A stretch of DNA of 64,000 bases from Gammaproteobacteria bacterium (GCA_029862005.1 JAOTYD010000008.1:68472-132471), one strand, 5' to 3'; counted from the first letter of the stretch, positions 1 through 64,000 are shown. Notes: generated by a model not told the origin, from the sequence alone. Program-made: numbers and translations.

Positions 1-1
1 C

Positions 2-940
2 GATTCACCCGAGGAGATATTCGCCAGTGCCGAATTAATAGTCAAGGTCAAGGAACCGCAGGCCGGGGAGAGAGCGATGTTGCGCGAAGGCCAGGTTCTG
101 TTTACCTATTTGCACCTGGCACCGGATCCGGAGCAGACCAAGGACCTTCTGGCGAGCGGTGCGATTTGTATCGCCTATGAAACCGTTACCTCCCCCCATG
201 GCGGCCTGCCTTTACTGGCGCCGATGTCGAAGGTGGCCGGACGCATGGCGATCCAGGCCGGCGCCTATTGCCTCGAACATCCGCATGGCGGGCTTGGTAT
301 GCTGCTCGGCGGCGTACCCGGCGTCGATCCGACCAAGGTCGTAATCCTGGGGTCCGGTGTGGTCGGTACCCATTCCACCCATATTGCAGTCGGCATGGGC
401 GCCGATGTCTGGGTCCTCGATAGTAATCCCGAGGCGATCGAGAACCACTGGCGACAGTTTGGTCGCAGTACCAATTCGGTATTTTCGACCGATGATGCGA
501 TCGAGCGCCACGTGGTCGAGGCCGACCTGGTGATTGGCGGGGTTTTAATCCCGGGCGCCGAGGCACCCAAGCTGGTTACGGCGCAAATGGTCGAGGATAT
601 GAAGCCCGGTGCGGTCATCGTCGATGTCGCGATCGACCAGGGTGGCTGTTGTGAAACTTCGCGGCCAACCACGCATGCTGATCCGACCTACATCGTCGAT
701 GACGTGGTGCATTACTGCGTCGCCAATATGCCCGGTGGCGTGCCGCGCACGTCGACTTACGCGCTCAATAATGTGACCCTGCCGCATGTCCTCGCACTTG
801 CCAACAAGGGCTATCGGCAGGCGCTCAAGGATGATCGCTGGTTACGTGATGGTTTGAACGTACACAAGGGCAAGATTACCCAGCGTGAGGTGGCTCGAGA
901 TCTCGACTACGACTATCAAGATCCGGAAAGCCTGCTGTAA
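2..940 (+). CDS. ald: Alanine dehydrogenase, 5' end outside the window
   Basis: NAD-dependent alanine dehydrogenase, interconverting L-alanine with pyruvate and ammonia in the cytoplasm. The frame is open from base 2, so the start lies upstream; an ATG at base 77 is internal. The family is about 370 residues, so roughly 60 N-terminal residues are missing. The motif VKVKEPQ carries the substrate-binding Lys and YLHLAPD the catalytic His of the family. A Rossmann glycine motif (GSGVVG) lies near base 352, and the C-terminal part is complete. The stop overlaps the next start (TAATG), so the two genes are probably translationally coupled. Confidence 0.93.
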   Translation, partial: DSPEEIFASAELIVKVKEPQAGERAMLREGQVLFTYLHLAPDPEQTKDLLASGAICIAYETVTSPHGGLPLLAPMSKVAGRMAIQAGAYCLEHPHGGLGMLLGGVPGVDPTKVVILGSGVVGTHSTHIAVGMGADVWVLDSNPEAIENHWRQFGRSTNSVFSTDDAIERHVVEADLVIGGVLIPGAEAPKLVTAQMVEDMKPGAVIVDVAIDQGGCCETSRPTTHADPTYIVDDVVHYCVANMPGGVPRTSTYALNNVTLPHVLALANKGYRQALKDDRWLRDGLNVHKGKITQREVARDLDYDYQDPESLL

Positions 941-1764
941 TGAGCCGGTTTCGCGCAGCATGCGTGCAGAATACCGCGACCCGCGATATAGCGACCAACG
1001 TTGGCTGGGTTTGCAAGCGCATCGACGAGGCTGCTGCTGCGGGCGCTGATTTTATCACGTTGCCTGAAACCGTGGGTTTAATCGAGCCGGTCAATGAACA
1101 GATTCCAGCGTCTACCTACCGCGAAACCGAGGATATCGGCCTGGCTGCCTTTAGAGGGAGGGCAAGTAAGCATGGCGTTACCATCCTGGTCGGTTCGCAG
1201 CTGATACTCGAAGATGGCAAGATATTCAACCGCAGCTTCCTGCTGGACACGACCGGAGAGATTCGCGCCCGTTACGACAAGCTACATATGTTCGATATCG
1301 TACTAAAACACGGGGAGTCCTATCGTGAATCGGATGCCATCGCCCCGGGAGACACAGCGGTCATCGTCGAAACCGAGTGGGGCAAGCTGGGTTTATCGAT
1401 TTGTTATGATCTGCGATTTGGTGCACTTTACCGCGCTTTGGCGCAGGGCGGGGCCGAATTCATCACGATTCCGGCCGCCTTTACGCAAACCACCGGCCAG
1501 GCGCACTGGCATACCCTGGTGCGGGCGCGCGCAATCGAGACCGGTGCGTTTATCATTGCCCCAAACCAGTGTGGACACCATTGCGACAAGCGCTACTCTT
1601 ATGGACATTCGCTAATTGTCGATCCCTGGGGTGAAATCCTGGCGGATGGTGGCGCGGAACCTGGCCTGATTTACGCGGATATCGATCTTGGCCAGGTGCA
1701 AAAAGTACGTGACCGAATCCCTTCCCTGAAAAACGAGCGGCCTTTTACCCTCGAGCAGCAATAG
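940..1764 (+). CDS. Carbon-nitrogen hydrolase, Nit1/Nit2-like amidase
   Basis: Cytoplasmic amidohydrolase of the nitrilase superfamily, 274 residues, full length for the Nit branch. The catalytic triad is visible: Glu43 (LPET), Lys114 (YDKLHMFD) and Cys155 (SICYDLRF). The sequence resembles omega-amidases and deaminated-glutathione amidases more than true nitrilases, but the substrate cannot be read from the sequence. Its ATG overlaps the stop of alanine dehydrogenase, giving a two-gene unit of nitrogen metabolism. Confidence 0.88.
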   Translation: MSRFRAACVQNTATRDIATNVGWVCKRIDEAAAAGADFITLPETVGLIEPVNEQIPASTYRETEDIGLAAFRGRASKHGVTILVGSQLILEDGKIFNRSFLLDTTGEIRARYDKLHMFDIVLKHGESYRESDAIAPGDTAVIVETEWGKLGLSICYDLRFGALYRALAQGGAEFITIPAAFTQTTGQAHWHTLVRARAIETGAFIIAPNQCGHHCDKRYSYGHSLIVDPWGEILADGGAEPGLIYADIDLGQVQKVRDRIPSLKNERPFTLEQQ

Positions 1765-1792
1765 TCAAGCTGTCATTCACACGTAAGCGGCC

Positions 1793-1808
1793 CCCCGCGT
1801 ACGCGGGG
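1793..1808. terminator. GC-rich perfect palindrome, possible terminator
   Basis: CCCCGCGT followed directly by ACGCGGGG, a perfect 16-base palindrome 29 bases after the amidase stop. No T-run follows, so it is not a classical intrinsic terminator. It could act as an mRNA 3' end stabiliser. Confidence 0.3.
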
Positions 1809-1887
1809 TTGGCGTCCCGGCATCATTCGTGGTTCGGCTATACGAGCAGCTGCGATGCGACGACCAGCCGGATGACTGATATTCTTA

Positions 1888-1958
1888 CAAAGGCGGATGG
1901 AAAAAATTTTTGACGGGCAAAAATGTATTCCGCCCGCTGTGACCGGCGTGCTGGCGTT
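1888..1958. repeat. Hairpin repeat, copy A, upstream of the FDH operon
   Basis: Aligns without gaps to 13536-13606 at about 58 of 71 bases by hand count. The core is TTTTTGACGGGCAAAAATG. The left arm (about 1893-1912) and right arm (about 1918-1937) form a stem of about 20 pairs with three mismatches, and the loop is ACGGG. Relative to copy B at least one stem pair changes from C-G to T-A, so pairing is kept. Confidence 0.7.
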
Positions 1959-2041
1959 ACCAGGATCGGTAATACTTGATAGGAGGGAGAGGAAGCATTG
2001 ATTTTACAGGCGGTATGACTTGCGCTTTGACAGCATAGCTG

Positions 2042-2050
2042 TGGTATAAC
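2042..2050 (+). promoter_or_regulatory. Extended -10 promoter candidate for the FDH operon
   Basis: TGGTATAAC fits the extended -10 pattern (TG, one base, then TATAAC). It lies 35 bases before the first ATG, within GCTGTGGTATAA. A nearly identical element (GCTGTGGTATGA) precedes the DUF3144 gene at 13673. No good -35 is seen; TTGACA at 2027 is too close. Confidence 0.4.
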
Positions 2051-2084
2051 TGGGGGTCCTATTAAGACGATATTACTGTTAGCG

Positions 2085-2618
2085 ATGGAAAAAATGGATC
2101 TGGAAGACTTCGACCAGGAGCTTCCCGACCGCATGAACCTCGCGGTGATCATGGAAAAACAGCCCTCGACACACCCCTGGGCGGAGTTTCGCTACGATGC
2201 GATCGGGGTTGTTGTGCACGACGGCGAAGAAAAATCGGTATCCCGGATTTACCAGGATGGCGAGGTCGAGCATTTCCTCGTCACTGGTCTGGATCTGCAG
2301 TTGCATCTCGACGAATGCGAAAGTTACTACCACAACCTGATGTCGCCCGAACCGGGTTGTTTCATCGTTGCCGATCAGCCCGATACCAGTGACGAAATGC
2401 CAATACCCTACCTGGTTTCGCTAAGTTTCGACGAGGTTCACGCCTACCTCGAAGGAGACGAACAGATTTACTCGGTGCCGATTCCGCCGCAACTTTACCG
2501 CTGGGCAGAAGCCTACGTATTGACACACTATGTCGCGATCAAGAAAACCAAGCGCAAGCTTAAAAACTGGCACCAAACGGAAAAGCCCGGAACGACCTCC
2601 GGGGGCAACCGGTCATGA
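2085..2618 (+). CDS. DUF3305 protein, first gene of the FDH operon
   Basis: Cytoplasmic protein of 177 residues matching the DUF3305 pattern. It has an N-terminal strand (LAVIMEKQ), a central YYHNLMSPEPGCFIV block, and a C-terminal block with PIPPQLYRWAEAYVLTHY. Members sit next to DUF3306 and formate dehydrogenase genes in many Proteobacteria. A role in assembly or maturation is inferred from context and no activity is known to me. A second ATG at 2094 is an alternative start; neither has a strong ribosome site. The stop overlaps the next start by four bases. Confidence 0.8.
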   Translation: MEKMDLEDFDQELPDRMNLAVIMEKQPSTHPWAEFRYDAIGVVVHDGEEKSVSRIYQDGEVEHFLVTGLDLQLHLDECESYYHNLMSPEPGCFIVADQPDTSDEMPIPYLVSLSFDEVHAYLEGDEQIYSVPIPPQLYRWAEAYVLTHYVAIKKTKRKLKNWHQTEKPGTTSGGNRS

Positions 2619-3205
2619 CCGAGGACAGCAAAGAGTCGGTTTTACTGCGCTGGTCGCGGCGCAAGCAGGAGGCCGTGCAGAGCACCACCGGCGTCGGCGA
2701 AGACGAACCGAAAGAAACACAGGCCAGCCTTGACACCACAGCATCAACCGAGACCGAGACAGCCCCGGTACTGACCGATGCCGACATGCCGCCCATCGAA
2801 TCGCTGGATGAAAACTCCGATTTCAGTGGCTTCATGTCGGAAGGCGTCAGTGACGAACTGCGCAACCTCGCGTTACGCAAGCTTTTCAAAGCGCCGGTTT
2901 TCAATATTCGTGACGGCCTCGACGAGTATGACGAAGACTATACCTTTTTCGAGAAACTCGGCGACGTGGTTACCTGTGATATGAAACACCATATCGAAAT
3001 GAAAGAGCAAGAGGAACGCGAAGCCCGGGCGCTGGCAGCCGAACAGGATGCCGAAGGTGAGATAGAGGCCATGGAAGCAATTGAGGATGACGAAGATCTT
3101 GAGGCCATGGAACGCATCGAGGATGCCGATATCGCTGATAAGAAGTCCGAAATCGTATCAAATGCCGACCTGCAACCCGAAAATAACCAAAGTGCGGACA
3201 AATGA
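2615..3205 (+). CDS. DUF3306 protein with acidic C-terminal tail
   Basis: 196 residues. The N-terminus has the family signature LLRWSRRKQEA. The middle has SDELRNLALRKLFKAPVFNI followed by a DGLDEYDEDY segment. The last ~65 residues are very rich in Glu and Asp and are probably disordered or helical. ATGA-type overlaps with DUF3305 (before) and the polyferredoxin (after) suggest stoichiometric synthesis. Known from the family: co-occurrence with formate dehydrogenase loci. Its role in enzyme maturation or Fe-S delivery is inference. Confidence 0.8.
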   Translation: MTEDSKESVLLRWSRRKQEAVQSTTGVGEDEPKETQASLDTTASTETETAPVLTDADMPPIESLDENSDFSGFMSEGVSDELRNLALRKLFKAPVFNIRDGLDEYDEDYTFFEKLGDVVTCDMKHHIEMKEQEEREARALAAEQDAEGEIEAMEAIEDDEDLEAMERIEDADIADKKSEIVSNADLQPENNQSADK

Positions 3206-4767
3206 GTAACATCGATGCGCGAAATCAGGCGCTAAAGTCGCGTGATGCTTATGAATTCGAGCCGACCAGCCTGGTGTCATACCAGTCTTCCGGCAAGATA
3301 ATCGCGCTCGGTGACGACGAGGCCCTGCAAAAATGCGCTGAATTACCGGAAACGCTCGCTATAGACAGGATTTCGACCGCTGCTGGCGGGATCCGGATCG
3401 ACGGCTATCTCGGCGCTTTTGTTGTCAGCGTAAACGATCAGAAAGGTAACCCGGTGGCCCACCAGGGCGACGCGATTCTCGATCTGAATGAAACGCCATT
3501 GCTGGCGCGGGAAATGCTGCCCCCGGGATATTTCCATGTGCCTGCGCGGGACTGGGGCAAACCAGAGCTGGTAGACGAACTGGCTGACTTGCCGGGCGAG
3601 TTTCAAAAACCCAAGTATTTCGATTATGACGCGTCGATTTGCGCGCACGGCGTGAATGGCAAGATTGCGTGCCGGCAATGTATCGACGCCTGCCCGGCGG
3701 AAGCGATCCAGAGCCTGGTGGACCGGATCGAGGTCAATCCTTACCTGTGCCAGGGTGGCGGCAGTTGCACCACGGTTTGCCCGTCGGGTGCGATCCGTTA
3801 CCTGTACCCGACCCTGCGCGACAATGGCAAGCGCATGCGCGACATGCTCAGGATTTACCAGGAGCAGGGCGGCAGTCGCCCCATTATTTTGTTCCATAGC
3901 GAGAGTTACTCGCCCGAAATGTACCTGCAGCACTATGACAACCTGTTGCCGCTCGAGGTCGAGGAGCTAGGCAGCGTTGGCATGGATTTGTGCCTGTCGG
4001 CACTGGCCTATGGTGCCATGCAGGTGGTGCTGTACGTCGATGAGCAGGTGCCGGGGAGTACCCGGGCCAGCCTTGCGGCCCAGGTCGAATGGAGCGAGGC
4101 GCTGCTGGTCGGTGTCGGGATGGATGGAGCCTGCATTTCGCTTTGTACCGCTGATGCGCCACTGCCGGAAATCGAAGTCGCGCAAAATGTCGAGATGGCG
4201 ATACACGATGTGCCCCCGGGTAAGCGCAATGCGATATACCAGGCGCTCGATCATCTCGTAACAAGCCTGAAGCCTGCACCGGACCAGGTTGAGCTGCCAG
4301 CATCAGCACCCTTTGGTGAAGCCGCTATCGATGCCGCAAAGTGCACGCTGTGCATGGCCTGCGTGGGGTCCTGCCCGGGCCGAGCGCTGCAGGATGGTAC
4401 CAACCGCGAAGTGCCCGAGGTTTTTTTCATCGAAAGCAACTGCCTGCAGTGTGGCGCCTGCGTGCAAACCTGCCCGGAGGACGCGATAAGCCTGCAACCC
4501 AGGCTGCTGTTTGATCATGAAACGCGAAACCGGGCGCGTGCCCTCAACAGTGACACACCGTTCGTGTGCATTGCCTGTGGCAAGCCGTTTGCATCCACCT
4601 CGGTAATTCACAAGATGCTGGAAAAACTGAAGGATCACCATATGTTTGGCAGTCAACGTGCGCTTGATCGATTGAAGATGTGTGACAATTGCCGCGTGGT
4701 CGATATCGTTCAGGATCCCGATGCGATGGGTGGACAGTTTGATCCGCAAAAGGGCTTTCGTCAGTAA
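3202..4767 (+). CDS. Multi-cluster 4Fe-4S protein of the FDH locus
   Basis: 521-residue cytoplasmic Fe-S protein. Two [4Fe-4S] motifs lie at about residues 147-195 (CRQCIDACP; CTTVCP). Two more lie at about 381-430 (CTLCMACVGSCP; CLQCGACVQTCP). A C-terminal CIAC/CDNC pair (about 456 and 494) may bind zinc or another cluster. The segment between the ferredoxin pairs has no motif I can name. Proteins of this type accompany DUF3305/3306 and TorD upstream of fdh genes and are thought to serve enzyme assembly or electron supply. It starts inside the DUF3306 stop region. Confidence 0.82.
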   Translation: MSNIDARNQALKSRDAYEFEPTSLVSYQSSGKIIALGDDEALQKCAELPETLAIDRISTAAGGIRIDGYLGAFVVSVNDQKGNPVAHQGDAILDLNETPLLAREMLPPGYFHVPARDWGKPELVDELADLPGEFQKPKYFDYDASICAHGVNGKIACRQCIDACPAEAIQSLVDRIEVNPYLCQGGGSCTTVCPSGAIRYLYPTLRDNGKRMRDMLRIYQEQGGSRPIILFHSESYSPEMYLQHYDNLLPLEVEELGSVGMDLCLSALAYGAMQVVLYVDEQVPGSTRASLAAQVEWSEALLVGVGMDGACISLCTADAPLPEIEVAQNVEMAIHDVPPGKRNAIYQALDHLVTSLKPAPDQVELPASAPFGEAAIDAAKCTLCMACVGSCPGRALQDGTNREVPEVFFIESNCLQCGACVQTCPEDAISLQPRLLFDHETRNRARALNSDTPFVCIACGKPFASTSVIHKMLEKLKDHHMFGSQRALDRLKMCDNCRVVDIVQDPDAMGGQFDPQKGFRQ

Positions 4768-4787
4768 TCCGTCGTGATGAACTAACC

Positions 4788-5390
4788 ATGTCAACCACCG
4801 GCGAACCAACGATCGAACCGGAACAGCGTTACCGGGCATCGGCCTATGCGTTGCTGGCGGCCTTGCTGAGGGCACCGCCGGAGCAGGCCTTGCTGGATCA
4901 CGTGGTGGAGCTGTCACCGGAAAGTGACCCTGAATCCGATGAACTCTCGCTGGCAATGGCAGAGCTCGCAGGCGCTGCCCAGAAGGTGCGTCCGGCCGAC
5001 CTGGAAGATGAATACAACCGCCTCTTTATCGGCCTTGGCGGGGGTGAAGTCGTTCCCTACGGATCCTGGTACCTGACCGGTTACCTGATGGAACAACCGC
5101 TGAGTGATTTGCGTGATGACCTGCGTGCGCTCGGTTTTGAGCGCAATCCGGATGTTAGTGAGCCAGAGGACCACGCTGCCGCGATCTTCGAGGTATTTTC
5201 CGTCATGATCACAGACTCGGTAGATCTCGAGCGTCAGCGAGCATTTTTCGAAAGGCACATGAAAAGCTGGATATCGCGCTTTTTTGACGATCTGAGCGAG
5301 GCGAAATCGGCAGATTTTTATGGATTCGTGGCGCGATTTGGAGTAGCCTTCTATAGTTTGGAAAAAACTTACCTATCTATGCAGATATAA
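4788..5390 (+). CDS. TorD/DmsD-family molybdoenzyme chaperone
   Basis: 200 residues, all-helical TorD-like chaperone. These proteins bind the Tat leader of a molybdoenzyme and hold it until cofactor is inserted. Seen: the family core EYNRLFIGLGGGEVVPYGSW at about residues 74-93, and a C-terminal region with SRFFDDLSEA. It is placed directly before the Tat-signal proteins of the operon, so its client is most likely the catalytic subunit at 5655. No strong ribosome site precedes the ATG. Confidence 0.88.
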   Translation: MSTTGEPTIEPEQRYRASAYALLAALLRAPPEQALLDHVVELSPESDPESDELSLAMAELAGAAQKVRPADLEDEYNRLFIGLGGGEVVPYGSWYLTGYLMEQPLSDLRDDLRALGFERNPDVSEPEDHAAAIFEVFSVMITDSVDLERQRAFFERHMKSWISRFFDDLSEAKSADFYGFVARFGVAFYSLEKTYLSMQI

Positions 5391-5434
5391 CATTATAACG
5401 ATTGAACTCTAAGAACCCTGTGGAGGAGAAAGAC

Positions 5435-5638
5435 GTGAAATACAACAGTCAACCGAAGGATCAGGAACGCAGAGCATTTATCAAAAAGTCCACGTTAGCC
5501 GGAGCGGCCGTGGCAGCCACGACGATGGCCGGCAGCGCCGTCGCCCAAGTCAGCGATGAAACCACCGAAAAACCAGTCCAGAAGGGTTACCAGTTAACCT
5601 CGCACGTCCTCGACTATTACAAGTCAGCTGGCATTTAA
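5435..5638 (+). CDS. Small Tat-signal protein of the formate dehydrogenase region
   Basis: 67 residues using the GTG start at 5435, chosen because GGAGGAG lies six bases upstream; an earlier in-frame TTG at 5402 lacks one. A twin-arginine motif (RRAFIKK) and a hydrophobic Ala-rich stretch ending AVAQ mark it for export, leaving about 30 mature residues ending in LDYYKSAGI. It matches the short Tat-signal proteins encoded just before fdhA in many proteobacterial FDH operons. The role is unknown; it could be an assembly factor or a small structural subunit. Confidence 0.8.
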   Translation: MKYNSQPKDQERRAFIKKSTLAGAAVAATTMAGSAVAQVSDETTEKPVQKGYQLTSHVLDYYKSAGI

Positions 5639-5654
5639 CCTGGGGAGGAAGCAC

Positions 5655-8543
5655 ATGAAAAAATTAATCAAATCATCGTCCAGCGTCGATAAATCAAAAG
5701 TCGCCAGGCCTTGCAAGTCGGTGCCCGGGGCAATTAGTCGTCGTACCTTCTTAAGAAATTCGAGCCTGATGGCGGGTGGCGCGGCGCTCGCGACCACGGT
5801 GTCGCCGGTGATGATGAAAAAAGCCGATGCGGCGGTTGCGGCCGGCGGTAAAATCGAACAAGTCAAGACGATTTGCACGCATTGCTCGGTTGGTTGCGGC
5901 ATTATCGCGGAAGTTCAAAACGGCGTCTGGACAGGGCAGGAGCCGGCTTTCGATCATCCTTTCAATAAGGGCGCGCACTGCGCCAAGGGTGCGTCGATCC
6001 GTGAACACGGGCATGGCCCACGTCGCCTCAAGTATCCAACCAAGCTGGTTGACGGGAAATGGAAAAAGATTTCCTGGGACGAGGCGATCAATGAAATCGG
6101 CGACAAGATGCTCGAAATTCGTGACAAGTCGGGTCCCGATTCGGTGTTCTGGCTGGGTTCTGCCAAGCACAGCAACGAGCAGGCTTACCTGTTCCGCAAG
6201 TTCGCGGCCATGTGGGGCACCAATAATGTCGACCACCAGGCGCGTATCTGTCATTCGACCACGGTTGCCGGGGTAGCAAATACCTGGGGCTACGGTGCGA
6301 TGACGAATTCCTACAATGATATCCATCATTCCAAGGCAATATTATTGATCGGTTCCAACCCGACCGAAGCGCACCCGGTCGCGTTGCAGCATATCTTCAA
6401 GGCCAAGGAAGAAAACAATGCGCCGGTGATCGTCATTGATCCGCGCTTCACCCGTACCGCAGCGCACGCCAATCACTATCTCAAGATTCGTCCCGGCACC
6501 GACGTGGCGATTATCTGGGGCATGATGTGGCATATCTTCGAAAACGGCTGGGAAGACAAGGAATTTATCCGCCAGCGGGTTTACGGCATGGATGACGTCA
6601 TGAAGGAAGTCAAGAAGTGGAACCCGGCCGAAGTCGAACGCGTTAGCGGTGTGCCGGAAGACCAGGTTTATGCAGCCACCAAGGCGATGGCGGATAACCG
6701 TCCCGGCACCTTCATCTGGTGCATGGGCGGTACCCAGCACACTATCGGTAACAACAATACCCGTGCTTATTGTGCGTTCCAGCTGGCGCTCGGTAACATG
6801 GGCGTCTCGGGTGGCGGCGCCAATATATTCCGCGGCCACGACAATGTCCAAGGGGCCACCGATCTCGGTGTACTTTCCAACACCCTGCCCGGGTACTACG
6901 GTCTTTCCGCGGGTTCGTGGAAGCACTGGTCGCGCGTCTGGGACCTCGACTACGAATGGATCAAGGGCCAGTTCGATAGCGGTAGCTACGAGCAGAGCAA
7001 GGGTAAAGATGTCCCGGTCATGAATACCAAGGGAATTCCGGTATCACGCTGGATCGACGGCGTGCTCGAAGACAAGGCAAACATTGCCCAGAAAGATAAC
7101 CTGAGGGCAATGTTCTTCTGGGGTCACGCGCCCAACAGCCAGACTCGCGGCGTCGAGCAGAAAAAGGCGATGGAAAAGCTCGAGATGATGGTCATCGTCG
7201 ATCCTTATCCGACCGCATCAGCGGTAATGCCGGACCGTAAAGACGGAATCTACCTGCTGCCGGCATCGACGCAGATGGAAACCTACGGTTCGGTGACAGC
7301 TTCCAACCGCTCGTTCCAGTGGCGTTCGAAAGTCATCGAGCCACTGTTCGAGTCACTGCCAGATCAAACCATTATGTACAAACTGGCGAAAAAACTGGGT
7401 CTGGCCGATCAACTGTTCAAGAACATCAAAGTCAACGGCGAGGAACCACTGGTTGAAGACATCCTGCGCGAAATCAATCGCGGCATGTGGACCATCGGTT
7501 ACACCGGCCAGAGCCCGGAACGTCTGAAGAAGCACCAGGAGAACTGGGGCACCTTCGATTACGACACCCTGAAAGCCGAAGGCGGTCCCGCCGACGGCGA
7601 CTACTACGGCCTGCCATGGCCTTCATGGGGACCCCCGGAAATGAACCATCCGGGTACGCCGAACCTGTATGACACCTCCAAGAACGTGGCGGATGGTGGT
7701 TTGACTTTCCGCGCCCGCTTCGGGGTAGAACGTAACGGAACCAACCTGCTTGCAGAAGGTTCTTATGGTAAAGGTTCTGATATCAAAGATGGTTATCCTG
7801 AATTCAGCGCCGATGTTTTGAAGAAACTGGGCTGGTGGGATGACCTGACCGCGGCAGAAAAGAAGGCGGCCGAGGGCAAGAACTGGAAAACCGACCTGTC
7901 CGGCGGCATTCAGCGGGTCGCAATCAAGCACGGCTGTTCGCCGTTCGGAAACGCCAAGGCCCGAGCGATGGTCTGGACCTTCCCGGATCCGGTGCCCATT
8001 CATCGCGAGCCGTTATACACGTCGCGACGTGACCTGGTCGAGAAGTACCCGACCTACGAGGATCGCAAGTCGTTCTGGCGCCTGCCGACGCGTTACAAGT
8101 CGATCCAGGCCACCGATTTCAGCAAGGATTATCCGATAATCCTAACCTCCGGACGACTGGTCGAGTACGAGGGCGGTGGCGACGAAACCCGCTCCAACGC
8201 CTGGCTGGCCGAATTGCAGCAGGACATGTTCGTGGAAATCCATCCACGTGATGCCAACAACGCCGGCATCAAGGATGGCGACGATGTCTGGGTCGAAGGC
8301 GCCGAAAAGGCCAAGGTCAAGGTCAAGGCGATGGTAACGCGCCGGGTTGGTTCCGGGGTCGCTTTCATGCCGTTCCACTTTGCCGGGCATATGCAAGGCG
8401 AGAACCTGCTGGATAAATACCCGGAAGGCGCGGCACCCTACATCCTGGGTGAAGCGGCCAATACGGCATTTACTTATGGCTACGATTCGGTGACGCAGAT
8501 GCAGGAATCGAAATGCAGCCTTTGTCGCATTACGAAAGCTTAA
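5655..8543 (+). CDS. fdhA: Formate dehydrogenase catalytic subunit (Cys type, exported)
   Basis: 962-residue molybdopterin oxidoreductase that oxidises formate to CO2 in the periplasm. It has a Tat signal (SRRTFLRNSS). A [4Fe-4S] site follows: CTHCSVGC from Cys74, with the fourth Cys near 109. The active-site segment QARICHSTT places Cys199 (TGT) where Sec enzymes have U. A C-terminal molybdopterin dinucleotide-binding region (ILTSGRLVEYEGGG onward) completes it. The length fits FDH3/FDH-N type subunits. A strong GGAGG precedes the start. Mo versus W cannot be decided. Confidence 0.95.
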   Translation: MKKLIKSSSSVDKSKVARPCKSVPGAISRRTFLRNSSLMAGGAALATTVSPVMMKKADAAVAAGGKIEQVKTICTHCSVGCGIIAEVQNGVWTGQEPAFDHPFNKGAHCAKGASIREHGHGPRRLKYPTKLVDGKWKKISWDEAINEIGDKMLEIRDKSGPDSVFWLGSAKHSNEQAYLFRKFAAMWGTNNVDHQARICHSTTVAGVANTWGYGAMTNSYNDIHHSKAILLIGSNPTEAHPVALQHIFKAKEENNAPVIVIDPRFTRTAAHANHYLKIRPGTDVAIIWGMMWHIFENGWEDKEFIRQRVYGMDDVMKEVKKWNPAEVERVSGVPEDQVYAATKAMADNRPGTFIWCMGGTQHTIGNNNTRAYCAFQLALGNMGVSGGGANIFRGHDNVQGATDLGVLSNTLPGYYGLSAGSWKHWSRVWDLDYEWIKGQFDSGSYEQSKGKDVPVMNTKGIPVSRWIDGVLEDKANIAQKDNLRAMFFWGHAPNSQTRGVEQKKAMEKLEMMVIVDPYPTASAVMPDRKDGIYLLPASTQMETYGSVTASNRSFQWRSKVIEPLFESLPDQTIMYKLAKKLGLADQLFKNIKVNGEEPLVEDILREINRGMWTIGYTGQSPERLKKHQENWGTFDYDTLKAEGGPADGDYYGLPWPSWGPPEMNHPGTPNLYDTSKNVADGGLTFRARFGVERNGTNLLAEGSYGKGSDIKDGYPEFSADVLKKLGWWDDLTAAEKKAAEGKNWKTDLSGGIQRVAIKHGCSPFGNAKARAMVWTFPDPVPIHREPLYTSRRDLVEKYPTYEDRKSFWRLPTRYKSIQATDFSKDYPIILTSGRLVEYEGGGDETRSNAWLAELQQDMFVEIHPRDANNAGIKDGDDVWVEGAEKAKVKVKAMVTRRVGSGVAFMPFHFAGHMQGENLLDKYPEGAAPYILGEAANTAFTYGYDSVTQMQESKCSLCRITKA

Positions 8544-8556
8544 GGGGGATTGAAAA

Positions 8557-9150
8557 ATGGCTACTATGAAATTTTACTGTGATGCGGAACGTTGTATCGA
8601 ATGTAATGCCTGCGTAACCGCCTGTAAAAACGAGCATGATATCCCCTGGGGCGTTAACCGCCGACGCGTGGTTACGATCAAGGATGGCGAGCAGGGTGAA
8701 CGCTCACTTTCGGTCGCATGTATGCACTGCTCCGATGCGCCTTGCGCTGCAGTCTGCCCGGTGGACTGCTTTTACACCACCGGTGACGGCATCGTTTTGC
8801 ACGACAAGGACATCTGTATCGGCTGCGGTTACTGCTTTTACGCCTGTCCGTTCGGGGCGCCACAATTCCCCGAATCGTCAGCCTTCTCGTCGCGTGGCAA
8901 GATGGATAAGTGTACTTTCTGCGCCGGTGGTCCGGAAGATGACCACAGCTCCGAAGAGTACAAAAAGTATGGACGCAACCGGCTTTCAGAGGGTAAGTTG
9001 CCGTTGTGCGCAGAGATGTGCTCCACCAAGGCCTTGCTGGCTGGCGATGCAGACGTACTCTCGGATATCTATCGCAAGCGCATCATCAATCGCGGCGCCA
9101 GCGCCTTTGACTGGGGTGTTAACTTTAACAACACCAAGATCCAGGGTTAA
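8557..9150 (+). CDS. fdh3B: Formate dehydrogenase iron-sulfur subunit (Fdh3B type)
   Basis: 197-residue electron-transfer subunit with four [4Fe-4S] motifs: CIECNACVTACK, CMHCSDAPCAAVCP, CIGCGYCFYACP and a CTFC plus downstream CAEMC set. It has no signal peptide, so it is expected to travel through Tat bound to the catalytic subunit. It would pass electrons from that subunit to the membrane cytochrome b. It starts 13 bases after the catalytic gene behind a GGGGG-type ribosome site. Confidence 0.93.
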   Translation: MATMKFYCDAERCIECNACVTACKNEHDIPWGVNRRRVVTIKDGEQGERSLSVACMHCSDAPCAAVCPVDCFYTTGDGIVLHDKDICIGCGYCFYACPFGAPQFPESSAFSSRGKMDKCTFCAGGPEDDHSSEEYKKYGRNRLSEGKLPLCAEMCSTKALLAGDADVLSDIYRKRIINRGASAFDWGVNFNNTKIQG

Positions 9151-9174
9151 TAATACGCAGGCATAGAAATGAGA

Positions 9175-9194
9175 TCGATACAGGGACGTATCGA
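9175..9194 (+). repeat. Stem-loop before the first cytochrome b gene
   Basis: TCGATAC / GTATCGA, seven pairs with a six-base loop, in the 71-base gap between the Fe-S and gamma subunit genes. It may affect mRNA processing or translation; no terminator T-run follows. Confidence 0.45.
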
Positions 9195-9221
9195 GGTTCG
9201 CCCGATGGATTTGGCAGCACA

Positions 9222-10292
9222 ATGAAAACTGGGAAAAGGGTGAGAGTCGTGAGAATCCATACGTTGATAATGATGGTTTGCCTGGTGTTGTCCGTGTTCC
9301 AGGTGCAGGCTGCCGATCCTTCTGTCGATCCTCCTCCCCCACCTGAGAGTTTGCTATCCATTAATCCCGGTTCAGAGCTATGGCGCGAGGTGCGACAGCG
9401 TGATGGCGTTGTCGAGGGTATCAGCCAGGTCAAATCACCGGGTGCCAACGTGCTGGTCAACGTGTCGGGCCAATCCTGGCGCGAGTACCGGATGCAGGAA
9501 CTGGTGCCGATAGCGGGTGCAGCGATTTTGATCGTGCTGGTCATAATCGCGATCTTCCGTTTGTTGCGCGGTCGCATCATGCTCGAGAACGGGCGTTCGG
9601 GCGTCAAGATTTTACGTTTTACGACGAGTCAGCGAGCCGCGCACTGGACTACGGCGATTCTTTTCGTGACGCTCGGCCTAACCGGGTTGATCCTGTTGCT
9701 GGGTCGCAAATTTCTAATCCCTCTGTTCGGTGCCGAGGGTTTCAGCAATATCGCCGTGGCGGCCAAATTCCTGCATGATTACCTTGGACCCGTCTTCATG
9801 TTGGCGCTGACCTGGCTGTTCGTGTTGTTTGTACGCGACAATATTCCATCTCCCAAACTCGACCTGCAGTGGTTGCTGAAAGGCGGTGGATTGTTCGGCA
9901 AACACGCCAGTGCCGGTCGCTATAATGCCGGCGAAAAACTCTGGTTCTGGCTGGCGACGATTGTTGGACTTGCGGTGATTATCAGTGGCATGGTGCTCGA
10001 CTTTCCGATTTTTGGCCAGGCGCGTGCCACGATGGAGTTTTATCACTGGGTGCATAGCGTATCCGCGATAATTCTGATCGTGGTTTCGTTTGGTCATATC
10101 TATATGGGCACCGCGGCACTGGAAGCGACTTTTGAAGTCATGAAGACCGGCTACTGTGACGCTAACTGGGCCAAGGAACATCACGACCTGTGGTATGAAA
10201 AAGTCAAGGATTCAAATGAATCCGCGCCGCAGAGTCAGGCGCAAGCCAACACCGATACCGGGCAACGCGAATCTGCGGACTCCGCTTACTAG
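9222..10292 (+). CDS. Formate dehydrogenase cytochrome b (gamma) subunit, copy 1
   Basis: 356 residues. N-terminal signal segment, then a short periplasmic domain (INPGSELWREVRQRDG), then about five membrane helices. Conserved His residues occur in the helices (AAHWTT; HDYLGP; YHWVHS; FGHIYMG), as expected for diheme FDH cytochrome b. It would carry electrons to quinone. The start is uncertain: the ATG at 9222 has a poor ribosome site, and in-frame GTGs at 9240 and 9249 are alternatives. A second copy follows at 10405. Confidence 0.9.
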   Translation: MKTGKRVRVVRIHTLIMMVCLVLSVFQVQAADPSVDPPPPPESLLSINPGSELWREVRQRDGVVEGISQVKSPGANVLVNVSGQSWREYRMQELVPIAGAAILIVLVIIAIFRLLRGRIMLENGRSGVKILRFTTSQRAAHWTTAILFVTLGLTGLILLLGRKFLIPLFGAEGFSNIAVAAKFLHDYLGPVFMLALTWLFVLFVRDNIPSPKLDLQWLLKGGGLFGKHASAGRYNAGEKLWFWLATIVGLAVIISGMVLDFPIFGQARATMEFYHWVHSVSAIILIVVSFGHIYMGTAALEATFEVMKTGYCDANWAKEHHDLWYEKVKDSNESAPQSQAQANTDTGQRESADSAY

Positions 10293-10309
10293 CTCAAGGC
10301 CGTCGCGGT

Positions 10310-10335
10310 CAGTAGTTGTCCTAGGTCAACTACTG
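10310..10335 (+). repeat. Stem-loop between the two cytochrome b genes
   Basis: CAGTAGTTG / CAACTACTG, nine perfect pairs around an eight-base loop, 17 bases after the first gamma stop. An AT-rich stretch (10339-10375) follows but has no T-run. It could be a partial terminator, a processing site, or a barrier protecting the upstream mRNA. Confidence 0.5.
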
Positions 10336-10404
10336 CGTTGGTTAATATTGCATAAATTATGACCTGTTTTATTCTGCCGGGAGTCAAAACCGGTAGGATA
10401 AAGC

Positions 10405-11568
10405 TTGGTTAATTCCCGCTACATATACTCACCCGTTTCACCTACGCAACTGACAGCTATTATCCTGTTTGTGGTTGGCCTGTTTTTGACGCAAGTCTCC
10501 GTTGCAGCTGTACCGCAAAAACATGAAAATTTCCCGCAAGGAGTGCCAACAATAAACCCGGGTAGTGAACTGTGGCGCGAAATACGCCGGCGCGACGGCA
10601 GCGGCGAATTCAACGAAGTGAACCAGGGACTGCTGGTCAACGAACTGTTACGCGAAATGCGCAACAGCCAGCAGATACAGCAGGGAATCAGCCAGGTCGG
10701 ACAGGTCGATAGCGGCGTGCTGATCAATGCCCAGGGCAAACGCTGGGCACTGTTTCGCATGACCACGCTGGCGGATTACAGTGCCATCGCGATTGCGGCC
10801 ATCTTCGTCATCATCGTTCTGTTTTTCGTTATCCGTGGCAAGGTGTCTATCGAGGGCGGCCTGTCTGGTAACGTGGTCAAACGTTTTAGCGACTACGAGC
10901 GCGTCGTGCACTGGACACTGGCGATCGTATTCCTGTTTCTCGCCATTACCGGGTTGATACTGTTGCTGGGCCGCCCGCTGCTGATTCCGCTGTTTGGCAA
11001 GGATTTCTTTGCACTATTGGCCTCGGCTAGCAAGGAGGGGCACAACCTGTTTGGCCCACTGTTCCTGGTATCGCTGATCATGATGCTGATCAGTTTCGGG
11101 CGACGCAATATTTACGAAAAGGGCGATCTGACCTGGCTGCTCAAGGGCGGTGGCCTGATCGGTAAGGGTCACGTTTCGGGCGGATTTTTCAACATGGGCG
11201 AAAAAACCTGGTACTGGATGGTGATTTTGATAGGCCTCGTGATTTCGATCAGCGGTCTGATCCTGGTATCGCCCAATTTCGGGCAGGGCCGACTGATCAT
11301 GGAGTTCACCCATATCCTGCATGTGGTCAGTGCGATGATATTAATCGTGGTCTCGATCGGCCATATGTATCTCGGCTCGATCGGCAGCGAAGGCGCGCTC
11401 GAGGGTATGAAATCCGGCTATGTGGATATCAACTGGGCAGCAGCACATCACGATCGCTGGGGAAAGCTTTGCCGCGAACAGGATTTAATCGTCTCGGCCG
11501 AGGAGTACGCGCGGCTGCAGGGACAAACCGGGAGTATATCTCAACCCGTGACGGAGCAGGGCAAATGA
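10405..11568 (+). CDS. Formate dehydrogenase cytochrome b (gamma) subunit, copy 2
   Basis: 387 residues, a paralogue of the preceding gene. It shares the NPGSELWRE periplasmic motif, the VVHWTLAI first heme helix, the LLLGRPLLIPLFG block, the ILHVVS helix and the GHMYLG end. The periplasmic domain has about 20 extra residues rich in Asn, Gln and Arg. The start is TTG at 10405 with AGGA about seven bases upstream, an unusual start for the operon. The two b subunits may have different partners or quinones; that is inference. The stop overlaps the next ATG. Confidence 0.87.
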   Translation: MVNSRYIYSPVSPTQLTAIILFVVGLFLTQVSVAAVPQKHENFPQGVPTINPGSELWREIRRRDGSGEFNEVNQGLLVNELLREMRNSQQIQQGISQVGQVDSGVLINAQGKRWALFRMTTLADYSAIAIAAIFVIIVLFFVIRGKVSIEGGLSGNVVKRFSDYERVVHWTLAIVFLFLAITGLILLLGRPLLIPLFGKDFFALLASASKEGHNLFGPLFLVSLIMMLISFGRRNIYEKGDLTWLLKGGGLIGKGHVSGGFFNMGEKTWYWMVILIGLVISISGLILVSPNFGQGRLIMEFTHILHVVSAMILIVVSIGHMYLGSIGSEGALEGMKSGYVDINWAAAHHDRWGKLCREQDLIVSAEEYARLQGQTGSISQPVTEQGK

Positions 11569-12206
11569 TCGAATACCTCGTTGACGGACCGCTCTGGTAT
11601 CTTTCCCTCGCGGTGTTTTGCACAGGCGTTGTCTGGAAGCTGGGCAGCATTATTTTTACAAGCCGTAAAACCGACCTTTCCGTGGCGCGCGACTCGGCGA
11701 CGTCAGGCGCGGTCAGAACCGTGTTTAGCCGTTTCCTGCCGCACAGGGAAATTGCGGCCAGCATAAAAATGCAGGTCATCGCGGGATACATGTTTCACCT
11801 GGGCTTGTTCGCGTTATTGTTTTTCGCCGCGCCGCACGTCTTGTTTCTCGAGGAACATATTCTCGGTTTTGGCTGGACAGCGATGCCGCACTGGGCCTTT
11901 ATCGTCTCCGCCCAGTTCGCCTTTCTCGGCCTGATCATGTTGTGGTTACGTCGGTTGGTGAACCCGGTCAGCCGGCTGATATCGACACTCGACGATCACG
12001 TCGCCGCAATCCTGACCTTCATCGTCATGCTGACCGGCTGTTTCGCGCTGCTCGAGGGCTCGCCTGCGCTGCGATTGCTACACCGTTTCACGGTCGAGCT
12101 TTGGCTGATTTATTTTCCGTTCAGCGCGTTAATGCACACCTTTACCTTCGTGCCAAGCCGCGCTTTTACCGGCGCCTGGTTCGGACGGCGCGGCATCGAT
12201 GCCTAG
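11565..12206 (+). CDS. NarI/DsrM-like membrane subunit
   Basis: 213 residues with about five membrane helices. The start is placed at the ATG overlapping the previous stop (ATGA); an upstream in-frame start would run back into the previous gene. Histidines are spread through the helices (MFHLGLF, MPHWAF, HRFTVEL, LMHTF), the pattern of nitrate reductase gamma and DsrM/HdrE-type heme b proteins. Its partner is almost certainly the Fe-S protein that follows 12 bases later. Confidence 0.75.
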   Translation: MIEYLVDGPLWYLSLAVFCTGVVWKLGSIIFTSRKTDLSVARDSATSGAVRTVFSRFLPHREIAASIKMQVIAGYMFHLGLFALLFFAAPHVLFLEEHILGFGWTAMPHWAFIVSAQFAFLGLIMLWLRRLVNPVSRLISTLDDHVAAILTFIVMLTGCFALLEGSPALRLLHRFTVELWLIYFPFSALMHTFTFVPSRAFTGAWFGRRGIDA

Positions 12207-12218
12207 GGGATTAATCGA

Positions 12219-13487
12219 ATGAGCGAACGACTCGAACGTGGTCTCGAAACCCTGCGCAACGAAATTGACGGCAAGGTCAAATCCTTCTTTTCGAGCTGCG
12301 TACGCTGCGGCATTTGCGCCGAAGCCTGCCTGTTTTATACCGAGACCAACGATCCGCGCTATACCCCGATCTACAAAACTGAGCCCCTGCGCAAACTGTG
12401 GCAAAAGGAATACAGTTTCTGGGGCAAGCTCAGCAGCGCACTTGGTATCGGCAAACCCATGACCGAGGCGGATCTCGCCGACTGGGAGGAACTGGTCTAT
12501 GACGGTTGCTCGATGTGCGGTCGCTGCAGCATGGTGTGCCCGGTCGGTGTCGATATTTCGATGGTCATCTTCAAGGTCAAGCATGGCCTCGCCAAGGCCG
12601 GCTTTTCACCCGAGGGCCTGGTCGGCGCGACACAGCGCGCGGTCGATATCGGCAGCCCAATGGGTATTACCATGAAAGCAGTCGCGGCGACAATCAAACA
12701 CGTCGAGGCGAATACCGGCCTCAAGGTACCGTTGGACGTCGAAGGCGCCGATTATCTTGCATTGCTTTCGTCCAACGAAATCGCGCTCTATCCCGAGTAT
12801 CTCGAGTCGATTACCAAGATCTTCGATCACGCCGGCGTCAGCTGGACCCTGTCGTCCGAGGCCTACGAGGCCACCAATTCAGGATTGCAGATTGGTAACA
12901 AGACGATCGCCGGGCAATTGGTACAGCGCGTCGTCGACGGCGCCGAGAAACTCAAGGTCAAAAACGTCATCAGCCCGGAGTGCGGCCACGCCTATACCGC
13001 GTTGCGCTGGGAGGGGCCGAATTTCATCGGCAAGGCCTATCCGTTTCGCGTCGTGCATATACTCGAATTGCTCGACGAGTTGCGCGCCGAGGGCCGGCTC
13101 GAGACTACTGGCATGGAACACGAACGTCTGACCTTCCACGACCCCTGTTCGATCGTGCGCCGTGGCGGCATCCAGGCACAACCGCGCAACCTGCTGCAAC
13201 CACTGGCCGAGAACTTCGTCGAAATGACCGACCATGGTTCGATGAACTGGTGCTGCGGCGGCGGTGGCGGCGTCAGCAGTAACGAGCGCGCCGAGGAGTT
13301 GAAACTCACTGCTTTCAACAAGAAGAAATCGCAGATCGATGCGCTCAAGGTCGACGCGGTCGTGACCGCTTGCTCCAATTGTCGCATGGTCATGGAGGAA
13401 GGCGTAGAACACAACGAAATGGAAGTCGAGCTGCTGGGGCTGACCGAAATCATTGCCGAGCACCTGGTTGACAAACACGCCCACTAA
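12219..13487 (+). CDS. HdrD/DsrK/GlpC-like iron-sulfur protein
   Basis: 422-residue cytoplasmic protein. Two [4Fe-4S] motifs lie near the N-terminus (Cys27, 30, 33, 37 and Cys97, 100, 103, 107). One CCG domain follows: Cys310, Cys345-Cys346 in CCGGGGG, and Cys385/Cys388, the ligand set of heterodisulfide-reductase-type clusters. With the preceding NarI-like protein it resembles a DsrMK or HdrED pair. The electron partner is unknown: a thiol/disulfide compound or quinone is possible. It is the last gene of the operon. Confidence 0.85.
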   Translation: MSERLERGLETLRNEIDGKVKSFFSSCVRCGICAEACLFYTETNDPRYTPIYKTEPLRKLWQKEYSFWGKLSSALGIGKPMTEADLADWEELVYDGCSMCGRCSMVCPVGVDISMVIFKVKHGLAKAGFSPEGLVGATQRAVDIGSPMGITMKAVAATIKHVEANTGLKVPLDVEGADYLALLSSNEIALYPEYLESITKIFDHAGVSWTLSSEAYEATNSGLQIGNKTIAGQLVQRVVDGAEKLKVKNVISPECGHAYTALRWEGPNFIGKAYPFRVVHILELLDELRAEGRLETTGMEHERLTFHDPCSIVRRGGIQAQPRNLLQPLAENFVEMTDHGSMNWCCGGGGGVSSNERAEELKLTAFNKKKSQIDALKVDAVVTACSNCRMVMEEGVEHNEMEVELLGLTEIIAEHLVDKHAH

Positions 13488-13535
13488 AAAATTAACCAGT
13501 TCCGCCGCTATCTTCCGGCAATTGGAAAGATTTCT

Positions 13536-13606
13536 CGAAGGTGGGCGGAAAACATTTTTGACGGGCAAAAATGTATTCCACCCACTGTGACTAGCGAAGT
13601 TGCGTT
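13536..13606. repeat. Hairpin repeat, copy B, downstream of the FDH operon
   Basis: Second copy of the element at 1888-1958. The arms at about 13541-13560 and 13566-13585 form about 20 pairs with two mismatches around an ACGGG loop. It starts about 50 bases after the last FDH gene and lies in the same orientation as copy A. Confidence 0.72.
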
Positions 13607-13672
13607 TAGAGAATTGGGGTGACCTGTCATTTCAGTTAATGTGAGAATCTGAACGGCGTGTTAATTACGCTG

Positions 13673-13681
13673 TGGTATGAT
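13673..13681 (+). promoter_or_regulatory. Extended -10 promoter candidate for the DUF3144 gene
   Basis: TGGTATGAT, an extended -10 lying 33 bases before the ATG. The surrounding GCTGTGGTATGA is nearly identical to the element before the FDH operon. Confidence 0.4.
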
Positions 13682-13713
13682 CGTCGGCATCTTGAATTTG
13701 ACGAGACGATGCC

Positions 13714-14028
13714 ATGGCTGACGAAACCATAACCGATGAAGAACTCGATGAAACCTACCGTCGTATGGTGGATTCATTTATCGATCGTGCCAACGAGCTT
13801 GCCGAAACCAATAGCCCGGAAAACGTCGGTATGGCACTGCTGTACGCGGCGTCTCGTTACAATGCTCATGTAGTCTCACATCATGCCCCGGTGCTCGAAG
13901 ACTACGAGCGTGATATTCCCGGGGCACGCGAGTTTTTCCATGCCCAGTACCAGCAGATGCTCGATGAGAATCTCGAAGACTATAAGCTAACCTACACCAA
14001 GTACTCGAATTTCATCCGCAAGCAGTAA
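13714..14028 (+). CDS. DUF3144 family protein
   Basis: 104-residue acidic cytoplasmic protein, predicted all-helical. It has the family block ENVGMALLYAASRYNAHVVS and the C-terminal FHAQYQQMLDENLEDYK. The function of the family is not known to me. It is a single gene with its own promoter candidate, and its 3' end overlaps the converging aminopeptidase gene by 17 bases. Confidence 0.82.
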   Translation: MADETITDEELDETYRRMVDSFIDRANELAETNSPENVGMALLYAASRYNAHVVSHHAPVLEDYERDIPGAREFFHAQYQQMLDENLEDYKLTYTKYSNFIRKQ

Positions 14029-15112
14029 CCTTCGCCAACCTTATCCCGGGACAAACCTGGTCCGAGAAATCGCCTCGCTGTTTCCAGGCTCCAAGGCAGC
14101 CATCACGGGCTGACTTGTCGAGTGCACCGAGCTTGTCCACGTAACAGAAGAACGCCGCAAAATCGAAGTCGTGTGCCTCGATCATGTTGATAAATGCCGG
14201 GACCTCGGAATTATAAGCGGCTACTGATCCGATCTTGGCATTGTTCAGGTCATCGGCAAACCAGCCTGTGAATCCCTTGTTGATTTCATACCTGCCGGCA
14301 ATGCTGCCATGTGCATCTCGTGCATTGGCAAATACCTGCGCTTTGCGCTGGCGTTTTTCTGTATCGCTGAGGTCACTGGAATAGATATCTGTCAGCTCTT
14401 TACGGACGTCTTCGATGAGTTCAAATACCTCGCCGCGATAGCTTAGCCAGCGCGATATCTTGCCGAGGTCCTCGAACCGGTTCTGTGATTTTAACCAGAG
14501 TTCGGTGCCAACCTGTTGTATGGCGGTTGCAAGCGATTCGTTGAAAGTTGTGTCGTCATCGATATATATCTGCTGATGTGTGAGTTCGTGGAACAGTAAT
14601 CCCGCGAGGCGGTAGTCGGGCCAGTTAATAAAACTGCTCAGCACCGGGTCATCGAACCAGCCCAGTGTCGAATAGGCCGAGACTCGGCCAATATGCACTT
14701 CCAGGCCTTCTGACATCAAGTCCTCGGCGTAGGTTAACAGGCGGTCCTCATCGTAGTAACCGCGGTAGCTGGCGCAACCGATGATCGGGTAACACCATTC
14801 GTAAAGCCGTGTCGAGAATTCCGGTGCGGCGAACAGGTTCTGGATCACGTAGGGCCTATCCAGCTCGACGTAACTGTCGTAACTGCCGTTTGAGGGTAGC
14901 TCGAGGCGTTCGATCGAAAAGCGCCTTATCTCCTGCACTAGCGCCAGACGCTCGCGCAAATCGGCTTCAAGCGAGTCATCTGCGAGCAACGTGTCGATGT
15001 CAACGCGTTGATTCATAACCGCCAGATGCCCCGTCGCACTATGCCAGTAATAGCCGAGGTCGGCGCAGCCGCTCAGTAATGACAGTAAAGCAATCGAAAT
15101 TATCCAGCGCAT
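14012..15112 (-). CDS. Predicted aminopeptidase lipoprotein (PF10023 type)
   Basis: 366 residues from the ATG at 15112, chosen over a GTG at 15127 because a GAGAGA ribosome site lies between them and a clean lipoprotein signal follows (LLSLLSGC, Cys16). The motif LFHELTHQQIY is an HExxH zinc site. A downstream Glu in FNESLATAIQQ would be the third ligand, as in the putative aminopeptidase family. It is probably anchored in the periplasm or outer membrane. The substrate is unknown. Confidence 0.82.
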   Translation of the reverse strand: MRWIISIALLSLLSGCADLGYYWHSATGHLAVMNQRVDIDTLLADDSLEADLRERLALVQEIRRFSIERLELPSNGSYDSYVELDRPYVIQNLFAAPEFSTRLYEWCYPIIGCASYRGYYDEDRLLTYAEDLMSEGLEVHIGRVSAYSTLGWFDDPVLSSFINWPDYRLAGLLFHELTHQQIYIDDDTTFNESLATAIQQVGTELWLKSQNRFEDLGKISRWLSYRGEVFELIEDVRKELTDIYSSDLSDTEKRQRKAQVFANARDAHGSIAGRYEINKGFTGWFADDLNNAKIGSVAAYNSEVPAFINMIEAHDFDFAAFFCYVDKLGALDKSARDGCLGAWKQRGDFSDQVCPGIRLAKVTACG

Positions 15113-15150
15113 ACAGTATTCTCTCACACAGTACTTAACAGGGAAAAATC

Positions 15151-16281
15151 ATGTTTGTTTCCAGCCAGTTCGACGGTGGCAATATCGAGTGCCTCGATGC
15201 TAGCGATCCCAGCAATATTCTGCTCGAGATACGTGCCGACAATCAGTCGGACTTTTACCAGTGGTTTTATTTTCGCGCGGCAAACGTCAAGGATCTCGAG
15301 TGCAGATACCTGATTACCAATGCGGCAGGCGCAGCCTACAAAAAGGGCTGGGAAGGGTACCAGGCCGTCGCCAGTTACGACCGCGAATTCTGGTTTCGCG
15401 TCGAAACCACTTACGATGGTGAAAACCTGGTCATTGAACATAACAGTAGCGAAGACCAGGTCTACTTTGCCTATTTTGCGCCCTACTCGATGGAGCGTCA
15501 TGCGGACCTGCTTGCATTTGCGCATTCCAGCGAGCGCTGCCAGGCGGAGACGCTGGGGGTAACACTAGATGGCCAGGCTATGGATTGTCTGCGTTTTGGG
15601 GAGCCCGGGGAGGGACGAAAAAGTATCTGGATGGTGGCACGCCAGCATCCGGGTGAAACCATGGCTGAATGGTGGATGGAAGGCCTGGTCAATCGCCTGG
15701 TCGACCACAGTGATCCCGTTGTCAACACGATTCTCGACAAGGCGGTAATTTACCTGGTGCCAAATATGAATCCCGACGGAAGTCGGCGCGGGCATTTGCG
15801 TACCAACGCGGTGGGATCGAATTTGAATCGCGAATGGGACAACCCCACCCCGGACAAGAGCCCCGAGGTACTGTGCGTGCTCGAGAAGATCAGGCAAACT
15901 GGGCTCGATTTTGGTCTCGACGTGCATGGTGATGAGGCGCTGCCGTACAACTTTATAGCGGGCACCGAGGGCATTCCCGGTTGGAACCATGAACGCCAGC
16001 AGCAACTCGAACTGTTCAAGATGACGCTCGCGAACATTAACCCGGATTTCCAGGTCGAACACGGCTATCCGCCGAATTCGGCCGGCAACGCTAACATGAC
16101 CTATTGCTCGAACTCGCTCGCGGAGCGCTTTGGTGCGCTGGTCATGACGCTGGAAATGCCGTTCAAGGATGCCACCGGAACCCCGGATCGTATCCAGGGA
16201 TGGAGCCCGGAACGTTGTGGCCGTCTCGCGCATTCCTGCCTCGATGCCCTGCACCTGTGCTGGGACCAGGTGGTGAAATAA
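15151..16281 (+). CDS. M14-family zinc carboxypeptidase, cytosolic type
   Basis: 376 residues with no signal peptide. An N-terminal beta domain (about 1-120) precedes a metallocarboxypeptidase domain. The HxxE zinc motif is RQHPGET; NPDG and NLNREW form the substrate pocket; the third ligand is in LDVHGDEA; a catalytic Glu lies in MTLEMPF. It resembles bacterial relatives of cytosolic carboxypeptidases (CCP). It diverges from the aminopeptidase gene with a 38-base gap, so the two may share a control region. Confidence 0.88.
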   Translation: MFVSSQFDGGNIECLDASDPSNILLEIRADNQSDFYQWFYFRAANVKDLECRYLITNAAGAAYKKGWEGYQAVASYDREFWFRVETTYDGENLVIEHNSSEDQVYFAYFAPYSMERHADLLAFAHSSERCQAETLGVTLDGQAMDCLRFGEPGEGRKSIWMVARQHPGETMAEWWMEGLVNRLVDHSDPVVNTILDKAVIYLVPNMNPDGSRRGHLRTNAVGSNLNREWDNPTPDKSPEVLCVLEKIRQTGLDFGLDVHGDEALPYNFIAGTEGIPGWNHERQQQLELFKMTLANINPDFQVEHGYPPNSAGNANMTYCSNSLAERFGALVMTLEMPFKDATGTPDRIQGWSPERCGRLAHSCLDALHLCWDQVVK

Positions 16282-16315
16282 TGTTCAATCCGAAATCGCA
16301 CGGGGGATAAGAAGC

Positions 16316-17710
16316 TTGGTCAAGCGCAGAGATTTCCTCAAGGCAGGCGCCGCCGGGTTACTCGGTAGCGCCCTTGTCAAGTCGCCTGCAGCCCTGGCGA
16401 CCCTTAAAAGCACGGCTTTTCAGCTAACCGCGTCTAACGGTAATTTTAAATTCGGTCCGGACCAGGTCATGGCAACACAAGTCATGTTTTATAACCAGTC
16501 GATACCCGGGCCGGTAATCCGTATCCCGCAGGGTCAGGAATCGACGATTCGGTTTAAAAATGCGCTCGACGAATCCAGCTCTGTTCATTGGCACGGGCTG
16601 CGCATCGATAACGCGATGGACGGGGTGCCCGGCATGACCCAGGAACCGGTGTTACCGGGCCAAACCTTCGATTACCGATTGACTCCCCCCGATGCCGGCA
16701 GCTACTGGTATCACACCCACCAGCGCTCCTGGGCACAACTGGCCCTGGGTCTGGCCGGGATCCTGATCGTCGAAGAAGCATCACCACCGCGGGTGGACCA
16801 GGATCTGGTTTTTGCTATCGATGACTGGCGCCTCGATGATCAAATGCAGATGGATATGCGCAGCCTGGGTGCGCTGCATGACTGGTCGCATCGCGGGCGT
16901 CTCGGCAATGTCATAACCGTGAACGGTGAAACCGAGAAGAGGTATAAAGTTGCCGCCGGTGAGCGTGTCCGTCTGCGATTGCTCAATATCGCAAATGCGC
17001 GCACCATGAATCTGTTATTCAACGAACCCGAACTCTCGGTTGTCGCGATTGATGGCCAACCGGTTAAACCCTTTGTTCCTGAATCGGGCAGAATTTTACT
17101 GGCGCCAGGCCAGCGCGCCGATTTGATCATCGACATGACTGCCGGTCCCGGCGAGCGTTCACTGATCGAGGTCGTTATTGGAGAGTACGCCTACGAAGTT
17201 GCGAGTTTCGAGTACGATCAGACCAGGAAGCGCGAGCACACCCTGGATACACCCATTGCACTGGCCGACAATCCGCTGCAGCAAACCCGGCTGCCGGATG
17301 AATTTATACGAGTGCCGTTGCTGATGGAAGGGGGTGCCATGGGCGGCATGCGTGGAGCAATGTTTCTGGGTAAGGAGATGGGGATTCGCGAGCTGATCGA
17401 GCACCGCAAAATATGGGCCATCAACGGCATCGTAGGGATGCCGGAAAAGCCACTCTTCAGTGTTAAACGCGGAACGGCAATTAGCCTTGATGTTAAAAAC
17501 GAGAACAGCTGGCCGCATGCGATGCACATCCATGGACACCATTTCGTTCACGACAGGACGCCTGATTTCTGGCGCGATACCGCGCTGTTTTCACGCGGTG
17601 AGCAGGGGACGATGAAATTCGTCGCCGATAATCCAGGCAAATGGCTGATTCACTGCCACATGGTCGAGCACATGGCCGGCGGCATGGTAACCTGGTTCGA
17701 AGTGACGTAA
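16316..17710 (+). CDS. Multicopper oxidase, Tat-exported
   Basis: 464 residues starting at TTG, with a Tat signal (KRRDFLKAG) and an Ala-rich segment. All four copper-ligand motifs are present: HWHG, YHTH, HAMHIHGHH and HCHMVEH. The type-1 site is His446-Cys447-His448 region plus His452 and Met457 (an axial Met). This is a three-domain oxidase of the CopA/CueO/laccase class. The short Met-rich GGAMGGMRGAM stretch hints at copper handling but is weak evidence. The substrate is unknown. Confidence 0.9.
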   Translation: MVKRRDFLKAGAAGLLGSALVKSPAALATLKSTAFQLTASNGNFKFGPDQVMATQVMFYNQSIPGPVIRIPQGQESTIRFKNALDESSSVHWHGLRIDNAMDGVPGMTQEPVLPGQTFDYRLTPPDAGSYWYHTHQRSWAQLALGLAGILIVEEASPPRVDQDLVFAIDDWRLDDQMQMDMRSLGALHDWSHRGRLGNVITVNGETEKRYKVAAGERVRLRLLNIANARTMNLLFNEPELSVVAIDGQPVKPFVPESGRILLAPGQRADLIIDMTAGPGERSLIEVVIGEYAYEVASFEYDQTRKREHTLDTPIALADNPLQQTRLPDEFIRVPLLMEGGAMGGMRGAMFLGKEMGIRELIEHRKIWAINGIVGMPEKPLFSVKRGTAISLDVKNENSWPHAMHIHGHHFVHDRTPDFWRDTALFSRGEQGTMKFVADNPGKWLIHCHMVEHMAGGMVTWFEVT

Positions 17711-17741
17711 CGTCGAATTAATTCCCTGGAGATTTGCAACC

Positions 17742-18650
17742 ATGTCGAAGATCAACATCCAGTTCACGCTGTTTTCCGCGTTTTACTCGCCCCTGATTGT
17801 GACGATGGCGGGAGGGTTTCTTAATCGGGAAGGTCTCGAGTACGAGTGGTCGGTGTCGCCACCCGGAGTGCCGGCGGTCGCCGCCATTATGGACGGGTCG
17901 GCACAGGTCGTGCAGTCGGCACCGAGCCAGGCCTTTAACGCGATAGCGCAGGGCGAGTCGGATTATCCGCTCCACTTTGCCCAGATCAATGAAATGGATG
18001 GATTCTTTATCAGCGGTCGCGAGGCGGATGCCGGGTTCTCATGGCACCAGCTCGAGGGCGCAGAAGTGGTCATGTTCGGTGGCGGTCAACCCAATGCGAT
18101 GTTTCGCTACGCCTGCCATCGCGCCGGTATCGACTATGACAAAATTCGGGCGATTACGCCCGGCGGAGCGGATGAAATCGATCAGGCGTTTCGCGCTGGC
18201 GAAGGTCAGTATGTACAACAGCAGGGACCTTACCCGCAGCAACTCGAGGTTGAGGGTGTCGGCAGCATCGTCGCCCAGGTGGGCCCGCTGATTGGGCCCT
18301 GTGCCTTTTCGAGCCTGGCCGCTTCGCGCGAATGGCTGGGCACAGACGAAGCGAGCGCCTTTACCCGCGCCTATGCCAGTGCCCGGCAGTATCTGAATGA
18401 AACCCCGGCCAATGAAATCGCGGCTCTCGAGCAATCCTATTTCCCCGCTACCAGTCCCGCCGCCCTGGAGCAATGTATTTCCAGTTACCAGCAACTGGGG
18501 TGCTGGACACCGCATGTCGAAATAACAAAACCGGCATTCGCAGTCATACTCGATGTCTTTACCTATACCGGTGGTATATCTGAACGCTACCCTTACGAAT
18601 CCGTCTGCGCCGTTCCACCTTCGGACCAGGGAATCACTCATGACCATTGA
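17742..18650 (+). CDS. NMT1/THI5-like substrate-binding-fold protein without signal peptide
   Basis: 302 residues with the periplasmic-binding fold typical of nitrate/taurine/pyrimidine SBPs: GGFLNREGLEYEW near the N-terminus and an SAPSQAF ligand loop. No signal peptide is visible and no start upstream would supply one. No ABC permease or ATPase lies nearby. At the position of the yeast Thi5 Lys/His pair I read SAPSQAF, so HMP synthesis from PLP is unlikely. It overlaps the aminotransferase gene by 11 bases, so a cytoplasmic binding or sensing role beside that enzyme is possible. Confidence 0.7.
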   Translation: MSKINIQFTLFSAFYSPLIVTMAGGFLNREGLEYEWSVSPPGVPAVAAIMDGSAQVVQSAPSQAFNAIAQGESDYPLHFAQINEMDGFFISGREADAGFSWHQLEGAEVVMFGGGQPNAMFRYACHRAGIDYDKIRAITPGGADEIDQAFRAGEGQYVQQQGPYPQQLEVEGVGSIVAQVGPLIGPCAFSSLAASREWLGTDEASAFTRAYASARQYLNETPANEIAALEQSYFPATSPAALEQCISSYQQLGCWTPHVEITKPAFAVILDVFTYTGGISERYPYESVCAVPPSDQGITHDH

Positions 18651-19812
18651 TAAAAATTCGATCACGGCTGACCTGCTTTCCGATACAGGGTATTGCCACC
18701 TGGATAATGCAGGTGCCGCATTAATGCCGCGCTGCGTGCTGGAGACCCAGATCGCGCATCTTGAACTCGAAGCATCTGTCGGCGGTTACGAGGCAGAGCG
18801 GCGCAAGCATGATCAAATCGAGGCGGTTTATGATTCGGTCGCTCGTCTGATCAATTGTCATCGAGACGAGGTTGCGATCGTCGAAAATGCAACGGTCGGC
18901 TGGATGATGGCATTTTATGCGATTCCTTTTGAGGCGGGCGATCGCATCTTAACGGCCGAAGCCGAGTACGCATCGAACTACCTGGCTTATCTGCAGGTAA
19001 CCAGGCAAAAGGGGGTCATTGTCGAAACCATTCCCTCCACCGTGGATGGCGAGATATGCGTCGAAACCCTGGAGAGTATGATTGACGAGCGGGTAAGACT
19101 GATATCGGTAACTCACGTACCGACCAACGGTGGTCTCGTCAATCCGGTCGAGGCAATCGGTCGGGTTGCGAAACAACATGATATTTTGTACCTCGTGGAC
19201 GCCTGTCAGTCAGCCGGCCAGATGCCACTCGATGTCAGTGCGATAAACTGCGATTTTCTCAGTGCGACCGGACGCAAGTTTTTACGCGGACCGAGGGGTG
19301 TCGGATTTCTTTTTGTCAGTCGCCGCGTGCCGGAATCGCTGCACCCACCCGTGATCGATCTTTTTTCCGCGACCTGGATCGATGCAGATCACTATGAATT
19401 GCGCAAGGATGCAAGGCGCTTTGAAAACTGGGAAAGTAATTATGCTGCCAAGCTGGGCCTTGGCAGTGCGATTGATTATGCATTGAACATAGGCCTTGAT
19501 AATATCGAAGCCGAAGTCACGCGCCTGGCAGACTTGTTGCGGAGCATGCTGGCCGAAATACCGGGCGTCAGCGTGCATGATATCGGCAAGCGGAAATGCG
19601 GGATCGTGACTTTTTCAGTCGATGGTGTCGCGGCTACCGATATCGAAAAGCGGCTTCGGGAAAATGGAGTCCAGGTCAGCGTGAGTTCTCCGGTTAGCAC
19701 CCTGATTGACGCGACCCGCCGAAAGCTGCCTGACCTGGTGCGCAGCTCAGTGCATTACTACAACCGGGAAGCGGAGCTGGAAGCGCTGGTGAACGTTATC
19801 AAGTCGATCTAA
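18640..19812 (+). CDS. Class V aminotransferase (PLP-dependent)
   Basis: 390 residues from the ATG at 18640; an earlier in-frame start at 18553 would lie deep inside the previous gene. The PLP-binding Lys is in SATGRKFLRGPRG, the phosphate/pyridine site includes YLVDACQSAGQ, and the N-terminus has the CHLDNAGAALMP family block. It resembles the SufS/isopenicillin-epimerase-like branch of unassigned substrate. It is coupled to the binding-fold protein before it. Confidence 0.85.
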   Translation: MTIDKNSITADLLSDTGYCHLDNAGAALMPRCVLETQIAHLELEASVGGYEAERRKHDQIEAVYDSVARLINCHRDEVAIVENATVGWMMAFYAIPFEAGDRILTAEAEYASNYLAYLQVTRQKGVIVETIPSTVDGEICVETLESMIDERVRLISVTHVPTNGGLVNPVEAIGRVAKQHDILYLVDACQSAGQMPLDVSAINCDFLSATGRKFLRGPRGVGFLFVSRRVPESLHPPVIDLFSATWIDADHYELRKDARRFENWESNYAAKLGLGSAIDYALNIGLDNIEAEVTRLADLLRSMLAEIPGVSVHDIGKRKCGIVTFSVDGVAATDIEKRLRENGVQVSVSSPVSTLIDATRRKLPDLVRSSVHYYNREAELEALVNVIKSI

Positions 19813-19844
19813 AAACTCGGCAATGCCGTGGCAACGGGATTTGC

Positions 19845-20231
19845 CTAGATTTCCTGAACCACTTTGGCCAGCATATCGCGCACCTGGCCTGCAACGGCTT
19901 TCAGGTCATCGTTGTCGATCGCCTGCATCGAGGATACCGGATCGACTGCGCTGACCTGAACACCACCCTCGACCGCGCGCAGTATCACATTGCACGGAAG
20001 CATCGCCCCGATTTTTGGCTCCATGCCGATCGCCTGGTGTGCCATCGTTGGATTGCAGGCACCGAGAATGCGGTAGGATTCCATGTCAATATCAAGTTTT
20101 TTCTTCATTGTCGCTTTCACGTCGATTTCGGTGAGAACACCGAATCCGTGCGCTGCCAGGGCATTACGCGTCCTGGTATCGACGTCATCAAAATCTGAAT
20201 TCTCGATGAGTCGGTCAATGGTGTAGCTCAT
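19845..20231 (-). CDS. DUF302 family protein
   Basis: 128 residues with the DUF302 arrangement: FDDVDTRTRNALAAHGFGVL at the start, then LGACNPTMAHQAI and a PCNVILRAVEGG strand. The family is a small alpha/beta fold found in cytoplasm or periplasm. No signal peptide is seen here. Function unknown. Confidence 0.85.
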   Translation of the reverse strand: MSYTIDRLIENSDFDDVDTRTRNALAAHGFGVLTEIDVKATMKKKLDIDMESYRILGACNPTMAHQAIGMEPKIGAMLPCNVILRAVEGGVQVSAVDPVSSMQAIDNDDLKAVAGQVRDMLAKVVQEI

Positions 20232-20514
20232 GATAGCAATGCCTCCGTGGTTTTGGGCTCTGGATGTCTCGACACCCGGTAGACGAAAAATACGCTATCC
20301 GGGGTTGGTAATCCAGCTTCGCTGGACCGAATCTTTTTATGAGGGTAGAGGAAGATGTTATACGGCCGAAGGAGAGGCCGTTAGTCTGGAACAGAAATGT
20401 GCAGAAAAGGGCTTGCTGTCGCTTGACGCCAGAATTGCCCCCCAGAAACTGTGGGACTCCATGTGCGGGCAACGATTTTTCAACCCGCCGCGGAACGTTA
20501 CTGGTAATAAACGC

Positions 20515-23148
20515 CTAGTGCTGCGTTTTCGTCATGATGGTGTGGATGGCCCGATCAAACACTGACGCTGATTCGATACATTTGACGCGTCCTTCCTTGA
20601 GTTCGATCGCAAAATTACTCATGTTCATGTTTCTGACCTTGTGACCCTGGCGATTGACGAAGACGAAGTTACCCGTGACATTGCTTTTCCAGGACAGGCG
20701 CGCGACCAGAACTTTAGATTGCGACTCGGTAAATTCCACCCAGTCGCCGATTTCCAGCGCCCCGGCCTGCTCCAGGAAGTCTTCACCCTCGTCTTCTGCT
20801 TCAAACAGTTCTTCGTCATCAGAAGCGAGCACAATTTCTTCGTCTATCGCGATCTCACCCATTTTGACACCAGCGGCAAACTGGTTGAGATCGTCAATGA
20901 CATCGGTCGTGGAAGCCTCCGAGATAATGGTGATGGAATCATCATCAATCTCGTTCAGAACGACCTCGATTTCACCGGTTTCGTTGGCAGAGAACTCAAA
21001 ATCCGGTGCTTCCGTGATATCGATACCCTGTGATTTGGCAAATGCGTCAGCGCCGCTGTCTTCAGGCCAGACGGTCTGATCGTCGACACGAGTTACAATG
21101 TTTTTCGACGTCTGCTTGACGATCTTGGCATGTTCCTGGGCCAGCATCTGGAATATCCGGTTCTGCACGTCTACCGGGATTTTAACCAGGTCCATTCCCT
21201 TTGAGAGCGCACGTAACAGTGCAGGAATGGTTTGTATAATCTTGACCCGTTCTTCCTCGGTATATTTAGGTATTAGCGACCAGACGAAACACGTCGAGAT
21301 ACGTTTCAGGTTTTTCCAGTGATTGGATGTTTCACCCAGGGACAAATATGCGTTGAACAGCACCGAGGTCCAGGTGGTTTCGAGAAAATCGATTACTTCA
21401 AAACTGATTTCCCGGTTATTGATAAGCTTGTGAACCAGTGCAGCCGCAGCATCCTGGGCTTGCTGAATTTGCAGATCCCTGTTCTCTTCCTGTAGTTGAA
21501 TCTCCTTTTCGACTTTTTCAATCTTCTGGTCCTGGTCGGTAAGGAAATTTTCGAAGTTGATATAGGCTTCTTCGAAAACCGAGATATCTTCATCAAACTC
21601 GCTGATCAGGAAATTGACGATTTCCTCGGTTTTGTCGATGAGCGGCTGTTCGTCGGTATGACCTTCGCTCCAGCCCAGTGACGCGCGTGAAATGCTGTCG
21701 AGCAATTTTCGTGCAGGGTGTTTTTTCTGGTTGAAAAAATCCTTGTCGATAATAGCGACCTTGAGCATTGGAATCTGCAGGCGGCCGATCAAAACCTTGA
21801 TCGGATCAGGCAGCGCCTCATCGTCAAAAAAGAAATCAAACAGCATCGAGACCACATCGATGGTCTGGCCGTCAGTTGCATTAACCTGGTGCTGATTTTG
21901 CTGTTTGAAATCGACCAGTTGCTGGTGACTTTGTGCTTTGAGACTTTGCGGATCGATCGAGGCCAGCGGTTGGCTTGGAATGCTTGCGGCCTGCAGGCTG
22001 TTCAGCGCGGCGACAAAACTACCGCCCTGGGAACTGGGTGCAACGGCACCGCCTCCCGCGACGCCACCGCCACCGGCAACTCCGCCGCCACCCACAACTC
22101 CGCCGCCACCGGCAACTCCACCGCCACCGGCAACTCCGCCGCCACCGGCAACTCCACCGCCACCGGCAACTCCGCCGCCACCGGCAACTCCACCGCCACC
22201 GGTAACTCCGCCGCCACCGGCAACTCCGCCGCCACCCGCAACTCCACCGCCACCGGGTACACCACCGGCGCCCGCTACGCCTCCGGCACCTGCAATTCCG
22301 GCACCGGGTACGGCGGCTACCGCCTGCTGTAACGCCGAAAACAGGTTGCCGTCGGCTACCTGAACGCCTGCAACTCCACCGGCACTCGCACCGGATGCGG
22401 GAGTCAACAAGACCGGCCCACCGGCGCCAGGTTCTCCTTTATTCTTGATACGGTTCGCCATGTAACGGCTGGTCTGTTTCATCCTTTCCTGGTCGGGTTT
22501 GAAACCGGGCAGCACACCTTTCTTGACGAACAGTTCGTTTAATTCCTTGTAGAAATGACCCAGGTTATTCATCACGTATTTATCGAACAGCTTGTAGAAG
22601 ATCAGCTTCGACTGGATATCGGTTTCGAGCAACTGGGATGCCTTGTCAAAACTTTCACAGATTGCCTTGGGATCGAGGGGATTATCGTCATCGTTTATTT
22701 CCTTGCGTTTCAGGACTAGTTTCAGACGTTCGCTTATTGCGAATAACTCATCCTCGAAGCGCGGGCGCGCCTTCGAAATCATGTTTTCGATTGCTATGTT
22801 GTCTTCGAGGTCGTCGAGCTCGACAAGAGTCAATTCCTCTTCGTCATCCTCTTCGTTGTTGTCAGATTTTCCTGTGATGAAAGTATTAAAGCATTGCTGC
22901 ATTTCGTAGGTGAAATGTTTTTTGATGCCGTCACGTTTCAACCTGATCTCGCGCATCGCCTCCATATACATGTTGCGCTCACGGTCATTTTTAACCTTGT
23001 CCGATAATTCAAACATGGCGTCGTCAACATTCTCCATCAGCACGCGGATCAGGTCACTGAGTCCGTCCAGAGAGAAACGCTTAACCGAGTTATACACCGG
23101 ATTTTTCCCGCCCTTGGCGTTAACGACTTCGAGTTTTGGTGCCAGCAT
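20515..23148 (-). CDS. DUF1631 protein with a Gly-rich repeat linker
   Basis: 877 residues. The N-terminal helical part (about 1-250) and the part from about 400 onward match DUF1631. The C-terminus (LVARLSWKSNVTGNFVFVNR) has the PilZ-like end seen in the family. Between them lies a linker of 14 GGGGVA-type units (DNA 22039-22290). An acidic segment (about 740-800) precedes the C-terminal domain. The family is sometimes mislabelled thymidine phosphorylase; no catalytic motif is visible. A role with cyclic-di-GMP via the PilZ-like end is speculation. Confidence 0.82.
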   Translation of the reverse strand: MLAPKLEVVNAKGGKNPVYNSVKRFSLDGLSDLIRVLMENVDDAMFELSDKVKNDRERNMYMEAMREIRLKRDGIKKHFTYEMQQCFNTFITGKSDNNEEDDEEELTLVELDDLEDNIAIENMISKARPRFEDELFAISERLKLVLKRKEINDDDNPLDPKAICESFDKASQLLETDIQSKLIFYKLFDKYVMNNLGHFYKELNELFVKKGVLPGFKPDQERMKQTSRYMANRIKNKGEPGAGGPVLLTPASGASAGGVAGVQVADGNLFSALQQAVAAVPGAGIAGAGGVAGAGGVPGGGGVAGGGGVAGGGGVTGGGGVAGGGGVAGGGGVAGGGGVAGGGGVAGGGGVVGGGGVAGGGGVAGGGAVAPSSQGGSFVAALNSLQAASIPSQPLASIDPQSLKAQSHQQLVDFKQQNQHQVNATDGQTIDVVSMLFDFFFDDEALPDPIKVLIGRLQIPMLKVAIIDKDFFNQKKHPARKLLDSISRASLGWSEGHTDEQPLIDKTEEIVNFLISEFDEDISVFEEAYINFENFLTDQDQKIEKVEKEIQLQEENRDLQIQQAQDAAAALVHKLINNREISFEVIDFLETTWTSVLFNAYLSLGETSNHWKNLKRISTCFVWSLIPKYTEEERVKIIQTIPALLRALSKGMDLVKIPVDVQNRIFQMLAQEHAKIVKQTSKNIVTRVDDQTVWPEDSGADAFAKSQGIDITEAPDFEFSANETGEIEVVLNEIDDDSITIISEASTTDVIDDLNQFAAGVKMGEIAIDEEIVLASDDEELFEAEDEGEDFLEQAGALEIGDWVEFTESQSKVLVARLSWKSNVTGNFVFVNRQGHKVRNMNMSNFAIELKEGRVKCIESASVFDRAIHTIMTKTQH
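22039..22290 (-). repeat. In-frame 18-bp tandem repeat, 14 units (Gly-Gly-Gly-Gly-Val-Ala)
   Basis: 252 bases, exactly 14 units of 18 bases, encoding GGGGVA with variants at the ends (GAGGVA, GAGGVP, GGGAVA) and Thr or Val in place of Ala in two middle units. It lies inside the DUF1631 gene. Near-identity of inner units suggests copy number can change by slippage without shifting the frame. Confidence 0.93.
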
Positions 23149-23303
23149 TTTTTACCTGCATTCCCCGCCAATCTGCCTTGACTCCGATCAAATCACGCTC
23201 CCGGGAGATATAAAGATGACGTTAAGAAATTATTAGTGATAGTGTGATGTAATTCGCGTGTTAATAAGGTGTGGATAAAAGCATAGTTGTTATTGGTAAC
23301 CTC

Positions 23304-23336
23304 ATATGACCATTCATACCCGAAATATGACCGTTC
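23304..23336. promoter_or_regulatory. Direct repeat upstream of the importer operon
   Basis: ATATGACCATTC and ATATGACCGTTC, 11 of 12 bases identical, with a 21-base period (two helical turns). It lies in the 293-base gap between the divergent DUF1631 and importer genes. A likely binding site for a regulator contacting one face of the helix; the regulator is unknown. Confidence 0.4.
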
Positions 23337-23441
23337 GTCGGTAACGTCAATAATTTAACAGCCGTAAAAGAAGGTCAGTCCGGGCTTTACTGTAAGGGCG
23401 CAATCCGGAGAATAGCGCAGGCTTAGAAGAACCAGGTATCC

Positions 23442-24263
23442 ATGAAGTTTTATTGCCTCTGTTTTAGCGCCTTGATGCTGACTTCGGCATCCCTGCTTGC
23501 GGTCGAAAAACCGCGACGAATAGTCTCTATCGGACTCTGTACCGACCAGTTACTGCTAATGCTCGCCGACCGCGAGCAAATAGCCTCGTTGTCGGTCTGG
23601 GCGCAGGATGAAAATATGTCCTACATGATCGATGCGGTCGGCGATATCCCGCTCAATCGCTCGTCGGTCGAGGAGATCATCCAGTTTGAACCAGATCTGG
23701 TCGTGGCAAGCGAGTTTGTCGCCTGGGATACGGTCAAATTTCTACGCCAGCTTGGATACCCGGTGAAACAAATGCCGGTAGCGACCTCGGTCGCACAAAT
23801 TTACCAGCAACTTGAATTGTTTGGCGAGTGGACTGGCAATCAACAGCGCGCACAGGCAACTATTGCGCAGATGCAATCGCGGCTAGCCGATATTCATGCA
23901 CGCTATGCCGAACGACCCGTCAAAAGCGTGATCATCTACTCGCCCAACGGTTTTACGATTGGTGCAAATACGCTCGAAGACGATTTATTTATCCAGGCCG
24001 GGTATCGAAACCTGGCGGCGGAGATGGGAATCGAAGGTTTCCAGGCGATTTCACTCGAAAAACTGGTGGCCTCCGATCCCGATGTGCTGCAAATTGACCG
24101 TGGCCTGTCACAACAGGATTCACTTGCGACTGCCTACCTGGGTCATCCTGTTTTAGCCAGACTGACCCGGCAACGCGAGTATCTCGATATCCCGACTCGA
24201 TTGCGGATTTGTGCAGGACCGATGATTGTCGATGCAGTCGAACTGATGGCGGCACGTCGATGA
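23442..24263 (+). CDS. ABC importer substrate-binding protein (BtuF/FecB type)
   Basis: 273-residue periplasmic binding protein of the helical-backbone class used for cobalamin, heme or ferric siderophores. A signal peptide (about residues 1-20) is followed by RRIVSIGLCTDQLLLMLA, then the EPDLVVA block of the family. Three genes overlap by ATGA: binding protein, permease, ATPase. No cobalamin riboswitch is visible upstream and no outer-membrane receptor lies in the window, so the substrate stays open. Confidence 0.87.
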   Translation: MKFYCLCFSALMLTSASLLAVEKPRRIVSIGLCTDQLLLMLADREQIASLSVWAQDENMSYMIDAVGDIPLNRSSVEEIIQFEPDLVVASEFVAWDTVKFLRQLGYPVKQMPVATSVAQIYQQLELFGEWTGNQQRAQATIAQMQSRLADIHARYAERPVKSVIIYSPNGFTIGANTLEDDLFIQAGYRNLAAEMGIEGFQAISLEKLVASDPDVLQIDRGLSQQDSLATAYLGHPVLARLTRQREYLDIPTRLRICAGPMIVDAVELMAARR

Positions 24264-25264
24264 ACCTCAAGGCCGTAGACACACGGCTGTTGATAGCAAT
24301 CCTGTTGCCGCTGCTGCTGGTAGTACTTGCGTTCGCGCTTGGTGTTGGTGCTGTCGATATCGATCTGGGCAAGGCGATTCGCGATATCGTCAATCAACAG
24401 ACTTCGATAGAAATGCTGATCCTGCATGACATACGGTTGCCGCGCGCTTTACTCGCGGGCCTAGTGGGAGGGACTCTCGGGCTCGCCGGGGCTGCCCTGC
24501 AGGGATTGCTGCGCAATCCCTTGGCGGAGCCGGGCATTATCGGGATTTCAAACGGTGCCGCGCTGGGCGCGGTTATCGTGTTTTACTACGGTCTCGCCGG
24601 CAGTGCCTGGTTCGTATTACCGCTGGGCGGACTGGTCGGTGCCCTGCTCGCGGTTAGCTGTATTTTTCTGCTCGTGGGTCAAAGCCGCTCGATCATTACG
24701 CTGATCCTGGCGGGGGTAGCGATCAATGCGATTGGCGGTGCGCTGATCGCGCTCGCGCTTAACTTTGCCGAGAGTCCCTACGCGATGCAAGAAATCGTGT
24801 TCTGGCTGCTCGGCTCGGTTGCCAATCGTAGCTTCAATGAGCTTTATATTGCATTGCCTTTCCTGGTATTAGGCTGGGCTATGATGCTTTATTGCGGCCG
24901 CTTTCTGAATGCCCTGACGCTCGGTGAAGAAACCGCAAAGTCGCTGGGATTCAATGTCGTGCGTATGCGCCTGGTACTGATTCTCGGCGTAGCCGCAAGC
25001 GTCGGTGCGGCGGTTTCGGTGGCCGGTAACATCGGTTTTATCGGCCTGGTTGTACCACACCTGGTACGCCCTTTCGTTGCCTATGAACCGCGCCGGCTGT
25101 TACTCGCGAGCGGCCTCGTCGGTGCGATTTTGCTGCTGATCGCCGATATCGCGGTACAATCACTGCCCACTGCCGCGGAAATGAAACTTGGCGTGATCAC
25201 GTCGTTGGTCGGTGCGCCATTCTTCCTGCTGCTGATATTGAAATCGAGGAATACCTTGCAATGA
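24260..25264 (+). CDS. ABC importer permease (BtuC/FecCD family)
   Basis: 334 residues from the ATG at 24260 that overlaps the previous stop (ATGA); a longer frame from 24209 lies inside that gene. About ten membrane helices. The FecCD family motifs are present: RLPRALLAGLVGGTLGLAGA, LRNPLAEPGIIGISNGAALG, and GNIGFIGLVVPHLVRP near the ATPase-coupling loop. It forms the channel dimer of the importer. Confidence 0.93.
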   Translation: MNLKAVDTRLLIAILLPLLLVVLAFALGVGAVDIDLGKAIRDIVNQQTSIEMLILHDIRLPRALLAGLVGGTLGLAGAALQGLLRNPLAEPGIIGISNGAALGAVIVFYYGLAGSAWFVLPLGGLVGALLAVSCIFLLVGQSRSIITLILAGVAINAIGGALIALALNFAESPYAMQEIVFWLLGSVANRSFNELYIALPFLVLGWAMMLYCGRFLNALTLGEETAKSLGFNVVRMRLVLILGVAASVGAAVSVAGNIGFIGLVVPHLVRPFVAYEPRRLLLASGLVGAILLLIADIAVQSLPTAAEMKLGVITSLVGAPFFLLLILKSRNTLQ

Positions 25265-26049
25265 GCCTGCTGAGCGCAACCGCTATCGATTACAGCATCG
25301 ACCAGGTACCGATTCTCAAGGGTATTGATTTCCACGTCGACAAGGGGGAACTGGTCGGTTTAATCGGTCCGAACGGGGCAGGCAAGAGCAGCCTGCTACG
25401 ATTGCTGACCGGTATCGAGGCACCCGACCGCGGTGAGATCAGGTTACAGGACCAGGGGATGGCGAAAATCTCCTCGCAGCAACGCGCGCGCTGGCTGGGT
25501 TATCTGGTGCAGGGTGCGCAGGCTTACTGGCCGTTCAGCGTGGAAAAAGTTGTCGGGCTCGGGCGTATTCCATACCAGAAATGGTGGCAACAGGCGAGCG
25601 CAGAAGACCAGGCCAAAATCGAAGCCGCAATGGAGATGACCGAAACCCTGGCCTATCGCAATCGTATTGTTACGACCCTTTCAGGAGGTGAGCAAACCCT
25701 CGTCATGCTGGCCAGGATTTTCGCGACCGGGAATCAACTGATTCTCGCCGATGAACCGGTTGCCGCGCTCGATCCTTATCATCAACTCCATGTTATGGAA
25801 ATTTTGCGGCAGCACGCACAACAGGACCGGGCCGCGGTCGTGGTGTTGCATGATTTAAGCCTGGCTGCACGATTCTGTGATCGGCTGTATATGCTCAGTC
25901 ACGGAGAACTGGAATGCAGTGGCAGTGTCGACCGGGTGCTGAACAAGGAGAATATCGCGCGGGTTTACGGGGTTGATAGCCGGATCGAGTGTAATGAAAA
26001 TAGTATTAGCGTGATCCCGCTGACGCGGGTTAGTGAACATCACCCCTGA
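25261..26049 (+). CDS. ABC importer ATP-binding protein (BtuD/FecE type)
   Basis: 262 residues, with Walker A GPNGAGKSS (about residue 38), signature LSGGEQTLV, Walker B LILADEP and the switch His in VVLHDLS. ATGA overlap with the permease. It powers the upstream importer. It ends six bases before the convergent barrel gene, and a CCCGC/GCGGG hairpin in its last codons may help end transcription. Confidence 0.93.
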   Translation: MSLLSATAIDYSIDQVPILKGIDFHVDKGELVGLIGPNGAGKSSLLRLLTGIEAPDRGEIRLQDQGMAKISSQQRARWLGYLVQGAQAYWPFSVEKVVGLGRIPYQKWWQQASAEDQAKIEAAMEMTETLAYRNRIVTTLSGGEQTLVMLARIFATGNQLILADEPVAALDPYHQLHVMEILRQHAQQDRAAVVVLHDLSLAARFCDRLYMLSHGELECSGSVDRVLNKENIARVYGVDSRIECNENSISVIPLTRVSEHHP

Positions 26050-26055
26050 AGCGGT

Positions 26056-27285
26056 CTAATAGTACCAGGCGAGCTGTGCAAACAGCGATGCACCGACCGC
26101 AAGCGTACGGGTATCTATACCTGAGTCGATACCGCCGAATTCATTGCCATCGCTGCCGGTCGGCAGGTTCAACGCAAGCAGTAACTGTAAATCCTGTTGC
26201 AGATCGTGCTGACTGAATACCTGCAACAGTGTCGAATTATCATCGAGATTTCTGAAAATACTGGTGGTAAGCACCCACAGGGGCGCCAACTCGATGGTAG
26301 CCGCGGCTGCAAGGTAGTTTTCACCCAGGGTGTATAGTTCTGCGCGTTCGATTCGGGTCAGTAATTCAGGGTTGTCTGCGAGCGCGACGGGATCATAATC
26401 GCCGTCGTCGATGCCAAACCCGTTATGAAAATACTCAAGCGCCACACTTGTATTTTTTTCCCAGGCGATCCACGAGTAAGACCAGTTCAGGACGGCGCTG
26501 GTAAAATGCTCGTCCCCGGTATCGGTTAGCATGATATCGCTGCGCCAGATAGCGTCGGCAATATCGATGCTGCCCCCCAGCGCCACGATACTTGCGTCGT
26601 AATGTTCCGCCACCAGTAAATCGAACTCACTGGCCTCCGAGAATCGGTGGTACTTGAGCGCAAGACTGGAGACATCCGCGTCGACGTCATCATCCTCGTC
26701 ACGGCGGCCAACCCAGACTACCTGCACATCATCACCTGAATCGAGCAGGTACTGAGCGTAGAGCATGTCGTCACCGGTCTTGTACTCGGTGTCGATGGCG
26801 GCTGGATCAAACGGGTTAAAAAAATCGACCGGATTGTAAATCAGGCCGTTACCCCAGGACACGGCCTGGCGGCCGATCTTGAACACTGTCTTGTTCGAGG
26901 TATGACTCAGGTAAAAGCGATCGAGGCGATGCGTGATTACACGATCATCCTGATCGCTGATGCGATGTGATAAATCGAAAACGCGCTGTTCATCGTCCGC
27001 AAGCGTTACGGCATTGAAACCGAGATTCGGGTTTTGTTGTCGTAACTCGAGCTGGTCGCCCTTTACCGCGATCAGCTGATAGTCGCTACGCCAGCTCCAT
27101 TGACCGCTGCCGCCGGACAGGTTGAGCCGTAAGTCAAGATTTGCGTCGATCGCCGGATCGTCGCTGAAATCCTGCAACAGGCTTTTACCGGGGATATTTA
27201 CCGCTGTGACCTGTGGTTTAAAGTGACCGCGTAGTTCCAGAGCATGTACCCCCTCAAAGTACAATGCCGTGATTAGCAGCGTCAT
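26056..27285 (-). CDS. Predicted outer-membrane beta-barrel protein
   Basis: 409 residues from the ATG at 27285, chosen because a signal peptide follows (LLITALYFEGVHA). The longer frame from 27468 would add 61 basic residues and overlap the ATPase gene. The mature chain alternates aromatic and polar residues, has many short Asp/Asn-rich turns, and ends in LAWYY, an aromatic C-terminus as in barrel proteins. Motifs RQAVSWGNGLIYNPVDFF suggest a DUF1302-like or related barrel family. It follows a Lol/MacB-like exporter on the same strand, so it may be its outer-membrane partner. Confidence 0.65.
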   Translation of the reverse strand: MTLLITALYFEGVHALELRGHFKPQVTAVNIPGKSLLQDFSDDPAIDANLDLRLNLSGGSGQWSWRSDYQLIAVKGDQLELRQQNPNLGFNAVTLADDEQRVFDLSHRISDQDDRVITHRLDRFYLSHTSNKTVFKIGRQAVSWGNGLIYNPVDFFNPFDPAAIDTEYKTGDDMLYAQYLLDSGDDVQVVWVGRRDEDDDVDADVSSLALKYHRFSEASEFDLLVAEHYDASIVALGGSIDIADAIWRSDIMLTDTGDEHFTSAVLNWSYSWIAWEKNTSVALEYFHNGFGIDDGDYDPVALADNPELLTRIERAELYTLGENYLAAAATIELAPLWVLTTSIFRNLDDNSTLLQVFSQHDLQQDLQLLLALNLPTGSDGNEFGGIDSGIDTRTLAVGASLFAQLAWYY

Positions 27286-27436
27286 TGCAATACTTCGGAT
27301 CGTTACGTGAGCGGGAAACCTGGAATCGCGGGGTCGTTTAAAGATCCCGGATAATTGCTGCGCAATTTCCGGGATGACGCGGCTAGTTGCGGTGGTCCGC
27401 CGAAGCGGGATGATGTGGATAATTACCGGGATGATG

Positions 27437-28120
27437 TTACTGCACTTCATCGCCGATAATCTTGCCATCGCGCATCTTGATCAGGCGCTTCGCGTAACGC
27501 ATGACGCGTTTGTCGTGGGTGGAGATGATGAAGGTGATGCGGTGGTGTTCATTCAATTCCTGAAACAAGCCCATCAGGTGCGCCGCGGAAACACTGTCGA
27601 GATTGGCGGTCGGTTCGTCGGCGAGCACCAGGTCGGGGTGCGAGACGATCGCACGTGCCACCGCAACGCGCTGCTGTTGACCGCCCGACAGTTGCGCCGG
27701 TCGCCGGTCTTCCATACCCTCGAGGCCGACCTCCTTGAGAATATCGAGTGCTTTTTGTGCGCGTTCCGCCGCCGGCACGCCCTGGACCTCCATGACAAAT
27801 TCGACGTTTTCCTGTGCCGACAGCACCGGGATCAGATTATAGGACTGGAATACGAACCCGATGTGGTGAAGTCGCATGTCGGCCAAAGGCCCGCGTTCGA
27901 GTTGATCGACCCGTATATCGCCCATGTGAATCTCGCCGCTGTCGGGCGTATCGAGCCCGCCGATCGCGTTCAGCAGAGTGGTTTTGCCCGATCCCGAGGG
28001 CCCGGACAGACAGACGAATTCACCCACCTCGATGTCGAGGTCGATGTGATCGAGACCGGTAATGATCTCGTCGCCCTGTTTAAAGGTTTTACATAGTTGG
28101 CGGCAGCGGATGGAACTCAT
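27437..28120 (-). CDS. ABC ATPase, LolD/MacB type
   Basis: 227 residues with Walker A GPSGSGKTT, signature LSGGQQQRVAVARA, Walker B LVLADEP and the switch His in ISTHD. The size and the FtsX-family neighbours put it in the LolD/MacB group, which uses mechanotransmission to move lipoproteins, lipids or peptides on the periplasmic side of the membrane. It starts ten bases after the second permease. Confidence 0.9.
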   Translation of the reverse strand: MSSIRCRQLCKTFKQGDEIITGLDHIDLDIEVGEFVCLSGPSGSGKTTLLNAIGGLDTPDSGEIHMGDIRVDQLERGPLADMRLHHIGFVFQSYNLIPVLSAQENVEFVMEVQGVPAAERAQKALDILKEVGLEGMEDRRPAQLSGGQQQRVAVARAIVSHPDLVLADEPTANLDSVSAAHLMGLFQELNEHHRITFIISTHDKRVMRYAKRLIKMRDGKIIGDEVQ

Positions 28121-28130
28121 GGATTTCGAC

Positions 28131-29372
28131 TCAGTGGGTGTTGAGCGCGCGTACCGGATCGAGCTGGGACGCGCGCCAGGCGGGAAGAATGCTGGTCAGG
28201 ATGCCGAGCAAGACGACAACGACGTTGGCCAGCACCACATCGTAAAGAGTCAGACTGGGGTAAATGACGCTGCCGACGCCCATCATTGCCATACCCTCGG
28301 CGACGATGGAGATGTCGAGCCCGCTCTCCAGCGGCTTGATCGTGACCAGCGCCAGCAGGTTACCGACCGCCAGACCGATTAGCAGCAACAGCAACGATTC
28401 GAGCAGGATCTGGTATACGATCAGGCCCGGCCGCATGCCCAGCGCCTGGATCAGGCCAATTTCACGTACGCGCTCGAAGATGGCCATGATCAGCGTGTTG
28501 ACCAGCCCGAAGGACAACGCGAGGAAAATGATGATCACCCACACCAGCACAAAACCATCCATCATGTTGAACATGACCGCGAGGTAGGTATCGATTTCGT
28601 ACCAGGGTTTAACCTCGAGTCCATCGGGCGTGGCCGCCTTGACTCTCCGGTAGAGGGATTCGACATCGCGATAGTCGTGGTCGATGAGCACGATCTGTGA
28701 AATCCGGCCCTCGATATTCAACAGTTTTTGCAACGTAGCGCGCGCGGCATAAACGTTAAATTCCTCCTGCGCGGCCAGTTCCGCCTGGTAGATGCCGACA
28801 ATGCGAAATCCCCGTTCGGCGATATTATTGGCCGGATCCTGGCTCATAACGACGACGCGTTTGCCGAGCCGGGTTTCGAGTCGCTCGGCGAGCCTGGCGC
28901 CGATGATAATGCCTTTGTCCTGGTTCGATTCGAGGAATCGACCCGCGGATATCTGCGCCGGCAGCCCGGTGATATCGGCTTCCGCCGCCGGCTCGATACC
29001 GATCAGATTGATGCCCCGGCTTTCGCGTTCGCTGGCAATGACCGCGGGCACCCGGATTCGGTTGGCCCAGCTGCGGCTGCCGTTTTGCGTCAGTGCCGTC
29101 AGCAGTTCACCCCGGGGTTCGTCGATACTGTTGACCACGTTCGGGTCGTCGAGAAAATCGGGATGCTGAATCTGGATATGCCCGGGCAGGTTGCGAATGC
29201 CCTGGTTGAGCATGTCGTCGACCATGCCGCGCATCAGCGCGGTCATGAAAATCATCGCCCAGACACCGACCGAGATCGCACCCAGCATAATCGCGGTGCG
29301 GCGCTTATTGCGCCACAGGTTGCGCCATGAAAGCGTCAGGATGGTTTTGAAATGAGTGCCGAGCCCCGTCAT
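28131..29372 (-). CDS. FtsX/LolCE-family permease, second copy
   Basis: 413 residues from the ATG at 29372, one base after the previous stop. One N-terminal helix (LSWRNLWRNKRRTAIM), a large MacB-like periplasmic domain (about 45-275), then three membrane helices with the FtsX motif (LIMAIFERVREIGLIQALGM). It ends in SILPAWRASQLDPVRAL, the typical LolC/E tail. It pairs with the next permease as a heterodimer. Confidence 0.9.
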   Translation of the reverse strand: MTGLGTHFKTILTLSWRNLWRNKRRTAIMLGAISVGVWAMIFMTALMRGMVDDMLNQGIRNLPGHIQIQHPDFLDDPNVVNSIDEPRGELLTALTQNGSRSWANRIRVPAVIASERESRGINLIGIEPAAEADITGLPAQISAGRFLESNQDKGIIIGARLAERLETRLGKRVVVMSQDPANNIAERGFRIVGIYQAELAAQEEFNVYAARATLQKLLNIEGRISQIVLIDHDYRDVESLYRRVKAATPDGLEVKPWYEIDTYLAVMFNMMDGFVLVWVIIIFLALSFGLVNTLIMAIFERVREIGLIQALGMRPGLIVYQILLESLLLLLIGLAVGNLLALVTIKPLESGLDISIVAEGMAMMGVGSVIYPSLTLYDVVLANVVVVLLGILTSILPAWRASQLDPVRALNTH

Positions 29373-29373
29373 G

Positions 29374-30606
29374 TCAGATCGCCCGCATCGCATCGATCGG
29401 CGTCAGCAGATAAAGCCGCAGCGCCGGGTAGAGGGCTGCCAGCAGGCTACCAATGGCGACTGCGGCAGGACCCAGCGTTATTGTTGCGATAGTAAACGCC
29501 GGATAGATCCGCTCCGGCAGGTTGAACTTGAGCGCAACTTCATCCATGCCGGGGTAGGAAAAGCCGACACGGCTCATGTATATATTGATCGCCAGGCCAA
29601 CGGCGATGCCGAGCACCAGGCCAAGCGCGGTCATCAATGCGGTTTCGAGCATGACCAGTCGCGACAGCCGTGCCGGTTGCAACCCCAGCGCCATCATAGT
29701 GCCGAACTCGCGGGTACGTTCGAGCACCGACATCAGCTGGGTATTGAGCACGCTGAAGGCCACCAGCACGATCAGCACTATATACATGAACGAGTTACTG
29801 GCCATATCCGCCTGGATAGCCTGCCGCAGGCCCGGCTGCAATTCGTCCCAGTGGCGCAGGCTTATGCTTTTGTCGGTATCCAGCAATTCGCCGATCTGCG
29901 ACTGCAACGATTCGACGTCGTCGATGTGCTGCGCGCGCACGGTCAGGCTGTGCCCGCGGTCCTGCATCGCAAACGCATCCTGGAAATAACCGAGATCGAC
30001 CTGCGCCACCGCGCGATCGAGATCAGCAACGCCCGACTCGAATATGCCGACCACCGTGACGATGCCGGCGGCAAACGAATCGTCGAAACCGCTGCCGATA
30101 AAAGTCAGTTCATCACCCGGCCCAACCTTGAGATTGCGCGCCAGCACTGCACCGATGACAATTTCCCCGGGCCTACCGGGTTCAAGGTACCGGCCCTGCT
30201 TTACCAGCCCCGGCAGGGTCGATACCAATGGCTCGTGCGCGGGATCGACGCCGATAATCTGCAACCCGTAGGAACGCTCGTTGCTCGACGCCAGGGCGAA
30301 TCCGGTGGCGCGGGCGCTGATGCTGTCCAGGCCGAGTTCGCGGCGCAGGCGCTCGGCCAGTTCGGCAATATCGTCGATTGCGTAGCGCATTTTAGGCTCG
30401 TCGAGATATCGGGGATGTTGCAGTTGCAGGTGCCCGGAAAAAGCCTGCAGCGAATTGTCGATCATCATGTCGTAACTGCCGAACTGCAACGACATCGCGA
30501 ATATCAGCAGGCCATTGGAAAAAATCATCGCACCAACGGTGAGCCAGGTGCGGCGCCAGTGGCGCCACAGGTTACGCCACGCCATGCGCAGTGTGACATC
30601 CTTCAC
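29374..30606 (-). CDS. FtsX/LolCE-family permease, first copy
   Basis: 410 residues with the same layout as its neighbour: MAWRNLWRHWRRTWLTVG at the N-terminus, a MacB-like periplasmic domain, three C-terminal helices with RTREFGTMMALGLQPARL, and an end in ALYPALRLYLLTPIDAMRA. Its start overlaps the stop of the LolA-like gene by four bases. The two permeases are clearly distinct in sequence, which supports a heterodimer. Confidence 0.9.
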   Translation of the reverse strand: MKDVTLRMAWRNLWRHWRRTWLTVGAMIFSNGLLIFAMSLQFGSYDMMIDNSLQAFSGHLQLQHPRYLDEPKMRYAIDDIAELAERLRRELGLDSISARATGFALASSNERSYGLQIIGVDPAHEPLVSTLPGLVKQGRYLEPGRPGEIVIGAVLARNLKVGPGDELTFIGSGFDDSFAAGIVTVVGIFESGVADLDRAVAQVDLGYFQDAFAMQDRGHSLTVRAQHIDDVESLQSQIGELLDTDKSISLRHWDELQPGLRQAIQADMASNSFMYIVLIVLVAFSVLNTQLMSVLERTREFGTMMALGLQPARLSRLVMLETALMTALGLVLGIAVGLAINIYMSRVGFSYPGMDEVALKFNLPERIYPAFTIATITLGPAAVAIGSLLAALYPALRLYLLTPIDAMRAI

Positions 30607-31397
30607 TGCCGGGGATTCCTGAGGCTGGATAGCGTGAACAGATTAGCTTCCAGCGCGATGTCGAAGTCGATGTCGTCAACGACCATTTCAGTCCATTCAT
30701 CCGGTGTCTCGAGCTTGTGCATGCGCATGCGTGACGCGATGGTGCGGTCGTCCATGACTGCGATCTCGGTCGCGTTCATTTCCTTGACCAGGATATCGTC
30801 CTGGTCCCAGAATTCCTGGCGCAGCAAGATAAAGTCGTCACGGATAGTAACGATTTCCTTGCCCCAGACAACCGCGGCTTCCTCGTGTGGAATCGATTCG
30901 ATGGTGTAAACCAGGTGATCATCCCGGGTCTCGGTTTTGAGCAGGCGATGATCATACTGATCGATGATATCGGTCGACTTGCTGATGTCCTTGTTGGAAA
31001 AATCGCTGCCCATCCAGCTCTGGTTCATCATCGAGGACGGCACCTTGAGGATACGATTGATCTTCGGCGAAAAAGTCCACATGCTCTGATCCTTGACCAG
31101 GGTGCCATTTCCCGCGTCGCGCTTCGGCGCGGTAACGCGCACCAGGGAAAGCTTGTCGCCCTCAGTCCAGGCCTGCATCGAGAAGCTGCGTTCCCAGTCG
31201 CTGCGGTGGACTGTCATCGTCATTTCAGAGTACGAGGTAATACCGCGCCAGTGTTCCATCGCCGCACGAATCAGGTCGCGTGGGTCCGGAGTATCGCTCT
31301 CGGTTGCGGCCAGCGTCGACCAAACACCTGACAACGCGAACAATAACAGGATGTAAAGACGAAAATAAACGCTCAATTTAAGATTTTTTATTGCCAT
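30603..31397 (-). CDS. LolA-like outer-membrane lipoprotein-sorting protein
   Basis: 264 residues with a signal peptide ending near TLAATES. The mature part fits the LolA-like fold used by exporter-linked carriers: LIRAAMEHWRGITSYSEMTM, KDQSMWTFSPKINRILKVP, and YTIESIPHEEAAVVWGKEI. First gene of the minus-strand unit, so a periplasmic shuttle between the FtsX permeases and the outer membrane is the likely role. This is not the housekeeping LolA, which is shorter and not operonic with the permeases. Confidence 0.83.
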   Translation of the reverse strand: MAIKNLKLSVYFRLYILLLFALSGVWSTLAATESDTPDPRDLIRAAMEHWRGITSYSEMTMTVHRSDWERSFSMQAWTEGDKLSLVRVTAPKRDAGNGTLVKDQSMWTFSPKINRILKVPSSMMNQSWMGSDFSNKDISKSTDIIDQYDHRLLKTETRDDHLVYTIESIPHEEAAVVWGKEIVTIRDDFILLRQEFWDQDDILVKEMNATEIAVMDDRTIASRMRMHKLETPDEWTEMVVDDIDFDIALEANLFTLSSLRNPRQ

Positions 31398-31623
31398 TCC
31401 GGGCTATCTCTCCATTGCGTTAATGCGGTCGTCCGCTCGGTAATGTACGATGCTATCAGCCTGACATTTACCTGTCCTTAACAAGGTCCCGACCGGAGTA
31501 GATACTATGCGTGGTTTTTGCGTTCAGTCATTGAGCCAGATCAATCAGATTTCGCTGAGCTTTGCTAGATTTTCATCGTGACGGGAGTATATTGACTGGA
31601 TCTAAACCGAGGGCTAAATCACC

Positions 31624-31947
31624 ATGAGTAATGACGTTAAAGAAAATCTGAAAAGCCAGGCCACCTGGAAACGTGGTCTTTATATGCTGCTGTATGCAAT
31701 TTTTTACACTCTTGCCGAAATCATATTGGTCGCAGTGATTATCTTTCAGTTTCTTTCAAAGTTGTTTACCGGCGAAACCAACGAGCGCCTGCGCAAACTG
31801 GGCCAGGGATTAAGCACCTATATTTACCAGATACTCCAGTACATGAATTTCAACAGCGAGTACCAGCCTTACCCATTCGGTGCGTGGCCGAAAGGGGAGC
31901 CCAAACCTGCCAGGCTAACCGAGCAGGCCGAGTCGACTAATCCCTAG
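31624..31947 (+). CDS. DUF4389 membrane protein
   Basis: 107 residues with one or two membrane helices (about 17-45), then the family segment NERLRKLGQGLSTYIYQILQ and a PFGAWP motif near the end. DUF4389 proteins are small inner-membrane proteins of unknown function in gammaproteobacteria. It lies seven bases before the beta-helix membrane protein and is probably cotranscribed with it. Confidence 0.83.
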   Translation: MSNDVKENLKSQATWKRGLYMLLYAIFYTLAEIILVAVIIFQFLSKLFTGETNERLRKLGQGLSTYIYQILQYMNFNSEYQPYPFGAWPKGEPKPARLTEQAESTNP

Positions 31948-31954
31948 TCTGCAA

Positions 31955-33076
31955 ATGCCAGGATTTTTCAATATCGCGCGAGGATGTTGCGTCGGGTTGG
32001 TACTGGCTTTTCCGTTTGCAGCGCAGGCGTCTTCGAGTGCGGGCGAAACCGTGGTCGAGCGTGGCAGTATCGATGACGATTACTATGCTGCCGGCGGGGT
32101 CGTCGATATCGACGCCAGTGTTGCCGGTGACGTTATCGTTGCCGGTGGCGAAATCTATATTGGGCACCTGGTCGAGGGCGATGTCATTGCCGCCGGCGGG
32201 ACGCTCAAAATTCGGGGTGAAGTCAAGGATGATATCCGCATCGCCGGCGGCAATATCAATATCGATGCCGTTATCGCCGATGACCTTGCCGCGACCGGTG
32301 GTTCGATAACCCTGTCACCCGGAACAACCGTTGGTGGAAACGCGTGGCTGGCCGGTGGTGAAATTCACCTGGCGGGTACAATTCTCGGTAACCTCAAGTT
32401 AGCCGGTGGTCATATTCGCCTTTCCGGAAGCGTGCGGGGCGATGTTGAAATCGATGGCGCAGAAATTGAAATCCTCGAAGGCGCACGGATCGACGGGGAA
32501 CTGAACTATAAAAGCCCGCAACCGGTAACCCCCGATGAGGGCGCAAGCGTATCTGGAAAGATAACCTATGAAGCGGTGGACTGGCATTATGCCGATCGTG
32601 GCTTTGGCCTGTTCTTTTCGATTACTCTCGCAGTCGCGAGTATCCTGTTTTACCTTTTTTTCCCCCATTACACGGTTGCCTCGGTCAAACGGATTGGTTC
32701 CAATCCGTGGACCAGCCTGGGTCTGGGATTTATTTTCACTGTCGCCACGCCGATGGTCGCTTTCATGCTGATGCTGATAGTGTTGGGTCTCTGGGTCGGC
32801 TTGAGCTTGCTGGCGCTTTACTGCGTCGCTTTATTGTCGGGCTTTCTGATTGCCTGTTTTTTTGTCGCCGATCGGGGCGCGAAACTCCTGAGGCTGAATA
32901 TCGCTTCACGCGGGCGTCGATTGATTTCGGTGGTAGCCGTTATTTTCCTGCTTGGATTAATCCAGCTGATTCCATTGCTCGGCGGCCTGATCCTGTTTCT
33001 GCTGTTGCTGTTTGGACTGGGTGCCGGGTTGCTGCAGTTGCGTTACGTTTACCGACCACCCGCAGCGGTGTCATAA
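31955..33076 (+). CDS. Bactofilin-like beta-helix domain fused to a membrane domain
   Basis: 373 residues. A signal peptide (about 1-25) is followed by about nine short repeats of the type xGDVIVAGGEIYI (about 40-195), the pattern of a polymer-forming or bactofilin-like beta-helix. About five membrane helices follow (about 218-365). The beta-helix would therefore lie in the periplasm, unlike cytoplasmic bactofilins. Function unknown. Its last 28 bases overlap the convergent HHH gene. Confidence 0.78.
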   Translation: MPGFFNIARGCCVGLVLAFPFAAQASSSAGETVVERGSIDDDYYAAGGVVDIDASVAGDVIVAGGEIYIGHLVEGDVIAAGGTLKIRGEVKDDIRIAGGNINIDAVIADDLAATGGSITLSPGTTVGGNAWLAGGEIHLAGTILGNLKLAGGHIRLSGSVRGDVEIDGAEIEILEGARIDGELNYKSPQPVTPDEGASVSGKITYEAVDWHYADRGFGLFFSITLAVASILFYLFFPHYTVASVKRIGSNPWTSLGLGFIFTVATPMVAFMLMLIVLGLWVGLSLLALYCVALLSGFLIACFFVADRGAKLLRLNIASRGRRLISVVAVIFLLGLIQLIPLLGGLILFLLLLFGLGAGLLQLRYVYRPPAAVS

Positions 33077-33915
33077 AATTGCAGGCATTCGGGTTCGCGC
33101 CCCCGAACAACCCGCTTTCCCTTCAGTTTTCCATGGGTCTCGGTGACAACCGTGTGCTGTCCTTCACGATGATGATCATCGTAAAAGTAGATCACGATCC
33201 AGTCCTGCACGCGGTTAAGGCTGTGCGCACGCGCGGTATTTGAAAAAAGCGCGGTGAAATGCCAGTGATCATAAGTGGCGTGCAGGATGGGTAACCAGGC
33301 CTTGTTTTCAGGATTGAAGCGCCTAGGTCTGATCATCGGCAACTTGTCGTCCCTGGCCTTCAGGCGGTATTCCTCGTCGACCTTCAGTACCAGTCTGACA
33401 TCAGGCCTGGTGCTGTCCTGGCGGACGGGTCTTAACTGCCGGCGTTGTTCATCGAGGTGTTTTTGCAGCCAGGACTCAATCGCCTCGCGACGTTTGCTGC
33501 CAAGGCCTTCGACCCTGGTGAGCTGTCCGTCGCGTGCCGCGTTTTCGAGCGCTTCGAGACTTTCGACATGCAGCGTGTCGTGGATGCGTTCCGCCAGTGC
33601 TCTACCAACCGTTGGAATCTCACGGAACAAGGCCACTGGATCGGCAGCACCCTTGAGATTCTCGAGGCGCGACATGCGCCCGGTGGCGATATATTCGTAG
33701 ATCGAGCGCGCGATTCCCTCGCCGATTCCTGGCAGGGCAACAAGCCCCTTGATGCCCTTTGCCTGCATCAGGTCGGCGATATTTTGAGGCATTTTGTCGA
33801 GCGTATCTGCGGCGTGAAGATAGGCGTTGGTGCGAAACGGATTGGCCTGCTGTGCTTTAAGCAGTGCCGCAATTTCGCGCAGATTCTGGGCTACTTCATG
33901 ATTGTACGCCTGCAT
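33049..33915 (-). CDS. Helix-hairpin-helix protein with a PolX-like N-terminus
   Basis: 289 residues from the ATG at 33915; an earlier start at 33927 adds four residues. Residues about 1-165 resemble the 8-kDa and HhH part of family X DNA polymerases (NPFRTNAYLHAADTL; GIKGLVALPGIGEGIARSI; EGLGSKRREAIESWL). No nucleotidyltransferase Asp motif follows. Instead there is a distinct C-terminal domain (RPRRFNPENKAWLPILHATY; VIYFYDDHHREGQHTVV). It probably binds DNA; any enzymatic role is unknown. Confidence 0.78.
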   Translation of the reverse strand: MQAYNHEVAQNLREIAALLKAQQANPFRTNAYLHAADTLDKMPQNIADLMQAKGIKGLVALPGIGEGIARSIYEYIATGRMSRLENLKGAADPVALFREIPTVGRALAERIHDTLHVESLEALENAARDGQLTRVEGLGSKRREAIESWLQKHLDEQRRQLRPVRQDSTRPDVRLVLKVDEEYRLKARDDKLPMIRPRRFNPENKAWLPILHATYDHWHFTALFSNTARAHSLNRVQDWIVIYFYDDHHREGQHTVVTETHGKLKGKRVVRGREPECLQFYDTAAGGR

Positions 33916-34043
33916 TTGGCACACCATTTTCAGTGGGGATTCTTCCCTCGATGTTTAATTTTAACGACCTGCCCCGAAAAAAAGCTTGATTTGAATCATC
34001 GATCTCGGCGATAACACGGCGGTTAAATTATCGAGTCCTAACC

Positions 34044-34760
34044 ATGAAGCTTTACAACGCCTGGTATTGTCCCTTCGCCCAGCGTGCCTGGATGGCGCTG
34101 GTTCACAAGGGCATCGACTTCGAGTATGTCGAAGTCGATCCCTACGACAAGACCGACTGGTGGGTCAGGGTGTCGCGCGGTGCCGAGCTGGTGCCGGTAC
34201 TGGTGCAACCGAATAGTAACGGGGTTGGCGAGACCACCATCGTTGAATCTAACCGGATCCTGGAATTCCTCGAGGATTACCGGCCACAGCAAAACCCGAT
34301 CTTCTCGGCAGATCCGCTCGAACGCGCCGAGCAGAAGTACTGGATGGATCACATCGGCAACAAGATCACGCCCTACCTGTATCGTTTTCTGAAAGCGAGC
34401 GAGCCGGGTGATTACCGTACCGAGTCACGTGCAAAGTTGCTCGAAGGGCTGAGCACGCTGGTCAGCGCAATGGATGATGACGGGCCGTTCTTTTCGGGCG
34501 ACGAAATCTGTGCCGTCGATATCGCCCTGATCCCGTTTGCCTACCGTATCGACGTGTTGCTCGGTACTTACCGCGATTTCAGGCTCCCCGAAGAGGGCGA
34601 AGCCTGGCAAAGATACCGGCGCTGGTACGACGCGATGCTGGAGCTGCCTTCTTTCAAGGTGACCGCCTTCGACCAGGACGATTACGAAAAGCGCCTGGTC
34701 GAACACTACTACCCCTATAGCCTCGGCGAGGGGCAGACCGACGTTACCCGGGTAAATTGA
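34044..34760 (+). CDS. Omega-like glutathione S-transferase
   Basis: 238 residues. The thioredoxin-fold N-terminus has WYCPFAQRAWMAL with Cys9 in the position of the catalytic Cys of omega GSTs. A glutathione-binding ESNRILEFLED follows, then an all-helical C-terminal domain. A thiol transferase or dehalogenase-type reaction is expected rather than classic conjugation. Single gene in a mixed region. Confidence 0.87.
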   Translation: MKLYNAWYCPFAQRAWMALVHKGIDFEYVEVDPYDKTDWWVRVSRGAELVPVLVQPNSNGVGETTIVESNRILEFLEDYRPQQNPIFSADPLERAEQKYWMDHIGNKITPYLYRFLKASEPGDYRTESRAKLLEGLSTLVSAMDDDGPFFSGDEICAVDIALIPFAYRIDVLLGTYRDFRLPEEGEAWQRYRRWYDAMLELPSFKVTAFDQDDYEKRLVEHYYPYSLGEGQTDVTRVN

Positions 34761-34827
34761 GCTGTTAGCGTAATCGTCAGCTTGCTGCAAGCGGGCTTAT
34801 ATCGGGAAAAGTGTGAAGCAGTTGCGT

Positions 34828-34858
34828 TTGATTCAGACCTGATTCAGGTAATATACGA
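34828..34858 (+). promoter_or_regulatory. Promoter and operator candidate before the DUF1800 gene
   Basis: TTGATT (34828) and TATACG (34853) form a rough -35/-10 pair with a long spacer. Between them lie a perfect 13-base palindrome (ACCTGA, T, TCAGGT at 34837-34849) and two GATTCAG copies 11 bases apart. This arrangement suggests a regulator site overlapping the promoter. Confidence 0.35.
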
Positions 34859-34896
34859 TATGGTTACACGAACTCGCTAATGGGCTGATAGCGCGA

Positions 34897-36510
34897 ATGG
34901 CCGACGACACAGTAATTGATCTCAATGGAATCCTTGCAAGGTTGCAGAATCGTCGTGAATTCCTGCAGCTGCTCGGCAAGGGGCTTGGATATGGTGCCAT
35001 CGCCACGGCGTTGCCGGCCTGTGGCGGCAGCAGTTCGGGCTCGTCTGACGAGCCTTCGTCTCCAGCTTCGCCACCGAAAATTGTCGTGCCGAAGGCGAGT
35101 CCCGAATACACGGTGCTCAAGCGCACCAGCTTTGGTCCGCATCGGGATGCTCTGGTCTCGATAAAAAACCTCGGCATTACTGGTTACCTGGAGCAGCAGC
35201 TCGATCATCTGAATATCGACGTCAGCGCACTCGAAGCCGAAATTGCGACACAATTTCCGTTGACGCTGCAAACCCCGGCAGAACTGGTCCTGAATTTCCC
35301 CGCCAATATTTTCGACGTGGCCACGCAAATGATCGCGGCAACCCAGTACCGGCAGATGTTCAGCGAACGCCAGCTGTTTGAAATCATGGTCGAATTCTGG
35401 AGCGATCACTTCAATATACATCTGATCAACGGTCTTGGCCCAACCCTGAAACCTTTCGATGACCAGCAGGTAATTCGTACCCATGCGCTTGGGAACTTCC
35501 GCGATATGTTACATGCTTCCGCGAAAAGCAGTGCGATGCTGTTTTATCTCGATAATTTTTTTAACCAGGCAATCGCGCCGAATGAAAACTATGCGCGCGA
35601 GTTGATGGAACTGCACACGCTCGGCGTCGATGGCGGTTATACCGAAACCGATGTCAAGGAGGTTGCGCGCTGTTTCACCGGTTGGACCTTGCGCTTCCCG
35701 GGAGACCCGGGTGGCGACTACGGCGAATTCGTTTATGTCGACGCCATTCACGACGACCAGGCCAAGCTGGTGCTGGGCAATCCGATTGCAGCTGGTGGCG
35801 GGCAGACCGATGCTGAACAGGTGCTCGATATACTGGTAGCGCACCCGTCCACGGCAAACTTCATCGCCACCAAGTTGTGCCGACGCTTCATCAGCGACTC
35901 GCCTCCGCAAGCGGCAGTCGATACGGTCGCCCTCGCGTTTTCCAGCTCAAACGGCGATATCAAGGAAACCTTGCGCGCACTGTTCGCGACCGCTGCATTT
36001 CTCGATGATGCCGATCTCAAGATCATCCGGCCGAGTGAATATCTGGCCGCGCTGGTAAGATCGCTGGCGCCCGATACATCTTATCCACCGGACCAGGGTC
36101 AGTTCTGGTTTTTCGCGCAAAATACGCTCGGTCAGCTGCCATTTTACTGGCCGACGCCGGATGGTTATCCGGACCTGCAGAGCTACTGGGCCAGCACCGG
36201 CGGGTTGCTGAACCGCTGGCGCCTGTCGTTTCTGAGCTTTGCCGGTATTATTCCGGGTGTCGACGTGATCACGGTCGACTACGCGACAATGCTAAATGGT
36301 GCCAACACACTGGCAGCGGTCGTGGATGCGATTACCGATGCCGTACTGATGCGACCGCTTTCGAGCGATGACCGCTCGATCATCATGGCTTGGCTGAAAG
36401 GTGAGCTCGGGGTTACCGAGGATGAAATTTTGCCGGCAACCGTGCCGGAACAGGCGTCGGCGCTGGCTGCCGCGGTACTGGTCAGCTCGGTTTATTTTCA
36501 TCTGCGCTAG
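34897..36510 (+). CDS. DUF1800 protein, Tat or lipoprotein signal
   Basis: 537 residues. The N-terminus has Arg19-Arg20 in RREFLQLLGKG and then LPACGG (Cys42), which could be a Tat lipoprotein signal. The body has DUF1800 features: LKRTSFGPHRD, MVEFWSDHFNIH, NYARELMELHTLGVDGGYTE and CFTGWTL. DUF1800 genes usually precede a DUF1501 gene, as here. The pair is thought to be exported; the biochemical role is unknown. Confidence 0.88.
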   Translation: MADDTVIDLNGILARLQNRREFLQLLGKGLGYGAIATALPACGGSSSGSSDEPSSPASPPKIVVPKASPEYTVLKRTSFGPHRDALVSIKNLGITGYLEQQLDHLNIDVSALEAEIATQFPLTLQTPAELVLNFPANIFDVATQMIAATQYRQMFSERQLFEIMVEFWSDHFNIHLINGLGPTLKPFDDQQVIRTHALGNFRDMLHASAKSSAMLFYLDNFFNQAIAPNENYARELMELHTLGVDGGYTETDVKEVARCFTGWTLRFPGDPGGDYGEFVYVDAIHDDQAKLVLGNPIAAGGGQTDAEQVLDILVAHPSTANFIATKLCRRFISDSPPQAAVDTVALAFSSSNGDIKETLRALFATAAFLDDADLKIIRPSEYLAALVRSLAPDTSYPPDQGQFWFFAQNTLGQLPFYWPTPDGYPDLQSYWASTGGLLNRWRLSFLSFAGIIPGVDVITVDYATMLNGANTLAAVVDAITDAVLMRPLSSDDRSIIMAWLKGELGVTEDEILPATVPEQASALAAAVLVSSVYFHLR

Positions 36511-36516
36511 GAGTGA

Positions 36517-37680
36517 ATGGTGTCGACTGCCAATAAAATTGTTGCCCACCCCACGATCCCGAGTGATCACGATATCCTGGTATGTGTTTTTCAGCGCGGT
36601 GCAGCCGATGGTCTTAATGCGCTGGTACCCTATAGCGATGCCGACTACTACACCCATCGCCCGAATATCGGGATACCGGCGCCGGGAAGCCCGGGCGGTG
36701 GCGTCTACGTAACGGATGATTACGCCCTGCACCCGGTACTGGCGCCGCTCAAACCGATTTATGACGCGGGTGATCTGGCGCTGGTGCATGCCACGGGAGT
36801 TCCGCACGCGATACGTTCACATTTTTCGGCACAAAACCTGATTGAGCGAGGTGTCGTTGAAAAAACGGGGCCCAACACCGGCTGGCTCGGGCGTCACCTT
36901 GCTGCAAGCCCGGCGGCCTCGAGCTCGGCTTTTCGCGCCATTTCGATCAGCGGCAACGTGCCAGTTGCGTTGAACGGCGCGGTCGATCCGCTCGCGATCG
37001 ATAATTTAAATGATTTCGGTTTCGACCAGGGCATTCTCGACTCGGGTTATCCGCAGGTGCTTGCAGAGCTGTTTCAAAATCCGGTCCCCTTTTTCGGTCC
37101 GGCCGGGGCTGCATTGACGGCGATGGAAGAATTACAGGCCGCTGACCTGGCTGCGATTACTCCGGCTAACGGCGCGGTGTACCCCGACACCGCACTCGGT
37201 AACAAGATGCGGCAGGCGGGGCAGTTAATTAAATCCGAACTGCCGGTTGAAGTGATCTGTATTGATTCCGATGGCTGGGATCACCACGAGAGCCTGCCGA
37301 CCTATATTGACCTTTCGTTGAGTGAACTCGCTCAAGTACTGGGTGCCTTTTACACCGACATGGGTCTCGGTATGTCACGTATCACGATGCTGGTGTACAC
37401 CGAGTTTGGACGCAGAGTCGCCCAGAACGGATCGATGGGTACCGATCATGGAACCGGCAGCCTGGCTTACTTGATGGGAGGCGGTGTCAATGGAGGACAG
37501 GTCATCAGCGACTGGCCCGGCCTTACGCCTGCAAATCTTGAATACGGTGAGGACCTTAAAATTACCACTGACCTGCGCACGGTAATCTCGGAACTGATGA
37601 ACAAGCGACTCGGTGGTACCGATGTGGGTACGGTTTTTCCTGGATTCAGCGGTCCGACCGATGTGAACGCGTTTCTTTAG
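36517..37680 (+). CDS. DUF1501 protein (alkaline-phosphatase-like fold)
   Basis: 387 residues with family motifs VCVFQRGAADGLNALVPYSD, ICIDSDGWDHHESL, TEFGRRVAQNGSMGTDHG and MGGGVNGGQ. The Asp/His pattern resembles the alkaline phosphatase/sulfatase superfamily metal site. The usual Tat signal is absent here; export may depend on the DUF1800 partner. It starts seven bases after DUF1800 behind a TAGGAG ribosome site. Confidence 0.87.
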   Translation: MVSTANKIVAHPTIPSDHDILVCVFQRGAADGLNALVPYSDADYYTHRPNIGIPAPGSPGGGVYVTDDYALHPVLAPLKPIYDAGDLALVHATGVPHAIRSHFSAQNLIERGVVEKTGPNTGWLGRHLAASPAASSSAFRAISISGNVPVALNGAVDPLAIDNLNDFGFDQGILDSGYPQVLAELFQNPVPFFGPAGAALTAMEELQAADLAAITPANGAVYPDTALGNKMRQAGQLIKSELPVEVICIDSDGWDHHESLPTYIDLSLSELAQVLGAFYTDMGLGMSRITMLVYTEFGRRVAQNGSMGTDHGTGSLAYLMGGGVNGGQVISDWPGLTPANLEYGEDLKITTDLRTVISELMNKRLGGTDVGTVFPGFSGPTDVNAFL

Positions 37681-37740
37681 GCTGATTTTTAAGCTGCCCA
37701 ATAGTCTCTATTAAACCTCGATTGCCGGACGGTGTTTACC

Positions 37741-37769
37741 TTGTGAATCGCAACCGGCATGGCTATGAT
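37741..37769 (+). promoter_or_regulatory. Sigma70-type promoter of mdh
   Basis: TTGTGA at 37741-37746 and TATGAT at 37764-37769 with a 17-base spacer. Transcription would begin about 30 bases before the ATG at 37805, which has GAGG at 37795. Confidence 0.5.
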
Positions 37770-37804
37770 GCTTGGTCAAGGAAATTGCGTAAACGAGGTT
37801 TGTC

Positions 37805-38740
37805 ATGAAAGTGTGTGTACTCGGGGCTGCCGGCGGAATCGGTCAACCACTCTCTCTGTTGCTCAAACTACAGCTTCCAGCGGGTAGCGAGCTGTCGCTC
37901 TACGACGTGGCGCCTTTTACACCCGGGGTGGCGGTCGATTTAAGTCATATCCCGAGCGATGTCTGTGTTACGGGTTATGTCGGTGATGACGTCGAGACCG
38001 CGATGAAGAATGCGGACATCGTCGTGATCCCCGCCGGCGTGCCCCGCAAACCGGGCATGACCCGTGACGACCTGTTCAACGTCAATGCCGGGATCGTCAA
38101 GAACCTGATCGGTACCGGTGCCAAAGTCTGTCCGGGGGCCTGCTTTGCGATCGTCACCAACCCGGTCAACTCAACCGTGCCAATCGCTGCCGAAGTACTC
38201 AAGGCCGCCGGTGTATACGACAAGCGCAAATTGTTCGGAGTAACCACACTTGACGTCATCCGTTCCATTACCTTTGTCGCACAAACCGCCGGCAAAAGTG
38301 TCGATGAAGTCAGTGTCGATGTCATTGGCGGTCACAGTGGCGTTACCATCCTGCCGTTGCTTTCCAGCGTTGCCGGCGTAGAGCTGAGCCAGGCTGATAT
38401 CGAGGCCCTGACGCCCCGAATTCAGGAAGCGGGTACCGAGGTCGTCGAAGCCAAGGCGGGCGCCGGTTCGGCCACGCTGTCAATGGCGCAGGCGGCGGCG
38501 CGCTTCACAATGTCACTGGTGGCCGCGATGAATGGCGACTCCGTTACCGAGTGCTGCTATGTCCAGGTCGGCGACGATAGCGACAGTTTTCACGCGCAAC
38601 CGGTGATACTAGGCAAGGACGGGGTTGAATCGATCCCGCCATTGCCGGCGCTTAGCGACTACGAGCAAAGACTGCTGGACGAAATGCGCGAGACCCTGCA
38701 AGGCAATATCAAAAAGGGTATCGAGTTTGCAAACGCCTAG
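37805..38740 (+). CDS. mdh: Malate dehydrogenase (NAD, E. coli type)
   Basis: 311 residues, the normal length. TCA cycle enzyme interconverting malate and oxaloacetate. The NAD-binding [15 protein letters not shown] is at the N-terminus, the mobile loop [13 protein letters not shown] carries the substrate-binding arginines, and the catalytic His lies in [15 protein letters not shown]. The close match to the enterobacterial branch is a main clue for a gammaproteobacterial host. Confidence 0.96.
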
Positions 38741-38808
38741 AGAGTAATTATCTTCGGCGTAATATTGGGAAGACATTGATACCAAAAATCTGTTGAGGAA
38801 CCTCGAAA

Positions 38809-39219
38809 ATGCGTTACTCGATACTGCTGTTGTTAGCCTTTCTGGCGTTCGCTTGCAGTTCCAAGAATACCCATCAGGATGACGCCGAGATAATTACCAG
38901 GATCGGCGTCATTGCCGCCAAGGAAGATGCCAGTGTTAACGATGTCGAAAAAGACACCCGGACCAGGACCAGCGTTTACGGATCGGTTTCGTCCGGTGGA
39001 AATTTTTCGATCGGAGTGGGTGTTTTACTATCGTCCTTTTTCTCCGGTGATTCCGAACCGGAACTGGTGCGTTACGAAGTCGATCTGAAGGATGGCGGAC
39101 AATTCACGATTTATCTTGACAGTCCCGATTTCGAAGTCGACGACTGCGTCGAGATCACCGTGCACCCGAATGAAGAAAAGTATCCGCCAACCATGAAGCG
39201 CAAGAAAGGTGCCTGCTAG
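38809..39219 (+). CDS. Small lipoprotein of unknown function
   Basis: 136 residues. The lipoprotein signal is LAFLAFACSSK with Cys16 as the lipidated residue. The mature part has ITRIGVIAAKEDA, then a Gly/Ser-rich hydrophobic patch (GSVSSGGNFSIGVGVLLSSF) and a beta-rich C-terminus. The layout is somewhat like SlyB/Pcp glycine-zipper lipoproteins, but the match is weak. Confidence 0.7.
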   Translation: MRYSILLLLAFLAFACSSKNTHQDDAEIITRIGVIAAKEDASVNDVEKDTRTRTSVYGSVSSGGNFSIGVGVLLSSFFSGDSEPELVRYEVDLKDGGQFTIYLDSPDFEVDDCVEITVHPNEEKYPPTMKRKKGAC

Positions 39220-39234
39220 ATTGCTTATAGGGAT

Positions 39235-39252
39235 CGTCATCGCGGAATGACG
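39235..39252. repeat. Short CGTCAT...ATGACG inverted repeat
   Basis: CGTCAT and ATGACG around a six-base CGCGGA loop, followed by an ATTCCGGATC stretch. It resembles worn intergenic palindromic repeats that contain GTCAT and GGAT(T)CC. The ATG of the longer methyltransferase frame (39247) falls inside it. Confidence 0.35.
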
Positions 39253-39303
39253 GTGAATTTCGAGGAATGGATTCCGGATCAATGGAAATGTTATCCTTTG
39301 ACG

Positions 39304-39945
39304 ATGTCCGACGAGAAAATATCCAGCAATGAAGCCATCGACGCGGCGTTACACCTCGATGGCGATCCCGAAAACGTCAAGCAGTTCTACGAAGACTGGG
39401 CAAAGAATTACAATATCGACACCACCGGTTCCGAATACACCGGGCCTGCGATCGCAGCGAATCTGATGCAACAAAACTTAACCGATAAGGACAGTGAGCT
39501 TCTCGATGCCGGTTGCGGCACCGGGCTGGTTGGTGTTGAGTTGCAAGCGCTTGGGTATGGCAACCTGGATGGATTCGATCTCTCCGACTCAATGGTAGAG
39601 CTAGCCGCTGCGACCGGGGCCTACCGGCAGGTACTGGGAAGTATCGATATGATGCGAGCGGCGAAAAGTTATGCAGCTGCCAGCTACGATGCGATTCTAT
39701 CGGTAGGGGTTTTCACCCTGGGGCATGTGCCGCCCGATGCATTGAAGGTATTACTGAAGCTGGCCAAACCAGGCGGGTTGCTGGTGATATCCACGCGCAC
39801 GCATTACTACGATCAGACCAACTACCAGCAAGTAGTCGACGAACTAACCACCAGCAAGCAAGTTGAATTAATCCAGGTAATCAAGGATGCACCCTATAAC
39901 AACGACGGTGACGGTCATTACTGGGTTTTTCGAAAAACAGGCTGA
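39304..39945 (+). CDS. Class I SAM-dependent methyltransferase
   Basis: 213 residues from the ATG at 39304, preferred because an upstream ATG at 39247 lies within a hairpin repeat; neither has a good ribosome site. The SAM-binding motif is LLDAGCGTGLVGVELQALGY, followed by the acidic DGFDLSDSM loop and the LKLAKPGGLLVIST motif. The substrate is unknown; the overall form is the Methyltransf_25/11 small-molecule type. Confidence 0.85.
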   Translation: MSDEKISSNEAIDAALHLDGDPENVKQFYEDWAKNYNIDTTGSEYTGPAIAANLMQQNLTDKDSELLDAGCGTGLVGVELQALGYGNLDGFDLSDSMVELAAATGAYRQVLGSIDMMRAAKSYAAASYDAILSVGVFTLGHVPPDALKVLLKLAKPGGLLVISTRTHYYDQTNYQQVVDELTTSKQVELIQVIKDAPYNNDGDGHYWVFRKTG

Positions 39946-40056
39946 GCTGGATCTGCTTTAAAGTTTTCTTTGCGATTGAATCCGTAGCACTGTTTGAGTT
40001 AAATAGGTTAATCCCGCGGGGTCCCGTTGGCACAACGATTACTGGAGAGTTTTTTC

Positions 40057-41205
40057 ATGCCGTCCAAGCGATTGAATGTTTTCAGCCACTGCGCGAAGTC
40101 ACCGTGGTTTTCCCGTACCTGGAGTGAAAACGCGTTTTACAGCGAGTATGCTGGACGATTGGTGCTGCAGTCGCTGGGAAATGACACGACCGAGGAATAC
40201 TGGAAGCTGCGCAAAGCGGTCGGCCTGTTTGACGTGCCGGAGCGCCCGGTTGAAATCAAGGGTCGCGATTCGGTTAAATTTCTCAATCGCGTGTTTACGC
40301 GCCCGGTCGACAAGCTTCATGTCGGACGCGGTAGCTACGGACTGATCTGCCACCAGGGCGGTGGCATGGTGTGCGACGGCATTTTATTCAAACTCGCAGT
40401 AGATCATTTCTGGTACGTGCATGCCGATGCCGACGTTTACCTGTGGCTGGTAGCGCACGCGCTCGATTACGCGGTCGAGATCCACGATCCACGGTCCTGG
40501 GTACTACAGGTACAGGGTCCGAAATCGATGGCGGTTCTGGAAAACGCCTGCGATGGCGGACCGCCAGGGGAATTCCGTTATTTTGATGCTTTCGAGGGAC
40601 ACATGGGCGGGCAGCCCGTGCTCGTGAGTCGCACGGGATGGTCAGCAGAACTCGGATTCGAAGTCTACAACATGGATCCCGAGGTTGATGGCCCGGCACT
40701 TTGGGATCACTTGATGGCTGCCGGTGCCGACAGTGACATTCTGGGTTGTGGCCAGTCATCGATGAACATTCGGCGCATCGAGGGCGGCATTCTGAACTAC
40801 CGTAGCGACATGGACTGGGATACGACACCTTACGACATGGGGCTCGGAATGTTCGTCAATCTCGAAGGCCACGATTTCATCGGTCGCGATGCCCTGCGTA
40901 ACGCTAGCAAGGAGCCCCGTTTCTGCGGCTTCAAATGTGAGGGTCGGCAAATCAAGTTCGGTTCCAGGGTTTTCTTGAACGGACAGTCGGTGGGTCACGT
41001 TACTGCCTACGAGATTTCGCCTTACCTCGAGTGCGGCGTCGGTTTCGTGTTGCTCGACTCGCCCGAGTTCATGGGTACAAGTGGTGTCAGCATTACCGAT
41101 CGGGATGGCGTCGATTGCCCCGTGGAGCTCGTAGATCTGCCATTTTACGATGCCGAGAAAAACATCCCACGCGGACTCGAGCCAGTCGATGGAAAAATCG
41201 AGTAA
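40057..41205 (+). CDS. GcvT/DmdA-like folate-dependent aminomethyltransferase family protein
   Basis: 382 residues from the ATG at 40057, selected for GGAGAG seven bases upstream. The fold is that of glycine-cleavage T protein: EYWKLRKAVGLFDVPERPVE near the N-terminus, a VQGPKSMAVL middle block and GWSAELGFEVY. The N-terminal SPWFSRT...FYSEYAGR segment is closer to the DmdA (DMSP demethylase)-like branch than to GcvT. It probably moves a methyl or methylene group from a small N- or S-methylated substrate to tetrahydrofolate. The substrate is not determined. Confidence 0.78.
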   Translation: MPSKRLNVFSHCAKSPWFSRTWSENAFYSEYAGRLVLQSLGNDTTEEYWKLRKAVGLFDVPERPVEIKGRDSVKFLNRVFTRPVDKLHVGRGSYGLICHQGGGMVCDGILFKLAVDHFWYVHADADVYLWLVAHALDYAVEIHDPRSWVLQVQGPKSMAVLENACDGGPPGEFRYFDAFEGHMGGQPVLVSRTGWSAELGFEVYNMDPEVDGPALWDHLMAAGADSDILGCGQSSMNIRRIEGGILNYRSDMDWDTTPYDMGLGMFVNLEGHDFIGRDALRNASKEPRFCGFKCEGRQIKFGSRVFLNGQSVGHVTAYEISPYLECGVGFVLLDSPEFMGTSGVSITDRDGVDCPVELVDLPFYDAEKNIPRGLEPVDGKIE

Positions 41206-41222
41206 CAGGAGATAGAGTAAAA

Positions 41223-41975
41223 ATGTCAAATTTTGACGGTAAAGTCGCCTTTATCACCGGCGCCGGGGGCGGCATGGGATACCAGATTGCATGCGATCTG
41301 ATTGACGCCGGCGCCAGCGTACTGATGTTCGATATAAAGGCCAGGCCCGACGAAATCCCGGGCCACGCCGAACAATCCCATTTCGTGCAGGCCGATTTGA
41401 CCGATGACACCGCCGTTGCGGCTGCGGTGGAGCAAGCGGTAACGTCGTTTGGCGGCATTGACTACCTCGCCAATGTCGCAGGAGCGCTCTGGTTTGACCG
41501 CGACAGGTCTGCGCTCGAAATCGACCTGGATGTCTGGGACCAGGTGATGGCGGTCAACCTGAAGAGCATGGTGCACACGGCAAGACAGGTCGTCCCCTGT
41601 ATGCGCACCCGCGGTGGCGGTGCCATGGTGCATTTTTCTTCCACCCAGTGTTTACGCGGTGATTCCGCGCCCCAGGATGCTTACCAGGCCGCCAAAGCCG
41701 GTGTCGTCGCGTTTTCCAAATCGCTGGCGATTCAACTCGCAGGGGAAAACATTCGTTCTAACGTGATTTTCCCGGGACCCAGCGAATCGCCGATGCAGGA
41801 TCGCTGGAAACAGAATCCCGACGCCCGCGCGGCCACGGCCAACGCGATACCACTGGGACGGGTTGGCACGGTCGCAGACATGTCAAATGCCTGCCTGTTT
41901 TTACTTTCCGACAAGGCGTCATTTATTACCGGAACCGAGCTGCTGGTCGATGGTGGCTTGTTGGCAAAACCCTGA
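41223..41975 (+). CDS. SDR-family oxidoreductase 1
   Basis: 250 residues from the ATG at 41223 (AGGAGA upstream); a longer frame reaches back into the previous gene. NAD(P)-binding TGAGGGMG, the structural NVAG motif, and catalytic Ser in HFSSTQ with YQAAK. The C-terminal TGTELLVDGG is typical. It starts 17 bases after the GcvT/DmdA-like gene and is likely in the same operon. Confidence 0.88.
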   Translation: MSNFDGKVAFITGAGGGMGYQIACDLIDAGASVLMFDIKARPDEIPGHAEQSHFVQADLTDDTAVAAAVEQAVTSFGGIDYLANVAGALWFDRDRSALEIDLDVWDQVMAVNLKSMVHTARQVVPCMRTRGGGAMVHFSSTQCLRGDSAPQDAYQAAKAGVVAFSKSLAIQLAGENIRSNVIFPGPSESPMQDRWKQNPDARAATANAIPLGRVGTVADMSNACLFLLSDKASFITGTELLVDGGLLAKP

Positions 41976-42046
41976 GCCAATCGTTCCGGGCCCGTAGCCT
42001 CAAAATCTGGCATAGTACTGGTTCGTTTCAATCCTGAGATAAACCG

Positions 42047-42802
42047 ATGACTTCCAGAACTGCGATATTGATTACCGGTGCTTCGGGTGGTATTGGCCGC
42101 GCGGCCGCAATCGAATGTGCTAACCGTGGCGGCAGGGTCGGGGTTCACTATAACGGCAACCGTGCACGGGCCGAAGCAACCCTCGCGGCATTGGCAGGTG
42201 ACGGCCATCAGATATTTCAGTGCGACATTACCGATCCGGCAGCGGCCGAGCAATTGATCGAGGAAGCGGACCTGGCGCTCGGTGGCCTCGACGTGCTGGT
42301 CAACAATGCGGGAATCTCGCAGCGTCACCAGTTCGAGGAGATCGACTATGCCACCTGGCAACAGACCTGGCAGCGCATCGTCGACACCAACCTCACGGCG
42401 GCAAGCAATTTGTGTTTCCTGGCGGGTCGGAAAATGATCGCCAGCGGTGGTGGTCGAATCGTCAATGTTTCCTCGCGCGGGGCCTTTCGTGGCGAACCGC
42501 TGATGCCCTGGTACGGCGCGTCTAAGGCTGGCATGAATGCCATGGGCCAATCGCTGGCGCAGGCGTTGGGACCAAAAAAGGTGTTTGTTTACACCGTTGC
42601 CCCCGGCTTTGTCGAAACCGAAATGGCGGCCGCGGTACTGGCCTCGTCCGAAGGTGACGGCATCCGCAATCAAAGCAGTATCGGCAGGGTTGCCCAACCC
42701 GAAGAACTCGGTAAAACCATCGGTTTTCTCGCCTTCGATGCGCCTGAATTCATGACCGGCAGCATCATTGATGTCAACGGCGCGTCTTATCTGCGCTCCT
42801 GA
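42047..42802 (+). CDS. SDR-family oxidoreductase 2
   Basis: 251 residues. TGASGGIGR cofactor motif, NNAG motif, and catalytic Ser in VNVSSRGAF with YGASK. It is a 3-oxoacyl-ACP reductase-like SDR but its substrate is not assigned. It follows SDR 1 by 71 bases with enough room for its own promoter. Confidence 0.88.
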   Translation: MTSRTAILITGASGGIGRAAAIECANRGGRVGVHYNGNRARAEATLAALAGDGHQIFQCDITDPAAAEQLIEEADLALGGLDVLVNNAGISQRHQFEEIDYATWQQTWQRIVDTNLTAASNLCFLAGRKMIASGGGRIVNVSSRGAFRGEPLMPWYGASKAGMNAMGQSLAQALGPKKVFVYTVAPGFVETEMAAAVLASSEGDGIRNQSSIGRVAQPEELGKTIGFLAFDAPEFMTGSIIDVNGASYLRS

Positions 42803-42877
42803 TCGGACGATCATGGTAGCGACTTATGTTTTGAATTGGGCTCCCGTCGGTAGCAAACGCCGGTCGGAAGGTAATTG

Positions 42878-43984
42878 ATGGAATACGATTTTATCGTTGC
42901 GGGGGGTGGCCTGGTTGGTTCATCGGTCGCTTACGGTCTCGCGCAGGAGAATTACAAAGTCGCCGTGCTCGATGGCGGCGATCGTTCGTTGCGCGCATCG
43001 CGCGGTAATTTCGGTCTGGTATGGGTTCAGGGCAAGGGCTGGGATTACGCACCCTACGCAAATTGGACCGGGCAGGCGGCCAACCTCTGGCCAGAATTTG
43101 TCGACAAACTTACCGAAAAAACGGGAATCGGGGTTGATTACCAGCGTTCAGGTGGTATGCATTTTTGTCTCAGCGGTGATGAATGGGACGAGCGCATACA
43201 GGAAATGGAAATGATTCGACAACACACGGATGGATCTTTCGAATATGAGATGCTCGATCATGACCAGCTGAAAAAATACATCCCACAGATTTCGAAAGCG
43301 GTTCTGGGTGCAAGCTATTCGGCCCAGGATGGGCATGTCAATCCGCTCTACCTTTTGCAGGCCTTGCATCAGGGGATGGATTATCATCAGGTAAAATATT
43401 TTCCAAACCAGGTTATCGATAATATTGAAACCAGGGAGGGTGGTTTTTTCGCATACGCCACCGAGGGCGTCGTGTCGGCGGAGAAAATCGTTTTATGTGC
43501 TGGGCTCGGTAACCGACGGCTCGGTGAAATGCTGGGAATGGAGATACCGGTCGTCGTCGATCGCGGGGAAATCATGATTACCGAGCGGCTGCAGCCATTT
43601 CTGAATTTACCAACGCTACATGTTCGCCAGACCGCGGAAGGCACCGTGCAGATCGGGGATTCCCACGAGGACGTGGGACTGGATGACGGTACCAATCCGG
43701 CAGTATTGAAAAAAATCGCACAGCGTGCCGTTCTGATGTTTCCGTTTCTGGAACGGGTTCGGCTGGTGCGGGCCTGGGGTGCGCTCAGAATCATGACACC
43801 GGATCATAACCCGATCTATCAGCAGTCGGAGAGTTGTCCCGGCGCCTACACGGTGACCTGCCACAGTGGCGTAACGCTGGCCGCGATGCATGCGGGGCCG
43901 GTTGTCGAGTGGATTGCCGGCAGCGGCGAGCCTGATCTTATCAACCAGTTCGGCACCGACAGGTTCGATGTTTCGCTTAATTGA
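42878..43984 (+). CDS. FAD-dependent amine dehydrogenase, DAO family (HcnC/OoxB-like)
   Basis: 368 residues from the ATG at 42878 with GGAAGG upstream. FAD-binding GGGLVGSSVAYGLAQ at the N-terminus, a substrate domain, and a C-terminal CHSGVTLAAMHAGPV FAD contact. It belongs with sarcosine oxidase beta, HcnC and the opine or D-hydroxyproline dehydrogenase subunits. It probably oxidises a secondary amine to an imine. The next two genes supply the partner subunits. Confidence 0.87.
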   Translation: MEYDFIVAGGGLVGSSVAYGLAQENYKVAVLDGGDRSLRASRGNFGLVWVQGKGWDYAPYANWTGQAANLWPEFVDKLTEKTGIGVDYQRSGGMHFCLSGDEWDERIQEMEMIRQHTDGSFEYEMLDHDQLKKYIPQISKAVLGASYSAQDGHVNPLYLLQALHQGMDYHQVKYFPNQVIDNIETREGGFFAYATEGVVSAEKIVLCAGLGNRRLGEMLGMEIPVVVDRGEIMITERLQPFLNLPTLHVRQTAEGTVQIGDSHEDVGLDDGTNPAVLKKIAQRAVLMFPFLERVRLVRAWGALRIMTPDHNPIYQQSESCPGAYTVTCHSGVTLAAMHAGPVVEWIAGSGEPDLINQFGTDRFDVSLN

Positions 43985-44270
43985 AGACAGGCGTTTCGAT
44001 ACCGTTTCGGTGCGAATTGAAAACCGCGAATTCCAGGTGCCCGCCGGAATTTCAGTTGCCGCTGCCGTATTACTCTGTGGTTTTAAAAAGGTACGTAACA
44101 CCCCGGTATCCACTTCGCCAAGGTTGCCGTATTGCATGATGGGGATTTGTTTCGATTGCTTGATGCAAATTGACGGAGTGGCAAATCAGCAAGCCTGCCA
44201 GATCGAGGTCAGGGAAAACATGACGATCGAGTATCAGCTAGGTGCAGCCGAATTGGAACTGCCAGAATGA
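43968..44270 (+). CDS. [2Fe-2S] small subunit, HcnA-like
   Basis: 100 residues from the ATG at 43968, which overlaps the end of the FAD gene. The cluster motif is CMMGICFDCLMQIDG with an additional Cys in QQACQIEV, giving a ferredoxin-like [2Fe-2S] site. The size and motif match HcnA, OoxA-N and sarcosine-oxidase-like gamma proteins. It would pass electrons between the two flavin subunits. The 3' end overlaps the next gene by four bases. Confidence 0.85.
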   Translation: MFRLIEDRRFDTVSVRIENREFQVPAGISVAAAVLLCGFKKVRNTPVSTSPRLPYCMMGICFDCLMQIDGVANQQACQIEVRENMTIEYQLGAAELELPE

Positions 44271-45655
44271 AGAGCCATTACGAGGTGCTGGTGATAGGTG
44301 GCGGACCTGCGGGTCTCGCCGCGGCCGCAGAGGCATCGCGGGTCGGCCTCGAGGTTGCCCTGGTAGATGAGCAAGCGCCAGGTGGCCAAATATATCGCAA
44401 TGTTAGCGAGGCCAAAAATGGTGCCGTGAATTATCTCGGCAGGGACTATTTTCGGGGTCAAAAGCTCGTGAATGAGTTTCTGAACAGTGGGGCGACGTTT
44501 TTAAACGATGCGTCGGTTTGGTACCTGGATGAACGACTCGAGACCGGTTTGCTGATCGACGGATCCAGTCATTTCATTACCGCCGAACGGTTAATACTGG
44601 CGACCGGCGCCCAGGAACGACCCATGCCTCTGCCCGGATGGCATTTGCCCGGTGTCATGACGGCGGGTGCCGGCCAGATATTGCTGAAATCAGCCGGGAT
44701 AGTGCCGGATGGGCGCCTGGTATTAGCGGGTAGCGGGCCGTTACTGCTGTTGTTGGCCTGGCAGTACCTGCAGGCAGGCGTGAAAATTGAGGCACTTGTA
44801 GACACGGCCCCTGATTCGAGATTTTTCGAAGCTATCTCCTCTTTACCCCGCGCATTAGCCGCAGTCGACTACCTGTTCAAGGGCCTGACATTCATGCGGG
44901 CGATCAGGAAGGCGCGCATACCCGTTTACAAAAACGTGTACGGCCTCCGTGCCGAAGGGGACGAGTCACTAGAGTCGGTATGTTTTAACCTGACTCGGAG
45001 TAGAGCGGGTAACCGGATCAAGGTTAAAATCGAAGCCGATACCCTGATGTTACACCAGGGTGTGATCTCCAATATACGCCTGCCCCTTGCTGCAGGTTGC
45101 AACCTGGTATGGGATGCGCTACAGCAAAACTGGAAGGTCAGAAAGGATAAGTGGGGCCAGACAAGTGTCAAACAAGTCATGGTTGCAGGTGATTGCGCCG
45201 GTGTCGTCGGCGCCCGGGCGGCCGAGTTACAGGGCAGGCTTTGCGCATTGCAGCTTGGCTATGAACTGCGTGCAATCGGTCCGGGACAGCGCGATAGATC
45301 GGCGCAGCAGCTTAACCGGTCGCTGAACCGGCATCTCTCGATCCGGACTTTTATCGATAAGCTTTATGCACCAGGCAGGGCCTATCAGCTACCGGACGAT
45401 GAGACACTGGTGTGCCGCTGTGAAGAGGTAAATGCCGGCCAGGTGCGCCAGGCTGTGCGTATGGGATGCGTAGGACCCAACCAGGTCAAGGCTTTCACCC
45501 GTTGCGGCATGGGCCCATGCCAGGGCTGCCTGTGCGGCAGCACGGTCGCGGCGCTGGTGGCCGATGAAACCGGCGCATCGATGGAGCAAGTCGGGTATTT
45601 CAGGGTACGTCCACCCTTTAAGCCAATCACGCTGGGCGAACTTGCAAACACCTAG
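44267..45655 (+). CDS. NAD(P)/FAD oxidoreductase with BFD-like domain (HcnB-like)
   Basis: 462 residues. FAD-binding GGGPAGLAAAAEASR and the GGQIYRN block at the N-terminus, a second nucleotide-binding motif, then a C-terminal BFD-like [2Fe-2S] domain (CRCEEVNAGQVRQA; CGMGPCQGCLCG). This is the alpha-type partner of the DAO subunit, completing an HcnABC-like enzyme. ATGA overlap with the [2Fe-2S] gene. The electron acceptor is unknown; the quinone pool is likely in relatives. Confidence 0.88.
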   Translation: MKSHYEVLVIGGGPAGLAAAAEASRVGLEVALVDEQAPGGQIYRNVSEAKNGAVNYLGRDYFRGQKLVNEFLNSGATFLNDASVWYLDERLETGLLIDGSSHFITAERLILATGAQERPMPLPGWHLPGVMTAGAGQILLKSAGIVPDGRLVLAGSGPLLLLLAWQYLQAGVKIEALVDTAPDSRFFEAISSLPRALAAVDYLFKGLTFMRAIRKARIPVYKNVYGLRAEGDESLESVCFNLTRSRAGNRIKVKIEADTLMLHQGVISNIRLPLAAGCNLVWDALQQNWKVRKDKWGQTSVKQVMVAGDCAGVVGARAAELQGRLCALQLGYELRAIGPGQRDRSAQQLNRSLNRHLSIRTFIDKLYAPGRAYQLPDDETLVCRCEEVNAGQVRQAVRMGCVGPNQVKAFTRCGMGPCQGCLCGSTVAALVADETGASMEQVGYFRVRPPFKPITLGELANT

Positions 45656-45667
45656 ACAGACGTGACA

Positions 45668-45689
45668 CCGCCCGCTTGGCGCGTGGCGG
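45668..45689. terminator. GC-rich hairpin between convergent genes
   Basis: CCGCC (45668-45672) pairs with GGCGG (45685-45689) with further partial pairing inside, in the 73-base gap between two converging genes. No T-run. It could serve as a bidirectional terminator, but the support is weak. Confidence 0.25.
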
Positions 45690-45728
45690 CATGATACAGG
45701 CAGGTATTGGGGTCGCAGATGTGTTGCT

Positions 45729-48311
45729 TCAGAGCGAGCAGTTTGCGAGGCCGTTGATCCAGCTGGCTAACAGGCTAACCCCTAAGTTATCGATCAGATT
45801 TGACCCCAGTGGTGGCATGCCGTGGCTGTCGCGCCGACTGGCCCTGGAAATGACTAACGAGCGTGCAGCGTCACCGGGTGCGATCAGGCGTGCGTTGCTA
45901 ATGCCGAGATCGCCTTCAAGCGGTATGGCATCGCAGGTATTGGTATTGGAAAACAGCGTGGTATAGCGTAAGTCCATGGTGGATGGAGTTGGTCCACCGG
46001 GGCGATGACATTGCGCACAATTGGTATGCAGGTAAGCGCGAGCCCGATCAGCGATATTGGCCGCGGAATCGGTTGGCGAAGTTAGCGCGGGTAAATTTTG
46101 CACCGGGGCCGGTAACGGCGTCGTAAACATCAAAACATGATCGATCGTTTCCAGCTGGTTTGCGGTACGACCACTCGAGGGATAGGTGAATACGCGGTTA
46201 AGCTGCGCGGTCTCGGGACCCAGCGCGAAGCCTGCGCTGCTGGTATGGCACTCGAGACACTGACTTTCCGACGGAAAAATCCAGTCCTGGCCGTTACTGA
46301 GGACTGTCTTACCCCCCTTAACGCGCGTGGCCTCAGTTTGCTGTGGATTCCACTCATAGGTGTAACCGGCCCATACTCCGTCGGGGTGCCGCATCAAATG
46401 ACGTGTCTCGACCAGGTTGCCATTGAGGCGGAAGTTTTTGACTATCACGGTACCGTTCGGAAATTCCCAGTCGTCCTCCGCATTGCGCGTTATCGTGGTG
46501 CCATTGGGCAGGCCAATGTAGCGCTCCTTCTGCGCGTCATCGGACCAAAATGGCGCGTTAATATCGTAAGGTAACAAGCCGGCATAAGGCTGGGTTATAT
46601 CGACGGGATCGGTGCAACCGGTATTTGAAAGCAGGTCAGGTATCGTGTCGGGTGTCGGCGGCCCGGCCGGCACCAGCTTGCGCAAACGGCTATTGTTGAT
46701 GTCGGTAAAATAAAGCTCGCCGCTTTGGTCGGCGCCGAAAGAGGTCGGGCCAAAATTCGTGTCTATCAGTTGATCGTTACTGTAACCCCCCTGTCCATCA
46801 GATTGCAGGGCCCAGATTCGACCCGATCCATAGTCGGCAAATATATAGCGCCCGACCAGTTCAGGGATTACCGAACCGCGATACACCTGCCCACCCGTAA
46901 TCGAGTTACCCAGGCTGTGTGAATACTCCGATACGGGATCTATCAGGCCGCTGCCGCAACCTGAGGTATTAAAGTTGTGTGCGCCCTCGCGACAACGCCA
47001 TCCGTAGTTACCGCCCAGTTCGATGGTATCGACTTCTTCGTAGGAACCTTGTCCGACATCGGCAAGCCAGAGTTCATTGGTATCGGTGTCGAAACTCCAA
47101 CGCCAAGGGTTGCGTAAACCCCAGGCGTAAATTTCGGGGCAGGCGCTCGCATTTAAACCGGGCCCACATTTAGGATTCGCCGCGAAGGGATTATCGGCTG
47201 GAATAACGTAGGGATTGCCGGGAAAAGAAACCCCGGGTCCAAGGACATCGATACGTAGCATTGAGCCGAGCAAGTGCGAGGTGTTCTGCGCGCGATTGTT
47301 CGGGTCACCGCCGCTGCCCCCGTCGCCAAGCCCGATGTACAGGTAACCGTCGGCACCAAATGCAATGTCGCCGCCATTGTGATTATCGAAATCCTGGTCG
47401 ACCCGGAGAATGACCTGTTCTACCGTACCCGCGCCCGGGTTCACCATGTTATCCAGGATAAATCGCGAGATCACCGAGCGCATCGCCGGGCCGCTATGAT
47501 CGATGGTATAGGATAGAAAAATTTCCGGTGTCGTCGGGTAATCGGGATGAAACGCCATGCCAAGCAATCCGCCCTCGGACTGGGTTCGCACCACCCCCGA
47601 TAAATCGAGATAGGTTGAAACGGCCGTGGCCGTGTCAGGATCGAAGGTAACTAGTTGCCCCGATTTACGCAGTACGAACCAACGGGGATCAGCCACGGGT
47701 TCCAGTATCATCTTGGTGGGTTGAGCAATATTGGGCAGGTTTGGAAACGGATCGATAACTGCAACGCTGGCATCCATGGTGGGTCGGGCAGGCGCGATAC
47801 AAGTCTGGTTGTCGGGTCGATTATCGATCCCGGGTAATCCGCCGTTGAAATCATCATTAGTAATCGTGCCGACGGCGCTCGCCTGTGAAATTTGGGCTTC
47901 GTTCGGCGACGATAATGTCACCGTCAAGGTTTCACTCGCTTCGACGTCGGTATCACCCTGGATCGTAACGCTTATGGTTTGCAGGGTATCGCCCGCTGCA
48001 AATTGAATACTTCCGATCGACGCCTGGTAATCAATTCCGGCAGTTGCGGAACCATCCGATGTACTGTATTCAACCGTAACGGTTTCAGATGAGCTTTTTG
48101 ACAGCGTTACCACAAACGTCATGCTTGCTGTGCCTGTGTCGCCTTCGGTGGCATCAGCGTTAGCAATGGATAGCGACGGCAATTCAACATCCGGTGATTC
48201 ATCGTCAGAGCCGCCACTAGAACTACAGGCGCTGATCGTCAAAGCCATTAACAGAACAATGGCAACCATTAACGGTTTTTGATCCGAAGCCAGGGACGTT
48301 CGATCGCGCAT
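45729..48311 (-). CDS. Calx-beta / PQQ-type sugar dehydrogenase lipoprotein with two heme motifs
   Basis: 860 residues. Lipoprotein signal ISACSSSG (Cys29), then a Calx-beta domain (about 45-150). A six-bladed propeller of the soluble aldose/sorbosone dehydrogenase type follows (GLLGMAFHPDYP; NHNGGDIAFGADGYLYIG; WGLRNPWRWSFD). The C-terminal domain has two CxxCH heme motifs (CLECH at 685, CAQCH at 765). It would be a cell-envelope dehydrogenase passing electrons through its own hemes. The substrate is unknown. Confidence 0.85.
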   Translation of the reverse strand: MRDRTSLASDQKPLMVAIVLLMALTISACSSSGGSDDESPDVELPSLSIANADATEGDTGTASMTFVVTLSKSSSETVTVEYSTSDGSATAGIDYQASIGSIQFAAGDTLQTISVTIQGDTDVEASETLTVTLSSPNEAQISQASAVGTITNDDFNGGLPGIDNRPDNQTCIAPARPTMDASVAVIDPFPNLPNIAQPTKMILEPVADPRWFVLRKSGQLVTFDPDTATAVSTYLDLSGVVRTQSEGGLLGMAFHPDYPTTPEIFLSYTIDHSGPAMRSVISRFILDNMVNPGAGTVEQVILRVDQDFDNHNGGDIAFGADGYLYIGLGDGGSGGDPNNRAQNTSHLLGSMLRIDVLGPGVSFPGNPYVIPADNPFAANPKCGPGLNASACPEIYAWGLRNPWRWSFDTDTNELWLADVGQGSYEEVDTIELGGNYGWRCREGAHNFNTSGCGSGLIDPVSEYSHSLGNSITGGQVYRGSVIPELVGRYIFADYGSGRIWALQSDGQGGYSNDQLIDTNFGPTSFGADQSGELYFTDINNSRLRKLVPAGPPTPDTIPDLLSNTGCTDPVDITQPYAGLLPYDINAPFWSDDAQKERYIGLPNGTTITRNAEDDWEFPNGTVIVKNFRLNGNLVETRHLMRHPDGVWAGYTYEWNPQQTEATRVKGGKTVLSNGQDWIFPSESQCLECHTSSAGFALGPETAQLNRVFTYPSSGRTANQLETIDHVLMFTTPLPAPVQNLPALTSPTDSAANIADRARAYLHTNCAQCHRPGGPTPSTMDLRYTTLFSNTNTCDAIPLEGDLGISNARLIAPGDAARSLVISRASRRDSHGMPPLGSNLIDNLGVSLLASWINGLANCSL

Positions 48312-48424
48312 GTTTCAAATTATAAACTAATTGGGCCTGGCAGCCTGTTAAATAGTTGGGTTGCAAATACGGCAAACAGAAATTTATTGGCAGTTGAAAA
48401 GCGAACATGCCACACTGATTCGCT

Positions 48425-49858
48425 ATGGAGAGCACGGTAAACCTTCCGGTATGGCTGTTTATCCTGTTGCTGGTAACAGCCCTGCTGCTGGTGCTGGACC
48501 GAATCCTGCTGCCGGGGTTTCGCTGGTATTTACGGCGCCGCGTTAACCGGGTTATCGAAGAAGTTAACGCCCGGCTTGATATCGAGATCAGGCCTTTCCA
48601 GCTCACCCGCAAACAGGCGCTGGTCGATCAACTGGTGTTTGACGACAAGGTCGTCGCGGCGATGAAGGAATACGCGGCCGAGCACAGCATGCCGAAAGAA
48701 GTCGTGCAGGCCAAGGTTTTCCGGTATGCCAACGAGATTGCGCCGTCGTTTAACGCCTACATTTACTTTCGTTTTGGCTACTGGCTTGCCAAGACCCTGG
48801 GACGAATGCTTTACCGGGTGCGGGTCGGGTTTTACGACGACCGCAAACTTTCACAGGTCGATCCCAACGCAAGCGTCGTTTTCGTCATGAACCATCGCAG
48901 CAACATGGATTACGTGTTGGTGTCATTTCTCGTTGCCGAAAAAACTGCGCTCTCCTACGCAGTCGGGGAGTGGGCCAGGATCTGGCCGTTGCAATCCCTG
49001 CTTAAATCGATGGGTGCGTTTTTTGTGCGTCGTAACTCTCGCAATGTGCTGTATCGACGGGTGCTGGAACGCTACGTCAATCTCGCGACACGTGCCGGCG
49101 TTTGCCAGGCAGTGTTCCTCGAGGGCGGATTGACGCGAGACGGATTGCTGCGCCAGCCGAAGCAGGGATTTCTCGATTACATGCTGCGCGACTATCGTCC
49201 CGGCAGTGATCGCGATGTTGTTTTGGTGCCCGTGGGCATTAACTACGATCGTGTGCTGGAAGACATGAGCCTGGTACGAAAACTCGATCCGGAGGCTGAA
49301 ACCAGGAGCCCCTGGTTTGTCATTAAAACGAGTTTAAAATTTGGATTGAAAACACTTTTGATGAGCCGCAAAAAACGCTGGCTAAGGTTCGGCTATGCCG
49401 GTGTCAATTTCGGTAAGCCGGTATCGGTTTTTGAGTATTGCCAACAGCACAACATCAATCTGTCTGAAATCGACCAGGCCAGGCGTTATCAATACATCGA
49501 AGCGCTCAGTCATCAGTTGATGGATGAAATTGCCAATGTGGTGCCGGTGTTACCGGTAGCGCTAATGAGTGAAGTTGTACTTGCCAACCAGTCTGACTCG
49601 CTCAGCGAACTGGGGGCAAAGACACTAGCCGTTACGCGCATCGAGGAACTGCATGCCCAGGGAGCCCCGATAAGAATTTCGACTAACACTTGCGAGGACG
49701 TATTGACGGCGGCGCTTTTGATGCTGGAGGGACGCGGATTTATCGAGCGTAGGGATGGTCTTATTCGACCGAGAGCGGAAGCGCTGGACCTATTGAATTA
49801 CTATGCAAATTCAATCGACCAGTGGCAAACCGGGACATCGTCTCGAGTTGAATCTTGA
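48425..49858 (+). CDS. Glycerol-3-phosphate acyltransferase-like protein (PlsB domain)
   Basis: 477 residues. An N-terminal membrane helix (WLFILLLVTALLLVL) is followed by an acyltransferase domain with the HX4D motif NHRSNMDY, an FVRRN block and FLEGGLTRDG. The domain order resembles PlsB, but the protein is much shorter than E. coli PlsB (about 800), so a paralogue rather than the main enzyme is possible. It probably transfers acyl groups to a glycerol phosphate or related alcohol at the membrane. Confidence 0.82.
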   Translation: MESTVNLPVWLFILLLVTALLLVLDRILLPGFRWYLRRRVNRVIEEVNARLDIEIRPFQLTRKQALVDQLVFDDKVVAAMKEYAAEHSMPKEVVQAKVFRYANEIAPSFNAYIYFRFGYWLAKTLGRMLYRVRVGFYDDRKLSQVDPNASVVFVMNHRSNMDYVLVSFLVAEKTALSYAVGEWARIWPLQSLLKSMGAFFVRRNSRNVLYRRVLERYVNLATRAGVCQAVFLEGGLTRDGLLRQPKQGFLDYMLRDYRPGSDRDVVLVPVGINYDRVLEDMSLVRKLDPEAETRSPWFVIKTSLKFGLKTLLMSRKKRWLRFGYAGVNFGKPVSVFEYCQQHNINLSEIDQARRYQYIEALSHQLMDEIANVVPVLPVALMSEVVLANQSDSLSELGAKTLAVTRIEELHAQGAPIRISTNTCEDVLTAALLMLEGRGFIERRDGLIRPRAEALDLLNYYANSIDQWQTGTSSRVES

Positions 49859-49915
49859 TTTAGAGCCCGCTAGCCGCGATCGCGTCGCAAGTGGTTATAT
49901 GGATTTTCCGAACCT

Positions 49916-50800
49916 TTAGCGACCAACGCGGTTCTCAATCGGCGGTAGCGCAAGAAGAAAGTCGATCAGTGCTTCGCGGTCTTCCGCTGTTAAATTTCGG
50001 ATTTCTTCGATCACTTTATCCATCGAGCCGGCGGTATACTCGCCGTCTGGAAGCTCACCGAATTTCAAAAACTCCTGTATCGCGGCCCGATCCCAATCTC
50101 CGATGCCGGTGCCCTTGTGGGGTGTTATGTTGGGTACCAGTTCGTCTTCTGGACCGTGTGCGTTACCTGCATATGCGAGGTTCTGTTGTAACGCACCAAA
50201 CAGGTTACGGGGTGTATGACATTCGCTGCAATGACCCAGGGCTTCGGCAAGGTATGCGCCTCGATTCCATTGCGCGCTTCGTTCGGCATGTTGCTGGAAT
50301 TTACCGGGATTGAAGAACAGCCATTTCCAGGCCTTTGCAGCAAACCGCCAACGCAGAAACCAGGCCAATTCGTGGGCGCGATTAGGCTGCACCGATGCCG
50401 GCAGCGACAGGATGTAGGCGTACAGGGCACGTACGTCCTCGACCGTCATGCGCGTATATGACGTGTAGGGGAATGCTGGGTAGTAGTCATAGCCCTCTGG
50501 TGATACGCCGTGATGTAGTGCGCGCTGGAAATCGTCGGCGTTCCAGTCGCCGATACCCGCAGTCTTGTGTGCGGTTATGTTGGGGGAATAGAAGGTGCCA
50601 AAAGGCGTCTCTAACGCCCGCCCACCGGCTAAAGGCTCGCCGTTTTCCGCCGTATGGCAATGACGGCAGCCACTGATCTGTAGCACGTATTCCCCGCGCG
50701 CAAGCAATGGGTCATCGGCCGGGGTTTGCGCGCCAGCACCGCATGGCAATGCCACGATGAGCATACTCAACGTGGCGAGTAAACGCGGTTTCAGGATCAT
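49916..50800 (-). CDS. Diheme c-type cytochrome
   Basis: 294 residues from the ATG at 50800, chosen because it gives a clean signal peptide (MILKPRLLATLSM onward); a start at 50836 adds 12 residues. Two heme-binding motifs, CRHCH and CSECH, lie in similar repeats with YSPNITAHKTAGIGDW and VPNITPHKGTGIGDW. This is the two-domain cytochrome of the alcohol or aldehyde dehydrogenase accessory type. Periplasmic electron carrier. Confidence 0.88.
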   Translation of the reverse strand: MILKPRLLATLSMLIVALPCGAGAQTPADDPLLARGEYVLQISGCRHCHTAENGEPLAGGRALETPFGTFYSPNITAHKTAGIGDWNADDFQRALHHGVSPEGYDYYPAFPYTSYTRMTVEDVRALYAYILSLPASVQPNRAHELAWFLRWRFAAKAWKWLFFNPGKFQQHAERSAQWNRGAYLAEALGHCSECHTPRNLFGALQQNLAYAGNAHGPEDELVPNITPHKGTGIGDWDRAAIQEFLKFGELPDGEYTAGSMDKVIEEIRNLTAEDREALIDFLLALPPIENRVGR

Positions 50801-51001
50801 GAATGCATCATAGGCAGCAGGCAATCGAATCGTCAACGAGCAGATATTCGTTGGGAAAATGCTGTGGGATTGTAAGGAAGCCCCTGAGCTTGCCGAAGTT
50901 CCAACCGATGGTGGTCGTTTGCACTGAAGCCCGGTGCCGCAGTTGGGTCACCGGGTTCTTTAATCTTCTCGAGTTGAATTCCGCCAGGCAGATCGTGGTC
51001 T

Positions 51002-51469
51002 TTATTGCATCTCGCGAAATTCGTCGTGACATCCCTTGCAGGATTTGCCAACTGGGCCGATTTTGGTCTTTAGCGCATCGATGCCGTTACCGGCTGCAGC
51101 GGCAAGCTCATTCACCGCCGTGGCGTATTTTTTACCATATTTACCAATCTCCGGATAAGTCGTCCAAATTTTCGGCAGGGCGGTGGTATCACCCATGTAA
51201 TTGTCGATATCCGAGCCCTTTGGCCAATGGCGGCTGGCGTCGAGGTCAAGCAGGAGTTTCAGATTTCCAGCCAGTTTATTGGCCATGGCCGCGTCATAAT
51301 CTATCTTGCCCTTCGCCATCGCGAACAGCGGCCCGACATTAAAGGCGCGCAACTGCATCTCACCCTGGCGTGCCTTGATTGCATTTTTAAGTGGATCATT
51401 CGCAGTGTAGCCGGGTGCGGCAAGCGTTAAGCCAATGAGCAGAAAAAAGAGTCTGGAAGCGGTTCTCAT
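51002..51469 (-). CDS. Cytochrome c' (CytC_2 family)
   Basis: 155 residues with a signal peptide (LFFLLIGLTLAAPGYT). Four-helix-bundle cytochrome: ARQGEMQLRAFNVGPLFAMA at the N-terminus and the heme motif CKGCH near the C-terminus, as in cytochrome c'. Such proteins bind NO or take part in nitrosative stress and electron transfer. It lies 201 bases before the diheme cytochrome on the same strand; that gap holds no convincing gene. Confidence 0.87.
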   Translation of the reverse strand: MRTASRLFFLLIGLTLAAPGYTANDPLKNAIKARQGEMQLRAFNVGPLFAMAKGKIDYDAAMANKLAGNLKLLLDLDASRHWPKGSDIDNYMGDTTALPKIWTTYPEIGKYGKKYATAVNELAAAAGNGIDALKTKIGPVGKSCKGCHDEFREMQ

Positions 51470-51560
51470 GATGGTTCTCCGTGGTTGTCCTGGTTACGGC
51501 TTGGTCGGGGGATTATATATGTTAATAAAATTACATCAAATTACTCATAATTGCGCTATA

Positions 51561-51580
51561 GTGCTGCAATTATGCAGCAC
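51561..51580. promoter_or_regulatory. Palindrome over the start codon of the LysR gene
   Basis: GTGCTGCA and TGCAGCAC around an ATTA centre: a perfect eight-base inverted repeat. The ATG at 51572 lies between and within the arms. AT-rich promoter sequence (51510-51560) precedes it, between divergent genes. It may be an autoregulatory operator, or a hairpin that limits translation. Confidence 0.45.
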
Positions 51581-52438
51581 ATCAACTGGGACAATCTGCG
51601 CTATGTGCTGATGGTTGCCAACAAGGGATCGATCGCCGCGGCCGCGCGTGAGCTCGAAGTTAACCGCACTACGGTACTGCGGCGCATCAACCTGTTCCAG
51701 GAAAATCTCAATTGCCGTATTTTTGAACGTGGTGAATCGGGTTATGTTTTGACCCCGGAAGCGGAGAAAATGATCAATGCCGCGCGCGAAGTCGAGGACA
51801 CGCTATTTACCATGCAACGCCAGATTGCCGGGCACGAGCTTAAACTCGAGGGCGAACTGCGGGTCACGACGACCGACTCGTTCATGGTATCAGTGCTGGG
51901 CCCCCACCTCGCGACATTCAACCAAGAATACCCACACATCGTCGTCGATTTACTGGTGACCAATAGTATTCTTGATCTCAATCGGCGCGATGCCGACGTC
52001 GCGATCAGGCCAACCCGGTACCCGGATTCGAGGCTGGTCTCACGGCGACTCTGCGATGTCGAGTTCGCAGTCTATGCATCTGCCGATTATCTAGAGTCGG
52101 CTGCGCCAGGTGCTATTGCCGATGGCCGTTGGATCGGCCTTGTCGACAGCCTGGGGGTAACGCCGATTGGCAACTGGTTCGAAACGACCATTGATGCCGC
52201 CAATATATGCATGCGCTGCGACTCGTTTGTTGCCCTCCGAATTGCCGCGGAAGCAGGTATCGGACTCGCGCTATTGCCGAGCTTTCTGGGCGATGCATCT
52301 CAAACCCTGACCCGGCTGGAATTTCCAACTGCCGAACTGACCACGGGGTTGTGGATATTGACCCATCCCGACCTGGTGCGTTCGGCCCGCGTGCATGCAT
52401 TTATCGATCACTTCAGCGAAGCGCTTGGCTCGCCCTGA
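51572..52438 (+). CDS. LysR-family transcriptional regulator
   Basis: 288 residues from the ATG at 51572; a longer frame from a TTG at 51551 lacks support. The N-terminal winged helix (LRYVLMVANKGSIAAAAREL, EVNRTTVLRRIN) is followed by a LysR effector domain (from about 95). No ribosome site precedes the ATG, so a leaderless mRNA is possible. It is divergent from cytochrome c', a natural target. The 3' end overlaps the convergent EamA gene by 26 bases. Confidence 0.88.
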   Translation: MQHINWDNLRYVLMVANKGSIAAAARELEVNRTTVLRRINLFQENLNCRIFERGESGYVLTPEAEKMINAAREVEDTLFTMQRQIAGHELKLEGELRVTTTDSFMVSVLGPHLATFNQEYPHIVVDLLVTNSILDLNRRDADVAIRPTRYPDSRLVSRRLCDVEFAVYASADYLESAAPGAIADGRWIGLVDSLGVTPIGNWFETTIDAANICMRCDSFVALRIAAEAGIGLALLPSFLGDASQTLTRLEFPTAELTTGLWILTHPDLVRSARVHAFIDHFSEALGSP

Positions 52439-53300
52439 TCCGGGTAATCGCGATCCCGCTCAGAATCATACCCAGTGCGACAAAATGCTGCCAGCTCACG
52501 GGTTCGGAAAGTAACCATGCGCCGCTGAAAAATGCGACTACCGGAACCAGGTAGTTAATCGTTGACAGGAAAGTAGGGCCAGCGCGATCGATCACTGCAA
52601 ACAAGATGATCGTGGCAAGGCCGGTCGGACCGATGCCAAGCCAGATAACGGCGATCATCGAATCCTGGCTGATGTTATTGTTTTCAGGTGCCAGCAACAG
52701 CCAGAACGGCAGAATGACGAGGCTTGCCATGATGAGTACACCGCAGGCGCCCACCATCGGACTGAAGCGCGGTAAACGCTTGATCAGAATTGCATTGACC
52801 GCGTAGCAGGTTGCCGCGGTGAAGATAGCAAGCGCGCTCCAGAATTCGCGACCCCCACCTTCGAACACGGGCCCGAGCAATACCACGATCCCAGTAATAC
52901 CCAGAGTGAAGCCGATTAGCTTGTAGCGATTGAGGGTTTCACCTGCGACCAGGTAGTGCGCAAAAATCATTGTCATCAGCGGCATGATCGCCATGATCAT
53001 ACCGGCGATCCCCGAGTTAACCGTTTGCTGACCCCACGAGATCAGAAAGAACGGCAGGGCGTTACCGGCAATTGCCATCAGTAGAAATCCCCCCCATATC
53101 CGCAGATCCTTCGGAATGCTCTGCCCACGCGCATACACCACCAGGGCCAGCACCATCGCACCAAGCACAAGACGATAGAACACGATAGAAACCGGGTCGA
53201 TTGTTCTGACCGATATCGCGATGATTAAAAACGAGGTCCCCCATAACGCGACCAGGCCCATCAGCAGCGCCCAGTTCAGCAGGATTGTTCTTGAATTCAA
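52413..53300 (-). CDS. EamA/DMT-family transporter
   Basis: 295 residues with about ten membrane helices in two EamA halves (LVALWGTSFLIIAISV; FTAATCYAVNAILIKRL). DMT transporters export or import small metabolites across the inner membrane. It starts three bases after the acetoacetate-CoA ligase stop, so it is cotranscribed with it. A link to carnitine or betaine traffic is only contextual. Confidence 0.87.
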   Translation of the reverse strand: MNSRTILLNWALLMGLVALWGTSFLIIAISVRTIDPVSIVFYRLVLGAMVLALVVYARGQSIPKDLRIWGGFLLMAIAGNALPFFLISWGQQTVNSGIAGMIMAIMPLMTMIFAHYLVAGETLNRYKLIGFTLGITGIVVLLGPVFEGGGREFWSALAIFTAATCYAVNAILIKRLPRFSPMVGACGVLIMASLVILPFWLLLAPENNNISQDSMIAVIWLGIGPTGLATIILFAVIDRAGPTFLSTINYLVPVVAFFSGAWLLSEPVSWQHFVALGMILSGIAITRIRASQALR

Positions 53301-53303
53301 GGC

Positions 53304-55244
<1,941 letters not shown>

Positions 55245-55278
55245 AATATTATTGTCGTCTCGCGGCTCTCGTATCGTC

Positions 55279-55316
55279 ATCCCGCGGCTTGACCCGATAC
55301 GTCGGACCGGCGGGAT
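55279..55316. repeat. Intergenic inverted repeat with ATCCCGC / GCGGGAT arms
   Basis: The gap between the CaiD-like and acetoacetate-CoA ligase genes (55245-55437) holds ATCCCGC at 55279 and GCGGGAT at 55310. The pattern GTCATCCCGCGGCTTGAC ending in GGGATCCAG looks like a widespread type of bacterial palindromic repeat. A second short CGCGG/CCGCG stem lies around 55411-55425. Confidence 0.5.
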
Positions 55317-55437
55317 CCAGTTAACTCAGCGTATCCGAAGGACACACATTACACCAGACAACCAAAAATCAAAATATTGTCGACCTGCGGCCGGATTATA
55401 ATACCGGGTCACGCGGTTACGCCGCGGGACGGCACGG

Positions 55438-56220
55438 TTATTTACCTTTCCACACCGGGTCACGCTTCTCGGCAAACGCCTTGAAACCCTCCATGTTGTC
55501 TTCGCTGCCGTAAAGGGTATCGACCGTTTCAAACTGCCGCTTGGTAATCCAGTTCATTGCCTCCTGAAACTTCATTGCCTCGGCTTCGCGCGCGACCTCC
55601 TTGATCGACGCAAATACCAGCGGCGGTCCCGCGGCGAGTTCAAACGCAATTTCCCAGACTCTATCCATTAAGTCATCCGCCGGCAGAACCTCGTTAACCA
55701 GGCCCCAGCGCAGTGCTTCGGCACTATCCATCCAGCGACCGCGGTACAGCATTTCCATCGCCACGTGGTAGGGAATGCGCCTGGGCAGTTTTATCGTCGC
55801 GGCGTCGGCCAGCGTTCCGGCCTTGATCTCGGGCAGTGCGAAGCTCGAATGCTCGGAGGCATAGATCAGGTCTGCCGACAGCATCAGCTCGAAACCGCCG
55901 CCGACCGCCATGCCGTTGACCGCGGCAATTACGGGCTTGTTGAGTCCGCGCAATTCCTGCAGGCCGGCGAAACCGCCAACGCCGTAATCACCGTCGACCG
56001 CGTCACCGTCGGCGGCCGCTTTCAGGTCCCAGCCCGCACAAAAGAATTTATCGCCTGCGGTCTGTATGATCGCGACACGCAGTTCCGGATTGTCACGAAA
56101 CTCACGGAAGGTTTCACCCATCAAGCGACTGGTCTTAAGATCGATGGCGTTAGCCTTGGGTCGATCCAGCGTTACTTCGAGAATCCCGCCTTCGCTGCGG
56201 GTCGTGATGACATCAGACAT
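55438..56220 (-). CDS. caiD: Carnitinyl-CoA dehydratase-like enoyl-CoA hydratase
   Basis: 260 residues, closely matching E. coli CaiD along its length: LDRPKANAIDLKTS, KFFCAGWDLKAAADGDAVD, GGFAGL, NKPVIAAVNGMAVGGGFEL and the end FAEKRDPVWKGK. It would interconvert carnitinyl-CoA and crotonobetainyl-CoA. The ATG directly follows the ligase stop (TAAATG). In E. coli the pathway is anaerobic; here the aerobic setting suggests use in either direction. Confidence 0.88.
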   Translation of the reverse strand: MSDVITTRSEGGILEVTLDRPKANAIDLKTSRLMGETFREFRDNPELRVAIIQTAGDKFFCAGWDLKAAADGDAVDGDYGVGGFAGLQELRGLNKPVIAAVNGMAVGGGFELMLSADLIYASEHSSFALPEIKAGTLADAATIKLPRRIPYHVAMEMLYRGRWMDSAEALRWGLVNEVLPADDLMDRVWEIAFELAAGPPLVFASIKEVAREAEAMKFQEAMNWITKRQFETVDTLYGSEDNMEGFKAFAEKRDPVWKGK

Positions 56221-58275
56221 TTATTTTTGCTCCTCTAGAACAATTAGTGCATCGGCCGCGAACACGCCATCGCCCTGCGCACCGATCAGTAACGGATTAA
56301 CGTCAAGCTCGACCAGTACTTGCGAGTTCGAGATTGCGTATTGTTGAACGGCAAGGATAGCATCCACGGTAGCCGTAATGTCCGCAGCAGGTTTACCGCG
56401 AAATCCGTGGAGTAGAGGCGCCGACCTGAGGCCCGCCAGAGCATCTTCGATTTCGCTGTGCCGTGCCGGGATAATCAGGGTTTTACTGTCTTGCAAAAGC
56501 TCGACCAGGATGCCGCCACTGCCGACGGTCAACACGAGTCCGAATTGCTGGTCGCGCGTGACCCCGACAATGAGTTCGGCCAGGGCTGGCTTCATGGTTT
56601 CGAGGTACAGCTGGTGGCTGAGCTTCAACAATTCGCTGGCCGCATTGTTGACTGCTTCAGGCGATGACAGGTTCAGTCGTACGGCGTTGAACTCGGTTTT
56701 ATGCGCGAGGCCCAGTGTCTTCAGGACGACCGGAAATCCCAGGGCCTCGGCCTTTTCGATTGCTTCAGCTACCGAGTTCACACGGCCACCTGGCGGTATC
56801 GGCAAGCCTGCTGCAAGCAGCGCCAGTTTGGCATCGGACTCGTCCAGGGTAACCTGGTTCGCGGAGACCGGGGGCAATTCGATCACCGGGTCAGCCAGTC
56901 CCTGTTTCCATGCGATACCGATGTCGGCCGCGATTTCGGTCGCCTGCAGTGCTTCATCGATACCGAAAAAACTGACGATGCCACGTTCGCTGAAGTCTTC
57001 GGTATATTCCTCGGGAATATTTTCAGGCATACCGACCACAAAGGCACCCCGGGCGTGGTTGGCGGTCAGTGCTGCTTCGAAGGCGTCGACCGCGATATGC
57101 CACTCCCAGTCTTCGCAGCGCGCGTGATGCGGGAAATCAAGGATCAGGTAATTCAGATCGAAACCTACAGCCGTCATGGCGCGATAGGTGGCCTCCATTA
57201 CCTCCCGGTTTGCCCAGCTGTAGGTCTGGTAATCAAGCGGATTTGCTACCTTGACCAGCGGGCCCAGTGCGGCCTCGATCGGTGCTTTCTGGTCAGCGTC
57301 GAGGTCGGGAAAGTAAATCTTGTGGCGCTCGGCGGCATCGGCAATGATGCTTGCCTCGCCTCCGGAGCAACTCATCGACGATACCCGGTAACCCTCGAGC
57401 GGCCCATGCTGGTGCAGCAGCTTCAGCGTTTCCAGGAACACCGGGATTGAGTCTGCCTGGCCAAAGCCATTACGGCGTAAAAAATCGCGGGTAACTTCGT
57501 GCGAGCCAACCAGCGAAGCTGTATGCGACATCGCTGCTACCTGCGATTGTTCGCTCTTGCCGACTTTGAATATCACGATCGGCTTGTTTAACGCGCGCGA
57601 CTTTTGCGCGAGCTGCTCCATGGTAGCGATCGAGTCAAATCCTTCGACGTACATGCCGAGCGCGGTGACGCGTGGATCGTCGAGTATCGTGAGCGCGATC
57701 CTGGATATTCCCACCACTGCCTGGTTGCCGACGGTAACAACGTAGGCCAGCGGCAGGCCCCGTTGCTGCATCGTGAAGTTGATTGCAATGTTGGAGGATT
57801 GGGCAATGATGGCAACGCCGGTTTTTCCCGCTTGCAGTCGTTTGCCACCCTGCTGATCGGGCCACAACAGGGCGCCGTCCGCGTAATTGATGAAGCCGTA
57901 ACAGTTGGGACCGAGGATCGGCATGTCGCCGGCGGCCGCGATCAACGCTGACTGCAGCTCACCGCCGGTCCGGTCCGCTTCGAGGAAGCCGGAGGCGTAG
58001 CATACCGCACCGCCGCAGCCGCGCTCACGCAATGCCCGGACGACGTCGATGGTGCCATGACGGTTCACCCCGACAAAAGCCGCATCGGGATCACCTGGCA
58101 GGTCTTCTACCCGCTTGAATGCCGTTAATCCCCGGATTTTGGTTTTCTCAGGATGCACCGGCCAGATGTCACCGCTATAGCCCATCAATTGGCACTGTTC
58201 GACCACACGGCTCGCATGCAGGCCGCCGATAGCGACGATCGATTTAGGACGCAGCAAGCGCTCGAGGGTAGACAT
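56221..58275 (-). CDS. ADP-forming acyl-CoA ligase (CoA-binding plus ATP-grasp)
   Basis: 684 residues. CoA-binding domain (about 1-130; KSIVAIGG, ILGPNCYGFIN), succinyl-CoA-ligase-like domain with the conserved His in MSHTASLVGS, and a C-terminal ATP-grasp domain (VVLKTLGLAHKTEFNAVRL). NDP-forming ligases are reversible. It could make carnitinyl- or crotonobetainyl-CoA, or release betaine from betainyl-CoA while making ATP. It is not homologous to the AMP-forming CaiC of E. coli. Its start overlaps the dehydrogenase stop (TAATG). Confidence 0.85.
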   Translation of the reverse strand: MSTLERLLRPKSIVAIGGLHASRVVEQCQLMGYSGDIWPVHPEKTKIRGLTAFKRVEDLPGDPDAAFVGVNRHGTIDVVRALRERGCGGAVCYASGFLEADRTGGELQSALIAAAGDMPILGPNCYGFINYADGALLWPDQQGGKRLQAGKTGVAIIAQSSNIAINFTMQQRGLPLAYVVTVGNQAVVGISRIALTILDDPRVTALGMYVEGFDSIATMEQLAQKSRALNKPIVIFKVGKSEQSQVAAMSHTASLVGSHEVTRDFLRRNGFGQADSIPVFLETLKLLHQHGPLEGYRVSSMSCSGGEASIIADAAERHKIYFPDLDADQKAPIEAALGPLVKVANPLDYQTYSWANREVMEATYRAMTAVGFDLNYLILDFPHHARCEDWEWHIAVDAFEAALTANHARGAFVVGMPENIPEEYTEDFSERGIVSFFGIDEALQATEIAADIGIAWKQGLADPVIELPPVSANQVTLDESDAKLALLAAGLPIPPGGRVNSVAEAIEKAEALGFPVVLKTLGLAHKTEFNAVRLNLSSPEAVNNAASELLKLSHQLYLETMKPALAELIVGVTRDQQFGLVLTVGSGGILVELLQDSKTLIIPARHSEIEDALAGLRSAPLLHGFRGKPAADITATVDAILAVQQYAISNSQVLVELDVNPLLIGAQGDGVFAADALIVLEEQK

Positions 58276-59435
58276 TAGCCCCCCAACGGGCGCAACAGGT
58301 CACGCGAAATGATATGGCGTTGAATCTCTGAAGTACCATCCCATATCCTTTCAACCCGCGCATCGCGCCAGAACCGCTCCAGCGGCAATTCATCCATCAG
58401 GCCCATGCCGCCGAAAATCTGGATTGCCTCGTCGGTGACGCGCGCCAGCATCTCGGTCGCGTAAAGCTTGGCACTCGCAATTTCGCGGTTGGCCTCTAGC
58501 CCCTCGTCGAGACGCCAGGCAGCTGACAGGGTCAGCCAGTCGGCGGCATCAATCTCGGTAATCATGTCGGCGAGCTTGAACGAAACACCCTGGAACTTGC
58601 CGATCTGCTGGCCGAACTGTTTACGCTCGGCGGTATAGGGCAGGGCGTATTCAAACGCACGCCGCGCGCGACCGACACTGGTTGCAGCAACGGTTAACCG
58701 GGTTGCGTACAGCCATTCGTTCATGACGTCGAAGCCACCGTGCAATTCACCCAGGATTTGCGAAGCAGGTACTCGACAATTGTCAAAATTTAAAATGCAG
58801 TTCTTGTAGCCGCGATGGCTGACCGAGTTATAACCCGGCCTGATTTCGAAACCAGGTGTCCCGCGGTCGACGAGAAAGCAGGTAATCTTCTTTTTGACAC
58901 CGCGTGGTGTTTCCTCTTCGCCGGTGGCGACAAACACGATGACGAAATCGGCAATGTTCGCATGACTGATGAAATGTTTGCTACCGTTAATGATCCAGTC
59001 GTTACCGTCCGGTTTTGCATGACAACTCATGCCGCGCACGTCAGAACCGGCGCCGGGTTCGGTCATTGCCAGCGCGTCGAATTTTTCACCCTTGACCGTC
59101 GGCAACAGGTACTGCTCGCGTTGTTGCTCGTTACAGGCCTGCAATATTCCCGAGGGTCGGCCGAAAAATACGGCGAGGCCATTTGAAGCGCGCCCGAGTT
59201 CGCGTTCCAGCAACGTGAAATCGAGATGCCCGAGACCACCGCCACCGAATTCTTCCGATATGTTGGCCGCGAAGTAACCGGCCTCGATACACTTGTCACG
59301 AATCTCACGCCCGATTTCGAGTGGTACCTCGCCAGTACGTTCGACCTCGGCTTCGTGCGGATAGATTTCGTTTTCGACGAACTGCCTTACCGTATCGACG
59401 ATCATTTCCTGTTCAAAACTGAGTCCAAAGTGCAT
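58275..59435 (-). CDS. Acyl-CoA dehydrogenase with Asp at the catalytic-base position
   Basis: 386 residues of the MCAD/SCAD fold: AMTEPGAGSDV flavin contact, YTAERKQFGQQIGKFQ and the IQIFGGMG motif. The usual catalytic Glu of YEGTSQIQ is Asp366 here (RIWDGTSEIQRH). The alternative Glu of the LCAD/IVD class is not visible either. In this locus it may act on a betaine-CoA ester such as crotonobetainyl-CoA or gamma-butyrobetainyl-CoA. The electron acceptor would be EtfBA, encoded at 62687. Confidence 0.85.
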   Translation of the reverse strand: MHFGLSFEQEMIVDTVRQFVENEIYPHEAEVERTGEVPLEIGREIRDKCIEAGYFAANISEEFGGGGLGHLDFTLLERELGRASNGLAVFFGRPSGILQACNEQQREQYLLPTVKGEKFDALAMTEPGAGSDVRGMSCHAKPDGNDWIINGSKHFISHANIADFVIVFVATGEEETPRGVKKKITCFLVDRGTPGFEIRPGYNSVSHRGYKNCILNFDNCRVPASQILGELHGGFDVMNEWLYATRLTVAATSVGRARRAFEYALPYTAERKQFGQQIGKFQGVSFKLADMITEIDAADWLTLSAAWRLDEGLEANREIASAKLYATEMLARVTDEAIQIFGGMGLMDELPLERFWRDARVERIWDGTSEIQRHIISRDLLRPLGG

Positions 59436-59449
59436 AGTGATTCCCCTTT

Positions 59450-60445
59450 TTACTCGTCGTTGGCTGCTTGTAATAGTTGCTGTTCATATTTTGCCAGGGT
59501 CTTGCCCGCGCCCCAGTTGTTGCCTTTAAGTGCCTGTAAAATCGCAATCAGGTTGTCGTCACGAATCGTTTCCAAATCACGGGGACTCAGGCCATCGGCC
59601 TGGGTTTCACATTGATCGCCGACTTCGTTGACAAACTCCTCTGTCAGCTCAGGCACATCCATGAGCTTGGTCCAGGGCCATTTCAGGCAGGGGCCAAACA
59701 TCGCCAGCATCGCACGCATGCCACCTTCGCCACCCGCGAGATGAAAGGTTTGCATAGTGCCCATTTGTGCCCATCTCAGGCCGGGGCCGTAGGCGATCGC
59801 CGTATCGATTTCATCTGCGGTGGCAACCTTGTCGTGCAACAGCCAAAGCGCCTCGCGCCACAAAGCCTCCTGCAACCGATCCGAAATAAATCCTTCGATT
59901 TCAACACGGCAATGCAGCGGGTGCATGCCAATTTCGGTATAGAATGATTTTGCCCATTCGATATATTTCGGGTCGGTTTTTTCACCACCGACCAGTTCGA
60001 CCAGCGGTAGCATGTATACCGGGTTGAAAGGGTGGGCGACCATCAGGCGTTGCGGGTGCAACATCTCGGCTTGTAACTCGGTCGGCATAATGCCGGAAGT
60101 TGATGAGGTGATGATCGCGTCCGTGGCAGCGCTGGACTCGATTTCTGTATAGACGGCACGCTTAATATCAGGTCTTTCCGGAACGGACTCGATAATCAGC
60201 TCGGCGTCTCGCGAGGCTTCTGCTGCAGAATCGTGCCAGCTTATCGATCCCGTCGTTGGGCGCGGTGCCGAGGTGAGCCTGGCATAGGCGCGATCGGCGT
60301 TTGTCAGCACCGCCTCGAATTTGTTTTTTGCATCGGCTGCCGGGTCAAATACCGCGACATTGATACCATTTTCGATCAAGCGTGCTGCCCAACCGCCGCC
60401 GATAACACCACCGCCGATAATGGCGGCCCGTTTTATTACTGCCAT
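59450..60445 (-). CDS. lcdH: Carnitine 3-dehydrogenase
   Basis: 331 residues. NAD-dependent 3-hydroxyacyl-CoA-dehydrogenase-like fold with GGGVIGGGWAARL at the N-terminus, SSTSGIMPTEL, VAHPFNPVYMLPLVE and an all-helical C-terminal domain. The sequence matches L-carnitine dehydrogenases (carnitine to 3-dehydrocarnitine). It is followed 14 bases on by the acyl-CoA dehydrogenase and preceded 12 bases upstream by the cleavage enzyme. Confidence 0.9.
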   Translation of the reverse strand: MAVIKRAAIIGGGVIGGGWAARLIENGINVAVFDPAADAKNKFEAVLTNADRAYARLTSAPRPTTGSISWHDSAAEASRDAELIIESVPERPDIKRAVYTEIESSAATDAIITSSTSGIMPTELQAEMLHPQRLMVAHPFNPVYMLPLVELVGGEKTDPKYIEWAKSFYTEIGMHPLHCRVEIEGFISDRLQEALWREALWLLHDKVATADEIDTAIAYGPGLRWAQMGTMQTFHLAGGEGGMRAMLAMFGPCLKWPWTKLMDVPELTEEFVNEVGDQCETQADGLSPRDLETIRDDNLIAILQALKGNNWGAGKTLAKYEQQLLQAANDE

Positions 60446-60457
60446 TGAAAGTCGCTC

Positions 60458-61375
60458 CTATTTCGAAACCGGTGGGCGTTTTTGTAATTGCATCTTTTCG
60501 CGTACCTCTGCTGGGGTCATCAGGGTCGCCCCCATGTTGGTGACTATGGTTGCCGCCATTTCGACGAGCTGTGCGTTGGTTGCCAGTTCGCCTTTCCTGA
60601 GCCAGAGGTTGTCCTCGAGGCCAACGCGCACGTTGCCACCCGCGAGCACCGTCGCCGCCGCATAGGGCATTTCATTACGCCCGATCGAAAATGCGGAAAA
60701 GGTCCAGTCGTCGGGGGTGTTGTTGACCATCGACATGAAAGTGTTCAGGTCGTCCGGTGCGCCCCACGGAATACCCATGCACATCTGGACCATGACCGGG
60801 TCCTGGATAATGCCTTCCTCGACCAGCTGCTTGGCAAACCACAGGTGGCCGGTTTCGAACACCTCGATTTCCGGACGCACGCCGAGATCGGTCATCATCT
60901 GGCCCATCGCGCGCAGCATGCCGGGGGTGTTGGTCATGACATAATCGGCCTCGGCAAAGTTCATCGTGCCGCAGTCCAGCGTGCAGATTTCCGGCAGGCA
61001 CTCGGCGACGTGCGCAACGCGCTCGGTTGCGCCGGCCATATCGGTACCGGACTCATTCAGTGGCAACGGATTTTCGGGATCCCCAAACACCAGGTCACCG
61101 CCCATGCCCGCGGTAAAGTTGACCACAACATCGGTTTCGGAATCACGAATGCGATCGATAACTTCGCGGTAGAGTTCGGGACGACGGCTCGGTTTGCCGG
61201 TCTCGGGTTCGCGCACGTGGCAATGGACGACCGCGGCACCCGCCTTGGCGGCGTCGATCGCGCTGGCGACAATTTGTTCTGGCGAGCGCGGCACGTGGGG
61301 TGAGCGATCCTGCGAACTGCCGGACCCGGTTACCGCGCAAGTGATAAATGGGGTTAAATTGGCTGTTAAAGGCAT
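60458..61375 (-). CDS. BKACE-family beta-keto acid cleavage enzyme (dehydrocarnitine type)
   Basis: 305 residues from the ATG at 61375 behind GGAGG; a start at 61411 lacks support. DUF849/BKACE fold with zinc ligands in VVHCHVRE and further downstream, plus GIPWGAPDDLN and VRVGLEDNLWL. In carnitine loci this family cleaves 3-dehydrocarnitine with acetyl-CoA to betainyl-CoA and acetoacetate. It is the first gene of the minus-strand operon and faces its regulator. Confidence 0.9.
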   Translation of the reverse strand: MPLTANLTPFITCAVTGSGSSQDRSPHVPRSPEQIVASAIDAAKAGAAVVHCHVREPETGKPSRRPELYREVIDRIRDSETDVVVNFTAGMGGDLVFGDPENPLPLNESGTDMAGATERVAHVAECLPEICTLDCGTMNFAEADYVMTNTPGMLRAMGQMMTDLGVRPEIEVFETGHLWFAKQLVEEGIIQDPVMVQMCMGIPWGAPDDLNTFMSMVNNTPDDWTFSAFSIGRNEMPYAAATVLAGGNVRVGLEDNLWLRKGELATNAQLVEMAATIVTNMGATLMTPAEVREKMQLQKRPPVSK

Positions 61376-61407
61376 AGCGCACCTCCGGTAATAGAAGGCG
61401 CATGATG

Positions 61408-61428
61408 TCACGGAAATATTCCCCGTGA
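61408..61428. promoter_or_regulatory. Inverted repeat between the carnitine operon and its regulator
   Basis: A 21-base near-palindrome: TCACGG at 61408 and CCGTGA ending 61428, around a nine-base AT-rich centre with two G:T mismatches. It is the only clear palindrome in the 89-base gap between divergent genes and is a good candidate operator for the GlxA-type regulator. The AT-rich stretch around 61429-61464 may hold both promoters. Confidence 0.45.
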
Positions 61429-61464
61429 TTGCAATTTAACGCAATATATTTGACAATTTGCGCA

Positions 61465-62442
61465 ATGAATATTTTCACCTCAAGCGACGAAAAACTGTGC
61501 ATTACGCTGCTGGTGTTGCCGGATTCTTCGATGATGTCGCTGGCATCGGCTCTCGATACGATGCGTGCGGCCAATCGTATCGCTGGCCGCGTTCTGTTCG
61601 ATTGGCAAATCGCAACCCTGAACGGCAAAACCGCGCGCCTGACCTGTGACCTGCTGATCGAGCCCGATGTCGCGCTGAACGCCGATTCCAGTGGCGATGT
61701 GCTGATCGTCATCGCAAGCTTTAACCAGCAGCACCATGCCGGACCCGCGCATTTGAAACTGATCAAACGCGTCGCGCGCAATTTTTCCGCGGTGGGCGGC
61801 ATCGAGGCCGGTAGCTGGATCCTGGCGCGAGCCGGGTTGCTGCAGAACCTGTCGGCGACCACGCACTGGGAAGACCTGGAAGATTTCACCACCCATTTCC
61901 CCGGGGTCGACCTGAAACCTGATCGTTTTGTCATCGATGGCAAGGTGTTTACCACCGGTGGCGCCTCGCCGACCTTCGATTTCATGCTCTACCTGATTCG
62001 AATACGTTACGGCTATCCGCTTGCGATCGAGGTATCGAGCGCATTCATCTATGACGGTGTGCATAGCGCCACCGACACCCAGCCGCTGGTCTCGCTCGGC
62101 ATGTTGGAAAACAATGAACCCCGGGTCGCCGCGGCAATTCACGTGATGGAACGGCATATCGACGAACCCATTGCGATGACGCAGATCGCGCGCGAGGTAG
62201 GTATATCGATCCGCATGCTCGAGTACCTGTTTCGGCAAACCCTGAACATGTCGCCGGCAGCCTACTATCGTCGCCTGCGATTGCAGACCGCGCGTCGATT
62301 GGTGGTGGACACGCGTCTCAGGTTGCAGGAAATCGCGATCCGAACCGGGTTCAATTCCCTGTCATCCTTTTCACGCCTGTTCAGGAATTACTACCAGCAA
62401 TCCCCGGGCGATTGTCGCCGCCAGGCACAGGCCGTAACCTGA
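61465..62442 (+). CDS. GlxA-family AraC-type regulator (CdhR-like)
   Basis: 326 residues from the ATG at 61465; a TTG at 61429 would extend it through the promoter. The N-terminal DJ-1/PfpI-like domain (LLVLPDSSMMSLASALDTMR onward) lacks a clear catalytic Cys. The C-terminal AraC domain has two helix-turn-helices (MTQIAREVGISIRMLEYLFRQ; LQEIAIRTGFNSLSSFSRLF). CdhR controls carnitine catabolism in pseudomonads; the divergent placement supports the same role here. Confidence 0.88.
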   Translation: MNIFTSSDEKLCITLLVLPDSSMMSLASALDTMRAANRIAGRVLFDWQIATLNGKTARLTCDLLIEPDVALNADSSGDVLIVIASFNQQHHAGPAHLKLIKRVARNFSAVGGIEAGSWILARAGLLQNLSATTHWEDLEDFTTHFPGVDLKPDRFVIDGKVFTTGGASPTFDFMLYLIRIRYGYPLAIEVSSAFIYDGVHSATDTQPLVSLGMLENNEPRVAAAIHVMERHIDEPIAMTQIAREVGISIRMLEYLFRQTLNMSPAAYYRRLRLQTARRLVVDTRLRLQEIAIRTGFNSLSSFSRLFRNYYQQSPGDCRRQAQAVT

Positions 62443-62519
62443 CTTAAATCATTTGACGCAAATAGACAATCATCAGTCGCGCATAAATCTCACCCTGTAG
62501 AGGTCTGTGATAATATCCG

Positions 62520-62547
62520 TTGATTCCATAGGAATTGTCGCTAGAAT
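62520..62547 (+). promoter_or_regulatory. Promoter and palindrome upstream of etfBA
   Basis: TTGATT (62520) and TAGAAT (62542) are separated by 16 bases. A perfect palindrome ATTCC-ATA-GGAAT (62523-62535) overlaps the -35 and spacer, so a repressor could block the promoter. The remaining sequence up to 62686 shows nothing further. Confidence 0.35.
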
Positions 62548-62686
62548 ACTCGGCCTTCGGATGAGGTCCCGGGCGTTTTATACGGCTCGATATTGGCGCC
62601 GGGGTGGAAATCGAGATACCCGGTTTATTGTGTAAAGTGACGGTGGTCGAGGAAACCGATCCCCAAGGCGAGAAACTGACAGCGTA

Positions 62687-63436
62687 ATGAAAGTACTGGT
62701 ATGTGTGAAACGCGTCCTCGATCCCCAGGTCAAGGCGCGCGTAAAAGCGGACGGTTCGGGTGTCGACCTGGCGAATGCCAAGATGACGATGAATCCCTTT
62801 TGTGAAAACGCCCTCGAGGAAGCGCTGCGCATGCGCGAGGCCGGTATCGTCGAGGAGATAATCGTGGCCTCGGTTGGCGGTGGCAAGACCGAGGAAACCC
62901 TGCGTCATGGGCTCGCGATGGGTGCCGACCGCGCGATCCAGGCGGTTACCGAGGATACACTCGAGCCGCTCGCGATCGCCAAGGTGTTGAAGGCAATTGC
63001 CGAGCAGGAAGGTGTCGGCCTGGTTATCTGCGGCAAGCAAGCGATCGACGACGATTCCAACCAGACCACGCAAATGCTGTCTGCGCTGCTTGGCTGGTCA
63101 CAGGCGACTTTCGCGTCGGATATCAAGATCGAGGGCGAACAGGCGACCGTGACCCGCGAGGTAGACGCAGGCCTGGAGACGATCCAGGTGAAGATGCCGG
63201 CAGTCATCAGCGCCGACCTACGCCTCAACGAGCCGCGCTATGTAAAGCTGCCCGACGTCATGAAAGCCAAGCGCAAGCCGATGGACAAGATCGAACTCGA
63301 AAGCCTGGGATTAGATACTGCGAATCGATTGACGACTTTACAGGTTGAAGAGCCGGAAGGACGCGCAGCAGGCATTATCGTCAACAGCGTAGCCGAGCTG
63401 GTGGAAAAGCTGCGCAATGAAGCGAAGGTGATTTAG
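62687..63436 (+). CDS. etfB: Electron transfer flavoprotein, beta subunit
   Basis: 249 residues, full length. [16 protein letters not shown] at the N-terminus, [37 protein letters not shown] (the AMP-binding region) and [19 protein letters not shown] (ETF-beta signature). Accepts electrons from acyl-CoA and amine dehydrogenases and passes them via EtfA FAD to ETF:quinone oxidoreductase. It is encoded next to the carnitine locus, much as fixA lies beside the E. coli cai genes. Confidence 0.95.
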
Positions 63437-63438
63437 AA

Positions 63439-64000
63439 ATGAGCAACCTGGTAATCGTTGAGCACGATAATAACGAGCTGGCCGCTGCAACCCTGCACGC
63501 GGTAACAGCAGCACAACAGATTGGCGGTGATACTGACCTGCTGGTGGCAGGAGAAAATTGCGCTGCTGTAGCAGAAGCCGCTGCGAAGATCGCTGGCGTT
63601 TCCACGGTCAAAGTAGCCGACAATGCCAAGTTTGGCCATCACCTGGCGGAGAACCTTGCCACGCTGATTGTCGAACAGGCGAGCGGTTACAGTCACATCC
63701 TTGCCCCGGCAACTACATTCGGCAAGAACGTCATGCCACGGGCGGCGGCGTTACTCGACGTCGCACAGATCTCCGATATCGCCGAGGTTAAATCAGCAGA
63801 TACTTTCGTGCGCCCGATTTACGCCGGTAATGCGCTGGCCACAGTGCAGTCTTCCGATTCGATCAAGGTCATTACCGTGCGTACGATTAAATTCGAAGCC
63901 GCTGCCACCGAGGGTGGTTCGGCCAGCGTCGAGCAGATCAGCGGCGGCGCCGATACCGGGCTTTCAACCTGGATTTCGCAAGCGGTTGCCGATAACGACC
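63439..64000 (+). CDS. etfA: Electron transfer flavoprotein, alpha subunit, cut by the window end
   Basis: Opens at the ATG at 63439, two bases after etfB, and stays open to base 64000, giving about 187 residues of an expected ~310. The N-terminal domain shows MSNLVIVEHDNNELAAATL, AGYSHILAPATTFGKNVMPR-like sequence (APATTFGKN seen) and YAGNALATVQS, all typical of EtfA. The FAD-binding C-terminal domain lies beyond the window. Confidence 0.93.
   Translation, partial: MSNLVIVEHDNNELAAATLHAVTAAQQIGGDTDLLVAGENCAAVAEAAAKIAGVSTVKVADNAKFGHHLAENLATLIVEQASGYSHILAPATTFGKNVMPRAAALLDVAQISDIAEVKSADTFVRPIYAGNALATVQSSDSIKVITVRTIKFEAAATEGGSASVEQISGGADTGLSTWISQAVADND

Follow-up and report, generated by a model that had tools for sequence, protein, structure and literature searches.

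A predicted Isp-type formate dehydrogenase with two gamma subunits in a gammaproteobacterium

The window, a stretch of 64,000 nucleotides from contig C8 of a 4.0 Mb gammaproteobacterial genome, contains an FDH3-type formate dehydrogenase (FDH) operon that ends in a gene pair assigned, from related operons, to Isp1 and Isp2. The overall best explanation, which we consider likely though far from assured, is that the operon encodes an Isp-type formate dehydrogenase with two electron exits. The isp genes have been considered exclusive to two hydrogenase groups (PMC11018855), and no description of isp genes in FDH operons was found in the open-access literature. The presence of an Isp1/Isp2 module on a periplasmic FDH of a sulfur-oxidising bacterium suggests a shared plug that leads from outside donors to an inside acceptor, and this acceptor probably belongs to sulfur metabolism.

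Organization of the formate dehydrogenase operon

The operon runs in the order DUF3305, DUF3306, poly-Fe-S protein, TorD, FdhA, Fdh3B, FdhC1, FdhC2, Isp1 (NarI-like) and Isp2 (CCG), and every gene listed in a preliminary description of the window was found where it had been placed (Table 1). The name DUF3305 is our assumption from position, and the remaining genes were named from domain matches; the DUF3305/DUF3306 order is unchanged in relatives. FdhA has a twin-arginine-type signal (SRRTFLR), which would place it in the periplasm. The enzyme tested as an FDH3-type formate dehydrogenase, with Fdh3B scoring above its curated cut-off and both gamma subunits above that of TIGR01583 (formate dehydrogenase gamma, 115.85 bits). 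It resembles FDH3/FDH-N systems (FdhAB-FdhC) in FdhA, in Fdh3B and in an FdhC with the four FdnI heme histidines, but differs from them by adding a second, Isp-linked FdhC and Isp1-Isp2.

Table 1. Features of the FDH operon and their positions in the window
Feature	Position	Strand	Evidence
DUF3305 and DUF3306 accessory genes, operon start	2085..3205	+	ORFs; PF11748 DUF3306 93 bits
Poly-[4Fe-4S] protein	3202..4767	+	Fer4 domains; kept in operon across relatives
TorD/DmsD-type chaperone	4788..5390	+	PF02613 107 bits
FdhA, molybdopterin catalytic subunit	5655..8543	+	PF00384/PF01568/PF04879; TIGR01591 475 bits, under cut-off 666
Fdh3B, [4Fe-4S] beta subunit	8557..9150	+	NF038355 FDH3_beta 341.5 bits, cut-off 240
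FdhC1, ordinary (Isp-free type) gamma subunit, diheme cytochrome b	9222..10292	+	TIGR01583 163.6 bits
Possible CRP/FNR-type site TTGTCCTAGGTCAA, FdhC1-FdhC2 gap	10316..10329	+	Resembling sites in other two-FdhC genomes
FdhC2, Isp-linked gamma subunit, diheme cytochrome b	10405..11568	+	TIGR01583 150.2 bits
Isp1, predicted NarI-fold diheme b membrane subunit	11565..12206	+	TmcC 93.5 bits, under cut-off
Isp2, predicted cytoplasmic, two [4Fe-4S] sites and one CCG site	12219..13487	+	PF02754, Fer4_8

The order FdhA-FdhB-FdhC-NarI-like-CCG was seen again across many genera, and 30 of 57 loci have the FdhC and NarI-like genes joined by an ATGA overlap; this recurrence and coupling argue that the gene order is not due to chance. 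In the window, the Isp1 ATG lies within an ATGA (11565-11568) that contains the FdhC2 stop, so that of the ATGA overlaps claimed earlier this one is real, and the junction between the NarI-like and CCG genes is a 12-base gap. The double-FdhC gene order, for which the preliminary description proposed a search, was seen in one operon in only 7 genomes (the window's and 6 others, some of its genus).

Identity of the NarI-like/CCG pair

Compared with the pair in a hydrogenase operon (L061), the window's proteins are 62% (Isp2) and 33% (Isp1) identical, and the neighbors of the L061 pair are HynS (TIGR00391, 450 bits against a cut-off of 179.5) and HynL. L061 is one of four loci without FDH (with L047, L068 and L069) that encode Fe-S proteins 56-64% identical to that of the window and have the order hynS - NarI-like - CCG - hynL; NCBIfam confirmed HynS and HynL in L061 and HynS in L068. 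Because this order equals the published gene order of Isp-type hydrogenases, hynS-isp1-isp2-hynL (PMC10892978; PMC3325256), the NarI-like/CCG pair is Isp1/Isp2, as judged by the operon structure of relatives rather than by direct comparison with the Thiocapsa roseopersicina sequences. The window's module is located after fdhA-fdh3B-fdhC1-fdhC2, not between hynS and hynL, and the window therefore has an Isp module but not an Isp-type hydrogenase.

The likeness to Isp-type [NiFe] hydrogenases (T. roseopersicina; HydDB group 1e) extends to an Isp2 with all cluster cysteines retained, an Isp1 with the same four invariant histidines, a module overlapping with the gene for the electron-input subunit, and hosts that have DsrAB in common. 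In contrast to these hydrogenases, a molybdopterin FDH serves as the input enzyme in the window, a diheme gamma subunit belonging to this enzyme stands between its Fe-S subunit and Isp1, and the window's Isp1 falls in a separate clade.

The pair had been named DsrMK/HdrED-like, which we replace: its nearest relatives outside FDH operons are the Isp1/Isp2 proteins of NiFe hydrogenases, and NCBIfam scores fell under the cut-offs for DsrK (NF045796, 232 bits against 400), TmcB (218 against 735), HmcF (211 against 750) and TmcC (93.5 against 240), as in the further Tmc/Hmc test (73 against 275). DsrMK has the same two-part plan with one CCG site, and DsrK is the best NCBIfam model for Isp2, but membership is ruled out by the DsrK score; the window operon also lacks DsrJOP, and elsewhere in the genome, on contig C21, a distinct DsrK-like gene (34% identical) shares a locus with dsrA and dsrC. 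TmcBC/HmcEF of sulfate reducers likewise combine a NarI-like b subunit with a CCG Fe-S protein, and among NCBIfam models TmcC fits Isp1 best, but every curated cut-off was missed, which rules out membership, and the window operon has no multiheme cytochrome c. HdrED also pairs a CCG protein with a b-type membrane protein, but HdrD has two CCG motifs where Isp2 has one, and membership is ruled out on this count.

Both proteins passed the test for an Isp-type (1e) module, Isp1 as a NarI-fold b-type membrane protein with four histidines and Isp2 as a protein with two [4Fe-4S] sites and one CCG site that is close to hydrogenase Isp2. Isp1 His 78, 91, 173 and 191 are invariant in FDH and hydrogenase rows, and His173 and His191 align with NarI His187 and His205, which we take to be heme ligands. 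All FDH rows (100%) have Cys159 in Isp1, and no hydrogenase row does (0%). A single-sequence search of Isp1 against the PDB gave no match and a profile search found NarI, weakly; the best fold match to its AlphaFold model (pLDDT 92.8) was also NarI (E about 1e-3, probability 1.00). Isp2 has one complete CCG motif (CCG stretch 305-392), and this motif and eight [4Fe-4S] cysteines are common to the FDH and hydrogenase sets. The AlphaFold model of Isp2 (pLDDT 91.7) gave fold matches to EtfD and HdrB, with mycobacterial EtfD the best.

Two gamma subunits from separate lineages

FdhC1 and FdhC2 are 41% identical, and alignment to 1kqf_C and conservation indicated that both retain the four FdnI heme histidines, presumably as heme ligands. 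The start codon of FdhC2 (TTG) is uncertain. The earlier description of two tandem paralogous cytochromes b stands insofar as both are b556-type gamma subunits; an origin by local tandem duplication is ruled out, as the two fall into separate FdhC lineages in trees. FdhC1 clustered with the ordinary FdhC of Cocleimonas, G781 and G095 (support 100/96) and was a better match than FdhC2 in 27 of the 29 Isp-free FDH operons having an FdhC match. Where another Isp-bearing FDH operon has a single FdhC, that protein is orthologous to FdhC2, and Isp-linked FdhC has a signature near one heme histidine (Ser207, Glu211, Leu215 and Phe216 in FdhC2 numbering). A single clade for all Isp-linked FdhC was rejected (AU p = 0.0014), so FdhC type and Isp linkage are imperfectly tied.

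Cocleimonas, G239 and G780 have FdhC-Isp1-Isp2 at one locus and an ordinary FdhAB-FdhC at another, so that the window operon unites what these genomes hold apart; G781 has an orphan Isp1-Isp2 besides an ordinary FDH operon. The site in the gap between FdhC1 and FdhC2 is conserved as TTGTCCTRGRTCAA, which is like a CRP/FNR-family box, in L033, L034, L076, L079 and L080, with a variant in L032. The window's own genome has 2 exact copies of TTGTCCTRGRTCAA and 5 with one mismatch. This putative CRP/FNR-like site may give FdhC2-Isp1-Isp2 a separate promoter.

Distribution of Isp modules and exchange of Isp2

Isp2-like genes were found in 51 of 369 genomes drawn evenly from Gammaproteobacteria. The 57 Isp2 regions fetched were classed as 43 hydrogenase operons, 9 FDH, 3 FdhC-only and 2 other, with genomic contexts incomplete where contigs were short; two further FDH cases (G000 and G004) lie outside these regions. 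The FDH3 beta subunit was present in 49 of the 369 genomes, 11 of which had Isp2 directly downstream on the same contig. Named hosts of FDH-Isp were Sedimenticola, the Olavius algarvensis Gamma 3 symbiont, and Thiotrichales and Arenicellales MAGs, as well as the alphaproteobacterial Marimonas lutisalis and Jhaorihella thermophila. According to the preliminary description, a pair occurring mostly far from fdh genes would speak against a common complex; such a distribution was found for the whole family, mainly in hydrogenase operons, but not for FDH-type Isp1, where 48 of 50 clade rows had an Fdh subunit.

In the Isp1 tree, the FDH set (42 FDH, 6 FdhC-only and 2 orphan or fragment) and the hydrogenase set (60 plus 2) split with support of 100/100. 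In contrast, FDH-linked Isp2 was scattered at several places among hydrogenase Isp2 in a tree from a quick search, and a single clade for FDH Isp2 was rejected (AU p = 3.1e-5). Outliers that cluster in both the FdhC tree and the Isp1 tree (L072/L075, L156/L158 and L128) do not do so in the Isp2 tree. Because the FdhC tree resembles the Isp1 tree on these outliers and the Isp2 tree does not, we read the trees as indicating that FdhC and Isp1 travel together, whereas Isp2 appears to have been exchanged between hydrogenase and FDH.

Association with sulfur metabolism and proposed electron path

DsrA was found in 44 of the 51 genomes with Isp2 versus 77 of 318 without (Fisher p = 1.6e-17) and, among FDH genomes, in 10 of 11 with linked Isp versus 19 of 38 without (p = 0.017), both comparisons being confounded by phylogeny. 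Co-occurrence of Isp2 and DsrA was seen in 28 of 31 families. Group 1e hydrogenases are listed in HydDB as an electron input primarily for sulfur respiration, and as reversible (PMC5037454); Isp1/Isp2 of T. roseopersicina have been described as providing the electron transfer on which in vivo activity depends (PMC3102683); and DsrK, which is related and has a single CCG site, has been described to reduce DsrC trisulfide (PMC12948486). Three FDH-Isp genomes (G267, G691 and G725), with Isp2 of a divergent clade, lack any match to the DsrC family, and none of them has a DsrA that scores above its family cut-off. The acceptor therefore need not be DsrC everywhere, and DsrC as an obligatory acceptor family-wide is ruled out.

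In the proposed path, FdhAB would oxidise formate in the periplasm and electrons would exit by either of two membrane gamma subunits. FdhC1 would be the ordinary route, delivering electrons to quinone, and the second route would lead from FdhC2 through Isp1 (diheme b, NarI fold) to Isp2, with its two [4Fe-4S] clusters and one CCG-type cluster. Isp1 would thus act as an enzyme-specific adapter from the FDH membrane subunit to Isp2, and Isp2 as an exchangeable output unit that Isp-type hydrogenases also use. It is plausible that electrons leave for an Fe-S or thiol acceptor in the cytoplasm; the CCG site could swap electrons with a disulfide or persulfide there, most likely a DsrC-kind sulfur carrier or a low-molecular-mass persulfide. 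In that case formate would drive dark reduction of stored sulfur, like H2 via Isp-type hydrogenase, or the path might be reversed and act as an overflow. That the second b subunit, the NarI-like protein and the CCG protein form one unit, as had been proposed, agrees with the conserved order, the ATGA coupling, the shared partners of FdhC and Isp1, and FdhC-Isp1-Isp2 standing alone in Cocleimonas and others. The physical FdhABC2-Isp1-Isp2 complex, its acceptor and its electron direction are our inference.

The opposite direction of flow has to be weighed against this path. EtfD hands cytoplasmic electrons to menaquinone, and mycobacterial EtfD being the best fold match of Isp2 would fit a path in which Isp2 oxidises a reduced cytoplasmic carrier (a thiol or sulfur protein) and Isp1 passes the electrons to quinone. 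The hosts resemble sulfur oxidisers with DsrAB, and the reversibility noted for group 1e hydrogenases (PMC5037454) is also in its favor. We regard such reverse flow as unlikely, and the same holds for its companion proposal, in which the module lies next to FDH because both use one quinone pool or because the complex works in the direction of CO2 reduction: Isp1 is specific to its partner enzyme and not generic, which a shared quinone pool alone would not demand.

The electrons from Isp2 could instead serve CO2 fixation by way of ferredoxin or NAD as a low-potential acceptor in the cytoplasm, either alone or with electrons split between quinone and Isp2, an idea put forward on the basis of AlphaFold models of archaeal Isp-type hydrogenases (PMC11018855) and compatible with the three FDH-Isp genomes without a DsrC-family match. 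The strong association of Isp2 with DsrA argues against it, as do the absence from Isp2 of any ferredoxin or NAD-binding domain other than the Fe-S domains it has and the absence of an adjacent NAD-binding gene from the operon, and we consider it quite improbable. An ordinary FDH-N type enzyme might also sit beside an unrelated DsrMK-like sulfur complex and be joined to it by co-regulation only, given that the putative regulator site between FdhC1 and FdhC2 could make FdhC2-Isp1-Isp2 a transcript of its own and that FdhC-Isp1-Isp2 of Cocleimonas lies away from FdhAB. However, FdhC remains with Isp1-Isp2 where FdhAB is elsewhere, and both the ATGA coupling and the like clustering of outliers in the FdhC and Isp1 trees make mere co-regulation very improbable.

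Isp modules and other partners

If the two-exit FDH is placed beside the hydrogenases, Isp1-Isp2 might be a general transmembrane plug, in which Isp1 is fitted to each periplasmic donor (hydrogenase, FDH, perhaps others), Isp2 is freely swapped and one common cytoplasmic sulfur acceptor is served, a proposal that we make tentatively. If it is true, H2 and formate feed the same intracellular sulfur-reducing path. An FDH with an Isp module in which Isp1 is partner-specific and Isp2 exchanged is a natural experiment that splits the input from the output part, and Isp2 features retained across both enzymes should relate to the shared acceptor. The extra FDH module in sulfur oxidisers (Sedimenticola, Cocleimonas) thereby gets a testable reason.

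Several loci showed other arrangements. At L131 (8404-13964), Isp1-Isp2 occurs without hydrogenase or FDH, and a few genes downstream a multiheme cytochrome c, a DmsB-like Fe-S protein and an NrfD-like protein were recognized by eye, possibly a third partner type for Isp1-Isp2. At L155 (reverse strand, about 6.9-10.3 kb), Isp1-Isp2 adjoins a gene that by eye resembles one for a sulfide:quinone reductase or a flavocytochrome c flavoprotein, and neither hydrogenase nor FDH genes are near. The hydrogenase genes of L154 (5068-10378) have the order HynS-Isp1-HynL-Isp2, with Isp2 displaced from its usual place between the hydrogenase subunits. In Cocleimonas flava (L045, 7331-11281), a rhodanese-like gene with a signal peptide and no NCBIfam match lies upstream of FdhC-Isp1-Isp2.
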